Assembly: GCA_945949525.1 (NCBI GenBank)
Contig: CAMFES010000014.1
Span: forward strand, 1 to 33,007
DNA: 33,007 nt
From: an uncultured Veillonellaceae bacterium
GTDB lineage: Bacteria > Bacillota > Negativicutes > Selenomonadales > Selenomonadaceae
Reading direction: 5' to 3'
Shown here: piece by piece, positions 1 through 33,007 of the stretch
Position numbering within the stretch: the stretch's first letter is position 1
How the letters are laid out: every line of letters starts with the position of its first letter
Made by a program: the position numbers and the translations under genes
Notes under the pieces: generated by a model
The model's database searches: none
What the model saw: the letters and a program-made list of their open reading frames with translations, nothing else
What the model was told of the DNA's origin: nothing

Positions 1-174
1 TTTGAAGCATTTCTTGATGAAGTCTACGCTATTGATAATATTTCTTGATTAGAAAGATGTTCAATTTCGACTTGCAATTTACGAATTTCTTAGATCTGAT
101 AAAGGTAATATATTCTGCATAAAATCAACTTCCCTTCATTAATGTAGTTTAGTCTTTCATATATAGTATACGCA

Positions 175-214
175 AGAAAGCTGTAAAATTCAATGTGGAA
201 TTTTACAGCTTTCT
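175..214. repeat. Perfect 17-bp inverted repeat (possible terminator)
   Basis: The arms at 175-191 and 198-214 are perfect reverse complements around a 6-base loop. The hairpin lies directly after the stop codon of the minus-strand CPBP remnant (216), which suggests it was that gene's terminator. There is no strong T run on either side, so intrinsic termination is only plausible. Confidence 0.6.
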
Positions 215-215
215 A

Positions 216-452
216 TTATGTAACAAAAGCATTTAGAAGATTTACAAAATATAAAACAATACCGTCTGAAAACTTGTACACAATCGCAAATCCAAATTCT
301 AATGCATAAATTAAAAGAATATCACCCAAAGTACGGAAACTGAGATATCCTAAATGATAAAGTGAAAACATGACTCCTAAAACTAAAATTGCAGAAATCC
401 AATAAAATTATTGTTCTACTCTACTTTGTGCAAATCCTCGAAACAAAATTCT
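216..452 (-). pseudogene. C-terminal remnant of a CPBP (CAAX/ABI-type) intramembrane protease
   Basis: Read on the minus strand from 452, the frame gives ILFRGF, an in-frame stop near 405-407, then FYWISAILVLGVMFSLYHLGY and, near the end, YFVNLLNAFVT. CPBP family membrane proteases have this pattern: an EExxxR-like motif, a hydrophobic helix with an FxxxH-like motif, and a closing motif with N near the C terminus. The in-frame stop, the stop at 453-455 and the missing N-terminal half show it is broken. The perfect hairpin at 175-214 follows the stop. Assignment is by motif reading only. Confidence 0.55.
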
Positions 453-480
453 TTAAAAAACGTAGTCATAAGTAACTTTA

Positions 481-625
481 CTGTGGTCTATGCCCATAAT
501 TGCTCTTAGGCTTAGGTGTTCCACGTCGAATTTCGTAATATTAATATATAGTAGTGTGCGCACATTCCACGATAGCAGCAATGTCACGCAGAGAATATCC
601 TTGATGTTGAAGCACCTGAAATCCC
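481..625 (-). pseudogene. IS30-like transposase N-terminal remnant
   Basis: On the minus strand, a frame interrupted by a stop reads QVLQHQGYSLRDIAAIVECAHTTIY and then EIRRGTPKPKSNYGHRPQ. The pattern 'GYSLRDIA..V.C..TTI..E.RRGT' matches the helix-turn-helix start of IS30-family transposases. No DDE catalytic part follows, so this is a fragment. Confidence 0.5.
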
Positions 626-677
626 CCCTTCATCCAAAGAAATCAAAATAATGGATGATTTTGGGCTTACCCGATAC

Positions 678-870
678 ATGTCTCAGGAAAGCTGCTCACC
701 TGATAATTCAGCGTGTGAATGTATCTTTGGAATATAAAAAATGAGATGTTCTACAATACCGATGGGACAGGTGTAAACATTTTAGATTTTATCAATATAT
801 TAAACATTTATCTAAACTGGTATAATGAGTCAAGAATAAAAAATCATTAGGATATATGAGTCCTATGTAG
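678..870 (+). pseudogene. IS3/IS150-like transposase (OrfB) C-terminal remnant
   Basis: Three plus-strand frames join to give a typical IS3-family OrfB end: SPDNSACECIFG, then after a frameshift near 735 KNEMFYNTDG and YLNWYNESRIKK, then after a second frameshift near 841 SLGYMSPM and a stop at 868-870. The order matches 'DN...E.FFG.LK.E.FY...YI.(Y/W)YN..R...LGYMSP'. The catalytic N-terminal part is missing and no inverted repeats were identified, so the copy is dead. Confidence 0.6.
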
Positions 871-927
871 TACAGGCGTAGACTTACTGCGCCTTTGATA
901 ATGCCAAGAAATTCATACTGTTGATCC

Positions 928-956
928 TTTTCACACAAACGTTTTTATGTTATAAT
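928..956 (+). promoter_or_regulatory. Predicted sigma-A promoter of the Rpn-family gene
   Basis: TTTTCA at 928-933 and a perfect TATAAT at 951-956 are separated by 17 bases. The start of transcription would fall near 963, about 60 bases before the chosen ATG at 1023. The -35 box is weak. Confidence 0.5.
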
Positions 957-1022
957 ATAGTTAATATATTCCCCATGACTAAAGCCAATGATTTTCATAA
1001 AATTAAAGCTGGAGATGATATA

Positions 1023-1805
1023 ATGGGTTACAATGCAAAAATACGTGCTGATGCTATGAGCCTCAATCCCATAGATGATGCACTCTTTATCAAGATGGCT
1101 GAAAGCCTGAGGTTTTGTCAGGAAATTTTGAGGGTTTTCCTTGGGGATAAACAGCTTATCGTCTTGGAAAACATGCCGCAAAGCATTGTCAAGAATCTGC
1201 AGGGGCGCTCCTGCATCCTTGACCTGAAGTGCCGCCTGGCATCCGGCAGGATTGTACACATAGAAGTGCAAAAAGCGGATGATGATGACCACCAGCGAAG
1301 GGTACGTTATAATTCATCTATACTGACGGCAAACATTGTCGATCCAGGAGCTAAATTTCGGGATATACCTGATGTCATTTCTATATTTATTTCCAAATTT
1401 GATGTCTTTAAGCAGGGGAAAGCTGTATATCATGTAGAGCGTGTTATACAGGAAACTGGCAAAACAGTATACAATGGCACTCAGGAAATTTATATCAACG
1501 CAGAAGTTGACGATGCCTCCGATATTGCCAGGCTGATGAAGATTTTTGTGGAAGACAGCTATTATGATGATGAATTTCCTGCCACATCTGAACGAAAACG
1601 AATTTTTAAGACTACCGAGGAAGGAGTGAACGAAATGTGCGAAGTAATCGAACGCAATAGATCGGAAGCACGTGCCGAAGGACGTGCTGAGGGACGGCTG
1701 TCACTACTGATGAAACTGGTAAAGATGAACAAACTTACAATTAAAGAAGCTGCGAATGAAGCTGACATGACTGAGGCCGCCTTCAAGAAGCTGGCATTGC
1801 AGTAA
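1023..1805 (+). CDS. Rpn-family PD-(D/E)XK nuclease / putative transposase
   Basis: This 260-residue protein belongs to the Rpn/'PD-(D/E)XK nuclease family transposase' group, which in E. coli (RpnA) has DNA endonuclease activity and promotes RecA-independent recombination. The nuclease core is visible: D67 in ILDLKC and the E81-x-Q83 motif in HIEVQ, followed by the acidic stretch ADDDD. The C terminus carries the ARAEGRAEGR repeat and a helix-turn-helix-like tail (KLTIKEAANEADMTEAAFKKL) common in this family. The open frame extends upstream to 921, but the ATG at 1023 has GGAG eight bases before it, and MGYNAKIRAD fits the family start. It lies alone between transposase remnants and a bidirectional terminator. 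It appears intact. Its cellular role is uncertain. Confidence 0.8.
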   Translation: MGYNAKIRADAMSLNPIDDALFIKMAESLRFCQEILRVFLGDKQLIVLENMPQSIVKNLQGRSCILDLKCRLASGRIVHIEVQKADDDDHQRRVRYNSSILTANIVDPGAKFRDIPDVISIFISKFDVFKQGKAVYHVERVIQETGKTVYNGTQEIYINAEVDDASDIARLMKIFVEDSYYDDEFPATSERKRIFKTTEEGVNEMCEVIERNRSEARAEGRAEGRLSLLMKLVKMNKLTIKEAANEADMTEAAFKKLALQ

Positions 1806-1825
1806 TGCCCACACGCAACAAAAAC

Positions 1826-1878
1826 AGCACACACTAACGGCTAAGCTAAACCGTAAATGCGTGCTTTTTTGTTTTTTT
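1826..1878. terminator. Bidirectional terminator between the Rpn gene and rfbG
   Basis: An imperfect stem pairs AGCACACACTAACGG (from 1826) with CCGTAAATGCGTGCT (to 1865). It is followed by a T-rich tract (1865-1878) on the plus strand and preceded by an A run (1819-1824) that serves the minus strand. It separates convergent genes ending at 1805 and 1902. Confidence 0.65.
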
Positions 1879-1901
1879 AACATTTCCTAAAAATAAATAT
1901 C

Positions 1902-2972
1902 TCATCTGCCAGCTGACAAAAATTCCTCAATCTGCCTGTCCATAACAGTGCGGAGATCACCGGTGCCTTTGCCGCTCTGCCACACCTTTGCCCATTCCAC
2001 TGTCTTTTCAACAGCAAGCTCCAGATTCCAGCGGGGGCGCCATCCAAAAACCGATTTCAGCTTTGAGCAGTCCAGCTTGAGAAAGCCAGCTTCATGAGGG
2101 CCGCCATCGTGCTGATTAACCCATTTTATGCCATCGCCCCACTTGCTGACAAACAAATCTACCAGCGCTCCTGTCTGGAAGCAGTCGCCATCATCCGGCC
2201 CCACATTGTACCAGCCGGCATACCTGCCATCCTGATACTGCATAGCGGCAATCATCAGATAGGCATATAGCGGCTCCAGCACATGCTGATATGGCCGCGT
2301 TGAATATGGATTCCGCACCACAATATCCTTCCCTTGCAACGCCGCCCGAATGCAGTCAGGAATAATCCTGTCGCTGGCAAAATCGCCGCCACCAATAACA
2401 TTTCCCGCCCTGGCCGTGGAAATCGCCACTCTGCCATCGGCAAAAAAGCTGTTTTTATAGGAATGAGTTACCAGCTCACTGCAGGATTTGCTGTTGGAAT
2501 ATGGGTCAAAGCCATCCAGCTCATCACTTTCCCGATAGCCCCAGGTCCATTCCCTGTTTAGATAAACCTTATCCGTAGTGACATTCAAAAAGGATTTCAC
2601 ACAGTTCTTCTGCCTTATGCACTCAAGAACATTTACCGTCCCCATGACGTTAATGCTGTAGGTGTCAGCAGGATTCCTATACCCCTCCCGCACAATTGGC
2701 TGTGCCGCCAGATGAAAAACAAGCTCCGGCTGCACGTCATCAAACGTCCTTTTTAATGTTTCATAATCACGAATATCGTCAATCACGGACCTGATATCCT
2801 TCTCTATGCCCGCCAGCTCAAAAAGCGACGGATTAGCCGGCGGCTCAAGGGCATAGCCCGTAACATTTGCCCCTGCCATGGCCAGCATTTTACACAGCCA
2901 CGCTCCTTTGAACCCGGTATGCCCAGTAACCAATACATTTTTACCATGATAAAAATTAAAATCAAATTTCAT
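1902..2972 (-). CDS. rfbG: CDP-glucose 4,6-dehydratase
   Basis: This short-chain dehydrogenase converts CDP-D-glucose to CDP-4-keto-6-deoxy-D-glucose using bound NAD(H). It is the entry step to CDP-linked dideoxyhexoses used in O-antigens and surface or flagellar glycans. The N-terminal Rossmann motif GHTGFKG is near residue 17, followed by HLAAQPIVREGY, TTDKVY and the catalytic YSNSK. Length (356 aa) is normal. The frame also allows an ATG at 2990, but ATG 2972 has GGTG five bases upstream while 2990 has no ribosome-binding site. It lies about 40 bases downstream of the HNH nuclease gene on the same strand, ahead of a terminator. Its usual partners (RfbF cytidylyltransferase and later enzymes) are absent from the window. 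It may belong to a glycosylation locus interrupted by the defence genes; that link is inferred. Confidence 0.85.
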   Translation of the reverse strand: MKFDFNFYHGKNVLVTGHTGFKGAWLCKMLAMAGANVTGYALEPPANPSLFELAGIEKDIRSVIDDIRDYETLKRTFDDVQPELVFHLAAQPIVREGYRNPADTYSINVMGTVNVLECIRQKNCVKSFLNVTTDKVYLNREWTWGYRESDELDGFDPYSNSKSCSELVTHSYKNSFFADGRVAISTARAGNVIGGGDFASDRIIPDCIRAALQGKDIVVRNPYSTRPYQHVLEPLYAYLMIAAMQYQDGRYAGWYNVGPDDGDCFQTGALVDLFVSKWGDGIKWVNQHDGGPHEAGFLKLDCSKLKSVFGWRPRWNLELAVEKTVEWAKVWQSGKGTGDLRTVMDRQIEEFLSAGR

Positions 2973-3014
2973 TTCCGCACCAGATTTCATAAATATTTAT
3001 ATTTTATCCAAAAT

Positions 3015-3725
3015 CTACTTTTCCATGCTTGCCAACAATTCCTGCAAATACCAAATTAGCACGCCAACAAATGGAGTTTTTTCGTCTTTTTCTGCACGAA
3101 ACTTTTTCAAATATAGCCTACAAAGCTCTGGCATATCACCAGCAGCACTAATATCATCCATAAGAGTTTCTAGGACTTTTTTGCGTGCATCTATAAGCGG
3201 TGATTCTGGACAATTAAGATTTAATATTTCATTCAAATCACGCTGAACTGCCGCATCATCCGATTTTATTATTCCATCAACGGTATAATAAATGGAAGCT
3301 AATGTATCTGCCTTAATTGGATTAATTTTTTGAAATTCCTGGTCATCTTTACATGCATCACATGTTTTCGCAGACCCCTTATTATCAGAAGGCGTTGCCG
3401 TATGCGAGCCACCATCACAGGTTAAAACCATATTTTGATAATCCAGTCCCTGACCGACATCTCTTTGATCCTTGGGATTTCGTGGAATAATATGCTCAAT
3501 ATGTGTATAAAGCTCCTCAACATCCTCTTTTCCTTCCGGCGGTATTTTACGCATGCAATATGCACACAGGCCACCCTGTTCATGTAGTAATGATGCTCTT
3601 ACCACCTTCTTCAAAGGATTCCTCAACCTTTGATAAGCATCTTCAGGGGTATCCCCAGCCTGACGAGCTTCTTCACGTAGCTCCGCCAATCCTGCAGGCT
3701 CCACGCCTTTGATAATCGCAATCAT
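3015..3725 (-). CDS. HNH endonuclease, PtuB-like (Septu / TIGR02646 family)
   Basis: This 236-residue protein has the features of the HNH nucleases paired with AAA ATPases in Septu and in Ec78-type retron systems. A zinc-binding CAYC near residues 53-56 precedes the nuclease motif HIEHIIPRN (about residues 75-83), then YQNMVLTCDG with the conserved Asn, and a late CDAC zinc pair. The start ATG overlaps the ATPase stop as ATGA (3722-3725), with GGAGG just upstream, so the two genes are translationally coupled. In Septu, PtuB cuts nucleic acid within a complex with the ATPase. No reverse transcriptase or msr/msd is seen here, so a stand-alone Septu-like system fits better than a retron. The family call is confident; antiphage function is inferred. 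Confidence 0.8.
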   Translation of the reverse strand: MIAIIKGVEPAGLAELREEARQAGDTPEDAYQRLRNPLKKVVRASLLHEQGGLCAYCMRKIPPEGKEDVEELYTHIEHIIPRNPKDQRDVGQGLDYQNMVLTCDGGSHTATPSDNKGSAKTCDACKDDQEFQKINPIKADTLASIYYTVDGIIKSDDAAVQRDLNEILNLNCPESPLIDARKKVLETLMDDISAAGDMPELCRLYLKKFRAEKDEKTPFVGVLIWYLQELLASMEK

Positions 3726-5032
3726 TTTACGCCTCCGCGAAACTCCTCCAGCTTCAACTTAACTCTGCAGCTTGCCACTTCCGAATCATTGTAGTTGCGA
3801 ATTTTATCCAAGCCATCAAGAACTTCCCTCGCTTCAGTAAATTTCTTCTCATTAACAAACTTATAAAATAAATCAAACTGTTCTTGAACGTAAATAGGTC
3901 TTTGAGAAGTCCCCATTATTTCGCCTAAAACTGAACCTACATCCTTGCCATAAACCTCACTGCCTGCGTTCACAATCTCACGATCGCTTAAAATCCTAAG
4001 GTTTTTGCTATAGACAGAATTAATAACTGCCGGGGCATGTGTAGTTACTATAAACTGAATTTTTGGAAAAATACTTTGCAGAGCCCCAATAACCTTTTGT
4101 TGCCATTTAGGATGCAAATGTAAATCCACTTCATCAATCATTATCAGGCCTTGAGTTTCTGTCAATACGTTATCTGAATACTGAGGATTCAGTACAGCCA
4201 TACGATAAGCAATGTCTGCTATCAAGCTTATGGTGCATTTATAACCATCACTTAAATTCCCAAATGGTTCGCTCATACGATAACCACTTGTATCTGTGTA
4301 ATCTATGTTTAGCTCATTGGTATCCATATTGTAATATACGTTGGAATCCTCGTATCCTGTCATCTGCTCAAAACACTTTTCAATGGCCTTATACACGGCA
4401 GAATGCGTACTAACCACAGGTAAATTCTTTTCCAGCCTTTGATATTTCTGGACGGTACTTTTCCTGAACCAATTCAGCATCAGCTTAAGATTGGTGGTAC
4501 CGCTCAGACAGTCAATATAACCATTTGTACGGGTACTAGACCTAAAGCTATCAGACTTTTTCTCTCTATGATAATCCCAAATACGATTCGTGCCATAATA
4601 AGCAATCATAGGCAGTTCAACACCGTCGTCACCTTCGCGGAGCTTTGACTGAAGTTCTCTGGCAAACATTCTTATATTTTTTGACGCAACAATCGTCGTT
4701 TTACCTTCACTGCTATTCAAGGAGCGATGCCATTTGTATTTTTTGTTATCAATTTCTGCAACTGCTTCAACATTCACAGGGTATTGCTGTTGCACATCAT
4801 CAGCACTGCCTACTTTAAACGCCTTTACATGTGCATCCGAAGCAGATATCTTTCTTCCCGACAATCCATCCATTGCTGTAAAAATAGTCCCCATCGCAAT
4901 AGCAATTCCATCCAAAATAGAGGTTTTACCAGAGCCATTGTTGCCGACAATTACTGTTAACTCCTTTGAAAAATCTATTTTAAAGGACTCAAAGCATTTA
5001 AAATTATGCAATTGTATGCTTTGCAAATACAT
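3722..5032 (-). CDS. AAA/ABC-type ATPase, PtuA-like (Septu)
   Basis: This is a 436-residue SMC/RecF-like ATPase of the AAA_21 (OLD/PtuA) type. It starts MYLQSIQLHNFKCFESF, has Walker A GNNGSGKT near residues 30-37, an ABC signature-like LSDGYK, Walker B LIMIDEVDLHLHP and a terminal switch TTHAPAVI. There is no TOPRIM domain after the ATPase, which separates it from OLD nucleases. The ATG at 5032 has a strong GGAGGTG six bases upstream; a 12-codon upstream extension lacks such support. It is coupled to the HNH gene by an ATGA overlap and preceded by its own promoter (5117-5145). In Septu, PtuA oligomers bind PtuB and sense or respond to phage. Assignment rests on the pair plus motifs. Confidence 0.8.
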   Translation of the reverse strand: MYLQSIQLHNFKCFESFKIDFSKELTVIVGNNGSGKTSILDGIAIAMGTIFTAMDGLSGRKISASDAHVKAFKVGSADDVQQQYPVNVEAVAEIDNKKYKWHRSLNSSEGKTTIVASKNIRMFARELQSKLREGDDGVELPMIAYYGTNRIWDYHREKKSDSFRSSTRTNGYIDCLSGTTNLKLMLNWFRKSTVQKYQRLEKNLPVVSTHSAVYKAIEKCFEQMTGYEDSNVYYNMDTNELNIDYTDTSGYRMSEPFGNLSDGYKCTISLIADIAYRMAVLNPQYSDNVLTETQGLIMIDEVDLHLHPKWQQKVIGALQSIFPKIQFIVTTHAPAVINSVYSKNLRILSDREIVNAGSEVYGKDVGSVLGEIMGTSQRPIYVQEQFDLFYKFVNEKKFTEAREVLDGLDKIRNYNDSEVASCRVKLKLEEFRGGVK

Positions 5033-5116
5033 CCTAACACCTCCAGAATATCGTTCACAGCCAACCAATTATCTCTAAATCTGCCTAATCAACTATTACA
5101 ACATCTGTACATTAAT

Positions 5117-5145
5117 ATTGTACGATAATCTATACGCATATTCAA
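5117..5145 (-). promoter_or_regulatory. Predicted sigma-A promoter of the ptuA-ptuB-rfbG unit, with overlapping palindrome
   Basis: On the minus strand TTGAAT (5140-5145) and TACAAT (5117-5122) are separated by exactly 17 bases, giving a start near 5110 and a leader of about 78 bases. A near-perfect 17-bp palindrome (GTACA-7-TGTAC, about 5106-5122) covers the -10 box and start point, a typical operator position. Confidence 0.65.
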
Positions 5146-5148
5146 TAG

Positions 5149-5179
5149 AAAAAAGCAGGCTACCGCATAGATAACCTGC
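5149..5179 (-). terminator. Intrinsic terminator of the flagellar late operon
   Basis: On the minus strand GCAGGTTA (5179-5172) pairs with TAGCCTGC (5162-5155) with one G-U pair, and is followed by six T residues (5154-5149). It lies about 50 bases after the last flagellar gene and just before the ptuA promoter. Confidence 0.8.
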
Positions 5180-5227
5180 CTCTCATCTCATATAAGCTCG
5201 CATAAGCTTATCTCAGCCTATACAACA

Positions 5228-5599
5228 TCAATATTCCCTGCTGAACAATCCGGCATTGGCACCGTAGCCGGTCACATCGTAGTTGCGCACCTGGGCGTTG
5301 TTGCGGCGGGATTTGTTCAGCCAGGTGCGGGCCTTGTACATAATCTGCATGTCCATAGGCTTGATCTGCTCCCGCATGGCATCACACTCCGGGGTGCTGC
5401 TGAAATCACGCTCTGACTCCGGCAAGGCCTGCATCATTTCCATGAGCTGCTGACGCTGGTCTACCAGCTCAAGAAATGTATCGATATCCTCAGCCTTGAT
5501 AAACTTCAGCAGTTCCTCCGTAGCACCTAGATATCTTTCCCATAGCTGTTTTTCCGTGTACTTGGGAGCCGGTCTTTTCAGCTTCGGTGGCTGCATCAT
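5228..5599 (-). CDS. FliT-like flagellar export chaperone (position-based call)
   Basis: A small helical protein of 123 residues at the end of the flagellar operon, where Bacillus has fliT. The middle (YLGATEELLKFIKAEDIDTFLELVDQRQQLMEMMQ, read as two helices) has the charged, coiled-coil-like composition of FliT family chaperones, which bind the FliD cap protein before export. The ATG overlaps the fliS stop (TGATG at 5599-5601), so the two are translationally coupled. A second ATG follows immediately at 5596. The C-terminal tail YGANAGLFSREY has no recognised function. Sequence similarity to characterised FliT cannot be confirmed by eye. Confidence 0.6.
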   Translation of the reverse strand: MMQPPKLKRPAPKYTEKQLWERYLGATEELLKFIKAEDIDTFLELVDQRQQLMEMMQALPESERDFSSTPECDAMREQIKPMDMQIMYKARTWLNKSRRNNAQVRNYDVTGYGANAGLFSREY

Positions 5600-5985
5600 C
5601 AGGATGCACCTCTTTCCTTTCTAGCAATCTTCATGGCCTCAGCCCAAGCATCCCGCAGCTCGCGGATGATGTCCATGCACTCCGTCACCTTCTCCGGCTT
5701 GCTGCGCATATTGGCCTCAACCAAGCTATTGTACACATAATCATACAACGGCATCAGCTGCTTAGAAATGTCGTACTCCATTTTCAGGGTTGCCTGAAAC
5801 TCCAGGATAATCCTCTGGGCCTTCTGCAGGGAGGTGTTGCACTGCTCCCACTTTTTGGCCTCCATGGCCTCCAGCCCTTCCTTCATAAAGCGGAGTGCCC
5901 CGTTATAGAGCATAAGGGTCAGCGCCTCCGGAGTTGCCGTCATTACCTGCTGTCTTTTGTATGCTTCTGCTGCGTTATTAATCAT
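5599..5985 (-). CDS. fliS: Flagellar export chaperone FliS
   Basis: FliS (128 aa) binds the disordered C terminus of flagellin in the cytoplasm, prevents early polymerisation and delivers it to the export gate. The family features are clear: an N-terminal AYKRQQVMTATPEALTLMLYNGALRFM, the helix around ILEFQATL, and YDYVYNSLVEANMRSKPEKVTECMDIIRELRDAWAEA near the C terminus. GAGGG lies six bases before the ATG. It sits directly between fliD and the fliT-like gene, as in Bacillus and Clostridium. In this organism its client would be the peptidase-bearing flagellin at 30974-32695, whose C-terminal D0 region is conserved. Confidence 0.95.
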   Translation of the reverse strand: MINNAAEAYKRQQVMTATPEALTLMLYNGALRFMKEGLEAMEAKKWEQCNTSLQKAQRIILEFQATLKMEYDISKQLMPLYDYVYNSLVEANMRSKPEKVTECMDIIRELRDAWAEAMKIARKERGAS

Positions 5986-6008
5986 ATAGTTCCCTCATTT
6001 TCAGATTA

Positions 6009-7769
6009 TCAGCCTGTAATATAGCTCAACTGGGCCCCCAGCTTGGACAATGCCACCTCCATGGCATCATACTTGTCGTAGAGCTTGTTCTCGTAGGACT
6101 TCATCAATGTCTGGAAGCTGGTCATCTTGGTCTGCATGTTGGTAATCAATTTGCCAAGATAGCTCTGGTCATCCGTTGCCTTGCTGGTTCCAGCATAATC
6201 CTCAAAAATATCCATATTTTCAGTCATGGCATTGTACAGGCGGTTGGCAATACCGGTATTCTTGTAGTCTTCTTTCTTTTCATAAGAAGTAAGCTTGTTG
6301 GTATTGGTGCTGCCGGCAATGTAGGAGCTGTCCTGATCAGAAGCAAAGAGCTGGTATACGCAGTCCGGATCCTCATTCAAAGCCTTTCTCAGCTTGTCCT
6401 CATCCAGAGTAATATGCCCCTTGGTAGTGGTGGTGGTAATGCCGATGGCGGACAGGGAATTGTACTTGCTGTCTACCGCATCTACAGGGGTATACAGAGC
6501 CTCACGCATGTCGCTGACCAGATTGCGCACCTCATTGTTGTGATACAGCAGGCCGGACTTCGCCTTTTCGTTCCACTTCTTGATCTGCTCCTCGGTCATC
6601 TCCGCTTCCTGTTCCTTGGTCAGCGGCTTGTAGTCAGAGTATTTTTCCTCTGACAGCTTGTCATTGAGGCTGTCCAGCAGGGTGTTGTACATATCCACAA
6701 ATTTCTTGACATTGTCCACAATGGTATCAGTGTCCTGACTGACATTAACCGTGGTGGTCTTGCCAACCTCACTGACATTATTGAAGTTATAGGTAACACC
6801 TGCTACCGTAATCTTGTTGGTTTCCAAATCATAAGTCTTGCCATCGATGGTAGCCTTGGCGTTGGTACCTTCAGCAACCGTAACAGCATTGCCACTGGTA
6901 AAATTCATAGCATTTGCCAACGTATTATCCTGAGCATTATACGACGACAACTGCAAGCGATTTAACAAATCTGCTGTCTCGTTACTACCAGCAGTAATAT
7001 TTATAATATTATCCTTACCACTGGTCTTGTTATACATAGAAAAAGACCCATTGGCTGTGTCAAAACCAGCCTGAATATTTGCTCCGCTCTTGTTAATTGC
7101 GCTCGCCAAATCACTCAGGGTTTTCTTGTCCTGTATTATATCGTCATAGGTCAACGTTACCGTATATTCCTTGGCATTAGCCGCAGACGAATCCTTCAAG
7201 GTCAATGTAATGGCAGCCGAAGAACCATCAATATCAGTAAGCGTTTCTTCTCCGCTGCCATCAGCATTGCTCCGCTTTATTGTATATTTATACGTTCCGT
7301 CACCATTATCATGGGTCTGAACATCCTTGTACATCAAATCCCTCAAGTAGTTCTTGCCCGGATTTGCATCATTTGCAAACTCAATAGTAGCTGGAATCTG
7401 TTTCGAAGAATCATTAGGATCAGCCTTCATACCAGTCATAATATATGCATTGCTTGCCACCTGGGATACGCTTACCTTGTGATTCATAGCCGCAGCCGCA
7501 CCATTTGCCGTAACAGAAACCACGTCATTGTTGGTGCTGGTAGCCTTCATGGCACTCATATTTGACTGCATCTTGAAGTCCGTCATGTTGGCCTTGAAGG
7601 TCTTCATGCTGTCATAGACCCCTACATAGGCCTCCTTCAGCCACTCCTGCTTCATCTCATTCTGATACATCTTGTCGTACTGGCTCTGCTTGTTCATCAT
7701 GCCCATTTTTACCAGGGACTCAATGTCAAGGCCGGAACCGGACAAGCCATATATGCCGTTTGCGCCCAT
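6009..7769 (-). CDS. fliD: Flagellar filament cap protein FliD (HAP2)
   Basis: FliD (586 aa) forms the oligomeric cap at the filament tip that folds incoming flagellin. The N terminus carries the typical GIYGLSGSGLDIESLVKMGM motif and a heptad region (KMYQNEMKQEWLKEAYVGVYDSMKTFKANM). The C terminus has FliD_C features, including LSAIGITTTTTKGHITLDEDKLRKAL followed by NEDPDCVYQLF, and a closing coiled coil (MTSFQTLMKSYENKLYDKYDAMEVALSKLGAQLSYI). The long middle (about residues 150-340) is variable and Thr/Asn/Asp rich, as usual for exposed domains. AGGAGG lies eight bases before the ATG. In this organism it would cap a filament built from an enzymatic flagellin. Confidence 0.95.
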   Translation of the reverse strand: MGANGIYGLSGSGLDIESLVKMGMMNKQSQYDKMYQNEMKQEWLKEAYVGVYDSMKTFKANMTDFKMQSNMSAMKATSTNNDVVSVTANGAAAAMNHKVSVSQVASNAYIMTGMKADPNDSSKQIPATIEFANDANPGKNYLRDLMYKDVQTHDNGDGTYKYTIKRSNADGSGEETLTDIDGSSAAITLTLKDSSAANAKEYTVTLTYDDIIQDKKTLSDLASAINKSGANIQAGFDTANGSFSMYNKTSGKDNIINITAGSNETADLLNRLQLSSYNAQDNTLANAMNFTSGNAVTVAEGTNAKATIDGKTYDLETNKITVAGVTYNFNNVSEVGKTTTVNVSQDTDTIVDNVKKFVDMYNTLLDSLNDKLSEEKYSDYKPLTKEQEAEMTEEQIKKWNEKAKSGLLYHNNEVRNLVSDMREALYTPVDAVDSKYNSLSAIGITTTTTKGHITLDEDKLRKALNEDPDCVYQLFASDQDSSYIAGSTNTNKLTSYEKKEDYKNTGIANRLYNAMTENMDIFEDYAGTSKATDDQSYLGKLITNMQTKMTSFQTLMKSYENKLYDKYDAMEVALSKLGAQLSYITG

Positions 7770-7839
7770 TTTCGTCGCCTCCTAATCAATAGCTCCTAAT
7801 CACTAAACTAATATCAAAAAATCTATCATCCATTATGCA

Positions 7840-8304
7840 TTATGCATTCTTATCCAAAAAGGCGCCCAGCCACTCCTGAGCCTTAATCATGCCCTCCACC
7901 ATTTCCTCCGGCGGGTATTCCTTGATAACCTCTTTGGTGTTCTTATCAATCATCTTAACAGACATTACATCCACTTCCTTGTGATACTGGAACTCCAGGT
8001 CACAATTCAGCTTGCCCATCAGCTCATTAAGCTCCTTGGTCATTTCGCTGACAAACTCAGGGGACAGCTTGCCCCGCTGTTCCTGCTTTTCCTCCTGCTG
8101 TTCCTGTGAGGATTTGCTTGCATCAGGTAGTGCAGTCACTGCATCTGCAATTTCCGGCTGAGTGCCAAATTTGGCAGCAGCCGCGCTGCTATCTGCCACG
8201 CTCTGGCTGTTCCTGCTCTCCGAGCCTGTATATCTGGAACTCTTATTATCAGCCGCAGAAACAACCACCGCTGCTGTTACCATGTCACGCATCTTTCCAA
8301 TCAT
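7840..8304 (-). CDS. flaG: Flagellar protein FlaG
   Basis: FlaG (YvyC) is a small protein linked to control of filament length in Campylobacter and Bacillus. The C-terminal half shows the family signature: LSPEFVSEMTKELNELMGKLNCDLEF followed by YHKEVDVMSVKMIDKNTKEVIKEYPPEEMVEGM. The first ~70 residues are low-complexity, rich in Ser, Ala and Gln. At 154 aa it is somewhat longer than typical (about 110-120). GGAGGG lies seven bases before the ATG. It follows csrA directly, where Bacillus has hag, and is preceded by a GGA-rich leader (8305-8400), so CsrA control of its translation is a reasonable inference. Confidence 0.9.
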   Translation of the reverse strand: MIGKMRDMVTAAVVVSAADNKSSRYTGSESRNSQSVADSSAAAAKFGTQPEIADAVTALPDASKSSQEQQEEKQEQRGKLSPEFVSEMTKELNELMGKLNCDLEFQYHKEVDVMSVKMIDKNTKEVIKEYPPEEMVEGMIKAQEWLGAFLDKNA

Positions 8305-8409
8305 TATTATCCCTCCATAGAAAATGATTTATTCCTTTATATTTGGCAGATTATCCTCAATCTGTCAGCAAGTGAAGTCATCCTCCCTTATGTCGGATAT
8401 TCACTTCAC
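8305..8409 (-). promoter_or_regulatory. GGA-rich leader between csrA and flaG: candidate CsrA-binding RNA
   Basis: On the minus strand the 96-base csrA-flaG gap holds six GGA triplets (plus-strand positions 8384-8386, 8381-8383, 8354-8356, 8333-8335, 8314-8316, 8310-8312). The last two overlap the flaG ribosome-binding site. A 7-bp stem (GTGAAGT at 8409-8403 with ACTTCAC at 8378-8372), which contains the csrA stop codon, exposes AAGGGAGGATG in its loop. CsrA dimers favour ANGGA motifs in hairpin loops and one bound at the Shine-Dalgarno. The binding itself is inferred. Confidence 0.5.
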
Positions 8410-8625
8410 AGGTAATGCCTTTGTCAAGTCAAAATCCATCGGAGCCGCAGCTGCTGTGCGGTTTTCATCCTTAATCTCCCTGTAGATTTCGCCGCGGTAG
8501 ATTTTTACATGCCGGGGAGCGTCAATAGCAATCCTGACATTCTCCCCGTTTACATCAACTATGTTGATGGTTATATCATCTCCCAGCATAATCTGCTGGT
8601 GAGGGCGTCGTGTCAAAACCAGCAT
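8401..8625 (-). CDS. csrA: Carbon storage regulator CsrA (translational repressor)
   Basis: CsrA is a small dimeric RNA-binding protein that occludes ribosome-binding sites; in Bacillus its main target is flagellin mRNA, and FliW antagonises it. The 74 residues begin MLVLTRRPHQQIMLGDDI and include VRIAIDAPRHVKIYRGEIYREI, containing the conserved RNA-binding strand and the Arg of helix alpha-1. The C-terminal extension (about residues 55-74) is usual for CsrA of flagellated Gram-positives. The ATG overlaps the fliW stop (TGATG), and GGGGGAT precedes it, so antagonist and target are made in a coupled manner. The csrA stop lies inside the hairpin described at 8372-8409, which may give autoregulation. 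Confidence 0.95.
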   Translation of the reverse strand: MLVLTRRPHQQIMLGDDITINIVDVNGENVRIAIDAPRHVKIYRGEIYREIKDENRTAAAAPMDFDLTKALPVK

Positions 8626-9071
8626 CACTTATCCCCCTTTTTTTCAGGGAAAAGCCTGTGCTTGGTGGTGTACTGGGTTTTCTCCAGCACAACCTGCTTC
8701 GCGTGCATGGTGTGCCTGTTAATCACCACCGGGGCCAGAAGATTGGTGGTCATATCAGCCACCCCTGACCGCGGGATGGAAATCAGCGTGCAGACCAGAA
8801 CATCATCCATGGTCTTTATGCCCAGCCTGTCCAAATTTTCATCATCCAGCTCGAAGCTGTAATCCGGGAAAAACACAAACGGGTCTGTCATCAAAAATGC
8901 CAGCTCCGGCGTTGCCAGGGACTGCAGGAACATGTACGGCGTCCCCTCCTCATAAGGAAGCACCACAAACTCATGCTCATCCTCAAAAGCAGGAATTCCC
9001 TCCTCAAATGTAACTACATCCTGTTCCTCGATTTCCAGCTCGCCAAAACGCAGTGTGTTTATTTTTTTCAT
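8625..9071 (-). CDS. fliW: Flagellar assembly factor FliW (CsrA antagonist)
   Basis: FliW binds CsrA and relieves repression of flagellin translation; free flagellin competes for FliW, giving homeostatic control of flagellin level. The family is recognised by the start MKKINTLRFGELEIEEQDVVTFEEGIPAFEDEHEFVVL, then PYMFLQSLATPELAFLMTDPFVFFPDY and a late strand NLLAPVVINRHTMHAKQVVL. Its 148 aa are typical. GGAGG lies seven bases before the ATG. It overlaps csrA by one base. Its flagellin partner here would be the flagellinolysin-like protein, whose D0/D1 ends are conserved. Confidence 0.95.
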   Translation of the reverse strand: MKKINTLRFGELEIEEQDVVTFEEGIPAFEDEHEFVVLPYEEGTPYMFLQSLATPELAFLMTDPFVFFPDYSFELDDENLDRLGIKTMDDVLVCTLISIPRSGVADMTTNLLAPVVINRHTMHAKQVVLEKTQYTTKHRLFPEKKGDK

Positions 9072-9092
9072 ATAAAAGCCTCCAAAATCAGA

Positions 9093-9719
9093 TTACGCAT
9101 AGATATCATAATGGCCCTCCGTGGCCCACATGCGTATGGAGCCTTCCTTAGCAAGATATGTTTCTGCCGCCCCCGTCCTGATGGCTATGTCAGCATGGTC
9201 AGTGGTATTGATGCTGTACTTGTCATGCCCCACATTCATCTGCCCCTTGATCTCCGACGGGGTAACTGTATACTCCGGATCAGGTATGTCCTTGGCCGTC
9301 CACTTTGGCCATTTGATTACCTTGCTCCAGAAATCGGATTTTTCCTGCCTGTCTATGACGTGGCTACCCGGCCTGGCGCCGTTCCTGGCCATGTCCCAGC
9401 CATCATTGGTATGCTTGGAGGTGGCCGCCGCCACATCCTGCAACCCCTGCTGTCCATATTTTTTGGCAAAATCCGTATTGTTCAAATATCCATAGGCCGT
9501 GCGGCAGGGATAACAGTTTATGTCAACCTTGACCTGCGACCAGCCCATATCCGACAGCGGCGGTTCATAATCCCTGTGCATCTCCGCCGGTACATAGCCG
9601 TTTTTTTCGGCCATGGCATGCTGCTGGCGAATACCTATCTCCGGCAGCTCGTGCCTGACATTCATGTATTTCATACCCGACAACATGCCGGTACCGCCCA
9701 GACCATCCAGCATTCCCAT
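9093..9719 (-). CDS. DUF6470 family flagellar-locus protein (YviE-like)
   Basis: A 208-residue protein between flgL and fliW, where Bacillus encodes YviE (DUF6470). It starts MGMLDGLGGTGM, has the motif VDINCYPCRTAYGYLNN and ends with a strand-rich segment (EIKGQMNVGHDKYSINTTDHADI). No signal peptide or membrane helix is seen. A GAGG lies four bases before the ATG, rather close. Members of this family occur almost only in flagellar gene clusters, but no biochemical role is established. The two Cys residues in CYPC could bind metal or form a disulfide, which is speculative. Confidence 0.75.
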   Translation of the reverse strand: MGMLDGLGGTGMLSGMKYMNVRHELPEIGIRQQHAMAEKNGYVPAEMHRDYEPPLSDMGWSQVKVDINCYPCRTAYGYLNNTDFAKKYGQQGLQDVAAATSKHTNDGWDMARNGARPGSHVIDRQEKSDFWSKVIKWPKWTAKDIPDPEYTVTPSEIKGQMNVGHDKYSINTTDHADIAIRTGAAETYLAKEGSIRMWATEGHYDIYA

Positions 9720-9821
9720 ACTGCCTCACATCCTTTCCAGTCAGCATAGCTGTGTCAGTTTAGATAAATCTTAGTAACTCCTAGTACCGGCTTAACACCG
9801 GCCTGCACATCACCAAAATAC

Positions 9822-11135
9822 TTAGTTCAGATAATCTGCCAGACTGCCCGGCAGAATCTTGGAGCCTACGGACAGCGACATGCTGTATATTGTCTGATAC
9901 TCCATCAGCTTGGTGGCCAGGTATGCCACATCTGTGCTGGCTACATCCGTAATATCGCCGTTGATGGATTCGTTCTGAGTAGTCAGCATGCCGGAAGCGG
10001 ATTTGTATGCCTGCTGGCGTGCCGCCATCTTGGTTTCGGCTCCCAGCACTGTAGCGTGAGCCGTATCTGCGATAGTCATGCCCTCGGCACCGGCCCACTT
10101 GTAGTCACCGCCCTCAATTTTTGCCACGGCGTACATCAGCTGGTTCAGCATTGCCGTACCGGTAGGAGGATCATCGTTTACATCAAATATGTCTGTGCCG
10201 TTGATATCCTGACCGGTAACATTTACTGTATCAGTAGCCGGATCCACGCCGCCATTTTTCTTGACCATGGAGATATATTTGTCATCGCCATTGTATTTGA
10301 CAATGTACTGCTTTTCCGTGGCAAAGGTCAGCTTCACGCCGTTAGTTGTTGTTGCACTCCAATCAGTACCAGTGCCAGTGCCTGTAGCCCCGGTCTTAAT
10401 CACACCATAGGAATCGAAATGAGCTGAAATGTCAAACCCGGTTACATTATCAATTACCTGACTTGTATCACTGCGATCAAGCTTTGTTTCATTTTTATAG
10501 CCATTGACGACAAAATCCTCCGTGAAAATATCACCGTTCTGCACATTCATATAATAGTTGTTGCCATCATCGCCCTTGAGCTTCAGCATCTGCTTCAGGG
10601 TTGTATTTTCCTTACCCCATTCGTCAGCACCTGCGAAAAAGGCCTGCTGCTTCTCATCCAGTGTAAAGGTTTCGCCCCTGTCCATTTTATCATCGGTGAT
10701 GGTAAACGGCATAGTGGTATCCTTTTGCCCGGCAAACAGAAAGCGGTCACCAATCTGGGTATTCAGGTCTGCCACCTGCTCCTGCACATTGGCCAGCAGC
10801 TCTTTGGCAATATCCTTCAAATCGCTATCGTTGTTGGTGGAGTTGGATGCCTGCTCCACCTTCGCCTTGAAGGTCTGCAAAAGATCCGTAACATTTACCA
10901 GCGCCGCGTCAGCGTTCTTCATCCAGCTGGTTGCTGTGCTGACGTTGTCCCGGTACTGCTCATTGCTGATTTTATTGTTCTGGTAACGTAAGTATTTTGA
11001 ATATCCCACCGCATCATCTGACGCCCTGTGCAGCCTGCTGCCATCACTTTGCTCCATGAGCTTGGCATACTGCTCATATGTGCCATTAAGCTGCTTTAGA
11101 TAATTGTGGGACATCATTGTACTTGCTATACGCAT
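9822..11135 (-). CDS. flgL: Flagellar hook-associated protein FlgL (HAP3)
   Basis: FlgL joins the hook-FlgK junction to the filament. The N terminus MRIASTMMSHNYLKQLNGTYEQYAKLMEQ and the following RASDDAVGYSKYLRYQN are flagellin/FlgL D0-D1 motifs. The C terminus (SINGDITDVASTDVAYLATKLMEYQTIYSMSLSVGSKIL) is typical. A GTG at 11144 is in frame, but ATG 11135 has GGGTG six bases upstream and gives the usual MRIxxxMM start. The 437 aa are well above the roughly 300 of Bacillus FlgL; the extra length is a Thr/Gly/Asp-rich exposed domain (about residues 150-350). Confidence 0.93.
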   Translation of the reverse strand: MRIASTMMSHNYLKQLNGTYEQYAKLMEQSDGSRLHRASDDAVGYSKYLRYQNNKISNEQYRDNVSTATSWMKNADAALVNVTDLLQTFKAKVEQASNSTNNDSDLKDIAKELLANVQEQVADLNTQIGDRFLFAGQKDTTMPFTITDDKMDRGETFTLDEKQQAFFAGADEWGKENTTLKQMLKLKGDDGNNYYMNVQNGDIFTEDFVVNGYKNETKLDRSDTSQVIDNVTGFDISAHFDSYGVIKTGATGTGTGTDWSATTTNGVKLTFATEKQYIVKYNGDDKYISMVKKNGGVDPATDTVNVTGQDINGTDIFDVNDDPPTGTAMLNQLMYAVAKIEGGDYKWAGAEGMTIADTAHATVLGAETKMAARQQAYKSASGMLTTQNESINGDITDVASTDVAYLATKLMEYQTIYSMSLSVGSKILPGSLADYLN

Positions 11136-11200
11136 ATATTTCACCCTGCTCTCTATTGTGGTTTAACTGTCAATATCTATATCATATACTATATCTGGTA

Positions 11201-12913
11201 TTATCTGCCCACAGTGCCGGTGCCGTTAATCAGCTTGTCAAGGCACTCATCCATGGCATTCAGGCAGCGGGAGCAGGCGGAATATCCCTGCTGGAACATA
11301 ATCATGTTGGTCAGTTCCTCATCCCAGTTTACGCCATTGGTAGAGCTTCGGAGGTTTTCCACCTGGCTCATAACGTTCTTCTGGAAATCCACCCGGCCAT
11401 TCATGTTGGAGGCCGCGGAACCCATGGTGGTCATGCTGGTGTTGTAATAGCTGTACAGAGATCCGTTGCCTATGCACCTGTCGGTGCCGTTCACCTCGGC
11501 ACTGGTCTTGTCCCTCTCGCAGTTAAGCAGGGATGCTATCCACACGGCGTTACTGCCATCACCTGTACCATTTACATCAGCTGGAATCGGATTTCCCTTG
11601 GAATCCTTGGCAGCCTGAGTTATATCCGTAGTAGTTTTAGTGGCATCATTCTTGTCCTGATACAGCAATTTGCCCTCGTCATCCCGCTCGCCGCTTCTGG
11701 TGGCCAGCTTCTTATGTCCGTCAACAGCAGTCAGCTCACCGTTTACTGTCAGAATATCAAGAATCTGCATGCCTGTCAGCGTTTCTTTTGTGCTGGCAAT
11801 CAGATTGCCACTGGCATCCTTCTTGGTCACAGTAAGCCCGTCAGCCTCTGTCCACTTAAATACATAATCAGACTCACCAAAGAAGTTCAGCCCTGTGGTA
11901 GCGTCATCATCAGGATTGGTATTGCCAAAAGGCTTGTCCTTATTGCCGTCAATACCGTAGCCTGCCTTGTGCTGGTCGTTGAGGGTAGTCAGCAGGAAGG
12001 TAGCCATGCGGGCCACGTCATCAATGTAGCCCTTGTCCTCGGCAATGGCCTCAAACTGGGCCTGCAGCTCACCGCCCCCCGGCGAATAAATCGTACCGGT
12101 CTGCTTGATGATAATATCATAGTCATTCAGGCTGTATTCCTTGTTGTTCTTCGGCGGGGACATCTCCAAATCCACCTTGGTGATGCCGTTCACCAGCGTG
12201 GTGCCGTTGCTGACCAGGGTATACATGCCATTGCTGGTTTCGTACACGGTAATATTGGTCATTTCCGTCAGCTGGTCCACAATCAGATCCCGCTGATCCC
12301 TCAGGTCATTGGCATTGGCGCCATTGGCCTCGATGCCGGAAATGTTCTTGTTCAGCTCTACAACCTGTCCCAGAAGGCGATTCATAGTTTCCACACTAAG
12401 GGTAATATCGTCGTACAGTGAATTTATCTGCTCCTGTACCTGGTTGGCTGCAATCTGCAAACTCTGGGCAAAATTCTGTCCGGCGTTGATTACGTTCTGA
12501 CGGCTGGTATCACTGCTGGCGGTGGTAGAGCAATCCTCCCACGCCTGATAAAACTTCTCCATGGCATCCTGCACGCCTGTGTTATCCGAATCGTTGAAGA
12601 TAGATTCTATCTTGGCATAGTTGTTTGCCTTGCCATTATAATAGCCATTGGTGCTGTTTTCCTTCCAGAACTGGCGGTCAGCATAGATATCCCTGGCCCT
12701 GATAACGGAGGTAACGGTGGAGCCGTTGCCCACCTGGCTGGCACCTGCCAGCGTGTAGACCTCCGAAGAAGGCGTAGCCGCCGCATGAGCCGTCTGGCGG
12801 GAATATCCCTCCGTGTTGGAGTTGCTGATATTGTGGCCGACTGTATTCAGTCCCAGCCTGTTTGTATAGATACCATTTACCATGGTGTTGAGTCCGGAAA
12901 AGGTACTCTGCAT
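11201..12913 (-). CDS. flgK: Flagellar hook-associated protein FlgK (HAP1)
   Basis: FlgK forms the first ring of the hook-filament junction. The start MQSTFSGLNTMVNGIYTNRLGLNTVGHNISNSNTEGYSRQ carries the rod/hook N-terminal motif. FYQAWEDCSTTASSDTSRQNVINAGQNFAQSLQ and VVELNKNISGIEANGANANDLRDQRDLIVDQL are the D1 helices. The C terminus WDEELTNMIMFQQGYSACSRCLNAMDECLDKLI matches the FlgBC_C/FlgK end. Its length, 570 aa, is usual. AGGTG precedes the ATG. The middle is a variable Asp/Thr-rich domain. The two cysteines in the C-terminal helix (CSRC) are unusual, as D0 helices normally lack Cys. Confidence 0.95.
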   Translation of the reverse strand: MQSTFSGLNTMVNGIYTNRLGLNTVGHNISNSNTEGYSRQTAHAAATPSSEVYTLAGASQVGNGSTVTSVIRARDIYADRQFWKENSTNGYYNGKANNYAKIESIFNDSDNTGVQDAMEKFYQAWEDCSTTASSDTSRQNVINAGQNFAQSLQIAANQVQEQINSLYDDITLSVETMNRLLGQVVELNKNISGIEANGANANDLRDQRDLIVDQLTEMTNITVYETSNGMYTLVSNGTTLVNGITKVDLEMSPPKNNKEYSLNDYDIIIKQTGTIYSPGGGELQAQFEAIAEDKGYIDDVARMATFLLTTLNDQHKAGYGIDGNKDKPFGNTNPDDDATTGLNFFGESDYVFKWTEADGLTVTKKDASGNLIASTKETLTGMQILDILTVNGELTAVDGHKKLATRSGERDDEGKLLYQDKNDATKTTTDITQAAKDSKGNPIPADVNGTGDGSNAVWIASLLNCERDKTSAEVNGTDRCIGNGSLYSYYNTSMTTMGSAASNMNGRVDFQKNVMSQVENLRSSTNGVNWDEELTNMIMFQQGYSACSRCLNAMDECLDKLINGTGTVGR

Positions 12914-12968
12914 TTTTTCACCTGCTCCCTGTATTTGTCACGATATGTCACGCTATGTCATGCCGAAG

Positions 12969-13436
12969 CTACACATTGGCCTCGAACATCTTGCTGCCCT
13001 GTACCGGCCTGCCACCGCTATCGCCCGGTGTTCCGTAGGTTACCCCCGCCGCTGTACGGGTCATGACATTTACGTTATAGTCGATATATTCTATGTTTTT
13101 ATTTAAATATTGCAGATTGTTGCCAGAGGCTTCCTTTAGTTTCTGCAATAGTCCTGCCTGCTTTGCCAGCAGCTGCACAGCCATCTTTTTTTCCAGGCCT
13201 TCCGGCTGGCTGTCCACCCACGCTGCCGCATCCTTGCCGCCGTTTTTCTGAAGGAACTCACGGCGCTTCTTCTCCAGTCTGTTCAAATCTATCACTACGG
13301 CTTCAATCTCCTTGGTAAGCCGCTGTACAGCCGGGGCCGCCGTATTGACCAGGGCATTGCACTGCTCCTGCGTCAGCTCCAGCAGTCTGAGGCACAGCAC
13401 CAGCTGCTGTCTGATAATGTGTATCAACTCCTGCAC
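12969..13436 (-). CDS. Second FlgN-like protein (export chaperone paralogue)
   Basis: A 155-residue, mainly helical protein between flgN and flgK. It resembles FlgN in plan: an N-terminal helical pair (IIRQQLVLCLRLLELTQEQCNALV), a central charged helix (VIDLNRLEKKRREFLQ), and a C-terminal helix NLQYLNKNIEYIDYNVNVMT followed by a TYG tail, the region that binds FlgK/FlgL in FlgN. The start is GTG; the GGAGG that serves it overlaps the end of the upstream FlgN gene, whose stop is two bases away. Adjacent FlgN-like genes suggest separate chaperones for FlgK and FlgL, or a heterodimer. Similarity is structural in feel rather than strong in sequence. Confidence 0.65.
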   Translation of the reverse strand: MQELIHIIRQQLVLCLRLLELTQEQCNALVNTAAPAVQRLTKEIEAVVIDLNRLEKKRREFLQKNGGKDAAAWVDSQPEGLEKKMAVQLLAKQAGLLQKLKEASGNNLQYLNKNIEYIDYNVNVMTRTAAGVTYGTPGDSGGRPVQGSKMFEANV

Positions 13437-13439
13437 CGG

Positions 13440-13925
13440 CTATACCTCCAAATCAAAGTTCTTTATGTGGGACACCTGCTCCTGTCCCCTGCTGCCGTAG
13501 GCAGGCTCCACCATGGAGCCACCCAGCTGGTTCAGCCGGAAATTGACTGCATCCAGCGCACTGGCCACGAGAATTCCGTTGTTGGCCACGGCCTCCTGCA
13601 CCTCATCCACCAGCCTGCCCAGCATCCTGTGCAGCTTGTAGAGGGTTTCCCTCTGCTGCCTTTCCGGGCACTGGGACCATACGCTGTCCATCTGCATGTC
13701 GGGACTGACCCGGATGCCGCTCTTCGCCATCCTGCCCAGCAGCTCCTGCCGCTTTTTTTCAGTCCGGTGGATTGCACTGACAACCTCTTCCTCCTGCCTG
13801 ACCAGCCGTTCCAGCTCCTGCAGCTTCACAAGAACCAGCACGCCCCTCTTTTCCTCATTCAGCTGCTTCAGCTTCTGGTAATCGGTTATCAGCTCTGCCA
13901 GTATCCTGGCCAATTCCTGCCACAT
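13440..13925 (-). CDS. flgN: FlgN-family flagellar export chaperone
   Basis: FlgN chaperones the junction proteins FlgK and FlgL to the export apparatus. This 161-residue protein shows the family layout: LARILAELITDYQKLKQLNEEKRGVLV, then LQELERLVRQEEEVVSAIHRTEKKRQELLGRM, and a C-terminal amphipathic region with VASALDAVNFRLNQLG. GGGGGAGG lies seven bases before the ATG. It follows flgM by 39 bases and precedes its paralogue by two bases, matching the flgM-flgN-flgK order in Bacillus. Confidence 0.85.
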   Translation of the reverse strand: MWQELARILAELITDYQKLKQLNEEKRGVLVLVKLQELERLVRQEEEVVSAIHRTEKKRQELLGRMAKSGIRVSPDMQMDSVWSQCPERQQRETLYKLHRMLGRLVDEVQEAVANNGILVASALDAVNFRLNQLGGSMVEPAYGSRGQEQVSHIKNFDLEV

Positions 13926-13964
13926 GGACTATCCTCCCCCTGTGCCGCTGTCACAAAGCCATCA

Positions 13965-14243
13965 TCAATAGCGGTACTGCAAAATCTTCTCTGCCAAATC
14001 ACGGCTGCTTACCTGATAAGCGCCGGAGGCAATCATGTTCTCATACTCCGTCACCTTGTCCATCCGCACATCGGAGCCCGCCTTCAGCTTCTTCATAATC
14101 TCGCTGAACTGCTGGCCCTGGGAGGAAATCTGAATGTTGTCATTCAGCTGCTCCTCCTGCCGGTATGCCCTGGCAACCTTGTTCACGCTGCCGGAGTTGC
14201 TGTATACACCTGCTATGCCCTGAAGAGTGTTGTTTATAATCAC
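13965..14243 (-). CDS. flgM: Anti-sigma-28 factor FlgM
   Basis: FlgM holds sigma-28 inactive until the hook is complete, when it is exported or otherwise removed. The 92 residues have the family pattern: a disordered, polar N-terminal half, then ISSQGQQFSEIMKKLKAGSDVRMDKVTEYENMIASGAYQVSSRDLAEKIL, which matches the sigma-binding helices ('D.RxxKVxxLKxxIxxGxYxVdxxxiAxKil'). The start codon is GTG at 14243, with GGTG seven bases upstream; no ATG in this frame fits. It is preceded by a sigma-28 promoter that overlaps the yvyF terminator (14340-14379), giving the usual feedback on its own synthesis. Confidence 0.92.
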   Translation of the reverse strand: MIINNTLQGIAGVYSNSGSVNKVARAYRQEEQLNDNIQISSQGQQFSEIMKKLKAGSDVRMDKVTEYENMIASGAYQVSSRDLAEKILQYRY

Positions 14244-14339
14244 GATTTTTCACCATCCTCGTTTTTATTTTCATTTCATGTTTTTACGCCAAATATTCAA
14301 AACAAAAGCATTTACCCTCATCTTTTAATCCTAGCAAGA

Positions 14340-14366
14340 ATATCGAAAAAAATAGCAGGATTCTTA
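14340..14366 (-). promoter_or_regulatory. Predicted sigma-28 promoter of the flgM operon
   Basis: On the minus strand TAAG (14366-14363) and TTCGATAT (14347-14340) are separated by exactly 15 bases. This is the same arrangement as the flagellin promoter at 32772-32798 (TAAC-N15-TTCGATAA) and close to the sigma-28 consensus TAAA-N15-GCCGATAA. The -35 box lies in the loop of the upstream terminator hairpin. Confidence 0.7.
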
Positions 14367-14379
14367 AATAATCCTGCTA
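14346..14379 (-). terminator. Intrinsic terminator after yvyF
   Basis: A perfect 10-bp stem on the minus strand (TAGCAGGATT at 14379-14370 with AATCCTGCTA at 14362-14353) has a 7-base loop and is followed by seven T residues (14352-14346). It ends the yvyF transcript and overlaps the flgM sigma-28 promoter. Confidence 0.85.
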
Positions 14380-14463
14380 GCCTTCAAATATTGAGCTGTT
14401 CACTGCCGGACGCACAATCCGCCATGCTGTCAGCATGCAGCAGACAACGCCCTACCATCAGCG

Positions 14464-14862
14464 TTATCTGTCGCGGGATGAATTGTACATGGTGGAGCTT
14501 TTATCCACCTTCTTTACACTCTTTGCAGCCTCCAATCGCTTCGCCTGATTGATGATGTCATTGCTGCACTTGCTGCAGAGCTTGCCCGTGGTAATAGGCG
14601 CGCCGCAGCCCTGACAAGGGTATGTAATCTGGAAGCCGCTGGCAATAAAGCGACCCTGCTTCAGCATGCGCAGTATTACCCGCTCCTTGACGCCGGTATC
14701 ATCCACAATCTGCTTGATGCTGCACTTGTCATGATCCCGGACGTAGGAATACACCACCTGCTCAGCCTCCTGCTCCTTGCGGTAGCAGTCACTGCACATT
14801 CCCTGGCCGATTTCCATATATACCTTGCCGCAGCCGGAACAATTTTTTAGCTTATTCATAGA
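14464..14862 (-). CDS. yvyF: Flagellar operon protein YvyF-like (TIGR03826), zinc-ribbon/HTH
   Basis: A 132-residue protein of the TIGR03826/YvyF family, always found just upstream of flgM. Two zinc-ribbon-like halves are visible: CSGCGKVY with CSDCYRKE at the N terminus, and CQGCGAPITTGKLCSKC near the C terminus. A helix-turn-helix-like segment lies between them (CSIKQIVDDTGVKERVILRMLKQGRF). The ATG at 14862 has GGAGAGG upstream; a five-codon upstream extension is less likely. In Bacillus YvyF has been implicated in control of FlgM/sigma-D activity; whether that holds here is unknown. It has its own sigma-A promoter (14895-14923) and a strong terminator, so it appears monocistronic. Confidence 0.85.
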   Translation of the reverse strand, partial: SMNKLKNCSGCGKVYMEIGQGMCSDCYRKEQEAEQVVYSYVRDHDKCSIKQIVDDTGVKERVILRMLKQGRFIASGFQITYPCQGCGAPITTGKLCSKCSNDIINQAKRLEAAKSVKKVDKSSTMYNSSRDR

Positions 14863-14894
14863 AACCTCTCCCCACAACTTGTCAATACGCTTTT

Positions 14895-14923
14895 ATTATA
14901 AGTTATTCTGTATTTTTATTCAA
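14895..14923 (-). promoter_or_regulatory. Predicted sigma-A promoter of yvyF
   Basis: On the minus strand TTGAAT (14923-14918) and a perfect TATAAT (14900-14895) lie 17 bases apart. Transcription would start near 14888, about 25 bases before the ATG at 14862. Confidence 0.7.
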
Positions 14924-14939
14924 TAAAAATTTTTCACCA

Positions 14940-15623
14940 TCATTTTCTGCCGGAGGCGGCCACGATGCCCATAATGCCTGCCGCACCTGCACCGCGCACA
15001 GCCCTGGCACATTCCAGCAGGGTTGCGCCGGTCGTCATGATATCGTCGGCAATAATCACTGCCCTGCCGGACAAATCCGCACCTGTGGCCACCTTGAATA
15101 CCCCCTGCACATTCTCACGGCGTTCCGCCGCGGTCAGCCCGAACTGGGGCACAGTGGGACGGGTTCTCATCAAGACCGGCTCCATGGAAATCCGAAGCTC
15201 GGCAAAGGGCTCCCGAAAAATAAGCTCGCTCTGGTTAAAGCCCCGCTCCTTCAGCCTGTCAGGATGAAGGGGCACAGGAACTGCCACAGGGCTGTCATCG
15301 CCGAAGGCCTTCACGCCCCTTGCCACGGACAGGGACGGCACCCCTGCCAGCCCCGCGCCAACAAAGCTGTGCAGGCCGCCCAGCAGACCTTTCCGCCCCT
15401 CGTATTTCAGGCGGCGAAGCATATCCCGAAGCCCTGCCTCATACACCCCCAGCGCCCATACACCGCCGTCAAAGAGCCTGTTCATCTCATCGTCCAGCGG
15501 CAGGCGATGAGGCCGCACCAGCTTTTTTACGCACTCACGGCACCAGCAATCCCTCTGCTCGATATATCTGCCGCATATCGGGCAGGCAGGAGGAAATAGA
15601 AAATCCAGTATCCAGTCAAACAC
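14940..15623 (-). CDS. comFC: ComFC-like phosphoribosyltransferase-fold competence protein
   Basis: ComFC (ComF/GntX family) is needed for transformation in several bacteria and binds DNA and partner helicase ComFA. The 227-residue protein has the N-terminal zinc site (CPICGRY and CWCREC), then VPVPLHPDRLKERGFNQSELI, the segment RTRPTVPQFGLTAAERRENVQGVF, and the PRPP-type loop VIIADDIMTTGATLLECA. The start is GTG at 15623 with GGGGTGA upstream. No comFA or comFB is seen next to it. Its position beside yvyF-flgM repeats the Bacillus degSU-comF-yvyF-flgM order. Confidence 0.9.
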   Translation of the reverse strand: MFDWILDFLFPPACPICGRYIEQRDCWCRECVKKLVRPHRLPLDDEMNRLFDGGVWALGVYEAGLRDMLRRLKYEGRKGLLGGLHSFVGAGLAGVPSLSVARGVKAFGDDSPVAVPVPLHPDRLKERGFNQSELIFREPFAELRISMEPVLMRTRPTVPQFGLTAAERRENVQGVFKVATGADLSGRAVIIADDIMTTGATLLECARAVRGAGAAGIMGIVAASGRK

Positions 15624-15668
15624 AAGCTCACCCCGTCAATCATGCATTATCCCATGTATTGCCCCGGC

Positions 15669-17840
15669 CTACAGCCTGCGGCCCAGCCTTTCAGCCAGCA
15701 ATGTGTAGCGTTTTTTTGTCCTGTCATTGGCCACGGCAGTATTCAGGGCTGCCCGCGACCCCAGCAGAATCACCAGCTTTTTTGCCCTGGTCACCGCCGT
15801 ATAGAGCAAATTTCTCTGCAGCATCACATGATGACCAGGCACCAGAGGCAGCAGCACCACAGGATACTCACTGCCCTGGCTTTTATGCACCGTCATGCAG
15901 TAGGCCGGCTGCAGCTGGCCAAACTCCGTACCTTCGTAGGATATCTCCATGTCATCACTGAACTGCACTCGTATACAGCCCGGCTCCAGGCCGGTGATGT
16001 AGCCGATATCCCCGTTGAACACGCCTTTTTCATAGTTGTTTTTGTTCTGCATGACCTTGTCCCCCAGACGGAAAATCCGGGAGCCATGGGCCAGCTCCGG
16101 GGTACCCGCCCCGGCAGGATTCAGCGCCTCCTGCAAAAGCTGGTTCAGCCTTTCTACGCCGCAGGCACCCCGGTGCATAGGCGAAAGCACCTGCACATCC
16201 TCCAGCACGTTGTAGCCCCTGGCAGGCAGCAGCTTCCGGCAAAGGGTGACAATATGCTGCTCCACCCATTCAGGGTCCTGCTGCTCGATAAAAATAAAGT
16301 CACTGCCCTCCTCCAGAGAGCATCTGGGCAGACGCCCGGCATTAATAGCATGGGCGTTCATGACTATATTGCTGTCATCGCTCTGGCGGAAAACTTCCGT
16401 CAGGCACACCTTGGGAACTACGCCGCTGCGAAGGATATCCTTCAGCACGGACCCCGGCCCCACTGCCGGAAGCTGATCCACGTCCCCCGCCAGAATCAGG
16501 TGACAGCCTGGTGGCACCGCCTCCAGAAAATGGCTCATCAGCACGATGTCCATCATGGAAACCTCGTCCAGAATGATCACATCCGCCTCTAACGGCTCCT
16601 CCTGATTGCGCCCGAAGCCGGAGCCCTCTCCGTCACCACCGGAGGCCTCCAGCAGCCTGTGTACCGTCTTTGCGCCGCGGCCTGCCGCCTCGCTGAGGCG
16701 CTTGGCCGCCCGGCCGGTAGGTGCCCCCAGCAGAATCTGCAGCCCCTGCTTTTCCAGTATTTCAATCATGGCACGCACCACGGTGGTCTTGCCTGTGCCC
16801 GGCCCTCCCGTCAGCACGAACACCCCATGCTCAAAGACGGCCTCCACCGCCTGCCGCTGCTGCTCTGCCAGCTGAAGGGAAGCCTTTTCCTCCCAGCGGC
16901 GCACCAGCCGCGCCGGATTGCGGGACGCAATGGGCATGGCCTTTTCCTGCAGATACAGCAGCATCTCCGCCGTTTCCGACTCCGCCCGGTACAGATACTC
17001 CGGATAGACCAAAATCGTATCTCCCACTGTTTCCTGATCCAGCCTGCCGGTGGCCAGATCCTGCTTCAGAACCTCCCAGACCACATCCCGCGGCACCCGT
17101 ATCCCCTTTTCCACATCGTCCACCAGCTGATTTTCCGGCACGCAGCAATGACCATTCACCGCAATTCTCTGTAGCTGGTACTCCAGCGCCGCCGATACCC
17201 GGAAGCTGTCACAAGGATCCATGCCGATGCTGGCGGCAATGGCATCAGCCGTGCTGAAGCCTATCCCCTCCACCTCCGTGGCCAGCCTGTAGGGATTCTG
17301 CTCCATGACCTCCACGGAAAAGGAGCCGTACCGCTCGTAGATTTTCCCGGCATAAATCCCCGATACGTTGTGCTGTTCCAGCCAGAGCATTATCTGCCGC
17401 AGCTCCGCCTTTTCCTGATAGGAGGCGTGAATTTTTTCGGCTGTCTTCTTGCCGATGCCCCGCACCTCCCGCAGCCTGTGGGGCTGCTTCTCAATAATCT
17501 CCAGTGCCATGCCCCCAAACCGCTCCACGATGCGTGCCGCCATGGCCTTGCCGATGCCCTCGATGGTGCCGGAGGCCAGGAAACGCTGAATGCCCTCCAC
17601 GCTGGTGGGCGCGGAAACAATCATGTGAACCGCCTGAAACTGGGTGCCAAAGCGGGGATGCTCCACCCACTTCCCCTTCAGCTCAAGCTGCTGGCCCTGC
17701 AGGGGGGCAGCCATCTGCACGGTGACGGTGACGGTGCTTCCCTGTCCCTCCGGCAGCAGGCGAAAGACGCAGAAGCTCCCTTCAGGACTGGCAAATATGA
17801 TATTGTCCACTACTCCCGTAAGGGCCTCCAGCTCTTCCAT
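15669..17840 (-). CDS. recD2: RecD2-type ATP-dependent DNA helicase
   Basis: RecD2 is a 5'-3' superfamily-1B helicase found in bacteria without requiring RecBC, acting in repair and replication-fork maintenance. The long N-terminal region typical of RecD2 holds an OB-like start (MEELEALTGVVDNIIFASPEGSFCVFRL) and helix-hairpin-helix repeats (GIGKAMAARIVERFG, VRGIGKKTAEKI, VEGIGFSTADAI). The helicase core follows: Walker A GGPGTGKTT near residue 346, LLGAPTGRAAKRLSE, Walker B ILDEVSMMDI, and the C-terminal YCMTVHKSQGSEYPVVLLPL. ATG 17840 gives the usual MEEL start; an in-frame ATG at 17873 would overlap the upstream gene by 25 bases. GGAGG lies about 12 bases before 17840, which is long spacing. 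Confidence 0.93.
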   Translation of the reverse strand: MEELEALTGVVDNIIFASPEGSFCVFRLLPEGQGSTVTVTVQMAAPLQGQQLELKGKWVEHPRFGTQFQAVHMIVSAPTSVEGIQRFLASGTIEGIGKAMAARIVERFGGMALEIIEKQPHRLREVRGIGKKTAEKIHASYQEKAELRQIMLWLEQHNVSGIYAGKIYERYGSFSVEVMEQNPYRLATEVEGIGFSTADAIAASIGMDPCDSFRVSAALEYQLQRIAVNGHCCVPENQLVDDVEKGIRVPRDVVWEVLKQDLATGRLDQETVGDTILVYPEYLYRAESETAEMLLYLQEKAMPIASRNPARLVRRWEEKASLQLAEQQRQAVEAVFEHGVFVLTGGPGTGKTTVVRAMIEILEKQGLQILLGAPTGRAAKRLSEAAGRGAKTVHRLLEASGGDGEGSGFGRNQEEPLEADVIILDEVSMMDIVLMSHFLEAVPPGCHLILAGDVDQLPAVGPGSVLKDILRSGVVPKVCLTEVFRQSDDSNIVMNAHAINAGRLPRCSLEEGSDFIFIEQQDPEWVEQHIVTLCRKLLPARGYNVLEDVQVLSPMHRGACGVERLNQLLQEALNPAGAGTPELAHGSRIFRLGDKVMQNKNNYEKGVFNGDIGYITGLEPGCIRVQFSDDMEISYEGTEFGQLQPAYCMTVHKSQGSEYPVVLLPLVPGHHVMLQRNLLYTAVTRAKKLVILLGSRAALNTAVANDRTKKRYTLLAERLGRRL

Positions 17841-17848
17841 ATATGTGC

Positions 17849-19855
17849 CTATACCTCCGTCAGCTGCTCCCATTTTTCGTACTTGGCCTGAATCTCCTGC
17901 TCCTTGGCTGCATAAGCCTCAGCTATTTCCTGACTTTTGGCAGGATCCGCCTGCAGGCTCACATCATTCATCTCATGCTCCAGCATTTTCAGCTCCGCCT
18001 CTGCCATGGCAATCTCCGCCTCCGTCCGCTGAATAAGCTCCGTGCGCTTGGCTTCGCTCATCTTCTGAATGGCCCCCAGCTGCGCCTGCTTTTTGCTTTC
18101 CGCCAGAGCCGCTTCCCTGGCCGCCTGCACTGCTGCCGCCTGTACCGCTGCATCAGCCTTTTCCGCCTCGTCCTGCTGCTTTGCCTTTTCCGCCGCTTTT
18201 TTTGCCAAATACGCCTCCTGAGCCGCCTTTTCTGCAGCAGCTTCCTCGGCTTCCCTGGCCTCCTCCGCCTTTTTCTCCCGATAATAGCTGTAGTTGCCAT
18301 CGTACTCAGTCAGATGACCATCTGCAATCTCCAGCACGCAGTTGGCCACCTTATCCAAAAAATAGCGGTCATGGGAAACGGTGATGTATGTCCCGGGGAA
18401 GGTGGCCAGAGCCTCCTCCACCGCCTCCTTGGCAGGAATATCCAGATGGTTGGTTGGCTCGTCCAGCACCAGGAAGTTTGCCCCTGTCAGCATCAGCTTC
18501 AAAAAGGCCAGCCGTGACTGCTCACCTCCTGATAGGGCACCAATCAGCCTGAACACCTCATCCCCGTGAAAGAGGAACGCTCCCAGGTAGCGTCGGCTCT
18601 GCTCCTCGGACAAGCCGTACTCGTACTCCATTTCCTCCAGCAGGGTGCGCTCCATGTGGAGGCCCTCATGCTGCTGGGAAAAATAGCCGATTTTTACTCT
18701 TGAGCCAATCTTTATCCGTCCCTCCGAGGCCTCCAGCTCACCCACCAGAAGCCGCAGGAAGGTGGTCTTTCCAGCGCCGTTAGGCCCTACAATGGCCACG
18801 CCGTCCCCTTTGCGAATCAGCACATCCACATGCTCAAAGAGCTTTTTCCTGGTATCAGGAAAATGATAGGCCACATCCTCCAGCTCCGCCACCCGCTGGG
18901 CGCACTCCCCCGGCTCATTAAAGGCAAAATAGTTAAAGGCTGCCGTTTCAGCCGGTTTTACAATCCTCTCCAGCCGGTTCAGCTGGCTCTGACGCCCCCT
19001 GGCCTGCTTCGACTTGATGCCTGCCTTGTACTTTCTGATGTACTCCTCAGTCTTCCTGATATGCTCCTGCTGCTTTTCATAGGCGGAAAGCTGTGCCGCC
19101 CGGCGCTGCTCCCTGACCTTCATGTAGTAGCTGTAGTTGCCCTCGTAGGCAGTAACAGCCTTGTTCTCTATCTCAAAAATGCGGTTGGTCACCTTGTCCA
19201 AAAAGAAGCGGTCATGGGAAATAATCAGCACACCGCCGCTGTAGCTCTGCAAAAAGCCCTCCAGCCACTCAATCATGCCGATGTCCAGATGGTTGGTAGG
19301 CTCATCCAGAAACAGGAAATCCGGCTCCCGCAGAAGGGCTTTGGCCAGACAGACGCGGGTCTTCTGACCACCGGAAAACAGTGCCACCTTCTTGTCCATA
19401 TCCTCCTGGGCAAAGCCCAGCCCGAAGGCAGTCCGGCGGATGCGGCTCTCAAAATCATAGCCTCCGGCATGCTCAAAGCGCTCCACCAGCCTGCCATAAG
19501 CCGCCAGCTTTTCCTCGCTGTGGTCATGCTTGATTTCCGCCTCCATGGCCTCCTTGGCAGATGCCAGCGCCATCACATCTCCGAAGGCGCTCTTCAGTTC
19601 ATCATACAGGGTGGCCTCGCTGTCCATCTCCGCCTGCTGCTCCACATAGCCGATAGTATCAGCCGGATCAATGGAAACAACTCCCTTGTCGTACTCCATC
19701 TTTTCCAGCAGGCACTTCATCAATGTAGACTTGCCAGCGCCATTGGCCCCTACAAAGCCCACCCGTTCCCCGCGCTTTATCTCAAAGCTCACATCACGAA
19801 AAAGCTCATCTATACCAAAGGCCTTGCACAAACCGCTTACCTTTATGCTTCCCAA
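17849..19855 (-). CDS. ABC-F family ATPase (YdiF/Uup-like ribosome-associated)
   Basis: ABC-F proteins have two ABC ATPase domains and no membrane part; they act on the ribosome in translation control or antibiotic resistance. Domain 1 shows GANGAGKS, FSGGQKTR and FLFLDEPTNHLDI; domain 2 shows GPNGAGKT, LSGGEQSR and FLVLDEPTNHLDI. The linker between them contains the charged helix around VREQRRAAQLSAYEKQQEHIRKTEEYI. After domain 2 there is an unusually long Ala/Glu/Lys-rich stretch of about 70 residues before a coiled-coil C-terminal domain. I chose the TTG at 19855 (reading GSIKVSGLCKAFG) because GGAG lies nine bases upstream; another TTG at 19894 is in frame but has no such site. It fits housekeeping YdiF/Uup better than a resistance factor. 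Confidence 0.88.
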   Translation of the reverse strand: MGSIKVSGLCKAFGIDELFRDVSFEIKRGERVGFVGANGAGKSTLMKCLLEKMEYDKGVVSIDPADTIGYVEQQAEMDSEATLYDELKSAFGDVMALASAKEAMEAEIKHDHSEEKLAAYGRLVERFEHAGGYDFESRIRRTAFGLGFAQEDMDKKVALFSGGQKTRVCLAKALLREPDFLFLDEPTNHLDIGMIEWLEGFLQSYSGGVLIISHDRFFLDKVTNRIFEIENKAVTAYEGNYSYYMKVREQRRAAQLSAYEKQQEHIRKTEEYIRKYKAGIKSKQARGRQSQLNRLERIVKPAETAAFNYFAFNEPGECAQRVAELEDVAYHFPDTRKKLFEHVDVLIRKGDGVAIVGPNGAGKTTFLRLLVGELEASEGRIKIGSRVKIGYFSQQHEGLHMERTLLEEMEYEYGLSEEQSRRYLGAFLFHGDEVFRLIGALSGGEQSRLAFLKLMLTGANFLVLDEPTNHLDIPAKEAVEEALATFPGTYITVSHDRYFLDKVANCVLEIADGHLTEYDGNYSYYREKKAEEAREAEEAAAEKAAQEAYLAKKAAEKAKQQDEAEKADAAVQAAAVQAAREAALAESKKQAQLGAIQKMSEAKRTELIQRTEAEIAMAEAELKMLEHEMNDVSLQADPAKSQEIAEAYAAKEQEIQAKYEKWEQLTEV

Positions 19856-19950
19856 TTTCACACACTCCTTATAAACACAATGAAGCTGTTGCAATAAATA
19901 TAACTTAGCACTATTTACTCGAATAATATCATATTAGCAGGAACTGAGGT

Positions 19951-20248
19951 GAGGCCTATATATCCCCTAAGAAAACCCTTGTTGCGCCTCGTTACTTCAT
20001 TCATCAGAGCCGCAGGCGATAGATGAATGTTAGTAACGCGAGGCACAACGGGGATAGCGAAACTCTGTTAACATGAATTAGTTTTGAGGATAAATACTTG
20101 TATGCTAGGCGGAGGAGGAAAGCATGGTGGTTCCATGCTGACCGACGACAACAAAGCAGACAAGTATTTAGACCGAAAATAATCATGGATAATAGAGTTC
20201 CGCTATCCCATGAGCGAGAGCGGGTTTTCGAGGGGATATATATGCCTC
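19951..20248. repeat. ~300-bp nested inverted-repeat element (branched palindrome)
   Basis: The outer arms (19951-19978 and 20222-20248) match at about 24 of 28 positions as reverse complements. Inside are a hairpin (19979-19995 with 20033-20049, extended by 19998-20005 with 20022-20029) and a second stem (20050-20069 with 20191-20209). The second stem encloses a perfect 11-bp stem (20091-20101 with 20160-20170) and a 7-bp hairpin (20121-20127 with 20133-20139). No ORF is convincing. It fills the gap between the LytR-family gene and the ABC-F gene. It could be a MITE-like palindromic element or a structured RNA. A related piece lies at the window end. Confidence 0.75.
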
Positions 20249-20267
20249 CCCGCCGAACCTTGTCGCA

Positions 20268-21647
20268 TCATTCATAGTCCTGCCCTATATACACAACAGC
20301 TTCATTGGGTTCCCCGCCGTCCATGATGGTGCAAGGGAACGGCATCCCATAAAACCACTCCGTGTTGCTGCTGTCAGTAACGATAATCGTATGGCTGCGG
20401 TCGCTCTTCCTGCCGGTATCAACGCCGGTTACATTAAAGCCCTTGGCACGCAGCCTGTCCGCCAGCCTTGCCGCCGCACCGTTGATGCCGCTGTCATTGA
20501 TAATCAGCACGGAAATGCCACCCGGCCCCTGGGCCCTGGCAGGCTTTTTCACCTGCTCGGCCTGTACCTGGCTCTCACCCTCCTGCTTTTCCTGCTGCTC
20601 CTGCTTGGCCTGTCCGCCAGCGTCATCGGCAGCATTTTTGGCTGTGGCAGTCCCTGTATTTTCCTCCAGCACCGTCAGCCCCTTTGGCAGGGATTCATCA
20701 TACTGCGCCCTGACCTTCTCCGCATTGGCCAGCGCCCTGTCTGCCAGCTCCGCACCCATCTGCCCGGAAACCAGCGTCCTCAGCTCCATGATATCCGGCA
20801 GCCAGTAGCTTACATCCTCAAGATAGGCAGGCCTGCCCGGCACCATAACCGACTCCATGCCCTGCTCCCGGACGGAGGGCAGCAGCTGTGCCATAGCCAC
20901 CATCTCCGTCAGCGGCATATCCGTTTCCACCGCCGACTGAATTTCCTCCACCAGCTGCGGCAGCTTCGGCAATATGGACGGCGAAAGCATCTTCTCTATG
21001 ACTGCCCGCATAAAATGCTGCTGTCTGCCGATACGGCCGATATCTCCCTCGCCATCGCGATAACGCACATACTGAATCGCCTGCTCCCCGGTCATGTGCT
21101 GCATGCCGGGGTACAGGTCTATGACCAGCCCACCGTTGTCATCCCATGGGTCCTCATAATACATGCGCTTTTCCACATCAATATCAATGCCGTCCATGGC
21201 ATCTATAATCCGCTCAAAGGCCTTGACGTCCACCAGCACATAGTAATCCATCGGCACACCCAAAAGCTCCTCCACCGTCTTCCGCGTCAGCTTGGAGCCG
21301 CCAAAGGCATAGGCGTGATTGATTTTATCATAGCCGTTGCCATCTATTTTTACGCGAGTATCACGAGGCAAAGATAGTATATCCGCCTTGCCTGTGGTCT
21401 TGTTCACCGTCACTACCATCAGCGTATCACTGCGCCCGGCATCGTCACTGCGCCTGTCCACGCCCATGACCATGATATGCGCATAATCATCCGGCCGCTC
21501 AATTCCCGACTCAGCCGCAGCGTAGCTCTCCTCCTGCCCGCCGCCATAAAAGCTGGCGGCAAATGCACCTGCCAGTGCCACCAGCAAAAAGGCCACCAAT
21601 ATGTACACTCGCGTAAAATTGCGGCGTCTTCTGCGCCTTACTCGCAT
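20268..21647 (-). CDS. LytR-CpsA-Psr (LCP) family cell-wall glycopolymer ligase
   Basis: LCP proteins transfer lipid-linked glycopolymers to peptidoglycan outside the cytoplasmic membrane. The 459-residue protein begins with a basic stretch (MRVRRRRRRNFTR) and one membrane helix (YILVAFLLVALAGAFAASF). The LCP domain shows MVMGVDRRSDDAGRSDTLM, LSLPRDTRVKI, KINHAYAFGG and the Arg-rich YVRYRDGEGDIGRIGRQQHF. After a Gln/Glu/Lys-rich linker (about residues 325-365) comes a LytR_C domain (ISVLIINDSGINGAAARLADRLRAKGFNV). AGGAG lies seven bases before the ATG. It has its own promoter (21722-21750) and diverges from the HD-GYP gene. In diderm Negativicutes the acceptor polymer is unknown. Confidence 0.92.
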   Translation of the reverse strand: MRVRRRRRRNFTRVYILVAFLLVALAGAFAASFYGGGQEESYAAAESGIERPDDYAHIMVMGVDRRSDDAGRSDTLMVVTVNKTTGKADILSLPRDTRVKIDGNGYDKINHAYAFGGSKLTRKTVEELLGVPMDYYVLVDVKAFERIIDAMDGIDIDVEKRMYYEDPWDDNGGLVIDLYPGMQHMTGEQAIQYVRYRDGEGDIGRIGRQQHFMRAVIEKMLSPSILPKLPQLVEEIQSAVETDMPLTEMVAMAQLLPSVREQGMESVMVPGRPAYLEDVSYWLPDIMELRTLVSGQMGAELADRALANAEKVRAQYDESLPKGLTVLEENTGTATAKNAADDAGGQAKQEQQEKQEGESQVQAEQVKKPARAQGPGGISVLIINDSGINGAAARLADRLRAKGFNVTGVDTGRKSDRSHTIIVTDSSNTEWFYGMPFPCTIMDGGEPNEAVVYIGQDYE

Positions 21648-21721
21648 CTATGAACTCCTCTTTTCTTCACAAATTATAATTTTTCTCAATAAACTCAAAC
21701 GAATCTTCTAATCCATGCTCT

Positions 21722-21750
21722 AGTATACCAAAACACCCACACTCTAGCAA
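21722..21750 (-). promoter_or_regulatory. Predicted sigma-A promoter of the LCP gene
   Basis: On the minus strand TTGCTA (21750-21745) and TATACT (21727-21722) lie 17 bases apart, with a TG-rich spacer. Transcription would start near 21715, about 68 bases before the ATG. Confidence 0.65.
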
Positions 21751-21857
21751 GGGCAAAGAACTCTTCAAATTCACTATTTCTTTTTTTTGCAAAATATATT
21801 ATTATAGGTATGTATAGGACATTCAAATTCATCAACCACAACAAGAGGGGTTCATAT

Positions 21858-22997
21858 ATGATACGTTTACCAGTAAACCGTCTTCGCGATGGCATGATAA
21901 CAGCACAGAGCATCTACAACCGCGAGGGCGCCAGCTATCTCACCCGCGGCACAAAGCTAAGCCAGCAGTATATAGACAGGCTGCACAAGATAGGCATATC
22001 CAATGTGGTAATCACCTCCCTTGACCCGGATTTGCCGCTGCCACCGCCGGAGGACATCATACGTGAGGACACCAGGGTGACGGCCATCCATCAGGTATAT
22101 GACACATACGCCAGAATCCAGCAGAAGAAGGACCTGGAAATCCCTCCCCTGCTCAGCGCTTCCGAGAGTATTATCGCCGACCTGATACGCCAGCCGGACA
22201 ATCTGGTGCAGATGACAGACATCCGCCTCTACGATGACTACACCTTTGCCCATTCCGTCAACGTGGCGGCTCTTTCCGCCATGCTGGGCATTCTGTGTCA
22301 TTTTTCCAAGGCTGATCTGATTACCCTGACCATGGGAGCCCTGCTGCACGACATCGGCAAGCTGAAGGTCAACATCAACATCCTCAACAAGCCGGGTGCC
22401 CTGACGGACGAGGAGTACCGGGCCGTCCGCCAGCATCCTGAATGGGGCTGGCGGCATCTCCATGAACTCACTCATAGCGAGCTGGATGTAGCATCTATTG
22501 CCAGCATAGCCTACCAGCACCATGAGCATCTGGACGGCAACGGCTATCCGCGGCATCTTACCGAGGACAATATCAGCGATTTTGCAAAAATAGTATCCAT
22601 CGCCGATGTGTATGATGCCCTGACCACCCAGCGTCCTTACAAAAAGGCATACTCGCCGCATATCGCCTACAAAATCATGACGAAATGCTCCGGCAAGCAG
22701 TTTGATACACCTCTGCTGCAGCTGTTCTTTGACCATGTGGCACTGTATCCTATCGGCACTGTGCTTAAAACAGCGCTGGGCTACTGCATAGTCAAGGCCG
22801 TTCACATCGGCATGACCAGATATCCCCGCCTGATTCTCTTTGCCGACAACAACCACCAGCTGCTGTCAACGCCTGTTTCCATTGAAACCACGGATCAGGA
22901 CAGTGATTTTATCGAATCCATTGTGGAGGGCAACGATCTCGGTGCCCTCTGCTTCAAGATGCAATTCAATCCATCCTCCCTTTTGGTGCAGGACTAA
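21858..22997 (+). CDS. HD-GYP domain cyclic-di-GMP phosphodiesterase
   Basis: HD-GYP proteins hydrolyse c-di-GMP, the second messenger that switches between motility and attachment. The 379-residue protein has an N-terminal DUF3391-like region (MIRLPVNRLRDGMITAQSIYNREG) and an HD-GYP domain. The catalytic residues are present: H132 in AHSVNV, H164-D165 in LLHDIGKLK, and HHEHLDGNGYP at 221-231 with the GYP signature, then IVSIADVYDALTTQRPYK. The frame is open back to 21810, but ATG 21858 has GAGGGG seven bases upstream. No sensor or membrane segment is seen, so it is probably cytoplasmic. Its location between flagellar and envelope genes suits a role in motility control, which is inferred. Confidence 0.93.
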   Translation: MIRLPVNRLRDGMITAQSIYNREGASYLTRGTKLSQQYIDRLHKIGISNVVITSLDPDLPLPPPEDIIREDTRVTAIHQVYDTYARIQQKKDLEIPPLLSASESIIADLIRQPDNLVQMTDIRLYDDYTFAHSVNVAALSAMLGILCHFSKADLITLTMGALLHDIGKLKVNINILNKPGALTDEEYRAVRQHPEWGWRHLHELTHSELDVASIASIAYQHHEHLDGNGYPRHLTEDNISDFAKIVSIADVYDALTTQRPYKKAYSPHIAYKIMTKCSGKQFDTPLLQLFFDHVALYPIGTVLKTALGYCIVKAVHIGMTRYPRLILFADNNHQLLSTPVSIETTDQDSDFIESIVEGNDLGALCFKMQFNPSSLLVQD

Positions 22998-23043
22998 AGA
23001 AGAGGCCGCTTTATGCGCTGTTGTTAAATAGACCCACAAAGCA

Positions 23044-23094
23044 AAAACAGGACTATACCCATCATTTCATCCTCCATGGGTATAATCCTGTTTT
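23044..23094. terminator. Bidirectional terminator between the HD-GYP and PHP genes
   Basis: Arms 23044-23061 and 23077-23094 pair over about 18 bp with one mismatch. The right side runs into six T residues and the left side starts with an A run, so it can serve both convergent genes (ending at 22997 and 23115). Confidence 0.85.
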
Positions 23095-23114
23095 TTAGTG
23101 CCGCAATTTTTCTG

Positions 23115-23900
23115 TCAGCTGCAGTATTCCATTTTTCTTTCCCGGAAGGTGACAGCCTGCAGCTGCAGCTCCTCCGCCATCTCAAGAGCCGTCCTGAAGT
23201 TCATGCCGATGTTTTCCGCAGCATGGGCATCCGAGCCCAGGGTGACATAGCGCCCTCCCAGCTCACGGTAACGCCTGTACACCGGCAAAAGCTCCTGCAG
23301 GGCCCTGCTGTCCCCCAGCCGCCGGGTGTTCAGCTCCATTACCACATCATTTTCTATTGCCGCCTTCAGCACCTCATCCACGGCTCCGGCAAAATCGCCA
23401 TACACCAGCTCCTTGTCCTCATAGGCGGCATAGCGGCAGATATAGTCTATATGCCCCAGCACATCAATATAGGAATTCTGCCGCAGCATCTCCGCCATGA
23501 CAGACAGATATCTGCCAAAGGCCTCCTCCTTTGATTTATCTGCATAAAAATCAGGATAATACAAATCCAGCATATCAATGATATGAATAGAGCCTATCAC
23601 CAGGTCAAAGGGCGCCCCCTGCAGAAAGCTCCTGTTGGCCTCACCACTGATATCGGACAGTCCGATTTCCACCCCCAGGCGCAGGCTGTCGCCCCGATAG
23701 GGCAGATATTTCTCCCAGTATCCGGCTGCATCAAAGCGGAACTCCATTTCCTTGTAATGCTTTGTGTTGATGTAGTCGTAGTCATAATGCTCGGTAAAGA
23801 CCAGTCCCAGCCCCTGTCGGGCCGCCGCCTCAATGGCCGCCTCTGCCTCCATCTCCGAGTCAGAGGAAAAGGTCGTGTGTGAATGATTGTCAAATATCAT
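23115..23900 (-). CDS. PHP-domain histidinol-phosphatase family protein
   Basis: This 261-residue protein belongs to the HisJ/HisK-type PHP phosphatases, which use a trinuclear metal site to hydrolyse phosphomonoesters such as histidinol phosphate. The motifs are in order: HSHTTFSSDS (motif I), FTEHYDYD (II), LGVEIGL (Glu ligand), IGSIHII, DVLGHIDYICRY, MELNTR and GSDAHAAENIG (the last metal ligands). GAGGT lies five bases before the ATG. No other his gene is nearby, so the substrate may not be histidinol phosphate; HisJ-like PHP proteins often act on other small phosphates. Confidence 0.85.
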   Translation of the reverse strand: MIFDNHSHTTFSSDSEMEAEAAIEAAARQGLGLVFTEHYDYDYINTKHYKEMEFRFDAAGYWEKYLPYRGDSLRLGVEIGLSDISGEANRSFLQGAPFDLVIGSIHIIDMLDLYYPDFYADKSKEEAFGRYLSVMAEMLRQNSYIDVLGHIDYICRYAAYEDKELVYGDFAGAVDEVLKAAIENDVVMELNTRRLGDSRALQELLPVYRRYRELGGRYVTLGSDAHAAENIGMNFRTALEMAEELQLQAVTFRERKMEYCS

Positions 23901-23943
23901 GTTTTACCTCGATTTCACCTGAAAAATCCCGGCAATAAAGGCA

Positions 23944-24198
23944 TTACTGCTGTGCCTTGTACTGCTTCAGCGCCTGTGCCAGCTGGTCAGGGCAGGAGGT
24001 AGTCTTCGCCCCGCAGCGGATGCCCTCCAGCCTCTTGATAACCTCGTCAATATCCATGCCCTCGGTCAATTTGCCCAGTCCCTGCAAATTGCCGTTGCAG
24101 CCCCCCAGCGCCTGAAAGCCCTTCAGCTTATTGTCCTCCACCTCAAAACGCATCAAACGCGGGCAGATGCCCTGCGGTACATACTCTATTTTTGCCAT
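23944..24198 (-). CDS. TSCPD domain protein (TIGR03905 family)
   Basis: A small 84-residue protein of the TIGR03905/TSCPD group. It contains the paired cysteine motifs of this domain: GICPRLMRFEVEDNKL, GGCNGNLQGL, and IRCGAKTTSCPDQLAQAL, which holds the TSCPD signature. The domain is related to the zinc-binding C-terminal part of vitamin-B12-type ribonucleotide reductases, but the stand-alone proteins have no established role. ATG 24198 was chosen over 24207 because GGAAGG sits nine bases before it and only just upstream of the other. Confidence 0.85.
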   Translation of the reverse strand: MAKIEYVPQGICPRLMRFEVEDNKLKGFQALGGCNGNLQGLGKLTEGMDIDEVIKRLEGIRCGAKTTSCPDQLAQALKQYKAQQ

Positions 24199-24304
24199 TT
24201 TTCTCATCCTTCCTAAATATGCAACACATTTTTACTCTCACAAAAATACCTGTGCCACGCTCCCCACATACAGGCAGCCAAAAATCAACCAATCATCAGC
24301 CTGA

Positions 24305-25213
24305 CTAATCTGCCAGCTCCGTCAGCGCATCTGCCAACAGGCCGAACTCCTCCAGTGAGAAGGTTTCACCCCGGCGGGTGCTGTCCAGACCGCATTTCTC
24401 AAAGGCCCCTGCAATCTGCTCCGGCAGAAAGCCTGCTCCCTTCATGGCGTTTGACATGGTCTTGCGGCGCTGCCCGAAGGCGGCCTTCACCACCCGGAAG
24501 AACATTTTCTCGCTCTTTACCGCCACTGCCGGTTTTTCCCTGACATGGCAGACAATAACCACCGAATCCACCTCCGGCGCCGGAATAAAGGAGCGAGGCG
24601 GCACATCAAAGGCAATCTGCGGCCTTGTATAATACTGCACGGCCACGGACAGGGCCCCGTAAATCTTGCTGCCCGGCCCTGCCACCATGCGCAGGGCGAC
24701 CTCCTTCTGCACCATGGTCACCAGCACGCTGATAGGCAGATGCTGCTCCAGAAGCGCCATCAATATAGGCGTGGTGATGTAGTAGGGCAGGTTTGCCGCC
24801 ACCTTGAAGGGCTGATCCCCCATCAGCTCACGGATATTGACCTTGAGTATATCCCCCGGCACAATGGTTACATTATCGTATCCGGCAAGGGTTTCCGCCA
24901 GAACTGCCGGCAGCTTCTTGTCCAGCTCCACAGCCGTAACCTCCGCCCCGGACTCCGCTAGTCCCTGGGTCAGGGTGCCTATGCCCGGGCCGATTTCCAA
25001 AATCCTGTCCCCAGGCCCGGCCTCTGCCGCATCCACAATTCCCTGTACGATGCCCGAATCCACCAGAAAATTCTGTCCCAGCTTCTTTGCCGCCCGCAGA
25101 TTGAACGCCTTCATGATATGGCGCGTCACCTGGGGATTGGCAATAACCGGATGCGGCGATTTTGCCTTCCCTGCCAGTGCCTGGGAAATATCCTTGTCTA
25201 TGTTTTCCGTCAT
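24305..25213 (-). CDS. rsmA: 16S rRNA (adenine1518/1519-N6)-dimethyltransferase RsmA (KsgA)
   Basis: RsmA dimethylates two adjacent adenines in helix 45 of 16S rRNA during late small-subunit assembly; its loss gives kasugamycin resistance. The 302-residue protein has KKLGQNFLVDSGIVQGIVD, SAM motif I ILEIGPGIGTLTQGLAE, the VELDKKL motif, PGDILKVN, the catalytic NLPYYITTPILM and the C-terminal FGQRRKTMSNAMKG. AAAGGAAAG precedes the ATG. It lies 32 bases after rnmV on the same strand, a pairing common in Firmicutes. Confidence 0.97.
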   Translation of the reverse strand: MTENIDKDISQALAGKAKSPHPVIANPQVTRHIMKAFNLRAAKKLGQNFLVDSGIVQGIVDAAEAGPGDRILEIGPGIGTLTQGLAESGAEVTAVELDKKLPAVLAETLAGYDNVTIVPGDILKVNIRELMGDQPFKVAANLPYYITTPILMALLEQHLPISVLVTMVQKEVALRMVAGPGSKIYGALSVAVQYYTRPQIAFDVPPRSFIPAPEVDSVVIVCHVREKPAVAVKSEKMFFRVVKAAFGQRRKTMSNAMKGAGFLPEQIAGAFEKCGLDSTRRGETFSLEEFGLLADALTELAD

Positions 25214-25245
25214 GAAACTTTCCTTTCCAGCTTCCGCTCCTATTC

Positions 25246-25809
25246 CTATTCTGATTCTGATGCCAATTCTGCTTCCAGCTCTGCCAGCGCCCTGTCAAAT
25301 TCCTCCCTGGTCACGCCATAATGGTTAAGCCGCAGGAGAAAGGTCTTGGCATTGGCATAGCCCACACCCAGCATTGCCCCCAGCCTTGCCCTGCGGCGGG
25401 AGGCATCGGCACCGCCGCTGACACCGGCCCTGAGCAGATCTGCCCCCGTAAAGGTACGCTTTGGCTCCCAGTCCATGGTGCGCACCTTTTCCAGCGCCTT
25501 CCTGATGGCCTCCGGCGAGGCCTGCTCTATGCCTATATCATCGTTGGCAGTGGCATCCTCCCGCGGTACAAAGGCGTGCTTTGCCTCCGGAAACCTTTTG
25601 GTCAGAAACCTGCGAATCCGCTCACCGGCGGAATCCGGGTCTGTCAGGATGATAATGCCACGCTTTTTATATGCTTTTTCAATGGCATCCAGGGCCTTCG
25701 GCTTCAGGTTGAACCCTTCCGTGATGATGCAGTCAGCCTCCACAGCCTTGCTGATGGCCACCACATCCATCTTGCCCTCGACAACCAGAACTTCCTTTAT
25801 CAAAATCAA
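25246..25809 (-). CDS. rnmV: Ribonuclease M5 (5S rRNA maturation)
   Basis: RNase M5 is a TOPRIM-domain nuclease that matures the ends of 5S rRNA. The TOPRIM motifs are VLVVEGKMDVVAI (catalytic Glu), IITEGFNL and ILTDPDSAGERIRR (DxD-like), followed by the C-terminal DUF4093 region (KVRTMDWEPKRTFTGADLLRAGVSGG). The start appears to be TTG at 25809, with AAGGG five bases upstream overlapping the tmk stop. Its 187 aa match the family. It is translationally linked to tmk and followed by rsmA. Confidence 0.93.
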   Translation of the reverse strand: MILIKEVLVVEGKMDVVAISKAVEADCIITEGFNLKPKALDAIEKAYKKRGIIILTDPDSAGERIRRFLTKRFPEAKHAFVPREDATANDDIGIEQASPEAIRKALEKVRTMDWEPKRTFTGADLLRAGVSGGADASRRRARLGAMLGVGYANAKTFLLRLNHYGVTREEFDRALAELEAELASESE

Positions 25810-25810
25810 T

Positions 25811-26497
25811 CTATCCCTTCAATACTTCCTTCACAATATTATACACATCATGATGAATGTCTTCAATACTGCGCACCCTGCCATCTGCACTGCACTGAAC
25901 CCTTGCCCAGCCGTATTTGTCAGCCACCGCGCTATAGGCCTCATGACAGCGGTGCAGATAGGCGCTGTCCTTCTCGTGAATATCCTTTTGCCGGTCAGCA
26001 TTTTTTTCCGCCCTGGCCGCAATCAGCCTGTCGCTGACCTCCGGTGGCATGTCGAGAAAAATCACCACGTCCGGCACCGGCAGCCCCAGCCTGCCAAACT
26101 CAAAATCCCACAGCCAGTCCAAAAACGCCTCCCGCTCTGCCGCATCCTGCAGCTTTACCGCCTGATGCACCATGTTAGAGGTAGTATACCTGTCGGCAAT
26201 GATGACCGCGCCATGTTCATAAGCTTCCTTCCATTTCAGATGATATGAGGCGTAGCGATCCACAGCAAAAAAAGCCGAAGCCCCGTATGCGCTGACATCA
26301 TCAGCCTTTTCCCCAAAGGCACCTCCCAGGTACATGCGCACCAGCGCCGAGGAATCCGAAGCATAATCCGGGTACTCCACCTTGATTACCTCATGCCCCT
26401 CCTTCTTCAGCCTGTCGTACAGGGCCCTGGTCTGGGTGGCCTTGCCGGAGCCGTCACCGGCCTCTATTGTAATCAGCCTGCCTTTTGCTTTTGACAT
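25811..26497 (-). CDS. tmk: Thymidylate kinase (dTMP kinase)
   Basis: Tmk phosphorylates dTMP to dTDP for DNA synthesis. The P-loop GDGSGKATQT is near residue 15, the DRYxxSN-type motif appears as ADRYTTSNMVHQA, and FLDMPPEVSDRLI with the Arg-rich lid follows. The substitution KA instead of KT/KS in the P-loop places it in the divergent thymidylate-kinase branch common in Clostridia and Negativicutes. ATG 26497 was chosen; two upstream in-frame starts lie within nine bases and are too close to the GGAAAGGA site. Its neighbour upstream is the Orn/Lys/Arg decarboxylase, the same pairing as yaaO-tmk in Bacillus. Confidence 0.9.
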   Translation of the reverse strand: MSKAKGRLITIEAGDGSGKATQTRALYDRLKKEGHEVIKVEYPDYASDSSALVRMYLGGAFGEKADDVSAYGASAFFAVDRYASYHLKWKEAYEHGAVIIADRYTTSNMVHQAVKLQDAAEREAFLDWLWDFEFGRLGLPVPDVVIFLDMPPEVSDRLIAARAEKNADRQKDIHEKDSAYLHRCHEAYSAVADKYGWARVQCSADGRVRSIEDIHHDVYNIVKEVLKG

Positions 26498-26623
26498 CAG
26501 CAACATTTCCTTTCCAAAAATCTATATCTGCAACCTGCACCGGCACAGGGCACGCTCCTGTAAAAAGTGCTGTCATGCCGCCATACTGCCGCACCATTGC
26601 TATAACTTATATTGTGACACTCA

Positions 26624-28120
26624 TCAGCTCTGTATTACCCTGATGGTAGCCAGCCTGCCATCTGCCGGGCCGGACAGGCGCATCCCCAGAGCCTGATAAC
26701 GGCGTATGTAGCTGATGATTTCCGCCGTAATCTCCTCACCGGGACACAACAGCGGCACCCCCGGCGGGTAGAAGGCCACCGTTTCCGCTGAAACGGCTCC
26801 TGCAGCCTCTTCCAAGGGAACAGGCCTGACCGCGGCAAAAAACGCGTCCCTGGGATTCATGCGCTGCACCGGCCGCGGCATATCGCCCATGGCCTCCGCA
26901 GCTTCATACCCCTCCGGCCTGCCACCGGCTGACAGATGCCGGGCGGCCATGTCCTTTAGTGCCGCCAGCAGGCGCTTTACCACAGCCTCATTATCCGCCA
27001 TGGAAATGATAAACAGCAGGCTGCGGGCATCGGAAAGCTCGCACTGTATCTTGTACTGATGCCGCAGTATCAGCTCCGCCTCCGGGCCATCCACAGCCAG
27101 TCCGTCAAGATTGACCGTCACCTTGGTATCGTCAAGGCATACCGCACCGCTGTCAATTCCGGTGTGGCAGCTTTCCCTGCCGGGACTGTACAGACCGGTT
27201 ATTTTGTTGACCTCGGCACGCAAAAATCGTGACAGGCGCACCGCCTCCGCCATGCGCTCCCTGCCTTCCTCCGCCATCTGCAGCCTGGCTATATCCAGTG
27301 AGGCCAGCAGCAGCTGGTTGGGGCTGGTGGACTGCAAAAGGCCTGCCGCCTGCCGCAGCCTGCTCCTGTCCACACGGCTGCTGCCTATGTGCAGCATGGA
27401 GGTCTGGGTCATGGAGCCCAGCAGCTTGTGAGTGCTTTGCGCCGCCACATCCGCCCCCAGCTCTATGGCCTGAAGGGGCAGCTCCTGGCTGAAGCGCAGG
27501 TGGGCGCCATGAGCCTCATCCACCAGCAGCAGCATGCCAGCCTCATGTACCGCCTCTGCGATAGCCCGCAAATCACAGCAAAAGCCGTAATAAGTAGGAT
27601 ACACCGCCACCAGCGCCCTGGCCCCGGGATGGTCGGCTATGGCCCCTTGCACGGCAGACAGGCTCAGCCCCATGGCGATGCCCAGCCTTCTGTCTACCTC
27701 CGGCTGAATATACACAGGCACGGCACCTGCCAGTATCACGCCTCCGATAATGGAGCGGTGGGCATTCCGTGGTATCAGCACCTCATCTCCCGGCGACAGG
27801 GTGCCAGCCAGCATGGCATGGATTGCCCCCGTAGTGCCGTTGATGACAAACATGGTATCCTCTGCACCCCAAAGCTCCGCCGCCAAAGCCTCTGCCGCCT
27901 TGATGCACCCCTCCGGCTCATGGAGATCATCCAGCTCCTCCATGAGTGAAACCTCCTGCCGCAGGCCTTCCTCCGTAATCAGCTCCCTGAGCAGCCTGTG
28001 GGCTCCCAGCCCCTGCTTGTGCCCTGGAGTATGAAAAGCAAGGGCGCCGTCCCCTGCATATTCTTTCATTGCATGAGCAATCGGCGCCTCATATTGATTT
28101 AGCAGATATTCTTTTCTCAT
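26624..28120 (-). CDS. Orn/Lys/Arg decarboxylase family PLP enzyme (fold I, YaaO-like)
   Basis: A fold-type-I decarboxylase of the short YaaO/SpeA-type group that acts on arginine, lysine or ornithine for polyamine synthesis; the substrate cannot be read from sequence. Visible motifs: FHTPGHKQGLG near the N terminus, DDLHEPEGCIKAAEALAAELWGAEDTMFVINGTTGAIHAML, the PLP aspartate in LLVDEAHGAHL and the Schiff-base lysine in QSTHKLLGSMTQTSML. The C-terminal domain (YPPGVPLLCPGEEI) is typical. About 498 aa. The ribosome-binding site is weak; a GTG at 28129 is an alternative start. It lies between degS and tmk on one strand. Confidence 0.88.
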   Translation of the reverse strand: MRKEYLLNQYEAPIAHAMKEYAGDGALAFHTPGHKQGLGAHRLLRELITEEGLRQEVSLMEELDDLHEPEGCIKAAEALAAELWGAEDTMFVINGTTGAIHAMLAGTLSPGDEVLIPRNAHRSIIGGVILAGAVPVYIQPEVDRRLGIAMGLSLSAVQGAIADHPGARALVAVYPTYYGFCCDLRAIAEAVHEAGMLLLVDEAHGAHLRFSQELPLQAIELGADVAAQSTHKLLGSMTQTSMLHIGSSRVDRSRLRQAAGLLQSTSPNQLLLASLDIARLQMAEEGRERMAEAVRLSRFLRAEVNKITGLYSPGRESCHTGIDSGAVCLDDTKVTVNLDGLAVDGPEAELILRHQYKIQCELSDARSLLFIISMADNEAVVKRLLAALKDMAARHLSAGGRPEGYEAAEAMGDMPRPVQRMNPRDAFFAAVRPVPLEEAAGAVSAETVAFYPPGVPLLCPGEEITAEIISYIRRYQALGMRLSGPADGRLATIRVIQS

Positions 28121-28131
28121 AAGCCACACTA

Positions 28132-29322
28132 TTACTCTTTTTCCAGCTTCGGATACGGCAGCTTGACATGAATCTTCGTACCTTCCCCCTGCACGGAAAT
28201 CACGTTCAGGGCAGCACCTATCAGCTTAGCTCTTTCCTCCATGCCCAGAATGCCGAAGTGACCATTGCCGGTACCGGTTCTGCGCATTTCCTCAATTTCC
28301 TCCATGTCAAAGCCCCGGCCCTCATCCGAAATCAAAATAGACAAATCATTCTGAGAGAACAAAAGCCGCAGACGCCCCTCGCTGACACCGGCGTGGCGGT
28401 GGATATTGTTCAGTCCCTCCTGAATGATGCGGAACAATGTTACCTCTACATGCTTTTCCAGGGCACGCTCCTTGCCATTGACCTGAAAATCCGTCTTTAG
28501 TATCTTGCGTTCCTCCAGCTTGCTGACCAGCTGCCGCAGGGCCGGCACCAGTCCCAGATCATCCAGGGACATAGGCCGCATATCAAATATAATCTGCCGC
28601 ACATCGGCAAGGCAGGTGCGAATCTGCCGCCTCAGCTCCTGCAGACCGGCCTTGGCCTCATCAGGGCGGGTATCCACCAGCCGTTCGCAGATGGAGGCCT
28701 GATAGATAAGGTTGGCCATCTCCTGAGCCGGGCCATCGTGGATTTCACGGGAAACCCTCAGCCGCTCATCCTCCTGGGCCTTGATAATCTGAACGCCCAG
28801 AAACTTGTTTTTGGAGGCGATATCCATCTGCGCCACCACATTGCTAATCTGGGATGTCAGGTAGCCCACCACCGTCCCCAGCTTGGTGGCCAGGCGCTCT
28901 GCCATCAGAAGGGTCTGTTCCATGCCCCGCAGCCTCAGCTCCAGCCTGTCCCGCTGACGGCGTGACTGGAACTCCTTCTCCTTGACCAGTGCAAGGCGTA
29001 CCTGCACATCCTTGACAGCCTCGTAGCTGGCCCGGATTTTATCCTCGGAATAATTGGCAAAATTACTGCTGACCTTCACCAGTCGCTGCTTTTCCTGCTG
29101 CTCGCAGTGAACCAGCACATCCACCTCATCCTGCAGCTTGGCGGTTTCCGCTTTCAGCTCCTTCAGCATAACCCGCGCCGCTTCCACATCATTTTTCGTA
29201 TTTTCGTAAATCTCAAATATCTGTCCCTTGCTATTTTCCATAGCATCCACAGTATTTTGAAAGGCTTCCCGAAGCAGCCGCTCTCCCTGCTGCTCCACAT
29301 CCATATCGCTAGAAAGCTTCAT
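28132..29322 (-). CDS. degS: DegS-like sensor histidine kinase
   Basis: DegS is a cytoplasmic kinase that phosphorylates DegU, controlling motility, competence and exoenzyme production in Bacillus. The 396-residue protein has no membrane helix. It begins with a long coiled-coil sensor region (about residues 10-160), then the HisKA_3 motif DERLRVSREIHDGPAQEMANL with His near 195, RQIIFDMRPMSLDDLGLVPALRQL, and an HATPase domain with IQEGLNNIHRHAGVS, ISDEGRGFDMEEIE and GHFGILGMEERAKLIGA. The TTG at 29328 is in frame, but ATG 29322 has GGAG seven bases upstream. It has a good sigma-A promoter (29369-29397). No response regulator gene is in the window. Confidence 0.92.
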   Translation of the reverse strand: MKLSSDMDVEQQGERLLREAFQNTVDAMENSKGQIFEIYENTKNDVEAARVMLKELKAETAKLQDEVDVLVHCEQQEKQRLVKVSSNFANYSEDKIRASYEAVKDVQVRLALVKEKEFQSRRQRDRLELRLRGMEQTLLMAERLATKLGTVVGYLTSQISNVVAQMDIASKNKFLGVQIIKAQEDERLRVSREIHDGPAQEMANLIYQASICERLVDTRPDEAKAGLQELRRQIRTCLADVRQIIFDMRPMSLDDLGLVPALRQLVSKLEERKILKTDFQVNGKERALEKHVEVTLFRIIQEGLNNIHRHAGVSEGRLRLLFSQNDLSILISDEGRGFDMEEIEEMRRTGTGNGHFGILGMEERAKLIGAALNVISVQGEGTKIHVKLPYPKLEKE

Positions 29323-29368
29323 TTCCAATCTCCCATATTGCCGAAATAACTAAACTATCCCAGCCTCT

Positions 29369-29397
29369 ATTGTACATTAGAAAGCGGATTTACGCAA
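29369..29397 (-). promoter_or_regulatory. Predicted sigma-A promoter of degS and downstream genes
   Basis: On the minus strand TTGCGT (29397-29392) and TACAAT (29374-29369) lie 17 bases apart; start near 29362, about 40 bases before the ATG. The closely packed genes degS, decarboxylase and tmk-rnmV-rsmA downstream could share it. Confidence 0.65.
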
Positions 29398-29455
29398 AGG
29401 CTTTCTGATTTTTTGGAGCAATGTTTAACAAATTCATTCCATGTGCCGGTGCAAC

Positions 29456-29494
29456 AAAAAAGGCACGACACATATCCGAAAACAGTGTCATGCC
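29456..29494 (-). terminator. Intrinsic terminator of the lysine/ornithine decarboxylase gene
   Basis: On the minus strand GGCATGACAC (29494-29485) pairs with GTGTCGTGCC (29471-29462) with one mismatch or wobble, followed by six T residues (29461-29456). It closes a single-gene transcript. Confidence 0.8.
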
Positions 29495-29518
29495 CATAAG
29501 CTCACAAAAATATCCGTA

Positions 29519-30673
29519 TCAGCTTACTGCCTTCTGCCCCAGGGCAGAGATATTGTCCTCATAGACAACGGTCTTGGCCGGCTGAAAGCCGTTGAAGCTG
29601 GTGGCGGCAGACGCACAATAGGAGCCGACCTCCGGAGTCAGCACCCTGTCCCCCACCTGCAGCTGCGGTGCCGGCAAATCCCTGGCTACCACATCAATGG
29701 AGTCACAGCTAGGCCCCACAAACACGGACGGCGTTTTTGCCCCGTCCCTGAAAAACTCCAGCTTGTATGTCCAATGGTCGAAGACAAGCCCGTTGTAGCT
29801 GCCGTACAATCCATCATCCAGCACATACCACGGCTGTCCGTTCCTCAGCTTGGTACCGATAACGGTGGTAACCAGGTTTACGGCTGTGCCGCACATGTAG
29901 CGCCCCGGCTCCGACCAGATTTCCACATCCGGAAACAGCTCATCAAGGCTGGTGCGGATGCTCTCCGTCATGGCATCCAGATTCGGCTCCGGCTGCCCAG
30001 TTTCAGGAATCGGCAGGCCACCGCCAATATCCAGAATCCTCAGGTCAAGCCCCTCACAGGCCGCCTTGTCAAAGAGCCTGCGGCACATCCTCAGCGCCCT
30101 GCCGTAAGCATCGGCCTTCAGGGACTGGCTGCCCACATGGAAGCAGATGCCTGCCGGCACCAGTCCGGCAGCTTTGGCTTTATGCAACAGTGGCAGTGCC
30201 AGCTCAGGCACCACCCCGAATTTTTCGTTCAGATTAACGACGGCTGATTCATTCTCCACCTGCACCCTGACAAGCACCCTGGCACCGGGAGCATTCTCAG
30301 CCAGCTTTGGTATTTCGCTTTCATCGTCGAAGGTAAATTTATCTACACCCGCTCGCGCCGCCAGAGCTATGCTGTCAGCAGGCTTTACAGGATTGGCGTA
30401 AATCATGCGGCTCCCGTCTATGCCCAGGGAACTCAGCAGCCTGATTTCGCCCTCGGAGGCCACATCGAAATTTGAGCCCAGGCTGGCCAGCCTTGTCAGC
30501 ACGGCCGGTTCCGGATTGGCCTTGATGGCGTAGAACACCTTTACCTGCGGCAGCCTGTGCCGGAGATAATGGTAATTTCTCTCCACCTTGTCCAGGGACA
30601 CCACCATAAAGGGCGTCGGATATTTTTCCGCCAGATAATTCATCTCTTCTTCAGTTAAACGAAAGCTATTCAT
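29519..30673 (-). CDS. ldc: Lysine/ornithine decarboxylase, Selenomonas type (fold III)
   Basis: This 384-residue PLP enzyme resembles eukaryotic ornithine decarboxylase and the bifunctional lysine/ornithine decarboxylase of Selenomonas ruminantium, whose cadaverine is linked to peptidoglycan and anchors the outer membrane. The PLP lysine is K51 in FYAIKANP, with FDVASEGEI, HVGSQS (from 179), DIGGGLPIP, SEPGRYM, YGSYNGLVFDHW and the catalytic C323 in VGPSCDSIDV. P54 and S322, which I recall as important for lysine use in the S. ruminantium enzyme, are kept; positions 44-46 read VKV. ATG 30673 has AGGAGG five bases upstream; the frame stays open upstream without a good site. It has its own promoter and terminator. 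Confidence 0.9.
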   Translation of the reverse strand: MNSFRLTEEEMNYLAEKYPTPFMVVSLDKVERNYHYLRHRLPQVKVFYAIKANPEPAVLTRLASLGSNFDVASEGEIRLLSSLGIDGSRMIYANPVKPADSIALAARAGVDKFTFDDESEIPKLAENAPGARVLVRVQVENESAVVNLNEKFGVVPELALPLLHKAKAAGLVPAGICFHVGSQSLKADAYGRALRMCRRLFDKAACEGLDLRILDIGGGLPIPETGQPEPNLDAMTESIRTSLDELFPDVEIWSEPGRYMCGTAVNLVTTVIGTKLRNGQPWYVLDDGLYGSYNGLVFDHWTYKLEFFRDGAKTPSVFVGPSCDSIDVVARDLPAPQLQVGDRVLTPEVGSYCASAATSFNGFQPAKTVVYEDNISALGQKAVS

Positions 30674-30691
30674 AACAACCTCCTCTTTTCT

Positions 30692-30718
30692 CATGGAGTC
30701 CCTTGCGGCTTCTCCATG
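30692..30718 (-). promoter_or_regulatory. Hairpin in the decarboxylase leader, just before the ribosome-binding site
   Basis: In the roughly 165-base leader of the fold-III decarboxylase, CATGGAG (30718-30712) pairs with CTCCATG (30698-30692) on the minus strand. It lies about 10 bases upstream of AGGAGG. A second CAGCAG/CTGCTG pairing lies further upstream. A regulatory role is possible but unproven. Confidence 0.3.
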
Positions 30719-30847
30719 CAGCATACATAGTACAGCAGCTGCTTTCGTCACACATAGGCTGCTGCACTCGGCGCAAAACATGCTGTCCGCCGACCATGTA
30801 CACTGTCTTTACATCTTTGTATTTTTTACAGCATATTTATGGGTTGC

Positions 30848-30876
30848 ATTATAGACCTATTCAACGGATATTGCAA
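30848..30876 (-). promoter_or_regulatory. Predicted sigma-A promoter of the lysine/ornithine decarboxylase gene
   Basis: On the minus strand TTGCAA (30876-30871) and a perfect TATAAT (30853-30848) lie exactly 17 bases apart. The start would be near 30841, giving a long leader of about 165 bases. Confidence 0.75.
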
Positions 30877-30888
30877 GCAAAAATACAT

Positions 30889-30946
30889 AAAAAAACAAGA
30901 CTGACAAGACAGGGGAGAATACAGACGCCTCCTGCCTGCCGGTCAG
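30889..30946 (-). terminator. Intrinsic terminator of the flagellin gene
   Basis: On the minus strand CTGACCGGCAGG (30946 down to about 30935) pairs with CCTGTCTTGTCAG (30913-30901) with a small bulge and one wobble, followed by TTG and a seven-T run (30895-30889). It lies about 28 bases after the flagellin stop. Confidence 0.8.
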
Positions 30947-30973
30947 CCTTGCAGCTATGCCGTATATTCCGTT

Positions 30974-32695
30974 TTACTGCAGCAGGCTCAGAACCCCGGA
31001 GCTGTTCTGATTGGCCTGTGCCAGCATGGACTGCGCCGCCTGCAGCAGCACGTTGTTCTTTGTGTATTCCGTCATTTCCTTTGCCATATCCGCATCGCGT
31101 ATGACTGACTCTGCACTGACAGTATTTTCGCTGGCAGTAGTCAGGTTGGCCCGGGTGTATTCCAGCCTGCTTTCAATAGCACCTATGTTGGTCTGCTGGT
31201 CCAGCACCTTTTCTATGGCATTGTCCAAAATAGTAATGGCCTGCTTTGCCTTGACGCGGGTTCCCACACTCAGGGTACTGCCGTTATCAGCCTTCAAGCC
31301 CAGTCCCTCGGCGCTGATACTGCCAAAAGCAGAATTAATTACCTGATTAGCCTTGGTGCCTACCTGAAATTTCAGTCCTTCCCCCTTCTGAAAGTCAGGC
31401 CACTTGACAGTAAGTCCATTTATCAGGGTTGAGTTGGCGCTTGGATAATACCAGAATTTTGTATTCAGGCCTTCCAATACAGTCCCTTTATCATCACGCA
31501 CCTCCCCCTGATTGGCATCCGCACCGAGAATTGAGCCCACATCAGGGTTGTCCAGATCTATGCCACAGGAATTCAGCAGAAATGCTTTTATATCGCCCGC
31601 CGCCGTCTTTGCCCCATTGAAAGCGTCTATCATTTCCTGCAATGTATTAAACCTGCCACTGGTAGCAGAATTAACAGCCTTGTCTTTATCCCCTTCATAC
31701 TGTACCAGAGCCTGCATAAAGGCCTGTACACTGCCACTGCCGCATTGCTTATTCATATAGCGCAAAAAAGCATAACCGCCGGCATAAGCACCCTCGCCGG
31801 ACATGCCATCTGATAAATCAGGCAGACTTTCCAACGTCCCCCTTCTGTTATCATCTATACCGTGGGTAACCTCGGCAAAGCCCTCTTTGATAAACATAGG
31901 CAGGCTTCCACAATTTTTGATATTGGCAGACATGACAGCATGCGTAAGCTCATGGGCAATAACACGATCCAAATACTGAGTGCCGGTGGAAGGCGAGGAA
32001 CCATTTGGATCGCTTTCATCCAGGTCGTTGTAATAGTACATGTTAACTGTAAGGGTCAGCTTTGTGGTAACACCACCAGTAGCACCGGACGTAACATAGG
32101 CCAATCTGTCATTACCACCCTCATCCTTCAATACCACTTCCATTTCGGTGACGCTTGCTCTGCCATCAGTGAAATTAAGGCCATAAGCATCCTGTATCAT
32201 GTCAAAGCTGGCCTTGAGCCATTCAGAATTTAGTGCCTTGATGATGGTATCCTGCACGGATTTGCTGATATCCGCACCGCCATCAAAAATTCTTATGCCA
32301 TTGAAGGTGACATTGGCATTATCTGAAATCTGGTCAATGGCCTGATCCAGCTCCTTCTGGATGGTTGCCCTGTCAATATCCGTGTTGGTATCATTGGCGG
32401 CGTTAATCGCTTTTTCTTTCAGGGTTTTCAGTATATCGACCGTGGAGGATGCCGCTCCCTCTGCCGTCTGCAGCAGACTGCCTGCATTCTGAGCATTGGC
32501 ATTTGCCTGATCCAGCGCCCTGATCTGTACCCGCATTCTTTCAGATATGGAAAAACCGGAGGCATCATCAGCGGCACTGTTTATTTTCATGCCGGAAGCA
32601 ACTTTTTTCAGGCTCTTGGACAGCGCCTTGCTGTTTTTATTCAATTTATTCAATGTCTGCTTGGCAGGCATATTATTTTTTACTACCATAGCCAT
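30974..32695 (-). CDS. Flagellin with inserted zinc metallopeptidase domain (flagellinolysin-like)
   Basis: This 573-residue flagellin has conserved D0/D1 ends: residues 1-140 (including SGMKINSAADDASGFSISERM and VTFNGIRIFDGG) and about 440-573 (IGAIESRLEYTRANL, SVIRDADMAKEMTEYTKNNVLLQAAQSMLAQAN). The variable region between them is replaced by a gluzincin-type peptidase. It has H248-E-L-T-H252 (two zinc ligands and the catalytic Glu249) and E271 in KEGFAE, placed like the third ligand of collagenase-like enzymes, with E275 behind it. YLDRVIAHELTHAVM and GGYAFLRYM are typical of the fold. This is the arrangement of flagellinolysin, which assembles into proteolytic filaments. GGAG lies eight bases before the ATG. 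A sigma-28 promoter precedes it and a terminator follows. No ordinary flagellin is seen in the window. Confidence 0.93.
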   Translation of the reverse strand: MAMVVKNNMPAKQTLNKLNKNSKALSKSLKKVASGMKINSAADDASGFSISERMRVQIRALDQANANAQNAGSLLQTAEGAASSTVDILKTLKEKAINAANDTNTDIDRATIQKELDQAIDQISDNANVTFNGIRIFDGGADISKSVQDTIIKALNSEWLKASFDMIQDAYGLNFTDGRASVTEMEVVLKDEGGNDRLAYVTSGATGGVTTKLTLTVNMYYYNDLDESDPNGSSPSTGTQYLDRVIAHELTHAVMSANIKNCGSLPMFIKEGFAEVTHGIDDNRRGTLESLPDLSDGMSGEGAYAGGYAFLRYMNKQCGSGSVQAFMQALVQYEGDKDKAVNSATSGRFNTLQEMIDAFNGAKTAAGDIKAFLLNSCGIDLDNPDVGSILGADANQGEVRDDKGTVLEGLNTKFWYYPSANSTLINGLTVKWPDFQKGEGLKFQVGTKANQVINSAFGSISAEGLGLKADNGSTLSVGTRVKAKQAITILDNAIEKVLDQQTNIGAIESRLEYTRANLTTASENTVSAESVIRDADMAKEMTEYTKNNVLLQAAQSMLAQANQNSSGVLSLLQ

Positions 32696-32771
32696 TGCAA
32701 AATCTCCCTCTCTGGAAAATCTACAAAATTCAATATCTTAATATGCTAAAATCGCAATGTTGTTAAAGAAA

Positions 32772-32798
32772 TTATCGAAAAATCTCTCCCTATTGTTA
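32772..32798 (-). promoter_or_regulatory. Predicted sigma-28 promoter of the flagellin gene
   Basis: On the minus strand TAAC (32798-32795) and TTCGATAA (32779-32772) are 15 bases apart, matching sigma-28 spacing and sharing the TTCGATA core with the flgM promoter. The start would be near 32765, giving a leader of about 70 bases. The only GGA in that leader is in the ribosome-binding site GGGAG, so CsrA may have a single clear site there. Confidence 0.75.
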
Positions 32799-32892
32799 AA
32801 TTTCAGTTTGTCGTGGTGCTTGTTTGTAACTACGAGCATATACTGACTGAAATAGTTTGGTAGTTCGTGGACTCTGTTCAGACATTATAAAG

Positions 32893-33007
32893 GGGTGAGC
32901 AGGGGCAATACCTATAGAAAACACGCTCGCGCTCCTCATTGTGCCTAGCGGATGCTAAGCTCTCGCTTCGCCTGATGGCTCGCGAATCGCTAAGCACCGA
33001 GGCACAA
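32893..33007. repeat. Truncated second copy of the nested inverted-repeat element (probable)
   Basis: From about 32893 the sequence follows the same plan as 19951-20049: a GTGAG start, an A-rich AGAAAAC segment, then a hairpin opening with TTGTGCCT (about 32939) and closing with GAGGCACAA (33007). GCTAAGC occurs inside both arms. The GAGGCACAA closing arm is identical to 20040-20048. CGCTCGCGCTCCTCA (32914-32938) resembles the reverse complement of the GAGCGAGAGCG segment before the right outer arm of the first copy. The window ends before the rest. Confidence 0.5.

Follow-up and report, generated by a model that had tools for sequence, protein, structure and literature searches.

A flagellin gene with peptidase motifs raises the question of whether the filament it contributes to is enzymatic, and how large a share of that filament the enzyme would form. 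The window (the whole stretch of 33,007 nucleotides analyzed here) comes from an Anaerovibrio of gut or rumen, a member of the Selenomonadaceae closely related to A. slackiae, and the gene occupies positions 30974-32695 of its minus strand (573 aa, ATG at 32695, stop TAA), a strand assignment absent from the earlier note on this DNA. The best explanation of the locus as a whole is, very probably, a flagellinolysin, i.e., a zinc peptidase on the surface of a mixed filament.

Gene architecture and family membership

The protein had been described from its letters as flagellin ends around an insert with HELTH at residues 248-252 and EGFAE at 271-275. These positions were exact, Pfam agreed with the layout, and the peptidase insert spanned about residues 143-432. 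The features of the locus were:

30974..32695, minus strand: flagellinolysin coding sequence, 573 aa (NF033876, 291.5 bits vs cut-off 205)
32276..32683, minus strand: Flagellin_N, residues 5-140, filament core D0/D1 (PF00669, E 2.3e-34; also hit in the genome search)
31742..32266, minus strand: peptidase N-terminal block, residues 144-318 (domain mapping; modelled secondary structure, pLDDT mostly >90)
31940..31954, minus strand: HELTH, residues 248-252, invariant in 34 full-length relatives
31871..31885, minus strand: EGFAE, residues 271-275, invariant in 34 relatives; its alignment with the HExxH-X18-E segment of M1 gluzincins keeps the register
31400..31735, minus strand: C-terminal block of the peptidase (residues 321-432), composed of helices plus a beta hairpin; first-placed in permuted relatives
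30980..31237, minus strand: Flagellin_C, residues 487-572 (PF00700, E 5.7e-22)
32771..32798, minus strand: sigma-28-like promoter TAAC-N16-TCGATAAT (matched in 0.75% of shuffles; family-wide enrichment)
32704..32710, minus strand: probable ribosome binding site GAGGGAG, read from the sequence

The contig end just upstream of the gene (32918-33007) had inverted-repeat character. Elsewhere in the window, the neighbouring genes at 12969-13436 and 13440-13925 both matched the flagellar chaperone family FlgN.

The NCBIfam equivalog for flagellinolysin (NF033876) matched the protein well over its cut-off (291.5 bits vs 205, E 1.3e-86), across residues 112-504 and model positions 1-384, i.e., the full model length. 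Such a match settled family membership by itself, in line with the identity first proposed and with the Pfam flagellin ends, and together with five key residues invariant in 34 relatives it excluded chance. Flagellinolysins were described in 2017 by Eckhard and others (PMC5595980) and form MEROPS family M101, with a further characterization in Hylemonella in 2020 (PMC7643111). They are proteolytic in Clostridium haemolyticum (PMC5595980) and Hylemonella gracilis (PMC7643111), the characterized members cleaving peptides in a metal-dependent manner, and the C. haemolyticum member was found in filaments (PMC5595980, PMC7643111). The window gene adds one more flagellinolysin to this already known family.

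Pfam Peptidase_M9 gave no match over its gathering score for the window protein, M9 matches occurred in 5 of 14 flagellinolysin members (all sub-threshold, best E 0.0016), and Pfam M1 matches were weak and below threshold. PDB sequence searches with the insert or its profile returned no peptidase match. Protein matches in a plasmid collection were partial (<60% identity), consistent with ordinary flagellins having common ends, and were set aside.

Active site, fold and selection

Residues H248, E249, H252, E271 and A274 were invariant in 34/34 full-length relatives sharing the standard order of the two peptidase blocks, in agreement with the earlier reading that all catalytic residues are present. 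H248, H252 and E271 are the predicted zinc ligands, E249 the putative general base that would activate water, and A274 the candidate basement Ala. The spacer from HExxH to Glu was 18 residues in the window protein and 17-21 in most relatives read.

The AlphaFold2 model (mean pLDDT 84.5, most of the insert >90) displayed in the N-terminal block a helix (147-171), a three-strand sheet (184-190, 199-206, 209-218), the HExxH helix (242-258) and a helix with E271 (267-278). Modelled this way, the three-strand sheet would be followed by two consecutive helices, the first with HELTH and the second with E271, as expected for the element order of gluzincins. As no M9 genome was found among the 249 Bacillota genomes in which one was sought, M1 gluzincins were used for the profile-profile comparison, and the insert profile aligned with them in register over the HExxH-X18-E segment (P 9e-5, vs 0.15 and 0.44 for flagellin control profiles). 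Fold searches with the full-length model (Foldseek, VIA) returned lists filled by flagellins (flagellin-core match at Z about 23), because the flagellin core dominates the model. The structure prediction called for by the earlier note was favourable in helix order, and the profile comparison in M1 segment spacing; an overall gluzincin fold of the insert is inferred.

Asn 218, nearly invariant across the Selenomonadaceae set, aligned with an Asp of the distant Bacillota member L112, and the corresponding residue was Ala or Val in two proteins from other families of the class (L007 and L013). If the Asp of L112 corresponds to the published calcium ligand, calcium dependence may differ in the window protein.

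Compared with A. slackiae, the insert showed a dN/dS of 0.09 and is therefore under purifying selection. At larger distance, a congener at the same locus (the Selenomonadaceae MAG with L052, sharing the gene neighbours) had flagellin ends 77-86% identical and an insert just 45-46% identical, so that the surface peptidase diverges much faster than the flagellin frame. This contrast would also fit a catalytically dead insert retained for a structural or adhesive role or for antigenic variation, since flagellin surface domains diverge fast, and one permuted relative (L039) is without one zinc ligand. However, the catalytic residues kept in every one of the 34 standard-order relatives and the low dN/dS make a dead domain very improbable. 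The proposal that the filament is probably enzymatic is backed, as a predicted activity, by the family model, conservation, dN/dS, promoter, AlphaFold2 model and family biochemistry.

Under the preferred reading, an active zinc peptidase, the flagellar type III apparatus would export the protein by its conserved ends, which would then assemble as the core of the filament. The insert would fold at the surface into a gluzincin-type enzyme, with extracellular proteins or the flagellins of other cells as its substrates.

Promoter and filament composition

The sigma-28 promoter reported earlier corresponded to a sigma-28-like element, TAAC-N16-TCGATA (32771-32798, minus strand), whose CGATAAT begins 82 nt before the ATG. 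When this upstream region was shuffled, a match of the TAAC-N16 form arose in 0.75% of cases. Among standard and permuted relatives, such a match was present in 48% of upstream regions vs about 1% of shuffles; this enrichment was obtained with the canonical spacer. Transcription would start from this sigma-28-type promoter.

The window itself contains a single flagellin, as noted before, the FlgL at 9822-11144 being a hook-associated protein. From this lone flagellin the earlier note had concluded that the protease might be the major subunit, a reading that its sigma-28-like promoter would also fit; as a major or sole subunit it would place an active site at nearly every surface position. The genome search for other flagellins that had been advised was run and found four more, giving five flagellins on five contigs (C14 with the flagellinolysin, C19, C20, C58 and C18) in a genome 82.6% complete. 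At least two of the four further genes also have sigma-28-like promoters. In C. haemolyticum, moreover, a non-proteolytic flagellin dominates and the protease ranks second in abundance among the flagellins (PMC5595980). Finally, at least one member of the genus rated 100% complete (G003) is without a standard flagellinolysin, so that the gene is accessory in the genus. The search thus lent no support to a major-subunit role, which appears unlikely, and with five flagellin genes the filament is most likely mixed, the protease being one component.

Two of the other flagellins, L002 (contig C19) and L004 (C58), carried large inserts with a common motif, GF.I.C.AC..F..I.FDA; the L002 insert had no Pfam match at E 1e-5.

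Distribution in Selenomonadaceae

The nearest named relative was A. slackiae WCA-693-APC-5D-A (L027), with an insert identity of 88%. The genes downstream followed the same order in A. slackiae: ornithine-type decarboxylase, DegS-like kinase, Orn/Lys/Arg decarboxylase and thymidylate kinase.

Matches over the NF033876 cut-off were found in 53/189 Selenomonadaceae species genomes vs 3/299 genomes of an even Bacillota sample, and some match (E 1e-25 or better) in 135/189 of the former. The window gene extends proteolytic flagellins to Anaerovibrio, and given how common they are in Selenomonadaceae, the flagella that these bacteria bear in gut and rumen may be enzymatic surfaces. In other families of the class, L007:1186-2838 and L013:1210-2499 encoded a standard-order peptidase with no recognisable flagellin ends, one of the two retaining residual flagellin-like sequence.

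Circularly permuted relatives

Many sub-threshold NF033876 matches consisted of model pieces in the wrong order. These proteins were full-length flagellins that ran from flagellin N to the peptidase C-terminal block, then to the N-terminal block, which holds HExxH and Glu, and ended in flagellin C. This order was displayed by 24 of the 64 classified flagellin-borne proteins having both peptidase blocks, including members of the window's own genus and family (e.g., L065:5719-7497 of A. lipolyticus DSM 3074, L039:3781-5541, L093:5488-7266 and L024-L026). The genome of A. lipolyticus DSM 3074 has both orders, and in L039 they are encoded next to each other. Assembly error as a source of the swapped order was ruled out, the order recurring in many independent isolates and MAGs.

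The aligned permuted set comprised 22 of the 24, of ordinary flagellin size, one being cut by a contig end. HExxH was present in all 22, and the zinc Glu in 21. The exception, L039:3781-5541 from S. ruminantium ATCC 12561, had Ala at this third zinc ligand, and its activity has possibly been lost, judging by the substitution; an intact copy of standard order follows immediately downstream. A stop codon separated the two blocks of a permuted flagellinolysin in L066:5656-7485 and L113:643-2472.

Modelling of the A. lipolyticus DSM 3074 protein (pLDDT 76.6) gave an identical set of secondary-structure elements in which the blocks had changed places. Aligned to the window insert, its insert scored 298.5 as it stands and 483 after rotation. 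In a tree of the N-terminal block, with poorly resolved deep forks, the distant outgroup members had the standard order; this suggests that the permuted order is derived.

The permuted module also occurred without flagellin ends, in 17 further proteins. In the three of these that were checked (L097:1726-7140, L100:5839-7728 and L101:5962-7311), the permuted module came first and RTX calcium-binding repeats came after it; the repeats scored over the Pfam cut-off in two proteins and just below it in the third. Quite likely, then, the flagellin-borne peptidase of Selenomonadaceae has two circularly permuted forms, which often share a genome and are sometimes encoded by neighbouring genes, and RTX-repeat proteins share the swapped module.

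A limited literature search on circular permutation in flagellins or Selenomonas flagellinolysins found nothing relevant, no mention of permuted flagellinolysins was found in two papers on the family (PMC5595980, PMC7643111), and the permutation of the peptidase in at least 22 flagellinolysins is apparently undescribed. If true, an enzyme domain within a flagellin would have undergone circular permutation in nature and would have moved between flagellar and RTX-type proteins. How a surface domain of a flagellin tolerates rewiring could be learned from the permuted relatives as a natural experiment, and both forms are available in isolates (S. ruminantium ATCC 12561 and A. lipolyticus DSM 3074).

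Comparison with known systems

FliA(H) of C. haemolyticum (M101; PMC5595980) has flagellin ends and a gluzincin insert in the variable region in common with the window protein, and both proteins have the HExxH, Glu and Ala residues and a mass of about 60 kDa. The spacer from HExxH to Glu is 24 in FliA(H), as implied by the published His237 and Glu262 (PMC5595980), vs 18 here. At the position of a possible calcium-site Asp the window protein has Asn 218, judged through an alignment with the distant member L112. The hosts belong to different classes, that of FliA(H) being clostridial and that of the window belonging to Negativicutes. The remark in the earlier note that the insert differs from clostridial examples was therefore correct, in spacer and Asn 218, but the differences are modest.

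HgrFlaMP of Hylemonella gracilis (PMC7643111), likened here by description, has the same architecture, with HExxH at 249-253 vs 248-252 in the window protein; its host is a Gram-negative betaproteobacterium, in which the gene sits among non-flagellar genes (PMC7643111). The A. slackiae protein (L027) has the same length and gene neighbours, with 47 amino-acid differences in 573 and a weaker sigma-28-like element (CGATGA). Finally, the permuted protein of A. lipolyticus (L065) shares the flagellin ends, the peptidase blocks and the catalytic residues with the window protein, and the order of its two blocks is swapped.
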